DNA from: Saprospirales bacterium GYS_P2D
GTDB lineage: Bacteria; Bacteroidota; Bacteroidia; Chitinophagales; Saprospiraceae
Reading direction: 5' to 3'
DNA length: 64,000 nt
NCBI GenBank assembly: GCA_009833045.1
Contig: WUUP01000002.1
Coordinates: forward strand, 62,001 to 126,000
The notes beneath the pieces are model-generated. The model had not been told where the DNA came from, did not search any database, and saw only the letters and a program-made list of their open reading frames with translations. Positions 1 to 64,000 of this stretch are shown here, piece by piece (within the stretch, counting starts at the first letter, position 1; each line of letters starts with the position of its first letter). The translations under genes and the position numbers were made by a program.

Positions 1-278
1 TCAAAATGTCCATTCTCGAAAAAGTAACCATCTCCGACTAATCGCTTGATGCCTCCTTCGCCATATCGATCCCAATATCTACCGATGTAATCATATCGCA
101 TCTGATCTACCGTGATCCCTACTATGAGTTTGGGCTTTTCAGGATTGTCTGTTGTCAGCGCAGATATTGAGGATGAGATTGGATCGACCGATTGATCTTT
201 ACTGATGGCTTTATTCGCACTACATGCGACATTCACGAGGATGGATATGAGGATTATTTTTGACCAGTTTGATACCAT
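1..278 (-). CDS. PafA-type alkaline phosphatase family lipoprotein (5' part only)
   Basis: The gene starts with ATG at 278 and runs off the left edge, so only about 92 N-terminal residues are visible. Residues 1-19 form a short hydrophobic signal ending in a lipobox (NVAC, Cys19), which predicts an envelope lipoprotein. About 35 residues of linker follow, then KLIVGITVDQMRYDY and WDRYGEGGIKRL. This pairing (a buried strand ending in the metal-binding Asp of VDQMR, then the YGEGG turn) is the N-terminal signature of the PafA-like alkaline phosphatase/phosphodiesterase family of Bacteroidota. The nucleophile Thr/Ser and the rest of the active site lie outside the window, so substrate class cannot be judged. 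It is separated from dprA by about 80 bases and both are transcribed leftward. Confidence 0.8.
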   Translation of the reverse strand, partial: MVSNWSKIILISILVNVACSANKAISKDQSVDPISSSISALTTDNPEKPKLIVGITVDQMRYDYIGRYWDRYGEGGIKRLVGDGYFFENGHF

Positions 279-358
279 GATTTCAGCTTGGTTTTTTTTA
301 CTAAAAGTGTAAAAATACGAGCAAATTCGAATTGCTTATGTGATTAATGTCTTAAGAC

Positions 359-1459
359 TTATATGAGGCTATAGTTTTTCCCCGGCAGACTACATATCAT
401 TCCTTTGAATTCCATGGTGAGTAGGAGAGAGGATAGTTCGCTTAGTGGCTTTTTAGTCTCATAGTGGAGCTGATCGATACTCATAGCTTCTTGCTTTTGG
501 AGTAGTTCGTAGATTTCTTTTTCAGCGGGCTCGAGTTCTACGAATAATGAGGTCTGTTTTGGTTTCGATTCTTCTTGATCCCATCGCATAATATAGGCTA
601 TGTCTGCTACGGATTCGAGTAGATGAGCTTTGTTGGCTTTGATGAGTTTATTGCAGCCTTCGCTCATCTGATCGGTAGTACGCCCTGGTAGAGCGAAGAC
701 ATCCTTATGATATCCATTTGCGAAGTCTGCCGTGATCAGTGAGCCTCCCTTAGCAGCACTTTGTATGACTATGACTACGTCACTCATGGCAGCGATGATA
801 CGATTTCGCATAGGGAAATTTTCTCGATCTGCCCGTCCAAATAGAGCGAACTCCGAGACCAAAGCCCCCGCAGCAGCTATGCGTTCTGATAGCTGACGAT
901 GAGCAGCAGGGTAGACCATATCCAGTGGAGTACCCATGATCGCCAGCGTAGGAATATCATTTGCGAGCGAAGCCTTATGTGCATAGCCATCGACACCATG
1001 AGCCATACCACTGATGATCTGCACACCAAAGTCCTTTAGCCCTTCTACTATTTCTTGTGTCTTTTGGATCCCGTATGGAGTTGGCTGTCGGGTACCTACT
1101 ATTGATACGGTCCGAGGAGCATTGAGAGGTTCTGTCCCTCTGTGATAGAGTAAGATAGGAGCATCCTCGTAGTGGGTCAATCTCTTAGGATAGCTATCAT
1201 CGTTGAGATAAAAAGAAGTCTTGATACCTTTCTGCTGAATGTACTGCACTGCATCAGCAGAAATCTCCTCTGGATCCATAGATAGGATATGCTCTGCAGC
1301 GATCTCTCCAATCCCTGGGATTTTTAAAAGTGACTTTTTAGACTCTGAGAATACCGCCTCCGGTCCGCCAGAGTAGGCAATCAATGTTTTGGCGATTTTA
1401 GCTCCTACTTTGGGTATTTTAGTGATAGCTATCTGATAGCTTAAGGTAGATGTACTCAT
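359..1459 (-). CDS. dprA: DNA-processing protein DprA (Smf)
   Basis: DprA binds incoming single-stranded DNA in the cytoplasm and loads RecA during natural transformation. The N-terminus carries a helix-hairpin-helix-like part (ITKIPKVGAKIAKTLI, KIPGIGEIAAEHIL). The Rossmann-type DprA domain follows: VSIVGTRQPTPYG, IISGMAHGVDGYAH, LAIMGTPLDMVYP, FPMRNRIIAAMSDVVIV and GGSLITADFAN. A C-terminal winged-helix-like segment (EKEIYELLQ...) ends at the stop. An upstream start at 1501 would add 14 basic residues and overlap the divergent gene, whereas ATG at 1459 begins MSTSTLSYQIAITKIP as in other DprA proteins, so I place the start there. Length (366 residues) is normal and all signature glycines are present. 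Confidence 0.95.
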   Translation of the reverse strand: MSTSTLSYQIAITKIPKVGAKIAKTLIAYSGGPEAVFSESKKSLLKIPGIGEIAAEHILSMDPEEISADAVQYIQQKGIKTSFYLNDDSYPKRLTHYEDAPILLYHRGTEPLNAPRTVSIVGTRQPTPYGIQKTQEIVEGLKDFGVQIISGMAHGVDGYAHKASLANDIPTLAIMGTPLDMVYPAAHRQLSERIAAAGALVSEFALFGRADRENFPMRNRIIAAMSDVVIVIQSAAKGGSLITADFANGYHKDVFALPGRTTDQMSEGCNKLIKANKAHLLESVADIAYIMRWDQEESKPKQTSLFVELEPAEKEIYELLQKQEAMSIDQLHYETKKPLSELSSLLLTMEFKGMICSLPGKNYSLI

Positions 1460-1537
1460 TCTTTGTATTCGATCAGCTCTCTTCTTTGTTTCAAATTTCA
1501 TCCTATCTTCGCTCTACATCGTAAAGCTCAAGACGAA

Positions 1538-2209
1538 TTGCGCAAAATAGTAAATTTCCTTCTGACTCTTCTTTTAGTTTGCTGTGCATACTTTGGCTAC
1601 AGCCAAGTAAATCTTAAGATAGGATATACTCCAACCTATGGTGGATTCTCCCAGATCAATGAGATATTATCCAGCTATCAACCTGCCAATGCAGACCTCC
1701 AAGAACCATTCAGCGATCTGCACTTCATACATGGTATACAGGTCGGAGCCAGATATATACTGGGTAATTCTGCCATAGAGCTCAGCTGGGAAAACCTCAG
1801 TAGAGATCGCAGTTCATTAGCATTTAATGATGTGACAGAGACCTTTCTGGATAGACAATATCGCTTCTCGCTCAATACCTTTCAGCTGGGATTCGACTCC
1901 TTTTTTGGGAGCTATGGCTTTGGCTCGTCGATCAGCAATACTAATCTCGCTATACGCCGTGAGATAGGGGATAATGAGCTGTCGTTGATCGCTGAGCGAA
2001 ACTGGGGAGCACGGATTCATTTTAACTGGCTAATCCAAGAGAGCTCCACTGTCTCTCTTGTGATCCAACCATTTTATCAGTTTTACTTCGATAGCTACGA
2101 CTTAGCCCCATTAGCTACGGATCTCGATGTGAGTGGAGTGAGTACAGATGGGCAGCCTCATTACTTCGGGATCACTATCGCTTTTTACAATGGAGCTCAG
2201 CGTAGATAG
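1538..2209 (+). CDS. predicted outer-membrane beta-barrel protein
   Basis: About 223 residues. A TTG codon at 1538 begins a clean signal peptide (MRKIVNFLLTLLLVCC...GYSQ) with likely cleavage after YSQ. The ATG at 1463 would prepend 25 charged residues and lie within 4 bases of the divergent dprA start, so TTG is preferred but not proven. The mature part alternates polar and aromatic residues in short strands (VNLKIGYTP, IHGIQVGARYIL, AIELSWENL, FQLGFDSFFGSYGFG, VSLVIQPFYQFYF, HYFGITIAFY), the pattern of a small outer-membrane barrel. The last strand ends near a C-terminal aromatic. I do not recognise a specific family. It converges with fadH, whose stop is only 2 bases beyond this stop. Confidence 0.6.
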   Translation: MRKIVNFLLTLLLVCCAYFGYSQVNLKIGYTPTYGGFSQINEILSSYQPANADLQEPFSDLHFIHGIQVGARYILGNSAIELSWENLSRDRSSLAFNDVTETFLDRQYRFSLNTFQLGFDSFFGSYGFGSSISNTNLAIRREIGDNELSLIAERNWGARIHFNWLIQESSTVSLVIQPFYQFYFDSYDLAPLATDLDVSGVSTDGQPHYFGITIAFYNGAQRR

Positions 2210-2210
2210 T

Positions 2211-4250
<2,040 letters not shown>

Positions 4251-4427
4251 TCATTTGATAGAATCGATACTAAAGTAGCTTTATTCTACCCAGTGCACCC
4301 AGACAAATATTGTCACTGTGCGTATTTTTTGCCATTCAGAATCTTAAATGTATGAGCAGATTTGGCGAGTAATACATTCCCTATTACCCAAATTTTAAAT
4401 AGTATTTTGGCAGTGTAAATTAAAGTC

Positions 4428-5456
4428 ATGAAGTTACTCCTATCTATCCTTAGCGTTGCTTTGATTTTTGGCTGTGAGCCAAATAAAACTCAACCCGCAG
4501 AATCAGACCAAGAAAATAGCTATCCTACCATAGGCAAAATCATAAAACTCGATGAGCGACTCGAACAATATATTGATCCTGATACGCCTATCGAGATCAT
4601 AGCTGAAGGATTTGACTGGAGCGAGGGACCGCTATGGGTAGCAGACGGAGATTATTTATTGTTCTCTGATGTGCCGCAGAACACTATCCATCGATGGATC
4701 GAAGCTGATGGACTATCGACGTATCTCACACCATCAGGCTATACGAGTGATGAGCCGAGAGGAGGGGAGACTGGCTCCAACGGCTTAATACTCGATCCTC
4801 AGGGGCGATTAGTCCTCTGTCAACATGGTGATCGCCGGATGGCTCGTATGAATGCTCCACTCAGGGATCCTAAGCCAGACTTTACTACACTCACGGACAA
4901 CTATGAAGGAAAAAAATACAATAGCCCCAATGATGCTAACTATCATAGCAGTGGGCAGCTTTATTTCACTGATCCGCCCTACGGCCTGGAGAAAAACATG
5001 GCAGACCCTAAGAAAGAAATCGACTTTCAAGGTGTCTACAGACTCGATCTGGATGGCAAGGTCCATCTCGTATCAGCAAATGTCACCCGCCCTAATGGAG
5101 TGGCCTTCTCTCCAGATGAAAAGACTATGTACGTCACCAGCTCGGATCCACAGCTGCCGCATATCTATGCCTATGATGTAGCGAGTGATGGATCTACGTC
5201 CAATGAACGACTCTTTTTTGATGCAAAACATCTGATGGTAGATGGCGCTAAAGGTTTACCTGATGGCATCAAGGTGCTGCACGACGGCACTATACTATCC
5301 ACTGCTCCAGGTGGTGTGCTATTCTTGACCGCTGAGGGTGAGCATCTCGGTACGGTCAGCTCTGGCGAACCTACATCTAATGTAGCTGTAGATGACCAAG
5401 AAGAATATCTTTATGCCACCTCAGACATGTATGTGATACGAGCGAAGTTGAAGTAG
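4428..5456 (+). CDS. SMP-30/gluconolactonase-like beta-propeller lipoprotein
   Basis: 342 residues. The signal ends in a lipobox (LIFGC, Cys16), so it is probably periplasmic or surface anchored. The mature protein has SMP-30/gluconolactonase/LRE family motifs in order: WSEGPLWVADGDYLLFSD (metal-ligand Glu), YNSPNDANYHSSGQLYFTDPPYG (ligand Asn), VTRPNGVAFSPDE and KGLPDGIKV (catalytic Asp). These enzymes hydrolyse sugar lactones to aldonic acids with one divalent metal. The window also carries a sugar/lactone oxidase and a pentonate catabolic operon, so a role in making aldonates from lactones is plausible but inferred. Another member of the family (lactonase on other esters) cannot be excluded. 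Confidence 0.85.
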   Translation: MKLLLSILSVALIFGCEPNKTQPAESDQENSYPTIGKIIKLDERLEQYIDPDTPIEIIAEGFDWSEGPLWVADGDYLLFSDVPQNTIHRWIEADGLSTYLTPSGYTSDEPRGGETGSNGLILDPQGRLVLCQHGDRRMARMNAPLRDPKPDFTTLTDNYEGKKYNSPNDANYHSSGQLYFTDPPYGLEKNMADPKKEIDFQGVYRLDLDGKVHLVSANVTRPNGVAFSPDEKTMYVTSSDPQLPHIYAYDVASDGSTSNERLFFDAKHLMVDGAKGLPDGIKVLHDGTILSTAPGGVLFLTAEGEHLGTVSSGEPTSNVAVDDQEEYLYATSDMYVIRAKLK

Positions 5457-5491
5457 GGATTTGGATTTTTGAGGCTCTAACACCTCGCTTG

Positions 5492-5524
5492 TGTCATCTC
5501 GTCGACAGGAGAGATACTATGACA
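5492..5524. repeat. inverted-repeat element, dispersed-repeat-like
   Basis: TGTCAT at 5492-5497 is matched by ATGACA at 5519-5524, and the inner bases continue the symmetry (ATCTC against GAGAT). Sequence of the form TGTCATCTCG...GGAGAGAT resembles dispersed intergenic repeats that I recall from several Bacteroidota genomes. Only one copy is visible here, so the repeat status needs the rest of the genome. Confidence 0.35.
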
Positions 5525-5675
5525 TCGCAGGACATACTTACCCATTCATTTTCATCTCAAAGGCACTGAGAGATCTCTGTTTTTCATTACCATATTCATT
5601 CTATTGAAAACATTGATCTTTCCCGCTGGTCAAGATGAAAAAAGGTGTTTTTATGTCACTTTCTTTCGGCTATCG

Positions 5676-5715
5676 AACCCTCCGTCCTTCGGGCACCTCC
5701 CTTAAAATGGAGGAC
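5676..5715. repeat. short intergenic repeat-like segment
   Basis: The stretch beginning AACCCTCCGTCCTTCGGGC and continuing CACCTCCCTTAAAATGGAGG contains a small stem (CCTCC at 5696-5700 with GGAGG at 5709-5713). It looks like a family of short dispersed sequences that I recall from Bacteroidota intergenic regions. Only one copy occurs here, so this rests on recollection rather than on repetition within the window. Confidence 0.35.
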
Positions 5716-6210
5716 TGATTTGGTGCTGGCCTCTGATGATTGCGATAGTTATCTCAGCTGCAAATGTAAAGTAACATCCTTCTTTTTCAAGAGAAGGACA
5801 GGAGGATGAGATCGATGTCCGATACTACGTACTCGATACTCTTCACTCGCCACTCATGCCATCCCTATTCCTTGAGATAATCCGATTATTAAAGGTGATA
5901 ATACCATTAATGCTGAGTGGATCAAAGTATCATCCTTAGCCCCAAAATTCAAACGAATATGTTTAAGATCCTTATGACAATGATAACTACGGCAGCGAAA
6001 TTTGGTAATTTAAACGCCGAGAGCTATATATGCAACAGCTGTATCGTTTTCCAAAAAGATGTCAATCATAATGCAAGCAAAATATTTTGATAATGATTGA
6101 TATGTTTTTCTAATATATTCTATTAAATGCTCCATTTCATGGAGACACTTCAGTATGCATGAATTACGCTTGTAGCTATTTCATACATCTGTTGGCAGAT
6201 AAATTGATAA

Positions 6211-8142
6211 ATGAATGATCTAATTTTACTTCATACTCATTCGATCATCGCTTTTATCTTGGCAATGACCCAAATAGGTATGCTTATATATCTGTTTGGG
6301 CTGAAAGAAAAAACGGTCATCAGGCGATGGATGATTATAAATTACGTCGCCTCGGTTATCTGGCAAGTTGATCAAACCATAAGGTTTAGCATTCATCCCT
6401 CAGTCAGTAAAACCCTATTCTACAAGCTGGAAACTATATTAATCTACAGCCCCGCACTTGCCATTCTGACACTTTCTTATTTTCAGATACTCTATTTGTT
6501 CTTATATCAACCCTATGAACGGGAGAGAAAGCTAATGGTGCGTATAGTGATACCTGTTGCTATAAGTTTCGTTGCGTTTAACGCATGGAATGAATTCTTT
6601 AATGATAGTCACCAACTTGTTTTTCAAGGGGCTTCATTTATCTATGGTTTTTTGACCAATATATGGGCTTTGGTATTGAGCATCCGTAAAACTCGCTATC
6701 TCAAACCTATAGATCCAAAAGCAGCTCAGGCTCACGAAATTCTCATAGGCGTAAATGTTATGTTCATAGTGATGTGTGTCATCTTACTTGCTTTTGGACT
6801 TGAAAGTCCAATAGGTTATTGGTCATTTTTTATTTTAATATGGCTTTGCAACTTAGGGCAAATAATTACCTACATAGCGTACTCTGCTGTTCCAGCTAAT
6901 TTTCAGATCAAGATTAGTGGTTTTAGTTATGTGACTGTTGTAACAATACTGATCGTAGTTACCTTGGTATTTTTTCCTCCTTTAGACCCATTAGATCTTG
7001 AAGCCAGATATGATCAACAAAAAGGCTTAGTTCAAATGTTTATCATGTTAGGCATGGCGGCACTGGTTGTATCTACAGTCTTGCCTGAATTATTGAGACT
7101 CAGCTTAACCGATCCTATTAAAAGACTTCTCGCAGGTGTCCAAAGTGTCAATGCTGGAGATCTAAACACAACAGTCCCGGTAGGGTCTATGGATGAAATT
7201 GGCTATCTGACCAAAAATTTCAACCTAATGACACAGTCTTTAAAGCGAGCAAATGTACAATTACGTGATTATGCAGAAACCTTGGAAGCGAAAGTCGCTG
7301 ATCGTACCGCCAGCCTTAATAAGTCCTTAGAGGATCTTAAGACTGCTCAATCGCAACTTGTACAAGCTGAAAAAATGGCAAGCTTAGGAGAGTTAACCTC
7401 AGGCATAGCTCATGAAATACAAAATCCATTAAACTTCGTAAATAACTTTTCTGACGTAAGCTCTGAATTAATAGTTGAATTAAAAGAAGAACTATTAGCC
7501 GGTAAGACACAGGATGCTATAGAAATAGCAGATGATTTGATTGAAAATCTCAATAGAATACTACACCACGGACAAAGAGCGGGTGAAATAGTAAAAAGTA
7601 TGCTTGAACATTCTAAAGGCATTACTGGCCAGAAAGAAACTACTGATATCAACTCATTATGTGAGTCTGCGACCGATATAAAGTACAATCTTATAAAGGC
7701 TAAATATCCAAATTTTGAATGCAAGATTATCCACGACTTCGATTTAGACTTAAAAGATATTGAGCTGATAAAAGATGATATCCACCGTGTCTTACTGAAT
7801 ATTTTAGATAATGCCTTCTATGCAATGAATGATAAAAACGAAAATAGTCGGCCTGACCAAGAGTACCTGGCTCAACTGAAAATCAGAACAAACAAATGGG
7901 AAAAAGATGATACCAGTGGTATCGAAATAAGTATCACTGATAATGGTACTGGAATGTCAGAAGATATTCAAACGAAAATTTTTCAACCCTTTTATACAAC
8001 AAAACCTACAGGGCGAGGAAGTACTGGTTTGGGACTCTCATTGAGCTATGATATCATCACTAAAGGACATAAGGGTGAATTATTAGTGGATTCTACATTA
8101 GGGCAAGGAACGACTATGACTATTAGGCTGCCTTATTTATAG
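6211..8142 (+). CDS. membrane sensor histidine kinase (orphan)
   Basis: 643 residues. The N-terminal ~290 residues hold seven or eight hydrophobic segments with no signal peptide, a 7TM-type sensor module. A HAMP-like linker (DPIKRLLAGVQSVNAGDLNTTVP...MDEIGYLTKNFN) and a coiled coil (about 345-390) follow. The dimerisation/phosphoacceptor box SLGELTSGIAHEIQNPLNF has the phosphorylated His at residue 401. The ATPase domain has the N box (LLNILDNAFYAMND), G1 (ITDNGTGM), F box (IFQPFYTTKP) and G2 (GSTGLGLSLS). All catalytic motifs are intact. No response regulator lies in the window, so the output partner is unknown. Codon use and base composition are AT-richer than fadH or the pentonate operon, as in the next gene. 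Confidence 0.92.
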   Translation: MNDLILLHTHSIIAFILAMTQIGMLIYLFGLKEKTVIRRWMIINYVASVIWQVDQTIRFSIHPSVSKTLFYKLETILIYSPALAILTLSYFQILYLFLYQPYERERKLMVRIVIPVAISFVAFNAWNEFFNDSHQLVFQGASFIYGFLTNIWALVLSIRKTRYLKPIDPKAAQAHEILIGVNVMFIVMCVILLAFGLESPIGYWSFFILIWLCNLGQIITYIAYSAVPANFQIKISGFSYVTVVTILIVVTLVFFPPLDPLDLEARYDQQKGLVQMFIMLGMAALVVSTVLPELLRLSLTDPIKRLLAGVQSVNAGDLNTTVPVGSMDEIGYLTKNFNLMTQSLKRANVQLRDYAETLEAKVADRTASLNKSLEDLKTAQSQLVQAEKMASLGELTSGIAHEIQNPLNFVNNFSDVSSELIVELKEELLAGKTQDAIEIADDLIENLNRILHHGQRAGEIVKSMLEHSKGITGQKETTDINSLCESATDIKYNLIKAKYPNFECKIIHDFDLDLKDIELIKDDIHRVLLNILDNAFYAMNDKNENSRPDQEYLAQLKIRTNKWEKDDTSGIEISITDNGTGMSEDIQTKIFQPFYTTKPTGRGSTGLGLSLSYDIITKGHKGELLVDSTLGQGTTMTIRLPYL

Positions 8143-8260
8143 TAGTGAAATTATAAGCAATGAATTAAACTTAGAGAAACTATACAGAAAGAACGCAATT
8201 ATTGCACAAAGCAATTGAATTAACATTATATTCCATCAAATTAAGATTCAGCCAAATAAT

Positions 8261-9910
8261 ATGCCAAATAACAATACAATTGCCACACTGAAAATTGACG
8301 GCGTCAATTATTATCTGCCTGCAGATGAGAATGACGTGATTTCATTAGTGAATAAAGCACAGAATGAAAATAAAGTCATATGCATGAGGGGTGCTGCTCA
8401 TTCACGTCCACTAATATCAAGTCTCGAACATGAAGTCACCTCTGGCAGGATATATATTCATATGGGCAAAATGATCAAAGTAAAGTTTGATGATGACAAT
8501 CAGCAAGTTACTGTTCAAGGAGGATGTCATCTTGGGAAAGACCCAAGTGATCCTATAGCCTCCTCCGGTGATGAAAGTCTTAGACCTTTTTTTTCAACAC
8601 TTGAAAATTCTTTAAACTATCAGTTAGATAATCATAGGATTGATCCACAGAATCCTTTGAAGGGTTGGGCTTTACCAGATTTGGGAGGGATTACTCATCA
8701 GACCGTTGGAGGATTTTTATCCACGGGTTCTTCTGGTAGTTCTTTAGTAGAATCTTTCATTGGTCAGTTAGTGAGTATTACATTAGTCACAGGTGGTACT
8801 GATGGAGCTAAATTGGTGACTTTTCAAAGAGATGATCCTCAATTTCCAAATACAGATGACAACCCTTTTTACGGCGTTGGTGTAGGCTTAGGATTATTTG
8901 GGGTAATAGTTTCAGCTACTTTCCAGTGCATGGATAGTTTCAATATTAAGGGACAAGAGTCCACTACTAAAACTACCGACTGTCCGATAGATCTATTTGG
9001 TGACAAGCCTCATTTACAGTCATTAGAAGATTTTTACAGAAACCATACCTATAAGCGCATAATGTGGTGGCCTCAACCAAAAGTGGATAAAGCTGTGGTA
9101 TGGCAAGCAGAACCTATGCCTGTAAAGGAAGGGTTCGTGCCCAACCCATATAAAGAAGTACCAGAAATAAAGCTACTGGGTAGAAGTACACCTATTCCAG
9201 CCGAAATTGCTGCTGACTTAATGTTTAGAGGGTTTGGGGATATAGGGGCTTGGCTGGATGATTTAAAAGTTTCTCACCCGCTGATATATGCAGCATTAGA
9301 CTTTCTACAAGCTGATGAAATAGTACCTTTCTTACTTAATCTATTCACACCAGTAGATCCTAAATGCAAAGATGATCCTAGCAAACTGTGCCCACCACAG
9401 TTTCAGGATGTGTGGTATAATGGCATACCAATGGACAACAAAATCAATGATTTTTTAATACCTGTTTGGTTTACTGAATTGTGGTTTCACATTGAGCAGG
9501 GATCTAAAGTTCTTAGTACACTCAGAGACTTTTTTAAATCAAAACCTGACATCGTCGGAAACTTTAGTTATGAATTATATCCAGCCAAGGCGAATGACTT
9601 TTGGATGAGTGCAGCTTATAAAAGAGATGTTTTCCGAATTGATATGTTCTGGTTTGGAGATAATCCAGGCTCTCCGTTGAATGAATTCTACCCAGCACTA
9701 TGGACCGAACTTCATAATAACAATTTGCATTTCCGGCCTCATTGGGGTAAATTTTTACCTGCTGGAGATAGTCCTGAGGGTGCAGCTTACCTAAGAACTC
9801 AGTATCCACAGTTTGATAAATGGCTCTCATTGAGGCAAGAGCTTGATCCTCATCAAGTTTTCGTCAGTGATTACTGGCGATCACACCTTGACATAGATAA
9901 AGCTGCTTAG
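8261..9910 (+). CDS. FAD-linked oxidase, sugar/aldonolactone oxidase type
   Basis: 549 residues with no signal peptide, so probably cytoplasmic. Residues about 15-230 form a PP-loop FAD-binding domain of the vanillyl-alcohol-oxidase superfamily. MRGAAHSR places His47 at the position that is covalently flavinylated in alditol and gulonolactone oxidases, and ALPDLGGITHQTVGGFLSTGSSGSS is the second FAD loop. The C-terminal part ends like the D-arabinono-lactone oxidase family: LHFRPHWGKFLP and LRQELDPHQVFVSDYWRSHL. Possible reactions are oxidation of an aldonolactone or an alditol with O2 as acceptor. It is longer than typical gulonolactone oxidases (about 430-480), with extra sequence around residues 270-400. 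The gene follows the kinase by 118 bases and shares its AT-rich composition. Confidence 0.82.
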   Translation: MPNNNTIATLKIDGVNYYLPADENDVISLVNKAQNENKVICMRGAAHSRPLISSLEHEVTSGRIYIHMGKMIKVKFDDDNQQVTVQGGCHLGKDPSDPIASSGDESLRPFFSTLENSLNYQLDNHRIDPQNPLKGWALPDLGGITHQTVGGFLSTGSSGSSLVESFIGQLVSITLVTGGTDGAKLVTFQRDDPQFPNTDDNPFYGVGVGLGLFGVIVSATFQCMDSFNIKGQESTTKTTDCPIDLFGDKPHLQSLEDFYRNHTYKRIMWWPQPKVDKAVVWQAEPMPVKEGFVPNPYKEVPEIKLLGRSTPIPAEIAADLMFRGFGDIGAWLDDLKVSHPLIYAALDFLQADEIVPFLLNLFTPVDPKCKDDPSKLCPPQFQDVWYNGIPMDNKINDFLIPVWFTELWFHIEQGSKVLSTLRDFFKSKPDIVGNFSYELYPAKANDFWMSAAYKRDVFRIDMFWFGDNPGSPLNEFYPALWTELHNNNLHFRPHWGKFLPAGDSPEGAAYLRTQYPQFDKWLSLRQELDPHQVFVSDYWRSHLDIDKAA

Positions 9911-9939
9911 CCTCACTAAAAGTTATTCTTACGTTTGTT

Positions 9940-9981
9940 ACCTACGTTATTAGTAGGTTATTGCGATAGCATACAGCTATC
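9940..9981. repeat. two consecutive small hairpins
   Basis: ACCTAC (9940-9945) pairs with GTAGGT (9953-9958), and GATAGC (9965-9970) pairs with GCTATC (9976-9981). They lie between the convergent oxidase and dehydrogenase genes. There is no U-tract directly after either stem, so they are weak terminator candidates; they may contribute to transcript ends. Confidence 0.3.
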
Positions 9982-10038
9982 TTGTAAAGCTTAAAAAGAA
10001 TCAACTGGTACTATCCGTGCTATACGATGTATTACTAC

Positions 10039-11604
10039 CTACTCCCACTTGCCATTCACCAATCTTTTGATGCCTAAGGGATTATGCTCTTTCAGCTCAT
10101 CTGGCAGTAGATAGTCTGGGAAGTTTTGATAGCAGACAGGTCGAGCGAAGCGGGTGATAGCTCCAGTGCCGACAGAAGTCGATCGAGCATCAGTCGTCGC
10201 AGGATAAGGGCCGCCATGCACCATCGCATTATTCACTTCGACTCCAGTCGGATAGCCATTGATGAGGATACGGCCTACCTTTTTTTCGAGTATACTAATG
10301 AGCTCGCTATGATCCTTCAGGTCGGCCTCCGTCCCATGTATGGTGGCTGTCAGGTGCCCATGTAGATTTTTGGCTATAGCCATCATCTCCTGCATATCAG
10401 ATGTAGCAACATGCAGCGTAGAGGGTCCAAATACCTCTTCCTCGAGATCTTTATTGGACAAGAATGTCTGCGCATCAGTAGAGAGTAGGCATCCGGCACC
10501 AGCATTGATCTTATTATCATCGCTCTTAGCAGATGTAGCTACTCCTGACTGCTCGCTGAGCTCCGTGAGCCCCTTCTCGTAGGCCCCCTGGATGCCTGAT
10601 GTGAGCATGACACCAGCCTGAGATTCACTGATCAAGGTAGACAGTCTCGATAGCAACTGCTTAGATTGTGCAGATTGTTCGCTAATGACTAATCCCGGAT
10701 TAGTGCAAAACTGTCCAACTCCGAGCGTCACTGAGCTGAATAGTCCATCCGCTAATGTCTCGTGCTGCTGTACTAATGCTTCTGGTAGAATGAATACAGG
10801 ATTAGTACTGCCCATCTCTGCGTATACAGGGATCGGCTCTGGACGACTGGCTGCGAGATCATAGAGCGTTCGACCACCACGTAGCGAACCCGTAAATCCT
10901 ACAGCCTGGATCGCAGGATGTTTGACCAATGCGCCACCTACCTCATGACTCACTCCATGTACCATCGAGAATATCCCTTCTGGCATATTAGTCTTTTGAG
11001 CAGCAGCGATGATCGCATCAGCGATTAGTTCACAGGTGCCTGGATGAGCGGGATGTGCTTTGACCACTACAGGGCAGCCTGCTGCTAATGCACTGGCAGT
11101 ATCACCTCCAGCCACAGAAAATGCCAATGGAAAATTAGAAGCACCAAAGACTGCCACTGGGCCAAGTGGTCGCAACATACTTCGGATATCTGCTCTCGGC
11201 ATAGGCTCACGGTCAGGCATAGCGGGATCTATTTTGGCCTGAACCCATGATCCATCACGCAGGACAGATGCAAATAGTCGGAGTTGATTGCAAGTGCGAC
11301 CTCGCTCTCCTGTAAGTCGTCCCTCTGGCAGAGCTGTCTCACTCCTAGCTCGGAGAATCAATGAATCTCCAAGTGCCATTATTTCATCAGCAATAGCAAC
11401 TAAAAATGACGCTCGTTCTTCACCTGAGCGATCCTTGATGATGTCAAATGCCGCCTGAGCTTTTTGTATGGCCTCATTAATCTCAGAGGTAGTCGCCTCA
11501 TAGAATGTGCCAGTGAGAGGAGCATTTGTCGTCGGATCGTATCCGAAGAAAGAATTAGTCCCTTTGGCACTTTGTTGATTTCCTATATAGTTATGTCCTT
11601 TCAT
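10039..11604 (-). CDS. 2,5-dioxovalerate (alpha-ketoglutaric semialdehyde) dehydrogenase
   Basis: About 521 residues. It belongs to the aldehyde dehydrogenase superfamily and most resembles the branch that oxidises 2-oxoglutarate semialdehyde to 2-oxoglutarate with NAD(P)+. Visible motifs are FGASNFPLAFSVAGGDTASALAAGCPVVVKAHPAHPGT (coenzyme site), GFTGSLRGGR, AEMGSTNPVF (general-base Glu) and GVGQFCTNPGL (nucleophilic Cys). The SNFPLAFS and PAHPGT forms are typical of this branch rather than of betaine or succinate-semialdehyde enzymes. The start is set at ATG 11604: the longer frame begins with TTG at 11634 and would overlap the preceding gene, while ATG leaves a 4-base gap. It is the last gene of the pentonate operon and completes the route to the TCA cycle. 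Confidence 0.85.
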   Translation of the reverse strand: MKGHNYIGNQQSAKGTNSFFGYDPTTNAPLTGTFYEATTSEINEAIQKAQAAFDIIKDRSGEERASFLVAIADEIMALGDSLILRARSETALPEGRLTGERGRTCNQLRLFASVLRDGSWVQAKIDPAMPDREPMPRADIRSMLRPLGPVAVFGASNFPLAFSVAGGDTASALAAGCPVVVKAHPAHPGTCELIADAIIAAAQKTNMPEGIFSMVHGVSHEVGGALVKHPAIQAVGFTGSLRGGRTLYDLAASRPEPIPVYAEMGSTNPVFILPEALVQQHETLADGLFSSVTLGVGQFCTNPGLVISEQSAQSKQLLSRLSTLISESQAGVMLTSGIQGAYEKGLTELSEQSGVATSAKSDDNKINAGAGCLLSTDAQTFLSNKDLEEEVFGPSTLHVATSDMQEMMAIAKNLHGHLTATIHGTEADLKDHSELISILEKKVGRILINGYPTGVEVNNAMVHGGPYPATTDARSTSVGTGAITRFARPVCYQNFPDYLLPDELKEHNPLGIKRLVNGKWE

Positions 11605-11608
11605 GATT

Positions 11609-12460
11609 TTACGATTTTTGAATTGATTTAGCAATGGTGTTAGTCAGTGTCCCGATATGATCGATCTCTATGTGTACGACATCATCTACCGCCAAGGTGA
11701 AGTCACTATCAGGTACGATCCCAGTACCTGTCATCAAGAAGCTACCATATGGAAAAGAAGTCTCCCGATATAGATACTCTGCCAGATCTTCAAACTTTCT
11801 GACGATCTGATCTATCCCGATCTCTCCATGGTATACTTGTGCTCCAGCTCGCTCTATAGTGAGGCGGATCTTGCTTTCTGTTGGCATCCCGTTTTCACTG
11901 ATATAAAGGCAGGGCCCTATGGCGGCACTGCGATCGTAGGTCTTGGCCTGGGGTAGATAGAGCGGATTTTCTCCCTCTATGCTTCGGCTGCTCATATCAT
12001 TGCCTATGGTATAGGCTACGATTTTGCCAGATGAGGACATGACTAAGGTCAGTTCTGGCTCAGGCACATTCCAAGTGGAGTCTCGGCGTATATGGAGTGG
12101 CTCTCCATGACCTACGGCTCGTGCTGCTGTACTCTTAAAGAATAACTCGGGGCGAGGAGCATTGTATACCCGCTCATAAAAATCGCCTCCGCCAGCATCT
12201 TTCGATTCTTCTTGGCGGCCCATTTTACTATTGTAATAGGTGACTCCAGTCGCCCAAATTTCCTGTAGGTCTATAGGCTTGAGTGAATAGAGCGCTAAGA
12301 TTTCTTCACCATTATCCACCTTAAATCGCTCATGACAGCAGCGCTTTGCCTTAGCGTAGAGATTGTCATCATTGATGAATTGATGCCACTTATGATCGAC
12401 TAAATAATGCTCGCCCTCGTGGACGATAAGAACTCCTAAAGAAGTATGATATAATTTCAT
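11609..12460 (-). CDS. FAH-family 2-keto-3-deoxy-pentonate dehydratase
   Basis: 283 residues of the fumarylacetoacetate hydrolase fold. The metal-binding and fold signatures are WNVPEPELTLVMSSSGKIVAYTIGNDMSSR (E-x-E and the distal Asp) and YDRSAAIGPCL, with the acid-rich GDFYERVYNAPRPELFFKS segment in between. FAH-fold enzymes in Weimberg-type clusters (XylX of Caulobacter, KdaD of Sulfolobus) dehydrate 2-keto-3-deoxy-pentonates to 2-oxoglutarate semialdehyde. That role is inferred from the two flanking pathway enzymes, not from diagnostic residues. It starts at ATG 12460, 8 bases after the permease stop, and ends 4 bases before the dehydrogenase. A generic acylpyruvate hydrolase is the alternative. 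Confidence 0.83.
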   Translation of the reverse strand: MKLYHTSLGVLIVHEGEHYLVDHKWHQFINDDNLYAKAKRCCHERFKVDNGEEILALYSLKPIDLQEIWATGVTYYNSKMGRQEESKDAGGGDFYERVYNAPRPELFFKSTAARAVGHGEPLHIRRDSTWNVPEPELTLVMSSSGKIVAYTIGNDMSSRSIEGENPLYLPQAKTYDRSAAIGPCLYISENGMPTESKIRLTIERAGAQVYHGEIGIDQIVRKFEDLAEYLYRETSFPYGSFLMTGTGIVPDSDFTLAVDDVVHIEIDHIGTLTNTIAKSIQKS

Positions 12461-12468
12461 GATGTGAT

Positions 12469-13797
12469 TTAGTTCAATAATAGATAGAGTAGAAATACAC
12501 AGGCAGCACCAGTCACGCCCAGTACCAAGGTGCCAACACTATAGATGCGGTAGCCAGTCTTCGTATCCATACCCGACATCTGAGTGACTACCCAGAAAAA
12601 ACTATCATTGGCATGTGATATCACCGCAGATCCAGCACCGATAGATAGTACCACGAGTGCCTTAGCCATCTCAGACTCAAATCCTAAGGTGCCCATCATC
12701 GGATAGATGATCGACGCCGTCGTGATCAGCGCTACGGTGGATGATCCTTGAGCAGATTTGATAGCAGCGGATAGGACAAAAGGAAGTAATATACCGATAT
12801 TCATCTCCGAAAGTACAGCACCTAAGGTGTCGGAAATACCTGAGTTTTGAAGGATCTTGCCAAAGACACCTCCAGCTCCTGTGATGAGGAGTATCGTGGT
12901 ACAATCTTTTAGTGCTTTCCCCATCCATCCATCTTGTGAGAAGTATTCTTCTTCAAATTTTCCTGGCAAGGTAAAGGCTAATAGCATCCCTAATATCAGT
13001 GCTATGATAGGCTCACCTAAGAAAAGCAATATGGACATTCCTGTAAAGGAAAGATCCTCCTGAGCCATCAACAATGAGCGAATGATGATCAAAATAATAG
13101 GTATCAAAATAGGCAGGGATGAGGCGATCGCACTGGGCGCATTTTTCATTTTGGCATTCATTTCCTCGACGGTAGTATCTGGATTAGGATCAATATAGAC
13201 CTTGCCCGCCACTCGATATGCGTAAAAAATTCCGACCGTGATAGCCACTGCACTCACCGGTATCCCCAAAAGCAAGACCCATCCGATATCTGCCCCCAAT
13301 ATGCCAGCTGCCGCTATCGGGCCAGGTGTAGGAGGCACTAATGTATGAGTCGCCATGAGGCCCAGTGCCAAAGCGATAGACGATCCAGCCAAAGAAATCC
13401 CTGCTTTCTTAGAGAGACTTTTATTTAACGGAGAGAGAAGTATGAATCCACTATCTGCAAATACAGGTATGGATATGATGTATCCCAGGATACCCATTGC
13501 TGTCGGCACTCTTTTTTCGCCTACGAGCTTGAGCACCTTCTCTGCCAATCGATAGGCCCCGCCAGTATTTTCTAAAAAGGCTCCGATGATCACTCCAAAA
13601 ATGATGATCAATCCGATCTTGCCAAGTGTACCTCCAAAGCCCTCATTGATCGACTCTATGATCGCTGTCGTACTCATACCACTGGCCAATCCATAAAGCA
13701 GCGCCACTCCGAATAAGACCAAAAATGGGTGAATCTTGTATCGATTAGTCAGGATGACTATGAGTAGTATCGATAGGAGTAAGTATAAGATGATCAT
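12469..13797 (-). CDS. GntP-family gluconate/aldonate:H+ symporter
   Basis: 442 residues, highly hydrophobic with about 12 membrane segments. Family marks include PFLVLFGVALLYGLASGM near the N-terminus, GGTLGKIGLIIIFGVIIGAFLENTGGAYRLA, ILGYIISIPVFADSGFILLSPLN, MATHTLVPPTPGPIAAAGILGADIGWV and AIKSAQGSSTVALITTASI. These are characteristic of the GntP gluconate permease family, which takes up aldonic and related sugar acids with protons. Its position between the dehydratase and the FAH enzyme suggests that the operon's substrate is imported as an aldonate. It begins 18 bases after the dehydratase gene and ends 8 bases before the next start, so translational coupling is likely. Confidence 0.93.
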   Translation of the reverse strand: MIILYLLLSILLIVILTNRYKIHPFLVLFGVALLYGLASGMSTTAIIESINEGFGGTLGKIGLIIIFGVIIGAFLENTGGAYRLAEKVLKLVGEKRVPTAMGILGYIISIPVFADSGFILLSPLNKSLSKKAGISLAGSSIALALGLMATHTLVPPTPGPIAAAGILGADIGWVLLLGIPVSAVAITVGIFYAYRVAGKVYIDPNPDTTVEEMNAKMKNAPSAIASSLPILIPIILIIIRSLLMAQEDLSFTGMSILLFLGEPIIALILGMLLAFTLPGKFEEEYFSQDGWMGKALKDCTTILLITGAGGVFGKILQNSGISDTLGAVLSEMNIGILLPFVLSAAIKSAQGSSTVALITTASIIYPMMGTLGFESEMAKALVVLSIGAGSAVISHANDSFFWVVTQMSGMDTKTGYRIYSVGTLVLGVTGAACVFLLYLLLN

Positions 13798-13815
13798 GGT
13801 CTGATAGTTTTTAGT

Positions 13816-15525
13816 TTAATGAAGATCGCCTTTTACTACTGATCCAGAGCCCCCTTTGAGCACATCGAGATCAGCACCCTGATCGGCCTGCTCCACATGA
13901 TCGAGATATATACGCACATATCCTCTATCGGTATGAGGAGCTGGAGCCTTCCATTTAGCTCTTCGCTCTGTTAAGATCTCATCAGACACGTCGAGATGAA
14001 GTCGTCGAGCATCTACATCGAGCTCTATTATATCGCCATTTTCTACGAGTGCTAATGTCCCTCCGACAGCAGACTCTGGAGATACATGTAGCACGACTGT
14101 GCCGTATGCTGTCCCGCTCATTCGCCCATCTGAGATCCTGACCATGTCTTTTACGCCTTTGAGTATGAGTTTTTCTGGGAGATCTACATTGCCGACCTCT
14201 GGCATGCCAGGATATCCTATAGGGCCTACGCCCTGTAGTACGATGACGCTATTTTCGTCGATATCGAGATCAGGATCATCTATACGCTCATGGTAGTCAT
14301 CCATAGAGGAGAACACCACTGCTGGGCCACGATGCTTCATGAGGTGTGGGCTGGCTGCGGAGGGTTTGATCACAGCGCCATTCTCGCACAGATTTCCGTA
14401 TAGTACTGCTATGCCGGCTTCATCTTGGAGAGGTGTGTCTATGGACTTGATGACTTCCTCATTGTAGCAGATAGCATTTTCGATATTGTCGTGATGACTT
14501 TTTCCATTGACGGTGATCACATCACTGTGTAGTCGCTCTCTGAGCTCTCGAAGTATTACTGGCAGACCACCTGCGTAGTAATAGTCTTCCATCAGATATT
14601 TACCAGATGGCATGAGATTGAGCAGGAGTGGCACCTTACTACCGATACTATCAAAATCATCCAGCTTCAGATCAACTCCTATACGGCCAGCGATAGCCGT
14701 GAGATGTATGATGAAATTAGTCGAACCTCCGATAGCTGCATTTACGATTATTGCATTTTCGAATGCTTCTCGAGTCAGTATTTTAGACAGTTTCAGGTCT
14801 TCTTTGACCATCTCTACGATGCGTCGCCCTGATAGCTGAGCCATGACCTTCTTGCGAGCATCGACTGCAGGTATAGCACTGGCGCCGGGTAGTGTGAGGC
14901 CAAGCGACTCCGCCATCGAGGCCATAGTCGAGGCAGTCCCCATGGTATTGCAGTGGCCAGCACTACGGGCAGCACAGATCTCCGCCTCCAGTAGGTCAGC
15001 TTCTGTATAGTTTTCTTTCTTCTGCTTCTCTTTGATCATCCAGTTAAATGATCCTGAGCCTATCTCTCCGCCTCTGAATTTGCCATTGAGCATGGGGCCA
15101 CCTGGGACGACTATAGTCGGTAGATCTACACTACAGGCTCCCATGACCGTGCTCGGAGTAGTCTTATCACAGCCAGTCAGCAGGACAATTCCATCCAATG
15201 GATTAGCTCGTATGGACTCCTCGACGCTCATGCTGGCGAGATTTCTGAAGAGCATCGTAGTCGGTCGCATGATCGTCTCGCCCAGTGACATCACTGGGAA
15301 TTCTAATGGAAACCCACCTGCCTCCAAAACTCCTTTTTTGACGATCTCCGCAAACTCCCGGAGATGGCCATTGCAGGGAGTGAGCTCTGACCAGGTATTG
15401 CAGATGCCTATCACTGGTCGTCCTCTGAATAGATCATCAGGATAGCCCTGATTTCTCATCCATGACCTATGGACAAAGCCCATTTTATCATTCCCACCAA
15501 ACCATTCTTGACTTCTTAGCTTCAT
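13816..15525 (-). CDS. IlvD/Edd-family pentonate dehydratase
   Basis: 569 residues. IlvD/Edd dehydratases remove water from sugar acids (giving 2-keto-3-deoxy acids) or from dihydroxy acids, using an iron-sulphur cluster and Mg2+. Cluster ligands are visible as Cys51 (TPCNGH), Cys119 (TGCDKTTP) and Cys192 (GHCNTMGTAST). The catalytic Ser motif is SDGRMSGTAYG near residue 475. The spacing and the C-terminus fit the L-arabinonate/D-xylonate dehydratase branch better than dihydroxy-acid dehydratase, and the downstream genes support this. Which pentonate (xylonate, arabinonate or another) cannot be told from sequence alone. It is the first gene of the operon. The 150 bases upstream separate it from a divergent gene and show no clear TAnnTTTG element for this strand. 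Confidence 0.88.
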   Translation of the reverse strand: MKLRSQEWFGGNDKMGFVHRSWMRNQGYPDDLFRGRPVIGICNTWSELTPCNGHLREFAEIVKKGVLEAGGFPLEFPVMSLGETIMRPTTMLFRNLASMSVEESIRANPLDGIVLLTGCDKTTPSTVMGACSVDLPTIVVPGGPMLNGKFRGGEIGSGSFNWMIKEKQKKENYTEADLLEAEICAARSAGHCNTMGTASTMASMAESLGLTLPGASAIPAVDARKKVMAQLSGRRIVEMVKEDLKLSKILTREAFENAIIVNAAIGGSTNFIIHLTAIAGRIGVDLKLDDFDSIGSKVPLLLNLMPSGKYLMEDYYYAGGLPVILRELRERLHSDVITVNGKSHHDNIENAICYNEEVIKSIDTPLQDEAGIAVLYGNLCENGAVIKPSAASPHLMKHRGPAVVFSSMDDYHERIDDPDLDIDENSVIVLQGVGPIGYPGMPEVGNVDLPEKLILKGVKDMVRISDGRMSGTAYGTVVLHVSPESAVGGTLALVENGDIIELDVDARRLHLDVSDEILTERRAKWKAPAPHTDRGYVRIYLDHVEQADQGADLDVLKGGSGSVVKGDLH

Positions 15526-15675
15526 TATTCTGCTGTAGTTATATTTTTACATCGACATATGAAATAAAGATATCAGATAGGGTATAGCTCGAGTAGCTGA
15601 TGTCCTTCTTTTATAGAGTGAAGTAGCAAAGCCAAATATCACAATAATCACTATCCATCCATTTTTGATCCGTAC

Positions 15676-16608
15676 ATGCCCAAATCTCAATTATTAAAAA
15701 AGCTCCTCATTATTGCTCAGATTATCCTTTTGGGGTTCATCGGGATGTGGAGCATGAACCACTTACATTGGATATTTGATCTGCTTTCAAACTTCCTCTT
15801 TCAGTTTGCCATTTCGCTGACTATAGTTGGTGCATTGTGGCTCGTCTTGAGGCATTGGCTGAATGGCACTGTGTGTATGATCGTTGGGATAGGACTTACC
15901 ATACTCTGCATGAGCAAAGGAAACACACATGACCCTGCAGCCGAAGTGAAACTGACGCTATCCAGTATTAATGTCCTCTCAGAAAATTTTGATAGCGCTG
16001 CTTTCTTGAGCTATGTCGAGACGCATGATCCTGATCTAGTATACATATTAGAATGCACTCCTTTTTGGAAAAGCGTAGCTGATGGCGCTCTATCATCCGA
16101 GTATCCATATCACGCTGCTCAGCCACAATGGGACAATTTTGGAATAGCCATCTACTCCAAACTACCACTCGTGGATACGGAGATATTTGATTTTACAGAT
16201 AGCTATTTTCCTATCATATCGACTACGATAGAGCTGGATGAGAAGGAGATCCGATTATTTGGCACTCACTACGAAAACCCAATGGGATCAAGGGAGTCAC
16301 GAGTCAGGAACTATCAGATCGATCAATCCATTAAATACCTCAAAGACCGAAATGAGAGCATCCTTTTCTTCGGAGACTTTAATATGACACCCTACTCCTA
16401 CAAATATGAGGAGATCATAGACGAGCTCGGGATCTACGATAGCAGAGCGAGATGGAGATTAGCTCCTTCATGGCCCACTTTTTTTTGGCCTTTGGGGATA
16501 CCTATAGATCACTGTTTTGTGAGTCCAGACATACAGGTGGTAGAGCGCAATGTAGCGGGAGATGTCGGTAGTGATCACCGACCTTTGACAGTCAAACTTT
16601 CGTGGTAA
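15676..16608 (+). CDS. membrane-anchored endonuclease/exonuclease/phosphatase-family protein
   Basis: 310 residues. The first ~90 hold three hydrophobic helices (LLIIAQIILLGFIGMW, NFLFQFAISLTIVGALWLVL, GTVCMIVGIGLTILCM). The rest is an EEP (DNase I-like) domain: LTLSSINVLSEN, DPDLVYILECT (metal-ligand Glu), RLFGTHYENP, ILFFGDFNMTPYS (Asp/Asn), IPIDHCFVSPD, and GSDHRPLTVKL (catalytic Asp-His). The architecture of short membrane helices plus an exported EEP domain resembles YafD-like proteins. The active-site residues are intact, so it should be a metal-dependent phosphodiesterase, but the substrate (nucleic acid, lipid or sugar phosphate) is unknown. Confidence 0.87.
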   Translation: MPKSQLLKKLLIIAQIILLGFIGMWSMNHLHWIFDLLSNFLFQFAISLTIVGALWLVLRHWLNGTVCMIVGIGLTILCMSKGNTHDPAAEVKLTLSSINVLSENFDSAAFLSYVETHDPDLVYILECTPFWKSVADGALSSEYPYHAAQPQWDNFGIAIYSKLPLVDTEIFDFTDSYFPIISTTIELDEKEIRLFGTHYENPMGSRESRVRNYQIDQSIKYLKDRNESILFFGDFNMTPYSYKYEEIIDELGIYDSRARWRLAPSWPTFFWPLGIPIDHCFVSPDIQVVERNVAGDVGSDHRPLTVKLSW

Positions 16609-16630
16609 TATCAAAATACCTATACCTTTG
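16598..16630 (+). promoter_or_regulatory. candidate Bacteroidota promoter for tesB
   Basis: TACCTTTG at 16623-16630 matches the Bacteroidota -7 consensus TAnnTTTG exactly. A weak -33-like CTTTC lies about 20 bases upstream. The predicted transcript start falls a few bases after 16630, ahead of the ATG at 16652. Confidence 0.55.
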
Positions 16631-16651
16631 CAGCTGCTAAAAAAGTGATGC

Positions 16652-17509
16652 ATGGAAAAGACAAGTGAGTTATTGGATTTATTGAATCTTGAAGAACTTG
16701 ATCTCAATCTCTGGCGTGGTCAAAACTATATGGCGCCATGGGGTAGAGTATTCGGTGGTCAGGTACTCGCTCAGAGTCTACATGCTGCGTACAATACGGT
16801 ACCCGATGACCGTATCGCACACTCTATGCATGGCTATTTCATACTCGCAGGAGATATCAATCATCCCATCATCTATGACGTAGAGTCGCTGCGAGATGGA
16901 GGTAGCTTCACTACACGTCGAGTAACGGCACGACAGAAGGGTAGACCCATATTCAATATGGCGGCATCATTCAGCAAAGAGCGTGATGGACTCGATCATC
17001 AGATCGATATGCCCGAAGTGCCGGGGCCAGAAGGTCTCAAAACGGATATCGAGCTATATGAACCACTCAAAGAAGCAAATCCAGCTGCATACGCTGCCAT
17101 AGCGAATGCTCGACCCATAGAGTTTAGACCCGTAGAGCAGTTTGATATACTCAATCCTCAGGAGACAGAACCCTTCAGAAATGTATGGCTCAAGGCCAAA
17201 AGTGTACTCCCATATAATCGTCGCACTCACCAAGAGGTATTCGCATATGCGTCTGACTATGATCTATTAGCCACGGCACTGCTCCCTCATCAAAATGAAG
17301 CTATCAGAGGCAAATACTTCTTAGCCAGTCTGGATCATGCTATGTGGTATCACAGAGACTTCAGAGCTGACGATTGGCTGCTGTATAGTCTGGACAGTCC
17401 GAGTGCATCGCACTCGAGAGGCTTCACTCGTGGTAATGTCTTTAATCGTGAAGGGAAACTGGTCGCTTCTGTCACTCAGGAAGGATTGATGGCGCCTTAT
17501 CGGAAGTAG
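16652..17509 (+). CDS. tesB: acyl-CoA thioesterase II
   Basis: 285 residues, the normal length for TesB, which hydrolyses medium- and long-chain acyl-CoA to free fatty acid and CoA. Two hot-dog domains are visible. The first begins DLNLWRGQNYMAPWGRVFGGQVLAQSLHAA and includes VESLRDGGSFTTRRVTARQ. The second contains SLDHAMWYHRDF (catalytic Asp228), the SPSASHSRGFTRG segment and SVTQEGLMA (catalytic Gln276). The Asp, hydroxyl and Gln sites of the family are all represented. It is a single gene with its own promoter-like element. The fatty-acid genes fadH and gcdH in this window are not linked to it. Confidence 0.94.
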   Translation: MEKTSELLDLLNLEELDLNLWRGQNYMAPWGRVFGGQVLAQSLHAAYNTVPDDRIAHSMHGYFILAGDINHPIIYDVESLRDGGSFTTRRVTARQKGRPIFNMAASFSKERDGLDHQIDMPEVPGPEGLKTDIELYEPLKEANPAAYAAIANARPIEFRPVEQFDILNPQETEPFRNVWLKAKSVLPYNRRTHQEVFAYASDYDLLATALLPHQNEAIRGKYFLASLDHAMWYHRDFRADDWLLYSLDSPSASHSRGFTRGNVFNREGKLVASVTQEGLMAPYRK

Positions 17510-17634
17510 GGACACCGTCAAGCATATACATGGAGTCGGACTCGGCTGGGTGGTCGGTCAGTAACATTTGTTTTTTAGCGTTGGCTTTGCAGCGCTCTGG
17601 CACCACAGGAACGAGGATGGCAGTGTGCTGCAAT

Positions 17635-17645
17635 AGGGTGGCTTT
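17635..17645. repeat. 11-base direct repeat at the 3' edge of the defence operon
   Basis: AGGGTGGCTTT here recurs exactly at 27031-27041, beyond the other end of the defence operon. It overlaps the stop codon of the ATPase gene by two bases. The pair could mark insertion boundaries, but 11 bases is short. Confidence 0.35.
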
Positions 17646-19344
17646 ACTCATTTAGGTATGTTTTAAGTTCTTTAATTGACTCGATTGCTGCAACTAATTC
17701 CGCTCTGTATAGAGGATTATCGCCCCCATGCGATGCAGGATTCATTATACGATCTAATATCTCTTTGATTTGATTTATGTGCTCAAGTTTTGAAACCTCA
17801 TTTTTTCTAACTTTTAGCATGTTATCAACGAGCTTGTTTCTTAGAGTTCTTAACCTGCCTTTTTGTTCCAAGTTTAGTGCATTGTCATTTTCGAAGTCTG
17901 TCTTTAATTTTTCAAGAATCGCTGGCTCCAAATTTGATCTGTAAACATCTTTAAAGGTCTTATATTCATTTGCTAAGACAGTTTTATAGTACACGTTAAG
18001 CTTTTCTGACAAACTTGTGAATTCCTTGTCCAGATTAGGGAGTTGAGGTCTTAATAGTTCCGTTATAACTTTTTCTGCTTCTCTTCTTAATCGATTCCCT
18101 ACTGCTTCAAATTCACCTTCCGATAATTCCTTTTGAGCTTTTTGAAGTTCTGATAAATCGACTTTTATTTTTGGTGCTTCATTCTTTGATTCGTCTTTCA
18201 AGAATTTGTAATAAACCCAATTTTCGTCATCAGTATTTCGTCTAATCAGATTAAAGAAGGCTTTGTCATGGGTTAATATTATTTTCTGGAATGAATCGAA
18301 ATACCTGAGACTCTCTTTATTCTCTTTGTTTAGGATGATTCTGACTATATCCATTCTGTTAGACATGTCAAGACTTATTAGCATATCATCTAACACTAAT
18401 ATTTTGAAATCTGTACTTTGTACTCTTGATCTCAATGCTCCAATTCTAATGCTTATGGCTATTCTTGTGAGCTGTGCTTCATTGAGAAATGATTGAACTC
18501 TACTGATCTTTTTCCAATTTTCACCTTCATTAATCTCAACTTCTAATTTGATTTTTAGATTCTCATGCCGAAGGCTGGCCTTTCCTTCTTCCCATATTTG
18601 TTTCTTTATCAGATCAAAATTAAATTTCTTTGCAAAGGTTAACTTCAGTTTTATAACGTCATCACCTTTATAGAAATGCTCTTTAATAAACACATTCGCA
18701 TTAGTCTCGATCTCTTGAAGTAGTGCATCTATTTTATCATTTAGATCAGAAATCTTTGCTTCGTATCTGTCTCGAGGCCCTCGAGAAACAACTCGTCCAT
18801 TGGTTTTTGGAACATCCAAAGTATCAGCCTTGATTATATCGTTTAGCCAATTTTTAGCGTCTTTAGTAAGTAGTGAGAATATATCTCTTTCAAAGACCGG
18901 CCACAGATTAACTTCTTGTTTATGGGAGCCTCGATAGAAATTGTGAAGTAACTTATAGTTGATGAAATCACTCGCCAAGTTTAGTTCTTGGATTTCAGGA
19001 TTAGCTGTATTTATGGTTCCATGTGATATGGTATATGTCGTCTCAACAGCATCTTCGTCTATAGAAGTGATTTTTACGTAAGAATCTTCATTTTGATCGA
19101 CAAAGACATTTTTCAATGATTGATGTGTGCTTTTATTCCCTTCATCAAAGACTTCGAAATACTTTTGAACCTCAGGAATAGTTTTAGAACTACTTTGCAA
19201 TATTGTATACAATGCCCAAAACAGTGAAGACTTACCCGCTCCGTTGTTACCATAAACTAAAACATTCTTACTATCGATAGAAAAAGTCTGCTCCTCTTGA
19301 AAAGCCTTAAAATTCTTTATTTTAATTTCTTTGAGTCTCTTCAT
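17644..19344 (-). CDS. SMC/RecF-like ATPase of the defence operon
   Basis: 566 residues. The N-terminus (LKEIKIKNFKAFQEEQTFSI) is typical of RecF/SMC-type AAA ATPases. Walker A is GNNGAGKSS (residues 32-40). A degenerate signature (LNEAQLTRIAISIRIGALR) precedes Walker B (FKILVLDDMLISLD) and an H-loop-like ILTHDKAF. The insert between the lobes is short (about 150-260), much shorter than in SMC or Rad50. After the ATPase core comes a helical, charged C-terminal third (about 390-566) that I do not recognise; no TOPRIM or HNH nuclease motif is evident. It begins 3 bases after the methylase stop, and that stop codon forms part of its ribosome site (TAAGGA before ATG). It is probably the energy-dependent sensor or effector of the system. 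Composition is AT-rich. Confidence 0.85.
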   Translation of the reverse strand: MKRLKEIKIKNFKAFQEEQTFSIDSKNVLVYGNNGAGKSSLFWALYTILQSSSKTIPEVQKYFEVFDEGNKSTHQSLKNVFVDQNEDSYVKITSIDEDAVETTYTISHGTINTANPEIQELNLASDFINYKLLHNFYRGSHKQEVNLWPVFERDIFSLLTKDAKNWLNDIIKADTLDVPKTNGRVVSRGPRDRYEAKISDLNDKIDALLQEIETNANVFIKEHFYKGDDVIKLKLTFAKKFNFDLIKKQIWEEGKASLRHENLKIKLEVEINEGENWKKISRVQSFLNEAQLTRIAISIRIGALRSRVQSTDFKILVLDDMLISLDMSNRMDIVRIILNKENKESLRYFDSFQKIILTHDKAFFNLIRRNTDDENWVYYKFLKDESKNEAPKIKVDLSELQKAQKELSEGEFEAVGNRLRREAEKVITELLRPQLPNLDKEFTSLSEKLNVYYKTVLANEYKTFKDVYRSNLEPAILEKLKTDFENDNALNLEQKGRLRTLRNKLVDNMLKVRKNEVSKLEHINQIKEILDRIMNPASHGGDNPLYRAELVAAIESIKELKTYLNE

Positions 19345-19347
19345 TCC

Positions 19348-22300
19348 TTAGCTTTCTAATATGGGTTTCAGAATTTCAGGGCTTCGTACTGCGAAGAGTT
19401 TCATCCGGTTACGGACTTCGTTGTCTGGGTGAGTCCAAGTGTCATATAGTTGGTTTATAACAGTTTCTTTTTCCACAATAGAAAGATCTTTAAAATCTTT
19501 TCCTTTCATGACTTCTTGAATATCTCGCTCTACATGTTCTACGATATCAATTTCTTTTTCTTTCATGTGGTCGAGGAAATAGAGGTTGAAAATCAAACTA
19601 TTTTGAATTTGATTAATCACATTGAAACTTGCATGTTTAGATCCTATTTCCATAAGTATTTGTGATAAATAATCTACACTTTCAGTTGCCATATCTGGAA
19701 TTGGAAATGGTTTTAAATAGTCAGGCTTAAACCTAAAATAACCATTCGCCATAACAGAACCTGTATTTTTTAAATACCACCAAATTACACTTGAGTTTAA
19801 TATACCTATCCAATACCAGTAGCTTTCTACTATTGTAGACTTTTTAATATAGCCATAAACAGTAGTAGTAAAGTAATATTTCCTTTCTTGATCATATGTA
19901 AAGTTTCCTCCCATCGAGACATCAGGTGCAACCAATTTCTGCTTTTCAAATAAAGTTTGATTTTTTGGGTAAATATATCGGAACCAATAGGGGTCATTTA
20001 TGAGCCTTCCTTTTTCACGGTTTTTTAGAACAGTTTCATTTCTTTTGAGGTAGTTGTAAGCTTGAGGAAAATTGGACTTAATATACATTTCTGACATCAA
20101 TTCACTTTTATTTTCTCTAATTTGGTATGGGAAAATCACTATATTATTAGTATGCAATTTGTCATATTTGTGAACTTGATCTCCTTTCAATAATGGTTTT
20201 GTAATTGCTTTTTCAATTTTGACACTTTCACCAATTTCTTTAGAATATCCGGTAACATAATCATCATGTATATCGCAGTTTGTCAAAAAGAATACACTGT
20301 CCTTACTTGTAGCTATTCCTTGATATATTTTCTCAAATACATCATTTAGCGTTCTTTTATTGCAGCGTAATTTATCAAGTATAAATCCTGTTGATTGATC
20401 GGTTAATGTAAAGCCAGAAATCTTTAAATTATTCAGTGAATAGATATTGAATTCTGAAGCTGACAAAGCGGATAAATAATTATTAAGTGCTTTGCCTGTA
20501 TATAAATCAGTATTTAATTGATTATAGGATAGGGTTTGTGATTTTTTTTCAAAAAACTGAATACCTGTATATGTTGAAGCGTTGAAAACTTGATATTCGT
20601 CAAAGGATATTATTCTACTTAAAGCTTTTTCTTTTAACAAAAATCCTCTTAACCCCTTGCCAAATGCTGCATTAGTCCACTTAACTGGCATTATGTAACA
20701 AACTAAGCCAGTTTTATTACTAAGTTGAACTCCTTTTTCTGTGAATATTGCATATAAATCATAAGAGCCGGTTGCTGAGAAATAATGTTTACTAAGCCAA
20801 TCTGCAAATTGTGTGTTGGATTCCCTAATTCCTTGAACTCGCAGGTAAGGTGGATTTCCAATCACAACATCAAACCCTTCCTTTACATCGAACATCCATT
20901 CTGAATCAAAATATGAAGCGGAAGCATTCTGATCATAAGGATCCCATGAAGCTAATTTGTCGGCAGTTTCATTATGCCAACCACTTTTCTTCAATTCTTC
21001 TGATATAGCATTTCTAAGCTCTTCGTCTTTCTTTCGGTATTTTAGTTTAGTGTCTTTTGTCCTTGCTCCGAATAATTTATGACGGATAGCTTTTAGTTCT
21101 TTTTCTAATTCTTTGATTGATTCTGTATCATACAAGCTTGCTTGAGCTGAAGGCTTTTCTATACCTATTAAGGTGTTAGCAGTTACGAATTTGCTTTCCA
21201 AGTTTGGTAAAGCCCTGATACCAAAGTTTTCTGCACTGTCATTTTTCTTTTGATCGACTACAAGCGAAATAAAGAATCGCAATTTGGATATCTGGGTAGC
21301 TATAGGTTGTATATCAACACCATAGATGCAGTTCTCAATCAAATAAAGTTTACGAGCATAATCAGGGTCGTTGATATTGCTATCAAATGCATTATTGATC
21401 TCTATCAGTTTGTTTTCTCTTTCTTGCTTGTCCTCGATGTCATATGCTTTTTTCGATGCTTGTATCGCTTTTTCAAGCTGAACTTCTTTCCAATGTTCAT
21501 TGGTTGGATCAAGCTTTTGCAGGATATGCACCATCTTTTGGAGTATTCCCATTGGGAATGCTCCAGAACCACATGCAGGATCCAGAATTTTGCATTTGTC
21601 AAGATTTTTTATAATCAATCTCGATAACTGTGTATTGTCTTCAAATGGATTGACAGGATCAAATGAAGTTAGTTCATGAAGTTTTTTATCAAGCTCTTCT
21701 TCGTCTATACCCCAATCATCAATGGCATTCTTTAGATAGGCGATGAGACTTTCATTTACCATATAATTGACAATCTCCCTTGGCGTATAGAAAGACCCTG
21801 TTTGCTTTCGTGCGGTAGACTTTGTCTCAGGATTATAACTTGCCAATAGATTTTCAAATACTTTACCCAATAGTTCTGGGTCAAGTGCTACTTCCTCTTC
21901 TATTGGTGTATTTTCTGTGATAGTAAATTTGTAAGACTTAAGTATATTGATGAGTCCTTTTACAGCTGCTTTTTTGTGCTTCTTATTGTTAGAGCCATAA
22001 TCTTGACTTAAATCGACTTCTGTGTCCAAGCCAAAGAAAAGGTAGTCTGGTACAATTAACTTTTCACTTTTGGTCATTTGATCGGAGAAGCCATCAATGT
22101 AGATATTTTGGTATTTGTCATCTAAGCACTCAAATAAACCACCATTTAGAAAGGGTACAGTTTGATTCATTAAGTCTAAAAATGCATCAGGATCCTTGAA
22201 CTCTTTCTTATATCTCATTAGATAATCAATGCCTCTATGTGTGCCATAACCATCCCCTCGGAACCCTCTTTTTCTTTTGTCAACAGAATCAGCTTCTATA

Positions 22301-23304
22301 GGACAATTTAAGCTTGCAAAGAATAGGTTTTGCAATATTGCTTTGTAGTAGATGCTATCTGTACTGGCATGTTTGAACATACCTTCTTGCTGATAAGGAT
22401 TGATATCTTTTAGGATATCGTCTTGAAGTGCATCCAAATCAAATAGCGACTCTGGAATCAGCTTCTTTTCTTTGATAAACCACGTAAATAACAATCGAGT
22501 GAGCAAACGAATAACATTAGTCGCATTGTGCTCATTAATTAGCTCAGATAATTTATCATGGTCTGCTTTGCCGTACTTTTTTATAACATCTTCTAATGTC
22601 GGTTCGGAAGGAAAGGTTACATTTTTGATCGCCCAGAAATACCAATTGGACAATTCTTGGTAGAATTTCTTATTTAGAATATTGACGCTAAAAACTTCTT
22701 GCCAGTATTTGTACAATGCATCAAAAGTCCGTATTGCTTTTTTACCAGTAGTGGTGATTCTCAGTGCATTGATAATGTCTTCATGGCCTCTATGTGGCTT
22801 TTCTATAGATATATCTCTTAATAAAGAAACCTTGCCTGCCTTTTCTCCCTCTCTCCATTCTTGTTTGTATTTGATTCTCTCCGTATTGGCAAAGGAGATA
22901 AAGGATTCATCTTCATTGGAATATTTAAAGACGACAACAACGGGAGTGAAGTGGAATTCCCGATTGAAAGCTCTTGCTATATCTGCCAATTGTGTCCTTG
23001 TAGGTAGAAGATTGTTTTCTCTCTTGTTTAACTCTACACCAAAGAATAGTATACCATCATAGTCGGATTTTATTTTTCTATGATCAAAGCTGTCATTTCC
23101 TTCGAATGCTGCATCATCGACCATGCCTACAAAGTAAACATCACCAATGAGCTGAAATGTCTCGTTGTCCTTATAGGTAAAATCTAATATTTCCTTTGCT
23201 GTCGTAGGTTCATCAGATATACAATTGATAGGAACGTTTAGTTCTTTAAGTAGGGCTTTTATTGCTGGAAGGAAATTGATTTCCTTGAAGTAGTTGAGTT
23301 TCAT
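19348..23304 (-). CDS. Eco57I-type adenine DNA methylase, large (restriction-modification/defence)
   Basis: 1318 residues. A central N6-adenine methyltransferase core carries motif [10 protein letters not shown] (Asp575-Gly581 and on) and motif IV NPPY (817-820), in the order I-IV of Eco57I/type IIG enzymes. The ~250-residue N-terminal domain includes [13 protein letters not shown] and [13 protein letters not shown] see no clear PD-(D/E)XK triad there. An all-helical segment ([24 protein letters not shown]) leads into the core. The C-terminal ~400 residues (from [15 protein letters not shown] onward) are placed like a target-recognition domain, which would remove the need for a separate specificity subunit. 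It should mark host DNA as self. It starts 3 bases after the helicase gene. It resembles PglX and DrmMI in class, but no PglZ, BrxC or DUF1998 gene is present. Confidence 0.9.
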
Positions 23305-23307
23305 AAT

Positions 23308-26300
23308 TTATATTGTAATAATGAACCAAGTAATTAAGTCAAATTGATCCATTTGATATTTTTCAGTTGTTGTCTTTCCTTCTTTCATTCTGGAGAGGGC
23401 TTTTTTGTTTCCTCTCTTCAGCTTTGATAGCACATCTTTCACCTCGGACCCCATCTTCTCTTTAATAGAACCATCTTCCATTATTTCATGGTCAATTGAT
23501 TCATTTTTTAGATAGGTTTTTAAACTTGTCACTAATTTAGATATGGACATCTCATCACCCTTATCCACTTTGTCAGGCACGTACCGATCATAATCCTTGT
23601 GAAATGTTATTGCATCTAATACTTCTTTTTGGTTAGCGAGCACTCTTTCTCCATTTTCATCTATGTAGACAAGATCAAAAGAAGTGTATGTATGATTATC
23701 CGCATTTGCAGGTTTTGTAGGATATGCTAATAAGGCTACTAATCCACTTTTACCACAAATTGTACTATCAGCTTTGAATCCTGAATAAACACCTTTTGGC
23801 ATTCTTTTGTACTTCTCTTTATCTCTGTTAAATTCTTCTAACAGCTCTTGACGATACCTTTCCAAGGATAGATCATCAAAGCCAAATGATTCTTCACCGT
23901 CCAAATCATCTAAACTCACTTCCATTTGTCGGATCATACGATCTTTCATCTTTTGATCTAATGAATCATTTTCTGCCATCGCTTTGAAAGTATCAGAAAA
24001 CTGTTCATCGACCTCAGACCCAGCTAATTTCATAGCTGCCATTCGTTCTTCAATTCTACCTTGTAAGTTCAAGTAGCTGTTGATGTTGTTAGAAGGCCAA
24101 AAATTAATGCTGAATATTTCCTTATTGGGAGAACCAAGTCGATCAATTCTACCTAATCGTTGGATAATACGAACAGGGTTCCAATGGATATCATAATTGA
24201 TAACCATATCAGCATCTTGAAGGTTTTGCCCTTCACTTAATGAATCAGTTGCTATAAGAATATCAATTGGGTTTCTGATTTTATTATAAGCTTTAGGGTC
24301 GTTTTCTGAAATCCATTTTATCCATTTAGAGTAGGAAGTATCTGAGTTGACAGGCCATTCCTTTTCCTTGAACAATTTAGTGTATGGAGCGAACCTCTCT
24401 AATATGGGTTCGAAATTCTTTGTTTCTTCAATACTATCCCACCTTTTTGTGCCTGTACCACTAACCATCGCAACTTTATCAAATCCTCTGGTAGTCAATT
24501 GATCAAACAGATACTCAGCGGTATCTCTATAGACAGTAAATATTACAACTTTCTGATTACTATTATTTTTTGCTCGTTGTCTTTTATTCCTAATTTGTTT
24601 TATAAGCTCTGTGAGTTTTGTGTCTGTTGATTTTAAGTTATTAGGAACTATAGTTTCATCACTGATTTTCTTTTGAAACTTCTCGAGATTAGATACAATA
24701 TTATCTAATGCTTCGATATCATTTTTTAGGTCACTTTTATAATTGTCAAGATTCCCCGCTTCATCAATATCTTTAAGGCTTACCTTTCTCTTTTTGCCTA
24801 ATGTGAGTTCTTCTACTTCGTTACTAAGTTCGTCATCTTCAAATAGTAATGATTGACTGTTTAGGTCATTATCATCTTGGGATTGCATTCCTTCTTGAAA
24901 CAACTTGATTTTATCTAATGCATTTTGATGATGTGCTTGAATTTTCTGGATAGTAGAATGAAAAGAAATCCAACTTGATTCAAGTCTTTTGACCATTAAG
25001 ATGTACATCATCTTTACTAAGAATCGATCTCTTTGCTTCTCATTTTGAAGTACATCTTTTTCTATCTCATCATCTTCTTCGTCTGCCAAATAAAATGATG
25101 GCTGATATCCAGACAACATTGGTGGGAAGTGATTAAATAACTCCTCAAAGGATTCAAAATTTCCAAGTTGACTTGGAGTGACAAATAAATTGATAGGTTT
25201 AGCTTTAGTAGGAAAAACAAGATCTTCTTGTTCTCCTTCTATCATCTTCCGAGTTCTTGCTACTGTTAGAGAATCAGTTAGAGTGAAGAAGCTGTCGGGC
25301 AATTTTTCTATAAAGTCTCCAATTATTGGATTTGGTCGTTCTCTCCATTCATTAAAAGCACGTTGTGCAGATCTAAATGCAAAATCTAAATTCCTCACAC
25401 CAAGCGAATCATAATAGCCTTGAGAATTCCCTTTGACCATTAAGCTAAATTGATTCCTAATATCATTTAACGAATTGTTGATTGGAGTTGCAGAAAGTAA
25501 CAAAACTTTTATGTCTTCATTCGGTTGAATTAGGTTTTCCATCAAAAACTTATACCTATTAGATTTATTATTTCTGAGATTGTGACTTTCATCGATGACG
25601 ATTAACTTGGGTTTGTCATTTTGAAAGTACTTATCATCTCGGTCATTGTATTTCTCCAACCTTTGTTCGTACATGTCAGTATGGAATCTTACAAAGAAAT
25701 CTAATTTGTCATTTTCAAATTTTGAATTTTGGTGTATTCTGTATCTTCTCCAATTCTGCTCTAATTTCTTTGGACAAAGCAATATTATTTCTCGTCCCTG
25801 TTGTTGAAAGAATTTCATTACCGCCAAAGCACTCCATGTCTTACCAAGTCCTACAGCATCAGCCAATATTGCTCCATCGTATTTCTGGAGCATTCTAATT
25901 AAACTCAGGACTCCTTTTTTCTGGAAGTTGTACAATGTATTATAGATTACACTGTTTTCAAGCCTTCCTATCTGTCTATTGAAGTTGGGATCATCTTCAA
26001 TCTCCAGAATTTGGTTTCCAAATAGTTCAAACAGAATTTTATAGTAAATTTCTCTTGGAGTATACTTAACAAAGATTCTTTCAATTTCGGAGATCAGATA
26101 CTTTTTAAAATCAACCTTTTCTCTTTTCCCATTGGGGTGGATTAGCGTTTTCTGTTTATGTGCATTTTTTCTATGCCAAAGTTCTTCAAACCACTTCGTC
26201 AGTTCTACATATTCAAGATCTTTATTTGTCTTACCAATATTCAATTCAATATTATTGGTTTTCTTTAGTCCAATACCAGCTTCTGTAAGATTAGAGCTTC

Positions 26301-26691
26301 CAGATATAAAATAATTATGTCTATCGTCATTTTTTGCATCATGCAAATACACTTTAGCATGACAGAAGTTTGGTTCAAGAGTTTTAGCTATGACATTATC
26401 TTGCTTTAGGAAATTCACTGCTTCTTGAGCTATGCTACTTAATTGTAATGCTGCTTCTATTGTAATATTCTCGTTTAACAAATCCAAAGGTCGTTCATCA
26501 ATAGTGTCTATGTTCACTATGTCTCCAAGAACCATTCTGTATTCGTTGATTCTATCATTGGTCTTTTTAGATAGAAAAGCTAATGCACCTATCGTGAAAT
26601 AGCCTGTAACTATATCAAGAGAACCTTCTTCAGTATATTTTGAAATCCACTCGTGGACTTTTAGATTTTCATTTTCGTTATCTAATATCAT
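23308..26691 (-). CDS. PLD-nuclease/SNF2-helicase fusion protein
   Basis: 1127 residues. The N-terminal ~170 residues are a phospholipase-D-type nuclease module with a perfect HxK(x4)D motif (His111, Lys113, Asp118) followed by GSSN (131-134). The SF2/SNF2 helicase has motif I DAVGLGKT (278-285), motif II DESH (367-370), motif III LLLSATPINN, a long charged insert between lobes (about 560-670), and motif VI QRLGRIDRLG. The ~200-residue C-terminal tail is unassigned. Only one HKD motif is seen, so activity probably needs a dimer, as in single-motif PLD nucleases. It should translocate on DNA and cut. It shares a 4-base ATGA overlap with the regulator upstream and is 3 bases from the methylase, so the three are one expression unit. 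Confidence 0.92.
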   Translation of the reverse strand: MILDNENENLKVHEWISKYTEEGSLDIVTGYFTIGALAFLSKKTNDRINEYRMVLGDIVNIDTIDERPLDLLNENITIEAALQLSSIAQEAVNFLKQDNVIAKTLEPNFCHAKVYLHDAKNDDRHNYFISGSSNLTEAGIGLKKTNNIELNIGKTNKDLEYVELTKWFEELWHRKNAHKQKTLIHPNGKREKVDFKKYLISEIERIFVKYTPREIYYKILFELFGNQILEIEDDPNFNRQIGRLENSVIYNTLYNFQKKGVLSLIRMLQKYDGAILADAVGLGKTWSALAVMKFFQQQGREIILLCPKKLEQNWRRYRIHQNSKFENDKLDFFVRFHTDMYEQRLEKYNDRDDKYFQNDKPKLIVIDESHNLRNNKSNRYKFLMENLIQPNEDIKVLLLSATPINNSLNDIRNQFSLMVKGNSQGYYDSLGVRNLDFAFRSAQRAFNEWRERPNPIIGDFIEKLPDSFFTLTDSLTVARTRKMIEGEQEDLVFPTKAKPINLFVTPSQLGNFESFEELFNHFPPMLSGYQPSFYLADEEDDEIEKDVLQNEKQRDRFLVKMMYILMVKRLESSWISFHSTIQKIQAHHQNALDKIKLFQEGMQSQDDNDLNSQSLLFEDDELSNEVEELTLGKKRKVSLKDIDEAGNLDNYKSDLKNDIEALDNIVSNLEKFQKKISDETIVPNNLKSTDTKLTELIKQIRNKRQRAKNNSNQKVVIFTVYRDTAEYLFDQLTTRGFDKVAMVSGTGTKRWDSIEETKNFEPILERFAPYTKLFKEKEWPVNSDTSYSKWIKWISENDPKAYNKIRNPIDILIATDSLSEGQNLQDADMVINYDIHWNPVRIIQRLGRIDRLGSPNKEIFSINFWPSNNINSYLNLQGRIEERMAAMKLAGSEVDEQFSDTFKAMAENDSLDQKMKDRMIRQMEVSLDDLDGEESFGFDDLSLERYRQELLEEFNRDKEKYKRMPKGVYSGFKADSTICGKSGLVALLAYPTKPANADNHTYTSFDLVYIDENGERVLANQKEVLDAITFHKDYDRYVPDKVDKGDEMSISKLVTSLKTYLKNESIDHEIMEDGSIKEKMGSEVKDVLSKLKRGNKKALSRMKEGKTTTEKYQMDQFDLITWFIITI

Positions 26692-26885
26692 TTCTCGTTA
26701 TCTGTTTTAAGTAGTTCTTTTGGATCCACGCCTAATACTTCAGCAATAAGGAATAAGTCCTTAATACTCGGTTGTATTTTGTTTCCAACATAGCGGTTTA
26801 CCATATTGTAACTTTTACCGATTTGATCTGCTAACCATGTTTGTTTAATTCCTTTAGCTTCAAGAACTTCTTTAATTCTGTTCAT
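26688..26885 (-). CDS. XRE/Cro-CI-type HTH regulator
   Basis: 65 residues, almost entirely one helix-turn-helix domain: IKQTWLADQIGKSYNMVNRYVGNKIQPSIKDLFLIAEVLGVDPKELL. Size and sequence style match small XRE repressors and the controller (C) proteins of restriction-modification systems. It is the first gene of the defence operon, and its stop overlaps the helicase start in ATGA. It probably autoregulates the operon through the inverted half-sites just upstream (26896-26960), delaying nuclease expression after entry into a new host. Autoregulation is inferred. Confidence 0.88.
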   Translation of the reverse strand: MNRIKEVLEAKGIKQTWLADQIGKSYNMVNRYVGNKIQPSIKDLFLIAEVLGVDPKELLKTDNEK

Positions 26886-26895
26886 TTTAACTTAT

Positions 26896-26960
26896 GTGGT
26901 TATTTGTAAAGGTAATCAATGAAATAACACTCTCCATTAAATGGTGTATAAATTAACCAC
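26896..26960 (-). promoter_or_regulatory. candidate operator half-sites upstream of the XRE regulator
   Basis: GTGGTTATTTGTA (from 26896) and the reverse complement of 26947-26960 (GTGGTTAATTTATA) share the first seven bases and an AT-rich continuation, facing each other across about 36 bases. The XRE start codon is at 26885, only 10 bases away. The arrangement fits an autoregulatory operator of a C-protein-like regulator, but it rests on two imperfect copies. Confidence 0.35.
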
Positions 26961-26993
26961 TGGGTGGTGGGTGGGTTAAGAAGCGGGTGGCGG

Positions 26994-27029
26994 AAAAAGC
27001 AATGTGTCTGCAAGACTCTTTGCTTTTTT
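26994..27029. terminator. orphan terminator-like hairpin
   Basis: AAAAAGCAA at 26994-27002 pairs with TTGCTTTTT near 27020-27029, and the loop contains a second small stem (GTCT/AGAC). Read on the plus strand it ends in a T-tract, and another T9 run follows at 27039. No plus-strand gene precedes it, so it may be a leftover of a displaced gene or an insulator upstream of the divergent operons. Confidence 0.45.
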
Positions 27030-27030
27030 G

Positions 27031-27041
27031 AGGGTGGCTTT
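27031..27041. repeat. 11-base direct repeat, 5' side of the defence operon
   Basis: AGGGTGGCTTT, identical to 17635-17645 in the same orientation. The two copies bracket the four-gene defence operon and nothing else. Confidence 0.35.
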
Positions 27042-27389
27042 TTTTTTCCTTGCTTGCAGAGACCTTGATTATATCAGTTCATAACCCTTGTTTTGATCTA
27101 CCTTTCATTCCCCTTGAGAGGATTGATGCAGCCGAAAGATAGATAGTAAAATGAGAGTATCAAAAAGGATAAAGTAAAATCAAGTAGAATAATTCAATCA
27201 GAAACAGGTCTCAGCCCAATAACAACTTACTCGATCTTATACACAAGCTCATCCTTACACAGCTATCACTCAGGAGGTATTATTGGAGCCATATCGGAAC
27301 TGATCGTTAAAAGTTCAGTGACACATCACACACGCTCCATACTACTACAATACCACGCTAAGCTATTTCTATTAGCTTAAGTGTATTTC

Positions 27390-27401
27390 TGACAATTGTC
27401 A
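27390..27401. promoter_or_regulatory. 12-base perfect palindrome upstream of susC
   Basis: TGACAATTGTCA is perfectly symmetric and lies about 85 bases before the susC start codon. It is a possible binding site for a dimeric regulator of the SusCD operon. No regulator gene for the operon is present in the window. Confidence 0.35.
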
Positions 27402-27485
27402 AAATCTAAATCGTTTTCGTTACATTAGAAAGGAAGAATAAGAACGGTATGAAAATACAGTTCGAATTTTATCAAATGAAAAAAC

Positions 27486-30400
27486 ATGTCTATGAATTAC
27501 AAAACACTGCATTTGTCTTTAGTGCCTATCTATAAATATGGCTTGACGGGTGCTTTTATCTTGTTTTGCGGCCTTCTGATGGCCCAAAATACACTACTCA
27601 CAGGGGTAGTGACCTCAGATGATGGTGAGCCACTTCCCGGAGTGACGATCTTAGTCAAGGGATCTACCGTTGGAACATCTTCAGATATCGACGGGTATTA
27701 TGAGATAAATGTAAATACCGATGACGCCTTGGTATTTTCATTTATTGGCTTCCAGACTCAAGAATATGAAGTCGGGAATCGCTCAGTTTTAGATGTGATA
27801 TTGCGCATGGACGCCCAAAATCTCGATGAAGTAATCGTGACGGGCTATGCCTCTATCAAGAGATCTGATATGGTGACTGCTCATACCTCTCTCGATGCTG
27901 AAGACCTCAACAAAACTATCAATCAAACGGTAGAGCAAGCCCTTCAGGGGAGAGCTGCTGGAGTACAGGTCACTCAAAACACTGGACAACCTGGTGGTGG
28001 CATCTCCGTCAACGTACGGGGTATCAGTACGATCAATGGCAATACTCAGCCACTATATGTGGTGGATGGTGTCCAGATGCAAGTAGATCAGGTAGAAGCT
28101 GGTGCATCGAGTGCCTCCAATCCGCTATCAGGTCTCAATCCATCGGATATAGAGTCCATGGAGGTGCTGACAGGGCCCGTGGCTACCTCTCTATATGGAT
28201 CCCGAGCGACTAATGGTGTCATCGTGATCACTACTAAGAGTGGCGAAGCTGGTGAAATGCGTATCAAGTATGACTACACTATCAGCCAGCAGGCTCAGCC
28301 AAACTTCCTCGATATGATGAATCTCAGCGAGTACGCTGCGATGGCTAAAGAGTACTACGACATCGAGGGAGGCGATCTGCCAGGCTACTTTGAGGATCCG
28401 TCGATACTCGGTGCAGGGACTAATTGGCAAGACGAACTCTTCAATAGTGCGATCATGCAAAAGCATAACATAGCACTCAGTGGTGGTACCGAAAAGTCAC
28501 GATACTACCTATCTGGAGAATATTTTGATCAAGAAGGGGTCGCTATCGGATCAGGATTCAAGCGATACAGCAGTCTCCTGAAAGTGGATAATCAGCTGAG
28601 CGATCGGCTAAACGTAAGTGCTAAGATCAACCTAAGCCAAACAGACACTAAACTCATCACTGGTCAAGAGAATATCATCTCTACAGCCCTCAGGATGACC
28701 CCGAACGTACCTGTGAGAAATTTTGATGGATCATTCTCTGGCGGAAATCTCGAGAACACCAGTGCTCAGCAGTTTCTCCCGCCAAATCCTATCGGACTGG
28801 CAGAGATCACGACTAATGAGCAGCTGAGAAGAAGAGCTTTGGCTGGCCTCAGCTTCAATCTAAAGATTATTGAAGGGCTGAATTTCATAGCATCTGTAAA
28901 CGGTGATATCCAACATACAGAGGGTACGTACTTCCAGCCAGAGTATAAGTTTGGATTTCAAGAGCGTACTACTGCGACACTCGCTGAGCGAGCTAATAGC
29001 AGCAACTATTGGAATCTTCAGCAAATGTTGACTTACAATAAAGGATTTGGTGATCACTCACTGAATGTCATGGCGCTACACGAGGCGCAGAAGAGTCAGT
29101 GGAAGAATCTCTCAAGTAGCATATCTGACTTCGTATCCTCTCAAGTAGTGGATCTCAATCTCGGTAATAGTGAAACGGCTACCGTCGGAGGTGGCAAAGG
29201 ATCATGGGCACAGGAGTCTTATTTAGGTCGATTAAACTATAACTTCAAAGAGAGATACTACCTCATGTCGGCAGTACGTGCTGATGGATCGTCTAACTTT
29301 GGATCAAACAATAAATGGGGGGTATTCCCATCGGCCTCAGTAGCTTGGCGTGTATCAAAAGAGCCATTCTTCAATACGAAAGTAGTGAATGAGCTTCGCC
29401 TAAGATTTGAAACCGGTATCACTGGTAATCAAGGTGGTGGTGGCTTCATCTATGGTACACTCGGGACATGGACGACTCCATGGGGTACAGGGTTCGCTCT
29501 CAATCGATACTCAAATCCCGATCTGAAATGGGAAGAGACGACTACTCGAAACTTTGGTTTGGACGTATCACTCTTGGAGAGTCGATTCCAAGTGGAGTTT
29601 GACTACTATGTCAAAGAAACCGATGAGCTCCTCACAGAAGCCGCTAACCCTGACTATCTCGGTGTGACAGGTAGTGGAGGTATTGGCAATCCTTTTGTCA
29701 ATGTAGGCTCACTCAGAAACAAAGGATGGACGATCCAGCTGGAAACGCAAAATATCAATACACGAGATTTTAGCTGGTCTACTAATTTCAATTTCTCAAC
29801 AGTCGACTCTGAGATCTTATCATTGAATACTTCTTCAGGATTTTATGATCGTACATCTTGGTGGATGAATAACTGGACACAGCGATCTGCTGTCGGACAG
29901 GCTCCTTGGCTATTTTATGGATACGTAGAGGATGGTCTCTATGAGTCTGTAGAACAGCTCGAAAATGCCGCTCTACCAGTAGATAATAATGGCAATAAAC
30001 TACCAATCGCCGAAGATGGCATCTGGGTAGGTGATGTGAAATATGTGGATATCAGCGGTCCAGACGGAGTGCCTGATGGCATCATCGACACGCATGATCA
30101 GACCTACATCGGAAATCCTAATGCTAAATACACTTTTGGCTTGACTAACTCATTCAGCTACAAAGGATTTGATCTGAGTGTACTCCTGACAGGTGCGTTT
30201 GACTATGATGTGTACAATTATACGGCCTATGAAGCTACTGCGCCTAATAATATCAATCTCAGTAGAAACTTCCTCAATAGTGCCTATGAGTACGCTCGTA
30301 TCGGAGTAGATGATAGTGGTAATACCGTCATCACTAATAGCGGAACGGATGTGCCTCGTATCAATGTAGATGACCTCAATGGAAACTACTCGAGACATTC

Positions 30401-30683
30401 TACGAGATTCGTAGAGGACGGATCATTCGTACGTATCAAGAATATCACAGTGGGATATAATCTACCAGCATCTATGATCAGAAAATCAGGATTCATGAAC
30501 TCTATGCGTATATCGCTGTCGGCTCAGAATATTTACACATTTACTAATTATACAGGCTATGATCCTGAGATCGGTGCATATACTGATCGTAATGTGAGTG
30601 CGTCAAATCAAGCGATAGGAGTAGATAATGGGAGATACCCATCAGTAGCGCTCTATACGGCGAGTGTAGGAATTCAATTTTAA
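27486..30683 (+). CDS. SusC/RagA-family TonB-linked outer-membrane transporter
   Basis: 1065 residues. After a signal peptide (likely cleaved after LLMAQ) comes a carboxypeptidase-D-like repeat (LTGVVTSDDGEPLPGVTILVKGSTVGTSSDIDGYYEI), then the TonB-box-like NLDEVIVTGY. The plug domain follows (LQGRAAGVQVTQNTGQPGG, VRGISTINGNTQPLYVVDGV, MEVLTGPVATSLYGSRATNGVIVITTKSG), and then the 22-strand barrel to the C-terminal aromatic (VGIQF). No N-terminal STN domain is seen, so it should not signal to an anti-sigma factor. Together with the SusD 10 bases downstream it forms the import complex for an oligosaccharide or similar ligand. ATG at 27486 is used; ATG at 27492 is an alternative. Confidence 0.95.
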   Translation: MSMNYKTLHLSLVPIYKYGLTGAFILFCGLLMAQNTLLTGVVTSDDGEPLPGVTILVKGSTVGTSSDIDGYYEINVNTDDALVFSFIGFQTQEYEVGNRSVLDVILRMDAQNLDEVIVTGYASIKRSDMVTAHTSLDAEDLNKTINQTVEQALQGRAAGVQVTQNTGQPGGGISVNVRGISTINGNTQPLYVVDGVQMQVDQVEAGASSASNPLSGLNPSDIESMEVLTGPVATSLYGSRATNGVIVITTKSGEAGEMRIKYDYTISQQAQPNFLDMMNLSEYAAMAKEYYDIEGGDLPGYFEDPSILGAGTNWQDELFNSAIMQKHNIALSGGTEKSRYYLSGEYFDQEGVAIGSGFKRYSSLLKVDNQLSDRLNVSAKINLSQTDTKLITGQENIISTALRMTPNVPVRNFDGSFSGGNLENTSAQQFLPPNPIGLAEITTNEQLRRRALAGLSFNLKIIEGLNFIASVNGDIQHTEGTYFQPEYKFGFQERTTATLAERANSSNYWNLQQMLTYNKGFGDHSLNVMALHEAQKSQWKNLSSSISDFVSSQVVDLNLGNSETATVGGGKGSWAQESYLGRLNYNFKERYYLMSAVRADGSSNFGSNNKWGVFPSASVAWRVSKEPFFNTKVVNELRLRFETGITGNQGGGGFIYGTLGTWTTPWGTGFALNRYSNPDLKWEETTTRNFGLDVSLLESRFQVEFDYYVKETDELLTEAANPDYLGVTGSGGIGNPFVNVGSLRNKGWTIQLETQNINTRDFSWSTNFNFSTVDSEILSLNTSSGFYDRTSWWMNNWTQRSAVGQAPWLFYGYVEDGLYESVEQLENAALPVDNNGNKLPIAEDGIWVGDVKYVDISGPDGVPDGIIDTHDQTYIGNPNAKYTFGLTNSFSYKGFDLSVLLTGAFDYDVYNYTAYEATAPNNINLSRNFLNSAYEYARIGVDDSGNTVITNSGTDVPRINVDDLNGNYSRHSTRFVEDGSFVRIKNITVGYNLPASMIRKSGFMNSMRISLSAQNIYTFTNYTGYDPEIGAYTDRNVSASNQAIGVDNGRYPSVALYTASVGIQF

Positions 30684-30693
30684 AAAACCTAAA

Positions 30694-32394
30694 ATGAAAA
30701 ACATGTATATCAATAAATCATATAAGGTGGTGTGCTCTATGGCACTGCTACTATCGATATTCGTTATCAGTTGTTCTGAAGATTTTTTGGAGCTACCTCC
30801 TGAGAGCAATCTTACTGATGGAGACTTCTATCAGAATGACTCTCAAGTCCAGGCAGCTACTGCTACGCTGTACAATCTGGTTTGGTTTGACTATAATGAC
30901 AAAGCATCCTATAATATTGGAGACTTCAGAGGGGGATCTTACTTTGATGCATGGAGTGATCGGGACAATGTAGAGTTTAAAACGACACCGACTACTCCAG
31001 AAAATGGTACCGCATGGAGATCATTTTATAATGTGATCGGCCAGGCTAATACTACCATGTATAACGTCATTAACAACTCTGGTGATGCAGTATCAGAGCG
31101 AGTGAAGAATATCTCTATAGCTGAGTGTAGATTCATGAGAGCACTGGCCTATGAGCACCTTGTGATGAACTGGGGGCCAGTTCCGATTATTGAAAACAAC
31201 TTGGATTTATTAGACGATGCACTCTCTGTACGTCGTAATACGATCCCTACGATATGGGAGTTTATCACGAGAGACTATGAGGCCGCTGCGGAGCTGCTAC
31301 CAGATGTATCGCTCCAGCCAGGCAGACTCAATCGATGGTCAGCGGAGGGCATGCTCGCCAGAGCCTATCTGACACGTGCAGCTGTAGACTCACAGGGAGG
31401 CCAGCTCGTACAGGATCATCTGGACAAAGCCAAAATGTATGCTCAGCGAGTCATCGAGCAGAGTGGAGCTTCTCTCTTAGCTAATTATGCAGATCTATTC
31501 ACCTATCCATACGACAATAATGCGGAGTCATTATTCTCTCTTCAGTGGGCATTTGCTTCCGCAGAATGGGGTAGTAACAATAGTGTACCTGCCTATCTCA
31601 CACCTACCTCAGAGCTGGGCAATGGTGACGGCTGGGGAGGCGCTAAAGGTGCTACATTCTGGATGCTGAGCCTCTATGACGGATTTAACATGATAGATGA
31701 AAACACTCTCCAGGGTCGTACACTTGACTCAAGACTCCATGCGACATTTATGTTGCCGAGCTATTTCTATCCAGACCTACCATTCAATAATGAAAATAGT
31801 GAAATAGAGCTCGGATATCGAGTGCCAAACAATGATGGTCAATTAGGCCAAGAAGTAGACTTTGCATACATAAAGAAGTATGTCGTCGGTCGACTGAGCC
31901 CGACAGAGGCGATCTCACAGCGATACAGTCATGACACCTATATGCTGAGGCTCGCTGAGATGTATCTGATATATGCGGAGGCCACACTAGGCAATAACGC
32001 CAGCACGTCTGATGCTCAGGCATTAGAATATTTCAATGCAGTACATGCTCGTGCTACTGGCCAAAATATCAGTACTGACCTCACACCTGAGATCATATTT
32101 GAGGAGAGAGCTAAAGAATTTGCGGGAGAAGCAAGGGTATGGTACGAGATCGTGCGTATCCACTATGCGGATCCAGAGCGTGCTTATGATATCGTGAGCA
32201 ATCAAGATAGGGGTAGATACTCTATCGCTCCTGACAATCCGCTCGATCCGACGAGCTGGACGATCCAGAAGACAGCTTGGGATAATACTCGACACTTCAC
32301 AGCTTCCTCAGCTAACTTCCAACTGCCACTACCGGCTAACGAAGTGAGCTCTGCCCCTAATCTATTAGAAGATCCTGTGGATTACATTTTCTAA
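30694..32394 (+). CDS. SusD/RagB-family nutrient-binding lipoprotein
   Basis: 566 residues. The lipobox is VISC (Cys27), followed by SEDFLELPPES, the canonical start of mature SusD proteins. TPR-like helices with RFMRALAYEHLVMNWGPVPII and LAEMYLIYAEATLGN, and the C-terminal half ending FQLPLPANEVSSAPN, are typical of the family. SusD caps the SusC barrel at the cell surface and binds the ligand. It lies in the same operon, 10 bases after susC and 18 bases before the next gene. Ligand identity cannot be read from sequence. Confidence 0.95.
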   Translation: MKNMYINKSYKVVCSMALLLSIFVISCSEDFLELPPESNLTDGDFYQNDSQVQAATATLYNLVWFDYNDKASYNIGDFRGGSYFDAWSDRDNVEFKTTPTTPENGTAWRSFYNVIGQANTTMYNVINNSGDAVSERVKNISIAECRFMRALAYEHLVMNWGPVPIIENNLDLLDDALSVRRNTIPTIWEFITRDYEAAAELLPDVSLQPGRLNRWSAEGMLARAYLTRAAVDSQGGQLVQDHLDKAKMYAQRVIEQSGASLLANYADLFTYPYDNNAESLFSLQWAFASAEWGSNNSVPAYLTPTSELGNGDGWGGAKGATFWMLSLYDGFNMIDENTLQGRTLDSRLHATFMLPSYFYPDLPFNNENSEIELGYRVPNNDGQLGQEVDFAYIKKYVVGRLSPTEAISQRYSHDTYMLRLAEMYLIYAEATLGNNASTSDAQALEYFNAVHARATGQNISTDLTPEIIFEERAKEFAGEARVWYEIVRIHYADPERAYDIVSNQDRGRYSIAPDNPLDPTSWTIQKTAWDNTRHFTASSANFQLPLPANEVSSAPNLLEDPVDYIF

Positions 32395-32412
32395 ATCAAA
32401 AAAGAGAATCAA

Positions 32413-33585
32413 ATGAACTATAACATAAAACATTTATCACTCTACTTGCTATTGGCACTGATCATCGGGATCATCGCCTGTAGTGATGACGATGGTGAGA
32501 TCGAGGCGACAGGGGATCCTATGATCCACTATGTCCGTGTCACACCACCGGAGTCGTCAGATTCATTGTTAGTGGCTGCTTTTCAGGGTAGCCTCATAGC
32601 CATCATAGGCGAAAACCTCGGTCATGCTAATCAAGTGTGGTTTAATGATCAGCAAGCGGAGCTCAATCCTGTCTATGTTACTAATCAATCCATCCTCGTA
32701 GGTGTACCGACCGCTGTGCCAAAGGAAGTGGATAATCAGGTGAGACTCTATTTTAATAATGGTGATTCATTAGCCTACGACTTTCAGGTAGAAATCTCGG
32801 AGCCTCTGATCGAAGCTATGAAGTCCGAATATGTCTTTGAGGGGGATGTAGCAACTATCTATGGCAACTTTTTCTATGAGCCACTGACTGTGACATTTGC
32901 AGGAGGTGTAGAGGGTGAAGTACTGCCAGCCAGTACCGAAGATGGCAATGTCATCAATGTCGTCGTACCTGCTGGCGCACAAACTGGACCTGTGACCGTG
33001 ACCACTAATTTTGGAGCTACCGAGTCTGATTTCTGGTTTAGAGATGATAGGAATATAGTCTTGAGCAGCGATCCTTTCACTGGCTGGTGGAATGCTGACT
33101 ATGTCGTAGATGCGCTCGCTGTGGGGCCAGATGACCCTGCACCCATCAATGGTAACTATATCCGTATCGCCAAGCCAATCGGTGCCTGGGAATGGACAGA
33201 AGTAGCTGGTGGACCTGCATCTGCCATGGGCGATATTTCAAAAAACTTCCCAGAGGACGCTATCAAAAATCCTGAAGATTACAATTTCAAATTTGAGATC
33301 AATACACTCAAGCCATACGATAACAATACGATACGTCTCAATTTTGGCTTGCAGAGCGAGATCAATGATGCCTACTTCTGGCAGCCGCCATATGATAGCA
33401 AGGGGCAGTGGGAGACTGTAGTGATTCCATTGGAGCAGATGTTTGCAGCCTACGAAGAAAACGGAGTCACACCTACTGTCAATCCGGATGGATACTGGAC
33501 AAGAGTCATGATATTCGATGGCAATGCATTGGACTGTGATATCGCTTTTGACAACTTCAGAGTAGTGCCAAAGACCTTGAACTAA
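32413..33585 (+). CDS. surface glycan-binding lipoprotein (SGBP-B-like)
   Basis: 390 residues. The lipobox is IIAC (Cys23), followed by an acidic SDDDGE export signal for surface lipoproteins. Two IPT/TIG-like beta-sandwiches are visible: VTPPESSDSLLVAAFQGSLIAIIGENLGHANQVWFN and EYVFEGDVATIYGNFFYEPLTVTFAGG. A C-terminal binding domain runs from about residue 215 (FTGWWNADYVVDALAVGPDDPAPINGNYIRI...) with several exposed tryptophans and ends DCDIAFDNFRVVPKT. The layout matches the second surface glycan-binding proteins of polysaccharide utilisation loci. It is third in the operon and probably captures polysaccharide for the SusCD complex. Confidence 0.85.
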   Translation: MNYNIKHLSLYLLLALIIGIIACSDDDGEIEATGDPMIHYVRVTPPESSDSLLVAAFQGSLIAIIGENLGHANQVWFNDQQAELNPVYVTNQSILVGVPTAVPKEVDNQVRLYFNNGDSLAYDFQVEISEPLIEAMKSEYVFEGDVATIYGNFFYEPLTVTFAGGVEGEVLPASTEDGNVINVVVPAGAQTGPVTVTTNFGATESDFWFRDDRNIVLSSDPFTGWWNADYVVDALAVGPDDPAPINGNYIRIAKPIGAWEWTEVAGGPASAMGDISKNFPEDAIKNPEDYNFKFEINTLKPYDNNTIRLNFGLQSEINDAYFWQPPYDSKGQWETVVIPLEQMFAAYEENGVTPTVNPDGYWTRVMIFDGNALDCDIAFDNFRVVPKTLN

Positions 33586-33611
33586 CATTAAAAAACGAAA
33601 GAAGAACGAAT

Positions 33612-35156
33612 ATGTCTAAATATATATTAAGTCTATGGTCGCTACTGATGGTAGTCGCCATATCCGTCATCGTGGTCTCTTGCGGTGACGATGACGAGCC
33701 AGAAAGCACAGAGACGCTTTTACTGAGCTTTGGCCCGACGGGCATCCAGCACGGTGAGATGATGGTCATTATTGGAGAAAACCTATCCAAAGTATCAGCG
33801 GTGGTATTTGCCACTGATGTGTCGGTACCAGCGGCTTCGTTTGCCTCTCAGGATGATGATCGCATAGAGCTCGTAGTACCCGATCAGGCTGAGAAAGGCA
33901 AAATCAAACTGATCACTGATATCGGAGAAATAGAGTCCAAGACAGAGATCAATTTCGAAGTGGTATTCGGTATCACTAATATGCCGGCAGAGGCTCGTCC
34001 AGGGAGTAATATCACTATCACTGGTCAGTTTTTAAATTGGATCGAGTCCATTACCTTTTTCAAGGACTTGGTAGTCGAAGACTTCGTCAGCCAATCAGCA
34101 AATGAGATCGTGGTGACTGTACCAGTAGATGCTAAGACGGGTCCACTTGAGTTTTATGGCACAGGTACAGAGCCCATAGCTATAGTGACAGAAGCAGAGC
34201 TCATAGTCTCTTTGCCGTCAGTGACTGATTTTTCTACCAGTAGTCTGAAGCATGCAGAGGACCTGACTCTCACAGGCACGAATCTTGATCTTACTACAGC
34301 TATTGTCTTCCCGGATGGTAGCGAAGTATCTGATTTCATAGAGATCAGTGAATCTACCATCGTAGTAGAAGTCCCAACGACTGCTGTCGATGGCCCATTG
34401 ACCCTGGTCGTGGCATCAGGAGAGTCCGTGACGACTGATCAGACGATCTCCATCGTACTGCCAGAAGCTACAGAGCTCTCTCCAAGTCCAGTAGAGATCG
34501 GAGGAGAACTCACCATCATAGGGACTAATCTTGATTTAGTCAGATCAGTAGCTTTCCCAGGTTTAGCATTTGAGATAGAGAATTTTGAAAGTCAAAGTGC
34601 TGATGAGATCAAAGTGATCGTACCTGAGGGTACATTGCCAGGATTTATGAAGTTCACTACTATTCATGATTTTGTGGTCAATTTCTCAATAGAACTCAAA
34701 CTACCTGGAGACGGACCTACACCATTGTTGTATTCTATTTTTGATGACAATTTTGAAAATGGCTGGCAAAACTGGTCATGGGGAGGAGCAGTAGAAGCGC
34801 CGAGCTCAGAGTTAGTTTTTGACGGAGCTGGCTCGCTCAAGAAGTCATATGATGGTAGCTGGGATGCCATGTATTTCGGAGGATCATCTGTAGATGTATC
34901 GAGCTATACTAATATGGTGGTCTATCTCTACGGAGGAGCAGGCACGAGCGGTCAAAACGTCCAGATGGTACTCAACGAACAATGGGGAGCGCCAGTAGGT
35001 GTCATGCCGATCGTAGAGGGCGAATGGACGGAGTATTCATTCCCGCTATCAGATCTGATCTCAGGATCAGGCGCTGGTACTCAGTGGAATCATATCGTAT
35101 TCCAAGGTCAAGGAGCGACCGGGGATGTGTTTTATGATTTCGTAGGATTCAGATAG
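33612..35156 (+). CDS. surface lipoprotein with four IPT/TIG repeats and a C-terminal binding domain
   Basis: 514 residues. The lipobox is VVSC (Cys24), followed by GDDDEPE. Four tandem IPT/TIG modules repeat the pattern G-x2-I/L-x-I-x-G-x-L/F (VIIGENLSKVSAVVF, ITITGQFLNWIESITFF, LTLTGTNLDLTTAIVF, LTIIGTNLDLVRSVAF). From about residue 385 a jelly-roll carbohydrate-binding-like domain begins (IFDDNFENGWQNWSWGGAVE...KSYDGSWDAMYFGGSSVDVSS) and ends in FYDFVGFR. The repeats probably act as a spacer that holds the binding domain away from the surface. It is last in the operon, 26 bases after the previous gene and immediately before a terminator. Confidence 0.82.
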   Translation: MSKYILSLWSLLMVVAISVIVVSCGDDDEPESTETLLLSFGPTGIQHGEMMVIIGENLSKVSAVVFATDVSVPAASFASQDDDRIELVVPDQAEKGKIKLITDIGEIESKTEINFEVVFGITNMPAEARPGSNITITGQFLNWIESITFFKDLVVEDFVSQSANEIVVTVPVDAKTGPLEFYGTGTEPIAIVTEAELIVSLPSVTDFSTSSLKHAEDLTLTGTNLDLTTAIVFPDGSEVSDFIEISESTIVVEVPTTAVDGPLTLVVASGESVTTDQTISIVLPEATELSPSPVEIGGELTIIGTNLDLVRSVAFPGLAFEIENFESQSADEIKVIVPEGTLPGFMKFTTIHDFVVNFSIELKLPGDGPTPLLYSIFDDNFENGWQNWSWGGAVEAPSSELVFDGAGSLKKSYDGSWDAMYFGGSSVDVSSYTNMVVYLYGGAGTSGQNVQMVLNEQWGAPVGVMPIVEGEWTEYSFPLSDLISGSGAGTQWNHIVFQGQGATGDVFYDFVGFR

Positions 35157-35195
35157 ATAGAGTTTTTGCTTAGCGCAAATTCCAAATAAGATATA

Positions 35196-35228
35196 GGCTA
35201 TTCTCCAGATGGGAGAGTAGCCTTTTTT
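35196..35228 (+). terminator. rho-independent terminator of the SusCD operon
   Basis: GGCTATTCTCC pairs with GGGAGAGTAGCC (one G-T wobble) around an AGAT loop, followed by six Ts. It lies 40 bases past the last gene of the operon. The opposite-strand methyltransferase ends inside this hairpin. Confidence 0.8.
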
Positions 35229-35998
35229 CTTTGGCTCTTTTTCTCTCCTACGAAGGCAACGCAGTGCCAGCTAATGTGATTGCCATGTATATCAAGCGGC
35301 TCCTTTATGAGCATTTCTTCTGTCCAGTCGATCAGTTCAAAGCCCGTATCAGTCACGAGCTTTTGGAAGTTTTCAATAGGATAGAGTAGCCGCCAAGAAT
35401 CAGTCGTTTGAAAATTAAGCGGAGAAATCATGATAATCCGTCCTCCAGGGCATAGTACACGGTACATCTCCGACAACACAGCCGCAGGATCAGCTACACG
35501 ATCTATCAAGAAGCTACTGAGTATCAGGTCTTGACTATCATCATCAAAAGGTAGCTCTTCCGCTTTGGCTAATCCAAAGGCGAGATTGCTAAGCGAATGC
35601 CCTTGACTAAGGATGACCTCATGTCCTTGCTTAGACAGATCTATTTCTATCGTTTTTCCTTCTATCCAATATTCATTCGCTCTCTTGAGCATCTGATAGC
35701 TATAGTCTATACCATAGCAGTTTGCTGTGGGATGAGCTTTGGCTAATTCGCCTATCCATCTGCCTACACCACAGCCTATTTCACAGATATTGTGCCTGGA
35801 CGCAGGATCGATAAATGTGGCAGCATAATCCAGCACTGACTGCATAGGATATCGACCCCATAGCTCATCTGCGAGATGTAGACCCGTCTGACGGATGACC
35901 ATAGGATCATAGCGCTCGTATGGATCTTGTCGATACTCTTCGGCAGACTTTGCATAGTAGAGAGCTATTGACTTACGATATGATAGTGGAGTCTTCAT
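35198..35998 (-). CDS. class I SAM-dependent methyltransferase
   Basis: 266 residues. Motif I is NICEIGCGVGRWIGELA, with CYGIDYSY (acidic ribose contact) and LILSSFLIDRVADPAAVLSEMYRVLCPGGRIIMISPL (motifs II-III); this is the Methyltransf_11-like core. The start MKTPLSYRKSIALYYAKSAEEYRQDPYERYDP suggests a small-molecule methylase, but the substrate is unknown. The last ~8 codons are encoded inside the converging operon's terminator. It is 4 bases downstream of a membrane-protein gene and the two are probably co-transcribed. Confidence 0.85.
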   Translation of the reverse strand: MKTPLSYRKSIALYYAKSAEEYRQDPYERYDPMVIRQTGLHLADELWGRYPMQSVLDYAATFIDPASRHNICEIGCGVGRWIGELAKAHPTANCYGIDYSYQMLKRANEYWIEGKTIEIDLSKQGHEVILSQGHSLSNLAFGLAKAEELPFDDDSQDLILSSFLIDRVADPAAVLSEMYRVLCPGGRIIMISPLNFQTTDSWRLLYPIENFQKLVTDTGFELIDWTEEMLIKEPLDIHGNHISWHCVAFVGEKKSQRKKATLPSGE

Positions 35999-36002
35999 TT
36001 CT

Positions 36003-36785
36003 TTAGCGTCCCAGTTTTAGCTTATCAAACACCACTTTCGCCGCTAAGGCAAAAAAGACATTAATCAAAATACTGATGGCGAAACTGAATCCTATCGAAT
36101 GCACCGGAAGCAGAAACATCAGACTCAATAAAAAGCTACCAAATCCAAAGACTCCAGTATACATGCCCAGCAGTATGATCCTCACCTGTGCGATTCCCTG
36201 ACCAATATGGGTAAATAGCGCTAAAGTCGCTGTGATGACAGGAAACGGTGTCAGAATACCACTCCAGCCGGGTCCTAATAAATCGGCAAAGTAGGTCAGC
36301 AATAACACGAAAAGCGTCACCATAATCATCCGTAATGTGATTTCGACTTTGATAGGGCGGAGTGCCCTGGTATCATGTCGGCTTATCTCAGGGAAAAATC
36401 GCAATGAAATCGTCAAGTAGACGAACAGAATAGCTGTCCACCCACCTCCACTGATCAAGGGTAATAATGGCAGCATCATAGCGCCGATAGTGAGGCAGAT
36501 GAGATTGGACAATAATAAGGTCAATACAGGTGCTAATCGCTGTCCGATCCATACATAGCTCATACAAAAGCCTAACCAAGCTACCAATCCCACCGTAGCT
36601 CCAGGTAGGGCATCAATAGCAAATGACTTGCCCTGCTCGATAGCTATGAAAAAGAGAATGGCTCCGCCTACCCAAGGCATACCTGCTATCACACCTCCGA
36701 TAGCATTACCAAAGCGGCGACTCACTAAAGTGACTACCCATATGACGATGGGCATGAAGATGATCTTGATCCACAGCGTACTCAT
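36003..36785 (-). CDS. polytopic membrane protein of unknown function with internal repeat
   Basis: 260 residues with about eight hydrophobic segments. I do not recognise the family. Two halves repeat the same motif: GGVIAGMPWVGGAILFFIAIEQG (about 28-50) and SGILTPFPVITATLALFTHIGQG (about 174-196), each followed by a glycine-rich helix. This suggests a duplicated transporter-like fold. It sits between TauE-like and methyltransferase genes (1-base and 4-base gaps), so the three are probably one operon. Confidence 0.7.
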   Translation of the reverse strand: MSTLWIKIIFMPIVIWVVTLVSRRFGNAIGGVIAGMPWVGGAILFFIAIEQGKSFAIDALPGATVGLVAWLGFCMSYVWIGQRLAPVLTLLLSNLICLTIGAMMLPLLPLISGGGWTAILFVYLTISLRFFPEISRHDTRALRPIKVEITLRMIMVTLFVLLLTYFADLLGPGWSGILTPFPVITATLALFTHIGQGIAQVRIILLGMYTGVFGFGSFLLSLMFLLPVHSIGFSFAISILINVFFALAAKVVFDKLKLGR

Positions 36786-36786
36786 A

Positions 36787-37518
36787 TCACCTGAAAAAGA
36801 TCAATAAGGCTCCCAATGCCGTCAATATCATGATCATATATCGATAGCTCTGATCCTTGATGAGACCCACTAAGCGTACACCTAAGAAAAAACCGACAAT
36901 GGTGAACGGGAATAATTTTAAATCTGTCAGAAGGCTACCCCGATTGATCGTCTCCCAGCTGAATATATGGAATGGCACTTTGAATAAGTTGATAATAAAA
37001 AAGAGCCATGCTGCTGTGCCAATGAACTGATTTTTTGGAAGTCGCATGGCTAAGAAGTAGATATTGGAAAAGGCCCCGGCGAGATTGCCTATCATAGTAG
37101 TGAAGCCCGCAGCGACTCCCATACTGCCAGCGAAATACCAATTGTCTGGGATGTAGGTCGACTTACGACGCTCCCAGGCGTACATCATGATCACACTGAC
37201 TAATATGATGATGGCCATGCCTTGCTTGAATACTTCTTCACTCAGATTCTTACCTACTATAGCGCCGAGGATCACACCTCCTACGACCCAGGGCAGCAGT
37301 TTAAAGAGGATCTTCCAGAGCGTATGCTTCTTATAGTAGATGACCGCACAGATATCTCCGACTATGAGCAGAGGGAGCACTATTCCTGTAGAGGCCTTTG
37401 CCCCATACACTATAGCCATCAGTGTGACGATGATGACTCCTATACCTTTGATACCAGACTTGCTGATACCTATCAGCATAGCGGCCAGAGCTGATAGAGC
37501 ATACTGTTGGATCTCCAT
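36787..37518 (-). CDS. TauE/SafE-family permease
   Basis: About 243 residues. The TauE/SafE marks are LSALAAMLIGISKSGIKGIGVIIVTLMAIVYGAKASTGIVLPLLIVGD at the start and FAGSMGVAAGFTTMIGNLAGAFSNIYFLAMRLPKNQFIGTAAW at the repeat in the second half. The family exports or imports small anions such as sulphite or sulphoacetate; the ligand here is unknown. A longer frame to 37710 would add 64 non-family residues, so ATG at 37518 (MEIQQYALSAL) is used. It is first of three minus-strand genes and divergent from the EamA gene. Confidence 0.88.
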   Translation of the reverse strand: MEIQQYALSALAAMLIGISKSGIKGIGVIIVTLMAIVYGAKASTGIVLPLLIVGDICAVIYYKKHTLWKILFKLLPWVVGGVILGAIVGKNLSEEVFKQGMAIIILVSVIMMYAWERRKSTYIPDNWYFAGSMGVAAGFTTMIGNLAGAFSNIYFLAMRLPKNQFIGTAAWLFFIINLFKVPFHIFSWETINRGSLLTDLKLFPFTIVGFFLGVRLVGLIKDQSYRYMIMILTALGALLIFFR

Positions 37519-37606
37519 GATGATCGATCTATGTGTGACGCAAAAAGCACAAAGATGATAATCCATATGGAGATTAATTATTTTCGCCTCACAATAATCC
37601 ATTTGA

Positions 37607-38476
37607 ATGCTACTATTAATCCTCTGTATAGTCTGCAATGTCCTATTGGCAGTGATATTTAAGTACTTCGCTAAGTACGGCGTGAATAATCTCAATGCCA
37701 TCGTGATCAATTATTTGGTCTGTGTCATTAGTTCCTCTATTTTCTTAGGCGAAGTCTCCATTCCTGATGCCTTTTGGACTAAGCCATGGTTTTCATATTC
37801 GGTGATCTTGTCGGGTATGTTCATAGTGGGGTTTAATGTTATGGCGCTTTCTTTTCAGCGGGCTGGGGTAGCGCTCACTGCGATCATCCAGAAAATGTCC
37901 ATGGTCATGCCAGCGGCATTTGCGATTGCCTTCTTTGGAGAGAGTCTGACTCTGCTCAAGATCTTGGGTATGATAGCCGCTGTAGTCACTATTGTATTAG
38001 TCAACTGGCCCAGCAAAGTAGAGGAAAGAATTAACTGGAAATCTTGGGTGATCATTTTGCCTTTATTGACATTCGTGATGAGTGGTATCATTGAGATCGT
38101 GCTTTACTATGTCGAGGCTGCAGGTCTGCTCGCAGGAGAGGGTATGCAGTTCACAGCCACTTCATTTGGATTAGCTGGAGCTGTAGGTGCGATATATGCG
38201 CTGATAGAGATGCTCAGAGGTAAAAACAAGTTTCAGACTAAAGACTTGATCGGAGGGGTGGTATTGGGTCTACCCAATTATCTGACCATCTATCTCTTAG
38301 TGGCACTTTTAGCACAAGGTTGGGATGGCTCTGTACTTTTTCCAGTGAATAGTATTTCAATATTGCTCCTCACCACTTTAGTAGGTGCGACAGTATATGC
38401 AGAGCAGCTCAATAGATTGAAGATTATTGGTCTACTTGTCGGCGTCGCTGCAATTCTCTTTATAAGTTTAAGTTAG
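37607..38476 (+). CDS. EamA/DMT-family transporter
   Basis: 289 residues with about ten membrane helices. It shows the EamA duplication: first half ALSFQRAGVALTAIIQKMSMVMPAAFAIAFFGESLTLLKILGMIAAVVTIVLV, second half LLVALLAQGWDGSVLFPVNSISILLLTTLVGATVYAEQLNRLKIIGLLVGVAAILFI. The E in FGES/YAEQ and the closing G-x-x-x-I helices are typical of drug/metabolite transporters, which usually export amino acids or related metabolites. No linked enzyme suggests a substrate. Confidence 0.9.
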   Translation: MLLLILCIVCNVLLAVIFKYFAKYGVNNLNAIVINYLVCVISSSIFLGEVSIPDAFWTKPWFSYSVILSGMFIVGFNVMALSFQRAGVALTAIIQKMSMVMPAAFAIAFFGESLTLLKILGMIAAVVTIVLVNWPSKVEERINWKSWVIILPLLTFVMSGIIEIVLYYVEAAGLLAGEGMQFTATSFGLAGAVGAIYALIEMLRGKNKFQTKDLIGGVVLGLPNYLTIYLLVALLAQGWDGSVLFPVNSISILLLTTLVGATVYAEQLNRLKIIGLLVGVAAILFISLS

Positions 38477-38536
38477 ATTTCTGTTAAATGAGTCGTATCT
38501 AAGGTACATTTAGTGGTTCAAAGCACTTACCATAGT

Positions 38537-38938
38537 ATGAATAACTTTTTAGGGCTGTTTTTCATCGTTTTGATCAGTATCAGTATCACTGGATGCTGCA
38601 GATGTGCCCAGCAGTCCGTATCGTCAGATATGAAGGACACCAAGAATATAGCCTCCATTATTAATGAAAACTTAGGCGCTAAAGCCAGCTGTCAATACAA
38701 CGAATCTGGCACGCTTCAGTTATGTGTCAAAGATGATGATCCAAAGATGGATCCATTGCGTAAAGCCTATATGGTCATCGATAATGATGGAGATATCATC
38801 CTGCCCGTAGATAGAGTACACGGTGAGATAGAATGGCACTCAGATGACGAAATATCAGTCAATACCATATCAAGAGTACAAGATAAACGCTCATCGCCTC
38901 AAATGAAAACCAAAATCATAAGCCTCAAAAAGCAATAA
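38537..38938 (+). CDS. small lipoprotein of unknown function
   Basis: About 133 residues. ATG at 38537 begins a signal with lipobox ITGC (Cys20) and further Cys residues (CCRC). A GTG start at 38513 would add 8 residues with no signal character. The mature part has two further cysteines (ASCQYNESGTLQLCVKDDD) that may form a disulphide, then a charged tail. I do not recognise a family. It ends 8 bases before the T9SS-exported protein gene and may be co-transcribed with it. Confidence 0.65.
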   Translation: MNNFLGLFFIVLISISITGCCRCAQQSVSSDMKDTKNIASIINENLGAKASCQYNESGTLQLCVKDDDPKMDPLRKAYMVIDNDGDIILPVDRVHGEIEWHSDDEISVNTISRVQDKRSSPQMKTKIISLKKQ

Positions 38939-38946
38939 GATCTCGT

Positions 38947-41900
38947 ATGATGTACATCAAAAGTAAGATAGCCATATGCGCTGCTGTGCTCATAGCAGGT
39001 GTCATAGGATTAGCGATTTATTTTCGCTCATCTACACCTACCGTATCTACTAATGTAGAACAGTATATCACAGCCAAAAGAGCTAAAAAGCAAGCTGGAA
39101 AAACCAAGGCGGAAATGCCAGAACTCATTGCACAAATCCAAAGAGACCAACGAACTCCAAATGATTTATCTCAGCCGAGCTATGGCCCTAATTATACAAT
39201 GTCAGCTTATCAAAAAGCCAAAAAGAAAGGCAGAAAGCTCAAAAGCAATGATGCCACATTCACCGAACGAGGCCCGGCAAATGTAGCGGGTCGTACCAGA
39301 GCCATCGTAGTCTACGCAGGCGATGAGTCTCTCAATACTTGGCTGGCGGGAAGTGCCTCTGGTGGTATCTGGAAGACCCAAGATGCGGGTCAATCATGGA
39401 TACACAAAACTCAAGCGCTACCCAATCTGGCCACTAACACGCTGGCCCAATCAACGGCAGATCCAGAGATCGTATATGCGGGTACTGGAGAGCATTTTAC
39501 TAATGACTTTGATGGGGCAGGTATCTTTAAATCTACTGACTTTGGCGAAAGCTGGACTCAGGTAGCTGATCCATCTATCTATCCTGACATGGTCAACGTG
39601 AGCCGTATCATAGTAGATCCAGCTGATGCCGATATAGCGATCGCTACTACTCGAAACAGCATCTGGGCCGATAGTCTCGAAGCTGCCATTTATAAGACCA
39701 CTGATGGTGGTGAGACATGGCAAGCGATGCTACAGAGCACCGAGATGCGTTTTGATGATTTAGATTATGACCCGAATGACTTCAGCATACAGTATGTGGC
39801 GGTCCAAGGCGAAGGGGTACTAAAGTCGACTGACGGCGGTGAGACATGGACTGACAGCTCAGTTGGACTCAACCCCTCTGGTAGAATAGAAATCACTGTC
39901 TCTCCCGTCAATACATCCTACATCTGGGCATCGGCACAGGGAGGCGAGACGAATACAGGATCAGATCTCTACATATCTACAGATGGAGCGAGTACCTGGA
40001 GTCTCCTATCGACAGAGGACCTTACTGATAACGTAGATTTCTTGGGTGGACAGGGCTGGTATGATAATATCATCACAGCGCACCCATATGACCAAGATGT
40101 GGTCTATGTCGGTGGTGTGAATTTGTGGAAATTTGAGCTGAGCGGTGATAGTGTGAGCACTACGAGATTTCAAACTGTAGAGAGAGAAACGCAAGGGTTC
40201 TTTGGGCTCATCAATTTTGGTGGCAGTATCGGTGGTGGCGGAGTCGATATCGGCGATGACTTTGAGGTAGAAGAACTTAAAACAGTAGAGCTAAGATTTG
40301 GACAAGGTGGTCAGAAAGCACACCGATTTATAGTCAATGGGCGAGGCTCTGGGGTGCCGCCGAGTCTATACTTTTATCAAGATTATGTGGATGTACCGTT
40401 CACGGCATGGGATGTAGAAAATGATGTGCAGCTCATGGTGTCATTCAGAGATCAGCAGGAAGACGGAGCTTGGAATCTCATTTCCGAATTTACTGGAGAA
40501 CCATCCTCTGATAATAGTCGTGAATACATCTATATCCACGACATCCCGTACAGCGAAGAAGCAGATCTGAATATCGCTATGAATGGAGGGCAAGAGCATC
40601 AGAGCTTATATTTTCTTTGGCCTGTCCTGACAAATGACAGTCCTTTTGCTGATAATAACTTCCCTGTGTCATCTTTCAGAATCGAAAAGAATAGCACGAG
40701 TGCATTAGAAAAAAGAGTAAAAAATATTTCTGATGCCTACTTTGAATATGATCGTATCAATACTTTCTCCAGTGCTAACTTTCAGAATAATGAAGGAATG
40801 CACCCAGATCAGCACAATATCACGTTGCTCATAGATGATCCAGTCAGAAAGAGATTTAGACTTTTGATAGGTAATGATGGAGGTCTCTATGTATCTGACG
40901 TGAGTCAAGATCCAGGCATATTTGACGGAGTATTTTCCTATGCTGGATTTGGGTATAATACGACACAGTTTTACAGTGCTGACAAAGCCCCTAGGGAAGA
41001 TCGATACATCGGAGGTATGCAAGACAATAGTACATGGTTCACCCCACTCAGAGTCTCTGCTGATGCCACTACCAATTATGAGTTTGCCTTTGGTGGTGAT
41101 GGATTCGAAGCGCTTTGGAATAATCGTGATAGTCGGCTACTCTTAGCGACATCACAGTTTAATGGTATCAATAAATCATTTAACGGAGGTATCACTTGGC
41201 AAGGGGTCAGAGGCGATCTCGATGATCAGGGCCCATTCATCTCTCGGCTGACTAATAGCAAACAAAATCCTGACAAGGTATATACAGTGGGTAGTAGCGG
41301 TGTGTGGAGATCTACAGATTTTGGCAGTAGTTGGCAGCCTACTCGGCTTGATTCGCTCTGGAGCTTTAATAATAGTGTGGAAGTCGAAGTCTCAAGATCA
41401 GATTTTAATATCGTATGGAGTGGAGGAGCTCTTGACGAGAATAGGCGCTTATTTGTTTCTACAGATGGCGGGATCACTTTTGAGCCGACGCACTACTATG
41501 AAGAAAAAGAAATGGGTGTCGTCACAGGTATAGCTACTCATCCGACCTTAGATTCTACGGCATTTAGCCTATTTTCTTTTCAGGGGCGTCCAAAGATTTT
41601 GCGTACTGATGATCTTGGGCAGTCTTGGTATGATATCTCAGGATTCGACCTCGAGACAGACGAGAGTACTGCTGGATTTCCAGATGTAGCGGTTAATACA
41701 TTATTTGTATTTCCTAATGATACCAGTCGTATCTGGGCAGGTACTGAGATCGGTATCGTTGAATCACTGGATGCAGGTGACTCATGGGCGCTGCTCGAGA
41801 CAGCCATGGGAGCCTCAAATGTATACGATATGATCCTGCAGGATGATGAGATAGTCATCGCTACTTATGGTCGAGGGATTTGGACAGCAGAGGTGCCAGG

Positions 41901-42975
41901 ATTGGAGTTGGACGTAGTATTAGCGCCATCGTTGATTAATTCATACATGCAGCCCACTGGAGAGATATTCACCTTGATCGACTTATTTGAAGAATATGAT
42001 AGTACGCAAGTATTGCTCAATGAAGAAGTAGTATCTGTGATCACTGGATCAGCCATAGAAGAGATTGAACTCATCTTGAGCAATCCAGAGTTAGTTGGTA
42101 CTTACCCGATACAGCTGATCGGATACCTCGATGGGGAGTCTTATCCATCGCCAGTATATACTATCAATCTTTTTGTGCCTGCCCAGCCTATTACGACTTA
42201 TTTTAATGACTTCAGTACCGATAGCAGTAGTATGGATTTCGTCGGCGCAGGATTTAGGATAGACCGACCTTCAGGCTTTGTCAATGAGGCATTGCACAGT
42301 GATCACCCCTATATAGACAATCGTGAAATAGATCAAACGCTCACTAAGCCGATCCTAATCCAAGGGGATCAAATACTAAGTTATCAAGATGTCGCTATCA
42401 TTGAGCCTGGTGAGGCTGGCTCAGTATTCGGAGATAATGACTTCTGGGACTATGTCATCGTGGAGGCCACCACTGATGGAGTGACTTGGATACCATTATT
42501 AGATGGATATGATGCTCGCTATGACGCTCAGTGGTCAGATACCTATGATCGAGGAGGCAATGGTAGTTTCTCAATGTACAGGGAGCATGATATAACACTT
42601 TCTGACTTTTTTGATCAAGGAGAGATTGTCTTATTGCGCTTCAGGCTATTCGCAGATCAAGCAGCGAATGGCTGGGGATGGGCAATAGATGATGTCAATA
42701 TCAGTGAAGAAATCACTTCACCCACGATAGATATCACTACCACCGAGACCAAGATCTATCCTAATCCAGCTACTGACCATATCAATGTGGAGCTGGATAG
42801 ATCTTTAGAGCTTGAGCAAATCCAGATATTTGACATGGTAGGACGTCAAGTGTATAAACAGGAATTGACAGAAGATATCAGTACTCATTCAATGACAGGT
42901 ATAACCCCGGGATCCTACTTAGTCGTACTCTCTAATCAAGAAGATAGGGTAGTACAGCAGATAATTGTCGAGTAA
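38947..42975 (+). CDS. T9SS-exported BNR/VPS10-like repeat protein
   Basis: 1342 residues. An N-terminal hydrophobic segment (about 8-26) serves as signal. From about residue 100 to 1000 the chain shows repeated BNR/sortilin-type turns (KTQDAGQSW, KSTDFGESWTQV, KTTDGGETWQAM, KSTDGGETWTDSS, STDGASTWSLL, RSTDFGSSWQPT, STDGGITF, ESLDAGDSWALL), so it is a large beta-propeller. A non-repeat insert sits at about 400-600. The last ~75 residues form a type IX secretion sorting domain (TKIYPNPATDHINVEL... TPGSYLVVL...VVQQIIVE), which predicts export and cell-surface attachment. Similar proteins are called VPS10 or glycosyl-hydrolase-like, but catalytic residues are not visible. It ends at a bidirectional terminator. 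Confidence 0.88.
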   Translation: MMYIKSKIAICAAVLIAGVIGLAIYFRSSTPTVSTNVEQYITAKRAKKQAGKTKAEMPELIAQIQRDQRTPNDLSQPSYGPNYTMSAYQKAKKKGRKLKSNDATFTERGPANVAGRTRAIVVYAGDESLNTWLAGSASGGIWKTQDAGQSWIHKTQALPNLATNTLAQSTADPEIVYAGTGEHFTNDFDGAGIFKSTDFGESWTQVADPSIYPDMVNVSRIIVDPADADIAIATTRNSIWADSLEAAIYKTTDGGETWQAMLQSTEMRFDDLDYDPNDFSIQYVAVQGEGVLKSTDGGETWTDSSVGLNPSGRIEITVSPVNTSYIWASAQGGETNTGSDLYISTDGASTWSLLSTEDLTDNVDFLGGQGWYDNIITAHPYDQDVVYVGGVNLWKFELSGDSVSTTRFQTVERETQGFFGLINFGGSIGGGGVDIGDDFEVEELKTVELRFGQGGQKAHRFIVNGRGSGVPPSLYFYQDYVDVPFTAWDVENDVQLMVSFRDQQEDGAWNLISEFTGEPSSDNSREYIYIHDIPYSEEADLNIAMNGGQEHQSLYFLWPVLTNDSPFADNNFPVSSFRIEKNSTSALEKRVKNISDAYFEYDRINTFSSANFQNNEGMHPDQHNITLLIDDPVRKRFRLLIGNDGGLYVSDVSQDPGIFDGVFSYAGFGYNTTQFYSADKAPREDRYIGGMQDNSTWFTPLRVSADATTNYEFAFGGDGFEALWNNRDSRLLLATSQFNGINKSFNGGITWQGVRGDLDDQGPFISRLTNSKQNPDKVYTVGSSGVWRSTDFGSSWQPTRLDSLWSFNNSVEVEVSRSDFNIVWSGGALDENRRLFVSTDGGITFEPTHYYEEKEMGVVTGIATHPTLDSTAFSLFSFQGRPKILRTDDLGQSWYDISGFDLETDESTAGFPDVAVNTLFVFPNDTSRIWAGTEIGIVESLDAGDSWALLETAMGASNVYDMILQDDEIVIATYGRGIWTAEVPGLELDVVLAPSLINSYMQPTGEIFTLIDLFEEYDSTQVLLNEEVVSVITGSAIEEIELILSNPELVGTYPIQLIGYLDGESYPSPVYTINLFVPAQPITTYFNDFSTDSSSMDFVGAGFRIDRPSGFVNEALHSDHPYIDNREIDQTLTKPILIQGDQILSYQDVAIIEPGEAGSVFGDNDFWDYVIVEATTDGVTWIPLLDGYDARYDAQWSDTYDRGGNGSFSMYREHDITLSDFFDQGEIVLLRFRLFADQAANGWGWAIDDVNISEEITSPTIDITTTETKIYPNPATDHINVELDRSLELEQIQIFDMVGRQVYKQELTEDISTHSMTGITPGSYLVVLSNQEDRVVQQIIVE

Positions 42976-43000
42976 ACGGCGCAGACTAATGTGCAATGAA

Positions 43001-43036
43001 AAAGGGCCTTCGGATTAATAACCGAAAGCCCTTTTT
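43001..43036. terminator. bidirectional rho-independent terminator
   Basis: GGGCCTTCGG (43004-43013) pairs with CCGAAAGCCC (43022-43031), one mismatch, loop ATTAATA. A T-run follows on the plus side and an A-run precedes on the left, so it can stop both the plus-strand propeller gene and the minus-strand gcv genes. Confidence 0.8.
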
Positions 43037-43057
43037 ATACCTGTTTAGTAAGTTTGC

Positions 43058-44161
43058 CTATAGCTTAGTTAGCTGCACAAAAGGTGGGCGAGCGATCGTC
43101 GCTGGCAGCGTTTTCTTTCTGATTTGTATCTTGATCGGAGTACCATTTTTATGATGTGGGACATCCACATAGGCCAAGCCTACACCTTTGCCGAGCATTG
43201 GTGACTGTGTACCAGAGGTCACCTTCCCGATCACATTATTATCAGCATCGAGTACTTCATATCCTGATCGAGGTATACCTTTCTCCTCCATGATGAATCC
43301 TACTAATCTCCGCAGCGGACCCTTTTCTTTCTGCTCTTTCAGTCCATCTGCATTGACAAAATCATGTGTAAACTTAGTGATCCATGATAGGCCTGCCTCG
43401 ATCGGAGAGGTAGTATCATCGATATCATTGCCGTAAAGGCAATATCCCATTTCCAGTCTGAGTGTATCTCTTGCTCCCAGACCTGCAGGCAGTACTTCTA
43501 TATCAGACTCCACTGAGAAAATAGCATCCCAGAGCTTAGCGGCATCTTTATTATCTACATACAGCTCAAATCCTCCAGATCCAGTATATCCCGTCGCCGA
43601 GATAATCACATCATCTATACCCGCTATCCTACCCTTTTCAAAATGATAATACTCTATAGCAGAGAGATCGACATCTGTTAGTTTTGATAATAGGGCTGCA
43701 GCCTTTGGGCCCTGAACAGCGAGGAGGCTCATCTGCTCCGAGTGATCGGCCATGATAGCTCCCATGGTATTGTGACTATTGATCCATTCCCAGTCTTTCT
43801 CGATATTCGAGGCATTCACGACGAGCATATATTCAGCATCAGCTAATCTATAGATGATGAGATCATCGATAATCCCACCAGTATGATTGGGCATGCAGGA
43901 ATACATAGCACCATTTATCTCGAGTTTTGACACGTCATTGCTGCTAATACGCTGCAGTAGGCCCAGAGCGCCATCTCCGGATACGTAAAATTCTCCCATA
44001 TGGCTCACATCAAAAACTCCGACAGACTCCCTGACACACATGTGCTCTTCGATCAGGGTGGTATATCTCACAGGCATATCATAGCCAGCGAACGAGACCA
44101 TCTTAGCACCCATAGCGACATGCTTATCATAGAGTGCGGTCTTTTTTAGTACGATTTCCAT
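43058..44161 (-). CDS. gcvT: glycine cleavage system T-protein (aminomethyltransferase)
   Basis: 367 residues, the standard size. GcvT transfers the methylene group from the lipoyl-bound intermediate on GcvH to tetrahydrofolate, releasing ammonia. Motifs: GAKMVSFAGYDMPVRY, GVFDVSHMGEFYVSGDGA, SATGYTGSGGFELYV, GLGARDTLRLEMGYCLYGNDID (catalytic Asp of ARDTLR) and the C-terminal barrel IGKVTSGTQSPMLGKGVGLAYV. All conserved positions are in place. It lies 21 bases after gcvP on the same strand and should be co-transcribed. gcvH is not in the window. Confidence 0.97.
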   Translation of the reverse strand: MEIVLKKTALYDKHVAMGAKMVSFAGYDMPVRYTTLIEEHMCVRESVGVFDVSHMGEFYVSGDGALGLLQRISSNDVSKLEINGAMYSCMPNHTGGIIDDLIIYRLADAEYMLVVNASNIEKDWEWINSHNTMGAIMADHSEQMSLLAVQGPKAAALLSKLTDVDLSAIEYYHFEKGRIAGIDDVIISATGYTGSGGFELYVDNKDAAKLWDAIFSVESDIEVLPAGLGARDTLRLEMGYCLYGNDIDDTTSPIEAGLSWITKFTHDFVNADGLKEQKEKGPLRRLVGFIMEEKGIPRSGYEVLDADNNVIGKVTSGTQSPMLGKGVGLAYVDVPHHKNGTPIKIQIRKKTLPATIARPPFVQLTKL

Positions 44162-44182
44162 AGTTAGTGATTGATGAGCTTA

Positions 44183-47083
44183 TTATGATGCGGTTTCCTC
44201 CATGTACTCCTCTACAGGCACACATGAGCACATGAGATTTCTATCGCCATAGGCATTGTCTATACGACTCACTGATGGCCAAAACTTATTGTGCTGTACA
44301 AATGGCAAAGGATAAGCAGCCTGTGCACGAGTGTAGGGGAGTGTCCACTCATCAGCCATGACTACATCAGCCGTATGAGGGGCATTCTTGAGTAGATTAT
44401 TATCCACATCAGCAGCGCCATCCATGATGGACTGTATCTCCTCTCGGATCGATATCATCGCATCACAAAATCTATCCAGCTCCTCCATAGTCTCACTCTC
44501 AGTAGGCTCGATCATCAACGTACCTGCCACAGGGAATGATACCGTAGGGGCATGATATCCATAGTCCATCAGACGCTTGGCGATATCAGCTACCTCCACT
44601 TTTACTTCTTTGAATGCTCTACAGTCGATGATCATCTCGTGCGCAGCACGACCGTTTTCTCCTGTATAGAGGATAGGATAGTGAGGAGCTAATCGCTCCT
44701 TGATATAGTTAGCATTGAGGATAGCGATCTCAGTCGCTCTGGTCAGTCCATCAGCACCCATCATAGCGATGTAAGCATATGATATAGCCAGGATACTGGC
44801 GCTACCATACGGAGCTGCAGAGATAGCTTCTATAGCATCGTAATTACCACAGTCTAGGACGGGGTGTCCAGGCAGATATGGTGTAAGATGCTCCGCTACG
44901 CAGATCGGTCCCATGCCTGGTCCCCCTCCTCCGTGTGGAATACAGAATGTCTTATGCAGATTGAGGTGGCACACATCGGCTCCAATATCTCCAGGGCTCG
45001 TAAGTCCTACCTGAGCATTCATATTCGCACCATCCATATACACCTGTCCACCGTGATCATGGATGATCTGGCAGATCTCTTTGATAGCCGACTCAAATAC
45101 TCCATGAGTGGATGGATAGGTGATCATGAGTGCTCCAAGATCCTCGGCATGCTCTTCTGCTTTTGCTCGTAGATCATCGATATCGATATTGCCACGCTCA
45201 TCGCAGTGGACGATCACCACCTCTTGACCAGCCATGATGGCGCTGGCCGGATTAGTCCCGTGGGCACTTGATGGGATGAGTGTCACATTACGATGTGCGT
45301 TTCCATTCGCCTCGTGATAGGCCTTGATGACCATCAGCCCAGCGAACTCTCCCTGTGCTCCACTATTAGGCTGTAGGGATACTCCATGAAAACCAGTGAT
45401 ATCTGCGAGCCATACACTTAATTGATCGATCATCTCTTGATATCCAGCTACTTGACTGCTTGGCGCAAATGGATGAATAGCACCTAATTCTGGCCAAGTC
45501 ACTGGGATCATCTCTGTAGTCGCATTGAGCTTCATAGTACATGATCCGAGAGAAATCATAGAATGTGTCAATGATAGATCTTTATTCTCAAGGCGTTTAA
45601 GATATCTGAGCATCTCGTGCTCACTCTGGTATTTATGAAAGACCTCATGCTCCATGAAGCTATCTTGTCGCACTAATGCTTCAGGCCACTCTACATCCAC
45701 TTGGTAGCCTTCTTCTTGCCAAGACAAATCAGATACTGCATGCGGTGCTACAGCACTGAATAGTCGAAGCAGTTGCTCTATATCAGCATCCGTAGTCGTC
45801 TCATCCAGACTGATACCGACATGCCCTCCATCTTCATAGTATCGCAGATTGATCTGTAGTTCCTCCGCTTTTGCTGATAAAGCTTGGATACTTTCTACTT
45901 TGACTTTTATTGTATCAAAGAAGAAATCATTCACTTGCTCAAAGCCCATTTTGATGAGCTCCTTGCTTAGTACAGTAGTCAGCCCAGCTACTCTATGAGC
46001 GATCCGCTGTAGGCCCAGTGGGCCATGATACACAGCATACATGCCCGCCATCACAGCGAGTAGTACTTGAGCAGTACAGATATTAGAGGTTGCTTTTTCT
46101 CTCTTGATATGCTGCTCACGAGTCTGTAAGGCCATTCGGTAAGCTACATTACCATGAGCATCTTTACTTACTCCGATGATACGACCTGGCATGACTCTTT
46201 TGTATTTTTCGAGCGTAGCGAAATACGCTGCATGTGGCCCTCCAAATCCAATAGGTATCCCAAAACGCTGCGTAGTACCTACCACCACATCGGCGCCCAT
46301 ACTTCCTGGAGACTTTAGAGCAGTCAGCGCTAATATATCCGCAGCGCAAATCACGGTCACATCATTCTCTTTCGCTGCAGCGATAAAGTCACTATAGTCG
46401 ATCACAGCACCATCACTATTAGGATACTGGACGAGACAGGTAAATATCGATCCGTCGGTCAGATCTACCTCTTCCAACGTCTTGATCTGAATATTGATAC
46501 CGATAGCCTTAGCCCGGGCCTCGATGACTGCCAGTGTCTGGGGAAATACATACTTATCGATTACTATTGTATTCGCTTCTTTCTTTGAGCGTGCACGCTT
46601 TTGATATAGCATTGACATCGCCTCTGCTGCAGCAGTACCTTCATCGAGTAGAGATGCATTAGCGACCTCCATACCTGTCAAGTCTATGACTGTCGTCTGA
46701 AAATTAATCAATGCCTCCAGACGCCCCTGGGCTATCTCGGCTTGATAAGGCGTATAGGCAGTATACCAGCCTGGATTTTCCAGTATATTTCTTAGTATGA
46801 CCTTAGGCGTGATGCAGCCGTAGTAGCCCATGCCAATGTAGTTTTTAGCTATGACATTTTGGGACATCATGGATTTAAACTCAGCTAAGAAAGCTTCTTC
46901 CGTCAATGGTGCAGGAAGGTTCATGTTCTTAGCTCGCTTGATGTCTGTAGGTATCGTCTGATCGATGAGCTCAGTTACATCTGTCACTCCGATGCGCTCA
47001 CACATTTCGGTGATCTCGGATTCACTGGGTCCGATATGTCTATTTTCAAATGGGATTTCTACAGGTCCTAAAGTGACTTTCAT
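44183..47083 (-). CDS. gcvP: glycine cleavage system P-protein (glycine dehydrogenase)
   Basis: 966 residues, a full-length fused P1-P2 form. GcvP decarboxylates glycine on PLP and passes the aminomethyl group to lipoyl-GcvH. The start is [22 protein letters not shown], the N-terminal half has [46 protein letters not shown], and the PLP Lys is Lys711 in [22 protein letters not shown]-terminal NLMCSC segment closes the chain. No truncation or frameshift is seen. It precedes gcvT. The 138-base upstream region shows no glycine-riboswitch-like tandem fold that I can recognise. Confidence 0.97.
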
Positions 47084-47221
47084 GGAGTACGTACTTTATA
47101 TGGTTTATTAGCTTACGCTGAATATCAGTTTGTGAATATCTAAAGTGTAGTTATGTAGCTGAGAAATGTCGAAGGGTCAAAGTTATGTGTCAAATAGAAT
47201 CAGGTATTGTACAAAATTGTG

Positions 47222-47821
47222 CTAAATGCTAATCTGAGATGTCGGAAAGACTATTTGACCTAAATCAATCATACTATTAAAAAGGCCTATTTCATCGTAG
47301 CTGTGTATTTCGTCCAGTTTGACTGCAACAGGTATGAGCCGCCCATCGGCGAGCAGCTGGGCACGCTTAGTCCCAGGCAGCAAGGGAGTATCTGGTGTGA
47401 TCCAATGCTGTCCATTTCTCCTGAGAGCTACGTTACAGTAATAAGTATCCGTGACCATACCTTCTTTGATGACCAATATGTCATCATATGATTCTCTTAG
47501 ATCATATAGCTGATGGAGAGCAGTGCGGTCCTCGTACTTCAGGTGATAATCTATAGTGTCTGAATGGAGGATTTTCAGGGAGGAGATCGCTCGGAGCTGA
47601 TAGGAGTGTAGCTCTATGCGCTCTATATCTTGAGAGTAAAGTACTCTACATTTATAGCAACCTTTACTATGATAATCACTGATGAAAATATGCTGACTTA
47701 GATCAATGGGAGGCATCGGGCCATAAAGCTCTATCCTTGATTGATTGAGCCGCTCATTGTGATAGGCTATGTTGGCGATCTGACCGTCGAGGACTTTGAT
47801 CGTTTCGAGTAATCGGGACAT
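47222..47821 (-). CDS. pabC: class IV aminotransferase, probable aminodeoxychorismate lyase
   Basis: 199 residues, shorter than the usual ~270 of PabC. It begins with the family's typical LLETIKVLDGQIANIAYHNERLNQSR. A Lys in HLKYEDRT stands where the PLP lysine is expected, and the C-terminal block YDDILVIKEGMVTDTYYCNVALRRNGQHWITPDTPLLPGTKRAQLL matches class IV enzymes. PabC cleaves 4-amino-4-deoxychorismate to p-aminobenzoate and pyruvate for folate synthesis. The missing length is mostly in the middle and at the C-terminus, but the core is kept. Its start lies 68 bases inside pabB, so translational coupling is likely. Confidence 0.8.
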   Translation of the reverse strand: MSRLLETIKVLDGQIANIAYHNERLNQSRIELYGPMPPIDLSQHIFISDYHSKGCYKCRVLYSQDIERIELHSYQLRAISSLKILHSDTIDYHLKYEDRTALHQLYDLRESYDDILVIKEGMVTDTYYCNVALRRNGQHWITPDTPLLPGTKRAQLLADGRLIPVAVKLDEIHSYDEIGLFNSMIDLGQIVFPTSQISI

Positions 47822-48779
47822 ATATTTTATCTATCATTTCTTGATATTCGGATTTCGGATCACTTTGGTGTGTGATGCCACCACCGCTATGATAATACAT
47901 TTCTCCAGACTCATCCATCTGTATCATGCGTATCATCACTCCACTGCGTAGATTAGCCCCATCATAGTAGCCACAGACACCCGTATAGTATTTCCGATCA
48001 GTGATCTCAGCATCTCTTATCATTTCGATAGTCTTCTTCTTGGGTGCTCCTGTCACGCTCCCAGCTGGTAGCGCAGCGAATAGCACCGTCCCAATCTTAT
48101 CTCGCAGTTCCTCCTTCACTTCGCCTATAATTTCACTACTGACTTGTAGCAGGTCTTTATCTCGGCTTTTGATTCTATCTATATAGCGATACTTTGACAC
48201 GCTTACTTTATTGCTAAACTGGCTGAGATCATTTCGTAGCAGATCTACGATTGTGGCATGCTCTGCCTTTTCCTTTGGATCATTGAGCACTTTTGACATC
48301 GCATCAATGATTCTTGCATCGATAGTACCTTTCATCGGATAAGTGCTTACTATACCATCAGCAATATCTAAAAAGCGCTCTGGCGAGTAAAAGACAAACT
48401 CATTGGGTATATATCCCTTGTACAAGGCCTCGCTGTGCTCAAAGATGTGGTGCATGGTCATATTTGTCTTGACCAAAGTGGGAAACGTAAGATTAGCCAA
48501 GTATGAATCTCCACGTCGGAGTCCTCTAATGATTTTGTCAAATCCGATCCTATAGTCATGACACGAGATGGGATACTTATCGAAGTATATTTCTTCTGGT
48601 AAATCGATACCCTCTGGATAATGACTGAATCCATCGAAATCGTAGTAAACACCATCTGTCTTAGGCGTTTCTATTATTACTTGGCTCAGGTCAAAATCAA
48701 TAAAGAATACAAAAGGCTCCTGACGCTGACTACGCTCATTCATTGTAGCGATCGCTTCTGCCTTTGCATATCTCTTCAT
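47754..48779 (-). CDS. pabB: aminodeoxychorismate synthase component I
   Basis: About 341 residues from ATG at 48779; the TTG at 48800 would add seven residues. It is a chorismate-binding enzyme: GDSYLANLTFP, YSPERFLDIADGIVSTYPMKGTID, IVDLLRNDLSQ, AALPAGSVTGAPKKKTIEMI, YYTGVCGYYDGANLRSGVMIR and GGGITHQSDPKSEYQEM are the anthranilate/PabB signatures. It aminates chorismate to aminodeoxychorismate with the glutaminase PabA, which is not in the window. The SVTGAPKKKT and MKGT motifs fit PabB better than TrpE. It is short of the N-terminal regulatory region of TrpE. Its last ~20 residues are encoded in the overlap with pabC. Confidence 0.88.
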   Translation of the reverse strand: MKRYAKAEAIATMNERSQRQEPFVFFIDFDLSQVIIETPKTDGVYYDFDGFSHYPEGIDLPEEIYFDKYPISCHDYRIGFDKIIRGLRRGDSYLANLTFPTLVKTNMTMHHIFEHSEALYKGYIPNEFVFYSPERFLDIADGIVSTYPMKGTIDARIIDAMSKVLNDPKEKAEHATIVDLLRNDLSQFSNKVSVSKYRYIDRIKSRDKDLLQVSSEIIGEVKEELRDKIGTVLFAALPAGSVTGAPKKKTIEMIRDAEITDRKYYTGVCGYYDGANLRSGVMIRMIQMDESGEMYYHSGGGITHQSDPKSEYQEMIDKIYVPITRNDQSPRRSDRQHSLSQ

Positions 48780-48993
48780 TTCAATTGTATACAAAGACAA
48801 ATCTACATATTAAGTTTCCTGGGTATTATGATTTTAATATCTCTTAAGAAAACAAATAACAAAATCAGCCATTCGAAATATTGCGCACATTAATATTTGC
48901 ACTATATTTATCGGCATCTGCACTTTTACCAATACACTTATTTTGATTTTCTTGCTTATTACAAATTGATAACTAACTAAAACATTACATTAA

Positions 48994-49278
48994 ATGGAAA
49001 GTCTTTTACCATTAATCATTAGCCTACTTAGTGGAGCAGGCGGAGGCAACTTAGCTGGAAAGCTAATGCCTAAACTATCTCTTGGTACTCTGGGAAATTC
49101 TCTGGCGGGTATACTCGGTGGTGGTCTCGGTAGCCAACTACTCGGCATGGCTGGTATCGCTGCTGGAGGTGGCGGTATGGATATAGCCAGTATACTGGGC
49201 AGTGTAGCTGGAGGAGGAGTCGGAGGTGGCGTACTCATGGCTATAGTAGGCATGATCCAGAAAGCAATGGCCAAATAG
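48994..49278 (+). CDS. small glycine-rich hydrophobic protein of unknown function
   Basis: 94 residues. It is almost entirely Gly, Ala, Leu, Ile and Met in amphipathic stretches (LLPLIISLLSGAGGGNLAGKLMPKLSLGTLGNSLAGILGGGLGSQLLGM...GGGVLMAIVGMIQKAMAK). There is no cleavable signal and only a few charged residues near the ends. It reads like a small membrane-associated or self-assembling protein with GxxxG-type helix packing. I recall similar short glycine-rich proteins in several bacteria without assigned function. It is monocistronic, preceded by a ~190-base AT-rich leader region and closed by its own terminator, so it is probably a real, expressed gene. Confidence 0.7.
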   Translation: MESLLPLIISLLSGAGGGNLAGKLMPKLSLGTLGNSLAGILGGGLGSQLLGMAGIAAGGGGMDIASILGSVAGGGVGGGVLMAIVGMIQKAMAK

Positions 49279-49313
49279 AAAACTATACCAAACTAAGGTA
49301 TTGATTAGATCAA

Positions 49314-49345
49314 AGGTCTATCGATGAATGTCGGTAGACCTTTTT
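49314..49345 (+). terminator. rho-independent terminator after the glycine-rich gene
   Basis: AGGTCTATCGA pairs with TCGGTAGACC around a short loop and is followed by five Ts. It ends the 94-residue gene and argues that the next coding region starts after it, at 49357, not at 49324 inside the stem. Confidence 0.75.
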
Positions 49346-49356
49346 ATATTGTCAGA

Positions 49357-50019
49357 ATGATAGCTGATCGGATATACCAAATACTTCATGCAGATCGAGA
49401 TAAAGACAAAGCTGAGGCGATGTCTCGATACATGAAAAACAAGTTTCATTTCTTTGGTATCCAAAGTCCCGTCAGAAAAAATCTACTAAAATCCATATAT
49501 AAAGAAACAAAACAACTTACTGAAGAAGACCTCTGGCAACTGACTTTTGATCTCTGGAGCTATGATCAGCGAGAGTGCCAATATGCTGCTATGGATATCT
49601 GGAGCCATAATATTAAAAGACTTAACTGGCAGGCCCTATCCAATGTCGAATACCTGATCACTAAAAAGTCATGGTGGGATACTGTAGACTGGCTGGCTGT
49701 GCATATGGCTGGCCGAATCTTGAAAAATGCTATTGATAAACAAGTTACTGAAAAAATAAACGAGTGGCTCGAGTCAGATCATCTATGGCTGCAGCGCACG
49801 ACGCTGATCCATCAGCTATCTTATAAGACTGATACGAACACAGCTCTATTGAATCAGTGTATCTCAACCTTAGAAGGTGATCAGGAGTTTTTTATTCAGA
49901 AAGCTATAGGATGGGCACTCCGTCAATACAGCAAGACCAACCCAGACTGGGTCAGAGAATACATCACAGATAGGCCTATGAGTACCATAGCTATGAGAGA
50001 GGCGAAAAAATACATTTAG
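49357..50019 (+). CDS. AlkD-like DNA alkylation repair protein
   Basis: About 220 residues. It has the HEAT-like repeat glycosylase family features: AMSRYMKNKFHFFGIQSPVRKNLLKSI, LWSYDQRECQYAAMDIWSH, SWWDTVDWLAVHMAGRIL (Trp/Asp pair of the catalytic cleft), LWLQRTTLIHQLSYK and FIQKAIGWALRQYSKTNPDWVREYI. AlkD-type enzymes remove alkylated bases such as 3- or 7-alkylpurines. ATG at 49357 is the start because the longer frame from 49324 runs through the preceding terminator. No partner gene is linked. Confidence 0.92.
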   Translation: MIADRIYQILHADRDKDKAEAMSRYMKNKFHFFGIQSPVRKNLLKSIYKETKQLTEEDLWQLTFDLWSYDQRECQYAAMDIWSHNIKRLNWQALSNVEYLITKKSWWDTVDWLAVHMAGRILKNAIDKQVTEKINEWLESDHLWLQRTTLIHQLSYKTDTNTALLNQCISTLEGDQEFFIQKAIGWALRQYSKTNPDWVREYITDRPMSTIAMREAKKYI

Positions 50020-50081
50020 AGCCATATTGACACATATATAAAAGTATAGAATTATATTTAACGCATATAAAGCCGTATGGA

Positions 50082-51260
50082 ATGAAAGCTGACAGATATC
50101 AATATCACGATTACTATCAAATCAATGACTTACTCACTGAAGAGCAGCGTCTCGTACAGCAGACGATGCGAGACTGGGTAAAGCAAGAAGTCACTCCGAT
50201 CATAGAAGACTATGCAGAGCGTGCGGAGTGTCCTGTCCATCTATTCAAACAAATGGGAGAACTTGGAGCATTAGGACCGAGTATTCCGAGTGAATATGGT
50301 GGAGGAGGCATGGATGAAATCTCATATGGGATCATCATGCAGGAAATCGAGAGAGGGGACAGTGGTATCAGATCTATGGCATCTGTACAGGGATCACTGG
50401 TGATGTATCCGATATATGCATTTGGCTCAGAAGAGCAAAAAAGAAAATACTTACCACAGCTGGCGACAGGTGATATGATAGGATGCTTTGGGCTCACTGA
50501 ACCTGATCATGGATCAAATCCCGCTGGCATGGTCACACGACTGACGAAAGATGGTGATGGATATCGACTCACGGGCGCTAAAATGTGGATCACTAATAGT
50601 CCCATCGCCGATGTGGCTGTAGTCTGGGCCAGAGACGACGACCAAAAAATAAGAGGAGTCATCGTCGATAAAGAAATGGAGGGATTTTCTGCTCCGAAGA
50701 TCGAAGGAAAATGGTCACTCAGAGCCTCTATCACTGGGGAACTTATATTTGACAATGTCTACATACCTGAGGAGAATATTTTCCCAGAAATCAAGAGTAT
50801 GAGAGGACCCCTCTCCTGTCTATCAAAAGCTCGATATGGTATCGCATGGGGAGCTATAGGAGCTGCACTCGACTGCTATGACTCTGCTCTACGATATAGT
50901 CAAGAGCGTACACAGTTTGGCAAACCCTTAGGTCAGTTTCAGTTGACACAAAAAAAGCTGGCTGAAATGATCACCGAGATCACAAAGGCACAGCTACTGG
51001 CATGGCGACTCGGCACACTCATGAATGATCACAAAGCAACTCCTGCACAGATATCTATGGCAAAACGAAATAATGTCATGATGGCTCTACAGATCGCTCG
51101 AGAAGCACGACAGATCCACGGAGGCATGGGCATCACTAATGAATACCCGATGATGCGCCATCTGATGAATCTCGAGACAGTATTAACCTATGAAGGGACT
51201 CATGATATCCACTTACTGATCACTGGTATGGATGTGACAGGATTGAATGCTTTTAGTTAA
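50082..51260 (+). CDS. gcdH: glutaryl-CoA dehydrogenase
   Basis: 392 residues of the acyl-CoA dehydrogenase family. Motifs are GCFGLTEPDHGSNPAGM, MWITNSPIADVAVVWAR, YSQERTQFGKPLGQFQLTQKKLAEMITEI and, at the C-terminus, ARQIHGGMGITNEYPMMRHLMNLETVLTYEGTHDIHLLITG. Catalytic Glu371 is in TYEGTHDIH. The start YQINDLLTEEQRLVQQTMRDWVKQEV and the EGTHDIH form favour glutaryl-CoA dehydrogenase, which converts glutaryl-CoA to crotonyl-CoA and CO2 in lysine and tryptophan breakdown. Length is normal. It stands alone, with no ETF genes nearby. Confidence 0.9.
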   Translation: MKADRYQYHDYYQINDLLTEEQRLVQQTMRDWVKQEVTPIIEDYAERAECPVHLFKQMGELGALGPSIPSEYGGGGMDEISYGIIMQEIERGDSGIRSMASVQGSLVMYPIYAFGSEEQKRKYLPQLATGDMIGCFGLTEPDHGSNPAGMVTRLTKDGDGYRLTGAKMWITNSPIADVAVVWARDDDQKIRGVIVDKEMEGFSAPKIEGKWSLRASITGELIFDNVYIPEENIFPEIKSMRGPLSCLSKARYGIAWGAIGAALDCYDSALRYSQERTQFGKPLGQFQLTQKKLAEMITEITKAQLLAWRLGTLMNDHKATPAQISMAKRNNVMMALQIAREARQIHGGMGITNEYPMMRHLMNLETVLTYEGTHDIHLLITGMDVTGLNAFS

Positions 51261-51281
51261 AAGCAAGGAAAGTATTCTGGA

Positions 51282-51659
51282 TTATCTATTGATCGTCATC
51301 ATTCGCTCAATCGCAGCTGAATGTACAAGACTTTTGTCTTTGGGCCAAATATGGAAACCTTCTGACCCATAGTGAGTTATCCAGTTGCCCCATATTCCAT
51401 TTTCATCACAGTCACCTCTGTAGAGCACTATAGGTATCCCATTGTAGTATTTGATCATATTGATTTTGCCAGTATCCAATAGATACTCGCCTCTCCATGT
51501 AAAAGCTCCGTAGCCATCTATGCCACCTCCTGAGAGTACACCATCTTTGAAGCTTAGCACACATCCCATCTTTTGCTCTTTGCCATGCTTTAGATAAAAG
51601 CCCTCCCATGGACCGCTGGGTAAATAAGGATGAGATTCGCTTTCTGCCTTTTGTGCCAT
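51282..51659 (-). CDS. small conserved-looking protein of unknown function
   Basis: About 125 residues from ATG at 51659. A GTG at 51680 would add seven residues but overlaps the stop of the preceding dynamin gene. There is no signal peptide. The central part is beta-rich with regular Gly turns (GPWEGFYLKHGKEQKMGCVLSFKDGVLSGGGIDGYGAFTWRGEYLLDTGKINMIKYYNG...GIWGNWITHYGSEGFHIWP), like a small lipocalin-type barrel. I do not recognise a family. It is 20 bases downstream of the dynamin gene and may be co-transcribed. Confidence 0.65.
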   Translation of the reverse strand: MAQKAESESHPYLPSGPWEGFYLKHGKEQKMGCVLSFKDGVLSGGGIDGYGAFTWRGEYLLDTGKINMIKYYNGIPIVLYRGDCDENGIWGNWITHYGSEGFHIWPKDKSLVHSAAIERMMTINR

Positions 51660-51679
51660 TCTTGAATGATTATGATACA

Positions 51680-53419
51680 CTATATACTGACTCCATCCAG
51701 CTCATTATCAAGCTCTTTGATTTTTCTACCCAGCACACTGAGTCGGGTAGAGTAGTCTGTGATATCGCTACCTTCTTTATGCAGATGATTATCAAACTTT
51801 TTGAAATTGCTATCTATTCGATCCTTGATCGTGGCTACATAGTCCTTGAGGTTCTTACTGACCTCTGTGTGAAATCTCTCCTTGCCTTTATTAACTTCAG
51901 CAGCAAACTCTCTCAAGATCTTCCTACGCTTAAATCCTAAAGAAACCCCAGCAAACAGTAGTCCTGCAGTGGTAAGCACCCCTCCAGTGATATCAAAGAC
52001 CATCCCATTAGTAATGGCAGCGAGGATGACGCCTACCGCAGTGATACCACTGGCCGCAGCCAGATTTGGCGCTATAGAGTCAGAGGCTTTGGTCATTTCC
52101 TTATCATAAAAATTATCCGTCCGATTTAGAAAATTAGAAAACGACTGCTGTAGATCTTTAAGCACATTAGCTCGTTTTTCAGCGATATCGCTGAAAATCT
52201 CGTGATCATCTTTGAGTATCGTTGTACTGTTTCGGAGCTTTAGAAAGACGATTTTGCCCATCTGCTGTATGCTATCGGCGATATCTACTACACCTTCATT
52301 GAGTTTATCCTTGAGCGTCGTATTGAGGTCAGTTTCTATCCCTTCGAGTACACCATCGATCCATTTCTTTGGACTGTCATTTGATCCAAAAGTTGACTTG
52401 AAAGATTTGCTAAGCATAGACATAAACCCCAAACCTTCTTTGAGCTCGTCGAGTCGAGGTTGAGTGACCTTATCATATGCGGCTATGAGATTTTCGACCA
52501 AGATATCTACTTGCTTGGCGGTTTTTACTTCTTGTTCCTTTAGTGTTGTTTTGATGTCCTCTCTGAATGCCACATCTGCATCATATTGCTTCTGGCGAAT
52601 AGACAGACCATCAGACAGCTTATGCTCGATATTGGAGAGGGTAGAGAGATTGTTCTTTTGCTTCAGAACAGGAGCTTTACCCTTAAGGAGATTGTCATTG
52701 ATATAGGCTCGTAGTGGTAGATAGCCGCTTCCTTCATGGTCTCCTTCTTTTTCGAGTTTAGCCGATACGGCGAATACCTGCGGATCTTCTATCCCTTTAG
52801 TCACGGCATGATCATAGACTCCTTTGATATTAATATTCAGATCGTTAGGATCGATGAGATCCTTTTGCTGCAGCACGAATATGACTTTCTTCCACCATTC
52901 TTTATTGATGTATTCAAAGAAGTTCCAAGCTGACTCTCTATATGGATTCTTTGCTTCGAATACGAAAACTATCAAATCAGCAGCAGGGACAAACCGCTCT
53001 GTGATCTCCTGATGATGATCTATGATCGTATTAGTACCTGGAGTATCTACGATGGATATCTCTTTCAGGATTTCTACGGGTTGATAGATCTTCTTTAGAT
53101 ATTGATTGACGATGATTTCGCTTTCTTCTTCTCCATAGGTGATCTGCTGTATGGTATCAGTCATAGGAGACGGGGCTACTTTACAGATATCTTTCTCCGT
53201 CTGGAGCAGCGCATTGATAAAGCTACTTTTGCCAGCTTTGACCTCTCCAGCTATCACAAATAAGTAAGGCTCTGATATATGCTGATGAACATCTTGAGAA
53301 GTCTTGATGAGCTCTTCATGTCCTATATCTTCGGTCAACTGTACAAAGTCTGCAGCAACTTCGGATATAGATTGCTTGATGCTTTCTATTGGTGACACTT
53401 CTTGATTGAATACTTTCAT
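51680..53419 (-). CDS. bacterial dynamin-like GTPase
   Basis: 579 residues. GTPase motifs are G1 GEVKAGKSS (58-66), a G2 Thr at about 86 (PMTDT), G3 DTPG (124-127), and a G4-like QQKD (183-186), whose first residues differ from the usual N/TKxD. A long coiled-coil stalk (about 270-470) follows, then two tight membrane helices (GITAVGVILAAITNG, VLTTAGLLFAGVSLGF at about 455-495) and a basic KRRK. This order is that of bacterial dynamin-like proteins that remodel or repair membranes. Some such proteins occur in phage defence, but no partner is linked here. It lies 20 bases after wbqC-like on the same strand. Confidence 0.9.
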   Translation of the reverse strand: MKVFNQEVSPIESIKQSISEVAADFVQLTEDIGHEELIKTSQDVHQHISEPYLFVIAGEVKAGKSSFINALLQTEKDICKVAPSPMTDTIQQITYGEEESEIIVNQYLKKIYQPVEILKEISIVDTPGTNTIIDHHQEITERFVPAADLIVFVFEAKNPYRESAWNFFEYINKEWWKKVIFVLQQKDLIDPNDLNINIKGVYDHAVTKGIEDPQVFAVSAKLEKEGDHEGSGYLPLRAYINDNLLKGKAPVLKQKNNLSTLSNIEHKLSDGLSIRQKQYDADVAFREDIKTTLKEQEVKTAKQVDILVENLIAAYDKVTQPRLDELKEGLGFMSMLSKSFKSTFGSNDSPKKWIDGVLEGIETDLNTTLKDKLNEGVVDIADSIQQMGKIVFLKLRNSTTILKDDHEIFSDIAEKRANVLKDLQQSFSNFLNRTDNFYDKEMTKASDSIAPNLAAASGITAVGVILAAITNGMVFDITGGVLTTAGLLFAGVSLGFKRRKILREFAAEVNKGKERFHTEVSKNLKDYVATIKDRIDSNFKKFDNHLHKEGSDITDYSTRLSVLGRKIKELDNELDGVSI

Positions 53420-53438
53420 GGTGTTTGATTACTTAGAT

Positions 53439-54041
53439 CTAAAGTAGTGAGATAGTCTCTGGTCCACAGCAAAATAGCATATCTATGATACTTAGCTCTG
53501 GTATGAATCCAGTTTTTTCTTGATGGACTTGGACATAGCTCACTACATCTTTAGACGTAGTTTTTCGATTTTGGGGACGTATTTTGTTTCGCATATCGAC
53601 AGCATCATGTATTTCCTTGACATAAGACTCGGTCTGAGATACCGTCACATCCATACCTAAAGTATCAATGAGCCAATTCAAAATCGATTGATTAAGATCG
53701 TAGAGATACTTTGGTCTTGCGGTTAGTATACCCATTATCTCATTAATGTAAAATTCGTAGAATGGGGCACTTCCGTAGTTAGTTTTTAGCACTTTGGATA
53801 TTTGATTCACCCAGTCGGTATCATAGGAGATTTGGGTTTCTGTGATCCGTTGCTGCTCATTTTTTCCTTTGGCGAGAGGAATACTGATCATTTCGACTCC
53901 TTGAGCAGAGGCCAGACATATGCGATTTCGATAGGATCGCTTTTGATAGTTTTCGTGTGCCTCAATACACAGTTCAGGATCATTTTTGAGCCGGCTGAAT
54001 AGTGATATGGGAGGAAAACATTGTGTCTCTACTATGATCAT
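53439..54041 (-). CDS. WbqC-family protein
   Basis: 200 residues. It fits the WbqC-like family: IVETQCFPPISLFSRL, YQKRSYRNRICLASAQGVEMISIPLAKGKNEQQRITETQISYDTDWVNQISKVLKTNYGSAPFYEFY, and a C-terminal WLIDTLGM segment. Family members occur in polysaccharide and glycosylation loci, but their activity is not settled. It lies 4 bases after coaE on the same strand. Confidence 0.85.
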   Translation of the reverse strand: MIIVETQCFPPISLFSRLKNDPELCIEAHENYQKRSYRNRICLASAQGVEMISIPLAKGKNEQQRITETQISYDTDWVNQISKVLKTNYGSAPFYEFYINEIMGILTARPKYLYDLNQSILNWLIDTLGMDVTVSQTESYVKEIHDAVDMRNKIRPQNRKTTSKDVVSYVQVHQEKTGFIPELSIIDMLFCCGPETISLL

Positions 54042-54045
54042 AGAT

Positions 54046-54642
54046 TTATGAATTCTTGTTGCTCAATAAATCCATATGTATCTCTATGATCTGTCTGATG
54101 ATCGAGTGTCTGCCATCATTTTCGATGATATAGTCAGCTTTTTCTCTTTTTTCTTCGCTGGGTAGCTGTTTGCTCATTCTGGCTAAGACTTGCTCTTCAG
54201 TCACACTATCTCTCTCCATCACACGCCGTATTCTGATATCTATGGGAGCATCTACGACGATGACTTTGTCAAATAGTCTATATGAGCCTGTCTCATAGAG
54301 TAGGGCACTCTCCTGCATGATATATGGAGCAGACTTTAGCTGCTGTCGTCCCCAGTTAAGGAAGTCAGCTCGCACTGCTGGGTGCACCAGTTTGTTCATT
54401 TCTTTGAGCATCGACTCGTCATTAAATATCAGACCAGCGATATACTTACGATTGAGTCGTCCATCCTCCGTGTAGCTCTCCTCTCCAAATAGCAATTTGA
54501 TAGAGGTAATGAGATTCAGATCTGTGACCATGAGTTCTTTCGCTCGTTGATCTGAGTAATAAACAGGTATTTCTAATTCTTCAAAGATCTCAGCGCATAT
54601 GGTCTTGCCAGATCCTATACCTCCCGTGATTCCTACGATCAT
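54046..54642 (-). CDS. coaE: dephospho-CoA kinase
   Basis: 198 residues, typical for CoaE, the last step of coenzyme A synthesis (ATP-dependent 3'-phosphorylation of dephospho-CoA). P-loop GGIGSGKT is at 7-14. The acceptor region has VYYSDQRAKELM, and the lid/hinge YKVIVVDAPIDIRIRRVMERDSVTEEQVLARM and KADYIIENDG are as in the family. It overlaps the YigZ-like gene by 4 bases (54639-54642), so both and probably wbqC are translated from one transcript. Confidence 0.96.
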   Translation of the reverse strand: MIVGITGGIGSGKTICAEIFEELEIPVYYSDQRAKELMVTDLNLITSIKLLFGEESYTEDGRLNRKYIAGLIFNDESMLKEMNKLVHPAVRADFLNWGRQQLKSAPYIMQESALLYETGSYRLFDKVIVVDAPIDIRIRRVMERDSVTEEQVLARMSKQLPSEEKREKADYIIENDGRHSIIRQIIEIHMDLLSNKNS

Positions 54643-55301
54643 GATTCGTTTATCTTAAATATTAGATCAGGTGACTCAAAATCTTCAGGTATCTCTGCCG
54701 CTACATATCCATGATAGTCGGCCATGATCTGCCTGATTGTGTCACTACATTGACTCTTCCTGATAGAAAATCTAAGGTAGGGCTTACTCTCGTAGTGGCT
54801 ATCTATATCTTGGATATCTTGTTTTTTCAGCAAATCATAGAGGATGCCCATTTTTTCTATTGGATAGAATAGATTTACATTATAGCTCTCATAGATGCGT
54901 ATGATCTTAGCTTGATCGAGTGCGTCTTTAGCAGCAGTCTTATAGGCAGTGATAAGTCCAGAGGCACCGAGCTTTGTCCCCCCAAAGTATCTTACCACAG
55001 CTACTAATATATGCGAGAGTTCTTTACTTCTTATTTCATTGTAGATAGGCTTACCGGCAGTGCCCGATGGCTCGCCATCATCATTGATGCGATAGTCATC
55101 ACCTGATATCCCGAGGCGATAGGAGTAGCAGATATGTCGTGACTTGGGGTGGAGGCTTTTGAGCTCAGCGAGATAGTAATCTATCTCATCCATGCTATCG
55201 ACTCGATAGGCATTTGCTATGAATTTGCTGCCCTTCTCTTTATACAAGCCTTCAGTATCTGCCTCTATAGTATCATAGTAATCTCTCTCCTCCATTATCA
55301 T
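54639..55301 (-). CDS. IMPACT/YigZ-family protein
   Basis: 220 residues. The N-terminal UPF0029 domain is clear: KGSKFIANAYRV, RHICYSYRLGISGDDYRINDDGEPSGTAGKPIYNEI, and VAVVRYFGGTKLGASGLITAYKTAAKDAL. A C-terminal ferredoxin-like part follows (YDLLKKQDIQDIDSHYESKPYLRFSI). The family is linked to translation regulation in eukaryotes and is of unknown precise role in bacteria. It starts at ATG 55301 or 55295 and is divergent from the DUF1599 gene. Confidence 0.93.
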   Translation of the reverse strand: MIMEERDYYDTIEADTEGLYKEKGSKFIANAYRVDSMDEIDYYLAELKSLHPKSRHICYSYRLGISGDDYRINDDGEPSGTAGKPIYNEIRSKELSHILVAVVRYFGGTKLGASGLITAYKTAAKDALDQAKIIRIYESYNVNLFYPIEKMGILYDLLKKQDIQDIDSHYESKPYLRFSIRKSQCSDTIRQIMADYHGYVAAEIPEDFESPDLIFKINES

Positions 55302-55354
55302 ATTAATAACACCATAATATTAAGCTTACTTTTAATTCATCTATATACTTACTC

Positions 55355-55362
55355 TATATTTG
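55355..55362 (+). promoter_or_regulatory. candidate promoter (-7 TATATTTG)
   Basis: TATATTTG matches TAnnTTTG exactly. Transcription would start a few bases later, after the TTG at 55360, so the GTG at 55387 is the better start for the DUF1599 gene. The -33 element is weak (TTTTA about 20 bases upstream). Confidence 0.55.
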
Positions 55363-55386
55363 CGCCATCATATATCCGATAGAGTA

Positions 55387-55929
55387 GTGAGTACGATTAG
55401 TTCATTTGATACGATTATTGCACAATGTCTTGACATCTTTCTGAAAAAGAATAAAGACTATGGCACCTCATGGCGCATCCTGCGACCCGCATCCCTCACT
55501 GACCAAATACTCATCAAGGCCTCAAGGTTACGATCCATAGATGAAAAAGGCGAACAAAAAGTCGACGAACCTATGGAGAATGAGTTTTATGGACTGATCA
55601 ACTACTCGATCATGGCACTCATACAACTCTCCGAAGGGGATAATACAGAGACCGAAATATCTGCTGAGCGCCTCAAGACACTATATCAAAGTCAAGCGGA
55701 GATCGTCAGATCTCTTCTCGACAAAAAGAATCATGACTACGGCGAGGTATGGCGTATGATGAGGCTATCCAGCATCATCGATATCATCCTCATGAAGGTA
55801 TATCGCATCATCAGTATCGAGGAAAACAGTGGCAAGACGATCATCTCTGAAGGTACTGATGCTAATTATATGGATATCATCAACTATTGTGTATTTGCAT
55901 TGATTAAACTTAAAGAAGCTAAATCCTAA
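55387..55929 (+). CDS. DUF1599-domain protein with two repeats
   Basis: About 180 residues from GTG at 55387. Two copies of one domain lie in tandem: DTIIAQCLDIFLKKNKDYGTSWRILRPASLTDQILIKASRLRSIDE and AEIVRSLLDKKNHDYGEVWRMMRLSSIIDIILMKVYRIISIEE, each ending in a Y-x-x-I-I/N-Y-x-x-x-A-L-I-x-L helix. This is the DUF1599 (nucleotide-modification-associated) arrangement found in Bacteroidota. Function is not known. It is 4 bases upstream of the DoxX-like gene. Confidence 0.85.
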   Translation: MSTISSFDTIIAQCLDIFLKKNKDYGTSWRILRPASLTDQILIKASRLRSIDEKGEQKVDEPMENEFYGLINYSIMALIQLSEGDNTETEISAERLKTLYQSQAEIVRSLLDKKNHDYGEVWRMMRLSSIIDIILMKVYRIISIEENSGKTIISEGTDANYMDIINYCVFALIKLKEAKS

Positions 55930-55933
55930 GAAT

Positions 55934-57421
55934 ATGACACTGACTACATTATTACTTTATGTCGCTATCGCAGCTATCATATTGACGGTCATTACCAAAT
56001 ACGGACTAAAAAAAGGGGACAACCTCCTGACTAGCTATCTGCAAAATTTTGTGGGAGCACTTTTCATATTCTCAGGATGGGTCAAAGCGGTAGATCCTCT
56101 TGGGACTGCCTACAAGATGACGGATTATTTTACTGAGTTTGAAGCGACCTTTCAGGGTACTTGGTTTAGCTTTATCGCTCCAGTATTTCCACTATTATCT
56201 CAATATGTTATCGGATTTAGTGTATTTATGATCGTCTTTGAGATCATCTTAGGATTGATGTTAATACTTGGGCATAAGCCAAAGTTTACAGCATGGGCAT
56301 TTTTACTATTGGTAGTGTTCTTCACCTTTTTGACAGGATTCACCTACTTGACAGGATATGTACCAGAGGGAGTGAATTTCTTCCAGTTTGGCAAGTGGAC
56401 AGCCTTTGATGAAAATCACATGAAGGTCACAGACTGCGGGTGTTTTGGAGATTTTATTAAGCTGAAGCCAAAGGTATCTTTCTTCAAGGATGTCTTTCTG
56501 TTGATTCCAGGATTTTACTTCCTGTTTGCGACTAAGACATTTCACCAATTATTCACTCACAATATTCGTAATGTAGTTTTGGCTCTTTCTACTGTAGGTC
56601 TCATCGTTTACTGCTTTAGTAACTATGTATGGGATATACCTCATGTAGATTTCCGCCCTTTTGCTAAAGGCAAGAATATCTATGAAGCGAAAATGGCCGA
56701 AGAGGAAGCTCAGGCCAATGTAAAGATCACTGCATATGGACTGACTAATAAAAGCACTGGAGAACACCTCGAACTACCATATGCTCAATATCTAAAAGAA
56801 TTTCAGAATTATCCGACCTCTGATTGGGAGTTAGAACAAATAACATCAGAGCCAGCTATAGCACATAGTAAGCTGAGTGAGTTCGATATTTTTGACCTTG
56901 ACGGCAATAATATAAACGATGATATCCTCTACAATGATAAGCCGGTCCTATTCCTCGTAGCCTATAAGCTATATGGCGATGGTATTCCAGCTACTAAGAT
57001 CGTAAAGGATACTACATTCAGGATGGATACTGTCCAACTGGCCACTCCAGGAGAGATAAAGATAGAACGTAATATAGAACGTATCGATGAGCGTACCATC
57101 AACTATACCGACTATGCCTGGAAAGAATACTATGCGGAGCGCTATACAGAGGTCGTGAAGCCCGTCATTGACGCAGCTAAGGCAGACGGCGTAGAGGTTA
57201 TCATGGCCGTGGGCCAAGCCAGTCCTGACCAGATCCTGGATCTGGATAAAGATCTCGACCTAAACATACGATATGGTACAGCTGATGATATACTCCTCAA
57301 AACTATAGTAAGGTCAAATCCTGGAATAGTTTTAATGAATAAGGGTATATTAGTAGATAAATGGCACTATAAAAAACTACCTTCGTACGATGAAATAAAA
57401 GAACAATACCCAATAAGATAA
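55934..57421 (+). CDS. DoxX/BT_3928-type membrane protein
   Basis: 495 residues. The N-terminal ~250 contain four DoxX/MauE-like helices (FVGALFIFSGWVKAVDPLGTAYKM, YVIGFSVFMIVFEIILGLMLIL, FLLLVVFFTFLTGFTYLTGY) and the redox-type DCGCFGDF motif. A periplasmic or cytoplasmic C-terminal domain of about 240 residues (DWELEQITSEPAIAHSKLSEFDIFD...YDEIKEQYPIR) has a thioredoxin-like flavour but no CxxC. Its neighbour DUF1599 is the usual partner in Bacteroidota. A role in respiration or disulphide handling is inferred only from the DCGCFG motif. Confidence 0.85.
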   Translation: MTLTTLLLYVAIAAIILTVITKYGLKKGDNLLTSYLQNFVGALFIFSGWVKAVDPLGTAYKMTDYFTEFEATFQGTWFSFIAPVFPLLSQYVIGFSVFMIVFEIILGLMLILGHKPKFTAWAFLLLVVFFTFLTGFTYLTGYVPEGVNFFQFGKWTAFDENHMKVTDCGCFGDFIKLKPKVSFFKDVFLLIPGFYFLFATKTFHQLFTHNIRNVVLALSTVGLIVYCFSNYVWDIPHVDFRPFAKGKNIYEAKMAEEEAQANVKITAYGLTNKSTGEHLELPYAQYLKEFQNYPTSDWELEQITSEPAIAHSKLSEFDIFDLDGNNINDDILYNDKPVLFLVAYKLYGDGIPATKIVKDTTFRMDTVQLATPGEIKIERNIERIDERTINYTDYAWKEYYAERYTEVVKPVIDAAKADGVEVIMAVGQASPDQILDLDKDLDLNIRYGTADDILLKTIVRSNPGIVLMNKGILVDKWHYKKLPSYDEIKEQYPIR

Positions 57422-57438
57422 TTTGTCCTTTTTATTCA

Positions 57439-57446
57439 TACATTTG
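57439..57446 (+). promoter_or_regulatory. candidate promoter -7 element for nusB
   Basis: TACATTTG matches TAnnTTTG and lies 26 bases before the nusB ATG. A TTTG occurs at 57422-57425, but the 13-base spacer is shorter than usual, so only the -7 box is convincing. Confidence 0.45.
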
Positions 57447-57472
57447 CACATATTACATTTTTACCAATATAA

Positions 57473-58408
57473 ATGCTAAGTAGAAGAAGCGTACGCATAA
57501 AAGCCATGCAGTTGCTCTTTTCTGTGAATAGGGATCAGGAGCTGACGATTGAAGAGGCAAAGAAGAGATATTGGAAGTACATCGATGACACGTTCAACCT
57601 GTACTTGCTAAATCTGAACACTTTAATAAAAGTTACTCAGGTCTCCACAAAGGACTCAGAGAGACGAAAGAAGAAACATTTGCCTTCTGATATAGATAAG
57701 GTCTTTAAAGACAAACTCTATAACAACTCGTTGATCAAAAATCTTGATCAAAACACTTCATTCCAAAAACGAATTGCACAACTCGGATTTAATCAATCAG
57801 TAAATGCTGATTATTACGAAACGATATACAACGAATTTGCTAAGAAGCAAGAGTATATCGATTACATCACTAAACCAAGTAAGAACAAGGATCACCTTGA
57901 TATCATATTAGAACTATATAGATTCTGCCGACAAAATGAGCTCTTTAATGAGATCATGGAAGATCACTATGGCACATGGTATGATGACAAGTCTGTGGTC
58001 GTCGGTGCTACTAAGAAAACACTCAAAGTACTACCAAGTGAAGACGATGAGTTTTTCTTAATCCATAAGGGTGATGATGAGACAGTCAATGAGTTTGGCT
58101 ATAATCTCTTTGAGAGGACGATGACTTCAGATGAGCAGCTATTAAAGCACATCGAACCAAATCTGACTAACTGGGATAGTGAGCGAATAGCCATCATCGA
58201 TATGATCTTGATGAAAATGGCTCTCTGCGAAATGTTAGGATTTAGCACAATACCGACCAAGGTCACTATCAACGAATATGTTGAGATAGCTAAAAACTAT
58301 AGCACTGCCAAGAGTAAAGAATTCATCAATGGAGTTTTGGACAAAATGATGAAAGACTTTGAGCAAGATGGATTAATCAATAAGTCTGGGAGAGGCGTAG
58401 AAGAATAA
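57473..58408 (+). CDS. nusB: transcription antitermination factor NusB (extended form)
   Basis: 311 residues, about twice the usual NusB length. The N-terminus [27 protein letters not shown] and the C-terminal core [60 protein letters not shown] are NusB. The middle ~150 residues are a helical insert seen in Bacteroidota NusB proteins. NusB binds boxA RNA with NusE and supports rRNA antitermination. It starts 51 bases after the DoxX gene, has its own -7 element, and lies 4 bases before guaA. Confidence 0.93.
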
Positions 58409-58412
58409 CATA

Positions 58413-59957
58413 ATGAGTCAAGCACCTGTAGAGCGAGTGATCATACTCGACTTCGGATCTCAGTATACGCAGCTCATAGCACGTCGTGTGCGAGAGCTGA
58501 ATATCTACTGCGAGATATATCCATACAATAAAGATCTATCCACAGAGACTGATATCAAGGCTATCATTCTTTCAGGTAGCCCGTGCTCGGTCAATCAAGA
58601 AGACCGCTTGGATATCAATATCGACGAGGTGACAGCTATAGCTCCCACTCTCGGAGTATGTTACGGGGCTCAGTATATCGCAGATTACTATGGAGGGACC
58701 GTGGCTCGCTCAGAAAAAAGAGAGTATGGCAAAGCACATATCACAGTCACACAGGACAATCCTCTATGGAAAAGTGTTGAAAACGGCTCTCAAGTATGGA
58801 TGAGCCATGCCGATACAATATTAGAATTGGGAGAAGGCTTTGAGATCATAAGTCATACTGATAGTATACCAGTGGCTGGATATCAGTATAAAAGAGCGGC
58901 TAATCCTGTATTTGGTATTCAGTTTCACCCAGAGGTCACTCACTCTCTTCAAGGGCTGAATATCTTATCCAATTTTTTAATAGATATAGCAGGATGTCAG
59001 CCTAACTGGAGTCCGAAATCATTCATAGAGCAGACCGTACAAGAGATAAAAGAAAAGGTAGGAGATGATGAGGTGCTTTTGGGCATATCTGGAGGTGTTG
59101 ATTCTACCGTGGCTGCTTTATTAATTCACAAAGCCATAGGCAGTCAGTTAACTTCTTTCTTCATCAATAATGGAGTACTACGTAAAAATGAATACACCGA
59201 GGTCCTCGATAAATACAAGTCCTTGGGCCTCAATGTAAATGGTATTGATGCGTCTGAAGAATTTTTATCTGAGCTCGATGGGGTATCCGATCCAGAGCGT
59301 AAACGCAAGGTCATCGGGAAAACTTTTATTGATGTATTCTTAAGAGAAGCTGAATCACTACCAAATGTCAAATGGCTTGCTCAAGGCACGATATATCCTG
59401 ACGTCATAGAGTCGGTCTCAGTCAATGGACCTTCGGCTACTATCAAGTCTCATCACAATGTAGGGGGACTCCCTGACTATCTGAATCTCGATCTACTCGA
59501 GCCACTCCGTATGCTATTCAAAGATGAAGTACGTAAAGTAGGAGAAGAGCTAGGTCTACCCGATGAATTCGTACATAGACATCCATTCCCAGGGCCAGGA
59601 TTAGCTATTAGAGTACTTGGAGAAATCACAAAAGAAAAAGTAAGACTCTGTCAAGAAGCAGATGCGATATATATCGATACCCTCAAAAAAACGGGATGGT
59701 ACGATAAGGTCTGGCAAGCTGGTGCTATCCTCTTACCCGTGAAGTCTGTGGGTGTCATGGGTGATGAGCGAACATACGAATACACAGTGGCACTCCGTTG
59801 TGTAAACTCTAAAGATGGTATGACTGCCGAGTGGAGTAAGCTACCTTATGAAGTCTTAGCAGACATATCAAATGAAATAATCAACAGTGTCAAAGGGATA
59901 AACCGTGTCGTATATGATATCAGTACCAAACCGCCAGCTACTATTGAATGGGAGTAA
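58413..59957 (+). CDS. guaA: GMP synthase (glutamine-hydrolysing)
   Basis: 514 residues, full length. The N-terminal class I glutamine amidotransferase has Cys83 (GVCYGAQ), His172 and Glu174 (FHPEVTHS). The ATP-pyrophosphatase P-loop is SGGVDS (226-231), and the dimerisation domain ends with [15 protein letters not shown]. GuaA converts XMP to GMP with ATP and glutamine. All catalytic residues are present. It is 4 bases downstream of nusB, and the next gene starts 1 base after its stop. Confidence 0.97.
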
Positions 59958-59958
59958 G

Positions 59959-61290
59959 ATGATCTTTTTGTTGATCATATCATCATTCTTGTGGTCATGC
60001 TCATCTACCAAAGATGCACCACGTAGTCGGCCTAATGTCATAAAGCCAAGTAAAGAAACAGAAAAGGATAGCGAAGTACTCGCTATGGATACTATCAGGT
60101 GGGTAGAAGAACCTATGATTGATACTCCTCCTATATCAAATGATATGGAAGAGTCAAATGAAGGTCCATTTGAGAAAGAGTATAAAAATGAGTATCAAGT
60201 AGTTCTTCTTATGCCTTTTAAGAACGAAGCAACTGATAGTTACAATAATATCAGTGCCAACAATGAAAAGTATGCTCACTTTTATGCAGGGCTAAAGATG
60301 GCACTCGGCGATATAGAAGACACCAAGATCAATGTGACTACACTTTCAACAGATCGCCGCACTGATAATATCGATGAGCAAATACGAAGACTAAACTTCC
60401 TAAATCCAGATGTCATAGTTGGCCCATTTGAATCTAAAGCCTTAGCCGAAATATCTGCATTTGCTAAGGATAATCAGATACCATTGATATCTCCTTGGAA
60501 AGCCAATACACGGATCACAAAAGACAACCTCTTCTATCTTCAGATGCGACCCAATCCTTCTTCATATTACGATGCTATCATAGCGGATATGACAAAGCAT
60601 TTTGATAGAAAAAATATCAGAGTCATAGCGAATGCTAATGGAAACGACCGAGGGAGAATCTCATATATCCAAAAAGCCAATGAACAACAGAGTGGACTCC
60701 CTATAGTTGAGCCCTTAGAAGTAATAGAGATATCAGAAGATACTTTATTGATGTCTGATTCATTAGTTTTTGATGATGTGTTTGAAGAAGGGGCAAATGT
60801 GTTTTTCTTACCTCAATATATTGCTGCAGAAAGTGAAAGCTTCATCTATGAGTGTCTAAGAAAACTCAATGCTGAACGAGGAAATCGAGAACTATATGTA
60901 TATGCTATGCCCCTGGCGATGAGTACCGATAAAATTGATCTAAACATCTTAAAGAACATTAACCTTCGAGTCTGTGAGTACAAATTCGTAGATGAGAGAA
61001 ATATGATCATACAAAAGTTCAAGAAAAATTACTTTGAGAAATATGGATGGATCCCTGATGACGAAGCCTATTTTGGATATGACATCATGAGATTTATCGG
61101 ATATGGGCTTCAGAAGTATGGTAAATATTTTCATTATTACTTAAAAGATGAAAAACTCAATCTCTCACAAATGGATGTCACTATCGAACCATACTATAAT
61201 AGCAAGGACGAATTAGTCTATCTAATGAATGGAAATCTGTACATCATAGAGTATCAAGATGAGCATTTCTCCATAATGGGAAATCAATAG
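59959..61290 (+). CDS. periplasmic-binding-fold lipoprotein (type I, LppC/LivJ-like)
   Basis: About 443 residues from ATG at 59959, one base after the guaA stop. The signal has lipobox LWSC. An acidic linker follows, then a type I periplasmic-binding fold: YQVVLLMPFKNEA, YAHFYAGLKMALGD, DEQIRRLNFLNPDVIVGPFESKALAEISAFAKDNQIPLISPWKA, and YFGYDIMRFIGYGLQKYG. No transporter gene is near, so import is doubtful; the fold also occurs in LpoA-like peptidoglycan-synthesis activators. A GTG start at 59905 was rejected because it overlaps guaA and lacks signal character. Confidence 0.82.
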   Translation: MIFLLIISSFLWSCSSTKDAPRSRPNVIKPSKETEKDSEVLAMDTIRWVEEPMIDTPPISNDMEESNEGPFEKEYKNEYQVVLLMPFKNEATDSYNNISANNEKYAHFYAGLKMALGDIEDTKINVTTLSTDRRTDNIDEQIRRLNFLNPDVIVGPFESKALAEISAFAKDNQIPLISPWKANTRITKDNLFYLQMRPNPSSYYDAIIADMTKHFDRKNIRVIANANGNDRGRISYIQKANEQQSGLPIVEPLEVIEISEDTLLMSDSLVFDDVFEEGANVFFLPQYIAAESESFIYECLRKLNAERGNRELYVYAMPLAMSTDKIDLNILKNINLRVCEYKFVDERNMIIQKFKKNYFEKYGWIPDDEAYFGYDIMRFIGYGLQKYGKYFHYYLKDEKLNLSQMDVTIEPYYNSKDELVYLMNGNLYIIEYQDEHFSIMGNQ

Positions 61291-61297
61291 TCTCCAA

Positions 61298-61936
61298 GTG
61301 CATATACTCGAAAAAAGAAAAGATCGAATGAAAGAGGTCATAAAGAAACGACAGTTTGACCTCACCGTGATATTAGAAAATGTACATGATCCTCATAATA
61401 TTGGTGCCGTACTACGAACCTGTGACTCTATAGGAATCAATGAGGTATTCATTTTGTATACACAGCCAGATCTACAAGAACGGGGTATATCGATAGGACT
61501 GAAGAGCTCATCAGGTGCTAAACAATGGATCAAGATTAACTATTTTGAGGATATACATACATGTTTCACCGCTGTACGTGAGCGCTATCCTAAGATCTAT
61601 GGTACCGCAATAGGTGCATCAGCTAAAAGTCTCTATGACTTAGATCTTGCAAGCTCCTGTGCTCTATTATTTGGCAATGAACATGAAGGGGTCAGCGAAG
61701 AAGCATTAAATCTTATCGATCAAAATTTCTTGATTCCTCAATTTGGATTCGTCCAGAGTCTTAACATATCTGTAGCATGTGCTGTATCTCTTTATGAAGC
61801 CTCTCGTCAGAGAATGGCTACGGGTCAATACAATAGAGATTTTGGTGATCATGAGATGGATGCTCCTACCTATGAGCGATTCTTAGATATACACCGACAG
61901 AAGAAATATAATAAGATCAATAACAAGCAGATATAA
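61298..61936 (+). CDS. trmH: TrmH-type tRNA/rRNA 2'-O-methyltransferase
   Basis: 212 residues. SpoU/TrmH knot-fold motifs: DLTVILENVHDPHNIGAVLRTCDSIGINEVFIL (motif 1 Asn/Arg), CALLFGNEHEGVSEEAL (motif 2) and FLIPQFGFVQSLNISVACAVSLYEASRQ (motif 3). The basic start RKDRMKEVIKKRQFDLTV matches TrmH (Gm18 of tRNA) rather than RlmB. GTG at 61298 keeps this start; ATG at 61328 would truncate it. It is 7 bases after the lipoprotein gene and last before a terminator. Confidence 0.88.
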   Translation: MHILEKRKDRMKEVIKKRQFDLTVILENVHDPHNIGAVLRTCDSIGINEVFILYTQPDLQERGISIGLKSSSGAKQWIKINYFEDIHTCFTAVRERYPKIYGTAIGASAKSLYDLDLASSCALLFGNEHEGVSEEALNLIDQNFLIPQFGFVQSLNISVACAVSLYEASRQRMATGQYNRDFGDHEMDAPTYERFLDIHRQKKYNKINNKQI

Positions 61937-61967
61937 AAAAAGGCAATCGTATACGAATGCCTTTTTT
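61935..61967. terminator. bidirectional rho-independent terminator
   Basis: AAAAAAGGCA and TGCCTTTTTT with inner ATCG/CGA form a strong stem around TATA. It separates the convergent trmH and aspartate aminotransferase genes and carries T-runs on both strands. Confidence 0.85.
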
Positions 61968-61987
61968 ACTCATATTTTTAAGATCCT

Positions 61988-63190
61988 TTAGCTTAAACTA
62001 CCAAAGAAATCTTGTAGTCTTCTACACGCATCCATGAGATTCTCTTCAGAGGCAGCATAAGAGAGTCTAATACAGTTTGGCGCTCCAAAAGCAGCACCGC
62101 TCACAGTGGCTACATAGGTCTTATCCAATATCTGTTCAGCTAAAACATCTGAATTTTCAATGACCACACCATCAATACTTTTACCAAAGAAATTGCTACA
62201 ATCAGGGAAAATATAGAATGCTCCCTGCGGCACGCTCAACTTCAGACCTTCAATTTTGCTGAGCTCAGTGATGACCATATCTCTTCTTTTCAAGAAGACG
62301 TCTTTCATCAGAGCAGGCTCATCAGTCTCAGTCTCAAGAGCAATGGCTGCGGCTTTCTGTCCAAATGCTGTAGCTCCAGAGGTAACCTGGCCTTGGATCT
62401 TAGCACATGCTGAGGCGATCTCCTTAGGAGCAGCGATATATCCTAACCTCCAACCAGTCATAGCGAATCCTTTGCTCATGCCATTCACTACGATGGTGCG
62501 ATCTGCTACATTCTTATTCTCTGCGATGGACACATGCTCACCACTGTACACTATGTGCTCATAGATCTCATCAGAGATGATGTAAGTATTCTCGTATGGA
62601 GCGATCACATCTGCTATAGCTTTGAGCTCCTCACGAGTGTAAACCGATCCTGTAGGGTTGCACGGAGAAGAAAATAGAACAAACTTAACTTTGTCGTGCA
62701 TTACTGCTTTTACTTGCTCTGCAGTCACTTTATAGTCATTCTCTACACTCGCTTCCACACATATTGGATTGCCTCCTGCGAGCTTTACGATCTCGATATA
62801 TGACACCCAGTAAGGCGTGAATATGATGACATCATCATCTTTATTGAGCATGGCTTGGCAGAGGTTAGAGATACTCTGTTTAGCCCCATTACTTACTACT
62901 ATGTTAGCTATGCCGTAGTCGAGGCCATTATCTCGTTTCAGTTTTTTGACTATAGCTTCTCTATACTCGACCAGTCCCGGCACAGGTGTATAGTGAGTAT
63001 ATCCATCATCGAGAGCTTGCTTAGCTGCATCAATGATAAATTTTGGTGTATCAAAATCGGGCTCTCCAACAGATAGGCTAATTACATCTTTCCCTTCTGA
63101 TTTAAGATCTCGAGCGAGCTGTGACATTTTCAGTGTAGCTGACTCAGCCAGATTTAATACATAATCTGAAAGAACATTTTTCTTTGACAT
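61988..63190 (-). CDS. aspC: class I aspartate aminotransferase
   Basis: 400 residues of fold-type I aminotransferases (subgroup I-gamma style). PLP Lys240 lies in [20 protein letters not shown], Asp207 in [12 protein letters not shown] pairs with the ring nitrogen, and [16 protein letters not shown] has the substrate-contacting Asn-Pro. The start [38 protein letters not shown] is typical. It interconverts aspartate and oxaloacetate, linking the TCA cycle to amino acids. It diverges from the asparaginase-domain gene 114 bases away, whose product would also yield aspartate. Confidence 0.92.
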   Translation of the reverse strand: [400 protein letters not shown]

Positions 63191-63304
63191 GACGAACGAT
63201 TTAATAATCAGCTATCAAAAGTATATATAGTAATATCAATAAATACACAAAAACATTAATAATTTGCAGCCGATTTTGAACAGAAAAAATAATCACACGG
63301 CGCA

Positions 63305-63835
63305 ATGGTAAGTAAGGGAATTCAGACTGATATCGAAACCATCCAAATCTATGTTACAGGTGGGACATTTGACAAGGATTATAACTATATCACAGGAGAA
63401 CTTTACTTCAAGGACACACATCTGACTGAGATGATAAATCGGGGCAGATGCTCAGTGCCCGTGGATGTAAAAACGCTCATGATGGTCGATAGTCTCGAGA
63501 TGGGGGACAAGGAGCGCCATATCATGAGCTATAATTGCCAAGAATGTCCATATTCTAATATCATCATCACTCATGGCACTGATACGATGTCAACCACAGC
63601 CAGCTATCTTGCCGCACAAAAAATAGAAGGTAAAACAATAGTACTGACAGGTGCAATGATACCATATGCATTCGGATCCTCTTCAGACGGATTCTTTAAT
63701 TTAGGTAGTGCTATGGCATTTGTTCAAGTTTTGCCACCAGGAGTATATATTTGTATGAATGGACGATACTTCAACGCAAATGAAGTCGTTAAAAACCGAA
63801 GTACGGGATATTTCCAATCTCAACCTGCTGAATAG
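63305..63835 (+). CDS. short asparaginase-domain protein
   Basis: 176 residues against about 330 for L-asparaginase, so only the N-terminal domain is present. Catalytic motifs are complete: TGGTFDK (Thr21), ITHGTDTMSTTA (His90-Asp93) and LTGAMIPYA (the Lys position of VGAMRPS is not conserved as such). After the domain it ends cleanly with YFNANEVVKNRSTGYFQSQPAE and no downstream reading frame resumes the fold. Short single-domain proteins of this sort are known, so it need not be a pseudogene; whether it deaminates asparagine is open. Confidence 0.8.
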   Translation: MVSKGIQTDIETIQIYVTGGTFDKDYNYITGELYFKDTHLTEMINRGRCSVPVDVKTLMMVDSLEMGDKERHIMSYNCQECPYSNIIITHGTDTMSTTASYLAAQKIEGKTIVLTGAMIPYAFGSSSDGFFNLGSAMAFVQVLPPGVYICMNGRYFNANEVVKNRSTGYFQSQPAE

Positions 63836-63921
63836 TTTCCTATCCATGTGATGATTACATATTAAAAATAGTTAGTATGCAATCAATTACTTATTTTTGA
63901 TCGAATTTATCAATATAAGAT

Positions 63922-64000
63922 ATGAGAAAATCAATCTTACTATTCGTAGTAGTTACTTTATTTTGTTGGACACAGGGGTATAGTCAGGACGACATGAGCT
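63922..64000 (+). CDS. secreted protein, N-terminal fragment
   Basis: ATG at 63922 opens a frame that continues to the right edge (26 residues seen). It begins with a signal peptide, MRKSILLFVVVTLFCW...GYSQ, with likely cleavage after YSQ. Nothing else is visible, so the function is unknown. Confidence 0.6.
   Translation, partial: MRKSILLFVVVTLFCWTQGYSQDDMS

What the first reader, a model, noticed from the sequence alone, without database searches (positions are those of the whole stretch)
26175..26691. Nuclease module fused to the front of the helicase
Residues 1-170 of the helicase carry HxK(x4)D (His111, Lys113, Asp118) and GSSN 131-134, a complete single PLD motif, in the same chain as helicase motifs I, II, III and VI. 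In DISARM the PLD and SNF2 parts are separate proteins (DrmC, DrmD). A one-chain translocase-nuclease would be a compact effector and would explain why the methylase lacks an obvious PD-(D/E)XK site.
Basis: partly seen in the sequence, partly recalled or inferred. Interest (0 to 1): 0.55.

Follow-up and report, generated by a model that had tools for sequence, protein, structure and literature searches.

The report
Nuclease-helicase arm of a restriction operon
A bacterial gene joins a DNA-cutting domain to a DNA motor beside a DNA-marking enzyme, a known design, and a sister group that teams up with a different restriction system has lost the cutter but kept the motor, which points to what the cutter is for.

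Summary
Residues 1-172 (26175-26691, minus strand) carry H111-x-K113, GSSN 131-134 and an unnoticed third motif, NIELN 147-151. AlphaFold2 of residues 1-235 gives a confident PLD fold (pLDDT 85.5, pTM 0.81); its best PDB matches are SauUSI, itself a one-chain PLD-helicase restriction enzyme, and the NgoAVII R protein. D118 is not conserved; E149 is. The fusion is not new: SauUSI, Type-2 BREX-related systems and PbeA have it.

The gene sits in a low-GC operon: XRE regulator, PLD-SNF2 protein, Eco57I-type methylase, RecF/SMC-like ATPase. It is neither DISARM nor the DUF499 (BR/Hma) system. Most likely it is R-M-like: the PLD-SNF2 chain restricts, the methylase marks self and chooses the site. 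In the nearest relative the methylase's C-terminal part is swapped while the helicase stays about 96% identical.

The new part is a natural experiment. Of 87 relatives, 65 keep the nuclease site; 59 of these have such a methylase (or a piece of one) downstream. In 22, one clade, the site is destroyed but the sampled ATPase residues are intact, and all 22 sit with DUF4391 or type III Mod/Res genes.

The parts
26688..26885 (-). 65-aa XRE/Cro-type HTH protein, overlapping the helicase start by 4 bp; likely control protein of the operon
   Evidence: HTH_3 4.1e-11; 100% identical in L031
23308..26691 (-). PLD-SNF2 helicase fusion, 1127 aa
26167..26691 (-). PLD nuclease domain, about residues 1-175
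   Evidence: AF2 of residues 1-235 pLDDT 85.5; Foldseek 7clg SauUSI 2.2e-7, 4rct NgoAVII R 2.9e-7; profile versus PDB 7clg 1.2e-11
26353..26361 (-). HxK, H111 and K113
   Evidence: 65 of 65 in the intact group (the grouping criterion); in the 22 others H aligns at 111 in 1 and K at 113 in 0
26290..26301 (-). GSSN 131-134
   Evidence: each residue 65 of 65 in the intact group; N134 in 2 of the 22 others
26239..26253 (-).
   Evidence: E149 and N151 65 of 65 in the intact group; 1 and 4 of the 22 others
25837..25851 (-). SNF2 motif I GLGKT 281-285
   Evidence: K284 65 of 65 and 22 of 22
25582..25593 (-). SNF2 motif II DESH 367-370
   Evidence: D367 and E368 65 of 65 and 22 of 22
24139..24162 (-). 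SNF2 motif VI QRLGRIDR 844-851
   Evidence: R848 65 of 65 and 22 of 22
19348..23304 (-). Eco57I-type N6-adenine methylase, 1318 aa, with TaqI_C specificity domain
   Evidence: Eco57I 3.4e-39, TaqI_C 2.2e-11; type IIG models best in PADLOC
20845..20856 (-). methylase motif IV NPPY 817-820 (motif [10 protein letters not shown] at residue 575)
19348..20757 (-). variable C-terminal part of the methylase (residues about 850-1318), swapped in the nearest relative
   Evidence: 84-100% identity to L031 per 50-residue block up to residue 800, then 4-46%
17644..19344 (-). RecF/SMC-like AAA/ABC ATPase, 566 aa, Walker A GNNGAGKS at residue 32
   Evidence: AAA_29 2.7e-8 above cut-off, SMC_N 6.3e-10 just under its cut-off; homologue downstream in 15 of 44 intact relatives with at least 5 kb of sequence downstream

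Best explanation
The N-terminal 175 residues are a PLD-superfamily (NgoAVII/SauUSI-like) nuclease fused to a SNF2-type DNA translocase. The fusion is the restriction subunit of an R-M-like operon. Shown by computation: the fold, the active-site motif and its conservation, the ATPase motifs, the operon and its recurrence with a methylase, the low GC, and the variable C-terminal part of the methylase. Inferred: (1) the Eco57I-type methylase marks adenines of its target in the host and, through its C-terminal recognition part, also finds unmarked sites; (2) it brings in the PLD-SNF2 protein, which pairs through its PLD domains so that two HxK motifs form one active site; (3) ATP-driven movement by the SNF2 motor activates or positions the nuclease, which cuts the unmarked DNA; (4) the RecF/SMC-like ATPase, an optional part absent from most relatives, regulates assembly or gates cutting; (5) the small XRE protein controls expression as in other R-M systems.
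For: PLD fold: AF2 pLDDT 85.5 and pTM 0.81; top PDB matches SauUSI and NgoAVII R protein; sequence profile finds SauUSI first in the PDB at 1.2e-11; SauUSI also ranks 11 and 33 for the whole-chain model. Kept by selection: 65 of 65 intact relatives conserve GSSN, E149 and N151 although grouped by H111 and K113 only. Partner logic: a methylase or piece of one downstream in 59 of 65; of the six without, four have under 330 bases of contig left and two (L054, L157) are real exceptions. All 22 relatives that lost the site have DUF4391 and/or type III Mod/Res within 9 kb downstream, 0 of 65 intact ones do, nor anywhere in their stretches, while K284, D367, E368 and R848 stay in 22 of 22. Specificity: the methylase of L031 differs mainly in its C-terminal part and the ATPase C-terminus diverges too (24-66% from residue 401), while the helicase stays 82-100% identical in every 50-residue block. 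Operon GC 33.9% against 46.8% and 44.9% in the flanks.
Against: No experiment. Loss of the site maps to one change on the tree, so the partner pattern is one evolutionary event, not 22. A second nuclease gene (Res or YhcG) was seen in the held stretch of 19 of the 22; L049, L075 and L128 show Mod and DUF4391 without either. Ten of 65 intact relatives also have a YhcG nuclease downstream, so 'only nuclease present' is not universal. L054 and L157 have no detected methylase. The ATPase is missing from 29 of 44 intact relatives with enough sequence. The full-length model is poor (pLDDT 68.5, pTM 0.53); dimerisation was not modelled. Fold matches are moderate (TM-score by query 0.48-0.50, rmsd 4.2-7.6 for the three best). 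That the methylase directs cutting is inference.
Confidence: 0.72

Rival explanations
1. The PLD domain is an intact nuclease, but the system acts BREX- or DISARM-like: the motor and methylase stop phage DNA replication without cutting, and the PLD domain is a dispensable back-up, as DrmC is in DISARM.
For: DrmC is reported as dispensable for DISARM (PMC9142583, passages). The helicase is kept with a dead PLD site in 22 of 87 relatives, so the motor alone is useful in some contexts. The methylase has partial PglX similarity (BREX_2 PglX 77.8 bits against a cut-off of 400).
Against: Three of three type III Res proteins tested from that clade carry an endonuclease domain of their own, and Res or YhcG lies in the stretch of 19 of 22. 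In the 65 intact relatives the nuclease site is strictly kept. No PglZ, DUF1998 or BREX ATPase family matched the operon proteins in Pfam.
Confidence: 0.15
2. The PLD domain acts on something other than incoming DNA, for example it resolves covalent protein-DNA ends or cuts host nucleic acid to kill the infected cell.
For: The PLD superfamily includes Tdp1, and 2 of 31 domains weakly match Tyr-DNA_phospho. Suicide action has been proposed as an alternative for HKD-helicase systems (PMC10853773, passages).
Against: Closest sequence and structure matches are restriction endonucleases; 23 of 31 domains match the NgoFVII restriction endonuclease family.
Confidence: 0.08
3. Structural domain only: the N-terminus holds the dimer together and does not cut.
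For: A whole sister clade keeps the domain without its catalytic residues (22 of 87).
Against: The window's copy and 65 of 65 relatives with H and K keep GSSN, E149 and N151.
Confidence: 0.05

Closest known systems
SauUSI (ATP-dependent restriction enzyme, PDB 7clg)
   Same: One chain with an N-terminal PLD nuclease (HxK(x)4E) and an SF2 helicase-like motor; best hit by sequence profile and by fold (PMC7913695 passages)
   Different: SauUSI has its own SRA recognition domain at the C-terminus and recognises methylated targets; here no such domain was matched and a separate Eco57I-type methylase and an ATPase are encoded
Type-2 BREX-related (BR) systems, DUF499-centred; Hma systems are placed in the same DUF499 group
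   Same: N-terminal HKD nuclease plus Swi2/Snf2 helicase as the effector, N6-methylase, ATPase (PMC12839542, sections 28-30 read)
   Different: Defining DUF499 ATPase, DUF1156 methylase and DUF3780 not found in the operon proteins; the ATPase here is RecF/SMC-like
CxC-ABC-ATPase / PbeABCD systems
   Same: HKD nuclease fused to an SF2 helicase, with an ABC-type ATPase and, in some, a methylase (PMC10853773 passages)
   Different: Those have DndE and, in some, cytosine methylases; 2 of 17 helicases of A1 matched PbeA at E 1e-10 or better, the window's not among its 20 listed
NgoAVII and CglI
   Same: PLD nuclease plus SF2 motor R-M systems; NgoAVII R protein is the second fold hit
   Different: Nuclease and motor are separate subunits there (PMC7913695 passages)
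DISARM
   Same: Methylase, helicase and PLD nuclease in one locus (PMC9142583 passages)
   Different: No DUF1998 (DrmB) match; PLD (DrmC) is a separate protein there; DrmD model far below its cut-off; PADLOC's DrmA model touches only residues 807-861
PADLOC model C3a139 'HKD+Snf2'
   Same: Best PADLOC match of the helicase, residues 90-948, 221 bits, and matched by 17 of 17 A1 members
   Different: A catalogue model; which system it belongs to is not stated in the output

Membership tests
PLD superfamily nuclease | HxK plus GSxN-type motif on the PLD fold | tested here: met
PLD superfamily nuclease | active site from two HxK motifs (dimer) | not tested
   one HxK per chain; no dimer was modelled
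SF2/SNF2 translocase | Walker A, Walker B and motif VI in order | tested here: met
SauUSI-type one-chain enzyme | PLD domain followed by SF2 motor in one chain | tested here: met
SauUSI-type one-chain enzyme | SRA-like recognition domain at the C-terminus | tested here: not met
   no such Pfam match at E 1 or better in the 1127-aa chain
DISARM | DrmB (DUF1998) in the core; DrmD equivalog score | tested here: not met
   no DUF1998 match in the four operon proteins; DrmD 141.7 bits versus cut-off 610
BR systems (Hma group) | DUF499 ATPase, DUF1156 methylase, DUF3780 (Type-2) | tested here: not met
   none matched in the four operon proteins at E 1 or better; features from PMC12839542
BREX | PglZ and a BREX ATPase with PglX | tested here: not met
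   no such Pfam match in the operon proteins; PglX model 77.8 bits versus cut-off 400; not every other gene of the window was scanned
R-M-like system | methylase with motifs I and IV and a target recognition part beside a restriction subunit | tested here: met
   methylase or a piece of one downstream in 59 of 65 intact relatives
R-M-like system | methylation-blocked DNA cutting | not testable with these tools
   needs wet work

The most novel reading that the evidence does not exclude
One PLD-SNF2 family serves two kinds of restriction system. With an Eco57I-type methylase it is the nuclease. With DUF4391 and a type III Mod/Res pair it has lost the nuclease site but kept an intact motor, as an unrecognised motor accessory of type III restriction. 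That gene set recurs on plasmids of Gram-negative and Gram-positive bacteria and an archaeon, and in a phage record.
Probability: 0.5. Interest if true: 0.55.

Novelty: new variant of a known kind. Interest (0 to 1): 0.4.

Why it matters
The fusion itself is ordinary for defence loci. The value lies in the comparison: a set of relatives in which the nuclease residues, not the sampled motor residues, are lost after a switch to type III Mod/Res partners. That makes the role of the PLD domain testable by mutating two residues, and it points to a motor-bearing form of type III restriction for which I saw no description in the listings (a limited open-licence library; the one paper naming DUF4391 was not read).

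Tried and rejected
DISARM, BREX and Hma/BR membership were considered and failed on defining parts. The PDB search with the whole chain and Foldseek with the whole-chain model (SauUSI at ranks 11 and 33) were dominated by chromatin remodellers and other helicases, so the N-terminal domain was modelled and searched on its own. An empty-site test failed: of 12 flank proteins, 2 (the adjacent nuclease/phosphatase-family and thioesterase genes) matched in the stretches fetched from two congeners, and the susC-like protein's highest-scoring matches in the congeners are 33% and 35% identical. The helicase has only weak helicase matches in both congeners, but one of these genomes is 58% complete. The single genome-contig scan gave one locus. 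What PADLOC's C3a139 stands for was not found. The 2020 survey of ABC ATPases in conflict systems, which I recall as relevant, is not held, so earlier description of this exact operon cannot be excluded.

Samples are not random. The 87 relatives are ORFs of at least 1000 aa and over 200 bits from 90 loci: 80 neighbourhoods chosen from the listed matches of two draws of 395 Bacteroidota genomes (some genomes are in both; 20 each), 8 plasmid and 1 phage loci picked from 502 and 12 records with a match, and one named MAG locus (L031). L033, L051 and L071 gave no full-length helicase ORF and were not counted. Some relatives are near-copies. Partner classes come from profiles seeded with ORFs found by similarity to window, L048 and L037 proteins, so very distant partners could be missed. 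The 31 domains of A3 were chosen as intact, so invariance of H and K there is by choice.
Full report
What is there. The finding lies in a 1127-aa ORF, 23308-26691 on the minus strand. It is the second gene of a tight operon. First is a 65-aa XRE protein (26688-26885), then the helicase, then a 1318-aa Eco57I-type methylase (19348-23304) and a 566-aa RecF/SMC-like ATPase (17644-19344). The operon has 33.9% GC against 46.8% on the left and 44.9% on the right. Genes on the left match families of sugar-acid catabolism, a nuclease/phosphatase family and a thioesterase; on the right lie SusD-like and glycan-binding genes. A Saprospiraceae MAG carries the same four genes in the same order (L031).

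The PLD domain is real. H111, K113 and GSSN 131-134 are as reported, and a third motif, NIELN 147-151, was overlooked. A motif of this shape appears in 57 of 200,000 shuffles of residues 1-172. Residues 1-235 modelled with 30 relatives give pLDDT 85.5 and pTM 0.81. The best solved structures are SauUSI (7clg, E 2.2e-7) and the R protein of NgoAVII (4rct, 2.9e-7), followed by human BJ-TSA-9, PLD3, phosphatidylserine synthase, NucT and others; TM-scores by query are about 0.5, so the match is one of fold, not of close detail. Independently of the model, a sequence profile of the domain finds SauUSI first among all PDB sequences at 1.2e-11. Pfam PLDc_2 matches 31 of 31 of these domains and the NgoFVII restriction nuclease family 23 of 31. 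D118 is not part of the motif: the column is D in 3 of 65 intact relatives, and SauUSI has E there (PMC7913695, passages). Whole-chain modelling was weak (pLDDT 68.5, pTM 0.53), so the arrangement of nuclease and motor is not known.

The family. Helicase relatives of at least 1000 aa were collected from 90 loci: 80 from two draws of 395 Bacteroidota genomes, one named MAG locus and nine plasmid or phage loci. This gave 87 proteins. They fall into two groups. In 65, H111 and K113 are present; without further selection all 65 also have G131, S132, S133, N134, E149 and N151. In 22, no K aligns at 113, H aligns at 111 once, N134 is kept twice, E149 once and N151 four times, yet K284, D367, E368 and R848 of the motor are kept in 22 of 22.

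Partners. Of the 65 intact relatives, 59 have an Eco57I-type methylase, or a piece of one, downstream. Of the other six, four have under 330 bases of contig left and two (L054, L157) are true exceptions. Of 44 intact relatives with at least 5 kb downstream, 15 also have the RecF/SMC-like ATPase, 7 a YhcG nuclease, 2 of these both, and 24 neither; on the tree the ATPase needs nine changes, so it comes and goes. Of the 22 without the site, DUF4391 lies downstream in 21, type III Mod in 19 and type III Res in 13; anywhere in the held stretches Mod is seen in 21 and Res in 16, and Res or YhcG in 19. None of the 65 intact relatives has any of the type III genes in its stretch, and none of the 22 has the Eco57I-type methylase downstream. 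Three of three Res proteins tested carry a helicase and an endonuclease domain (PF19778). On the helicase tree, built from columns outside the PLD domain, the 22 form one side of one branch (SH-aLRT 97 with 48 rows; 99 with 88 rows). This is one evolutionary switch, followed by differing decay, not 22 independent ones. It is what one expects if the PLD domain is the nuclease of the methylase-type system and became unnecessary when a type III system joined. Against a simple 'second nuclease' rule: three of the 22 (L049, L075, L128) show neither Res nor YhcG in the stretch held, and 10 of 65 intact relatives have YhcG downstream.

Specificity. Between the window and L031 the helicase is 82-100% identical in every 50-residue block. 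The methylase is 84-100% identical to residue 800 and 4-46% beyond, and the ATPase drops to 24-66% after residue 400. Such a pattern is usual when an R-M system changes its target (general knowledge). It suggests that the methylase's C-terminal part chooses the site for an unchanged restriction subunit, and that the ATPase's C-terminus may touch that part.

Mechanism. Shown by computation: fold, motifs, conservation, operon, partner pattern, variable specificity part. Inferred: self-marking by the methylase, recognition of unmarked sites by the same protein, recruitment of a PLD-SNF2 dimer, ATP-driven movement, cutting, and regulation by the ATPase and the XRE protein. SauUSI gives the experimental precedent for a PLD-SF2 chain: the nuclease domains hold the dimer, ATP hydrolysis powers translocation, and DNA between sites is shredded (PMC7913695 passages).

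Known or new. The fusion is known: SauUSI; the HKD-Swi2/Snf2 effector of Type-2 BR systems (PMC12839542, sections 28-30 read, other passages and the outline seen); PbeA in CxC-ABC systems (PMC10853773 passages); and HKD domains on Rad25-like helicases in a few R-M operons, noted in 2008 (PMC2292703 passages). PADLOC already holds an 'HKD+Snf2' model that matches this protein best. The window's system is not a BR/Hma member (no DUF499, DUF1156 or DUF3780), not DISARM and not BREX. In the listings I saw nothing that describes this operon or a DUF4391-helicase type III set; several listings were capped (25 of 39, 5 of 58,660, 15 of 92), most listed papers were not opened, the library is limited to open licences and one recalled survey is not held. 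I claim only that I did not find it.

Verdict. The interpretation of a one-chain translocase-nuclease is well supported as a structure and likely as a function, but it is an established design. The loss of the nuclease site in the clade that joined type III systems is the part worth following.

Noticed in passing
L073-L080, e.g. L076:7989-16852: A gene set of SNF2 helicase with decayed PLD site, DUF4391, type III Mod and type III Res (Res not seen in L075) on plasmids of Aeromonas, Methanomethylovorans, Desulforapulum, Enterococcus, Acinetobacter and Listeria and in Erysipelothrix phage phi1605. One DUF4391 protein tested had no PADLOC match at E 1e-20 or better.
   Followed up: partly
L042, L043, L045, L046: Type III sets of this clade with a YhcG (PD-(D/E)XK) gene next to Mod; YhcG also sits between helicase and methylase in L037, L041, L055 and L070.
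   Followed up: partly
L033:3659-7041, L071:7346-10638: Helicase relatives split into several ORFs (three in L033, two in L071) with the PLD motif still intact in the first piece.
   Followed up: no
L072:10448-12583: Planktothrix agardhii plasmid with a 63.7% identical PLD-SNF2 protein and a shortened methylase of 711 aa that ends before the NPPY motif.
   Followed up: no
window 17644-19344, residues 401-566: The C-terminal part of the RecF/SMC-like ATPase diverges from L031 together with the methylase's specificity part, while the rest is mostly conserved (74-100% per block).
   Followed up: no
L075:7789-7986, L076:7740-7940: Small HTH genes directly upstream of the helicase also in the type III clade, like the XRE gene in the window.
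   Followed up: no
window 27486-33585: A TonB-receptor-sized (susC-like) ORF followed by SusD and a surface glycan-binding protein with a xyloglucan-binding domain next to the operon.
   Followed up: no
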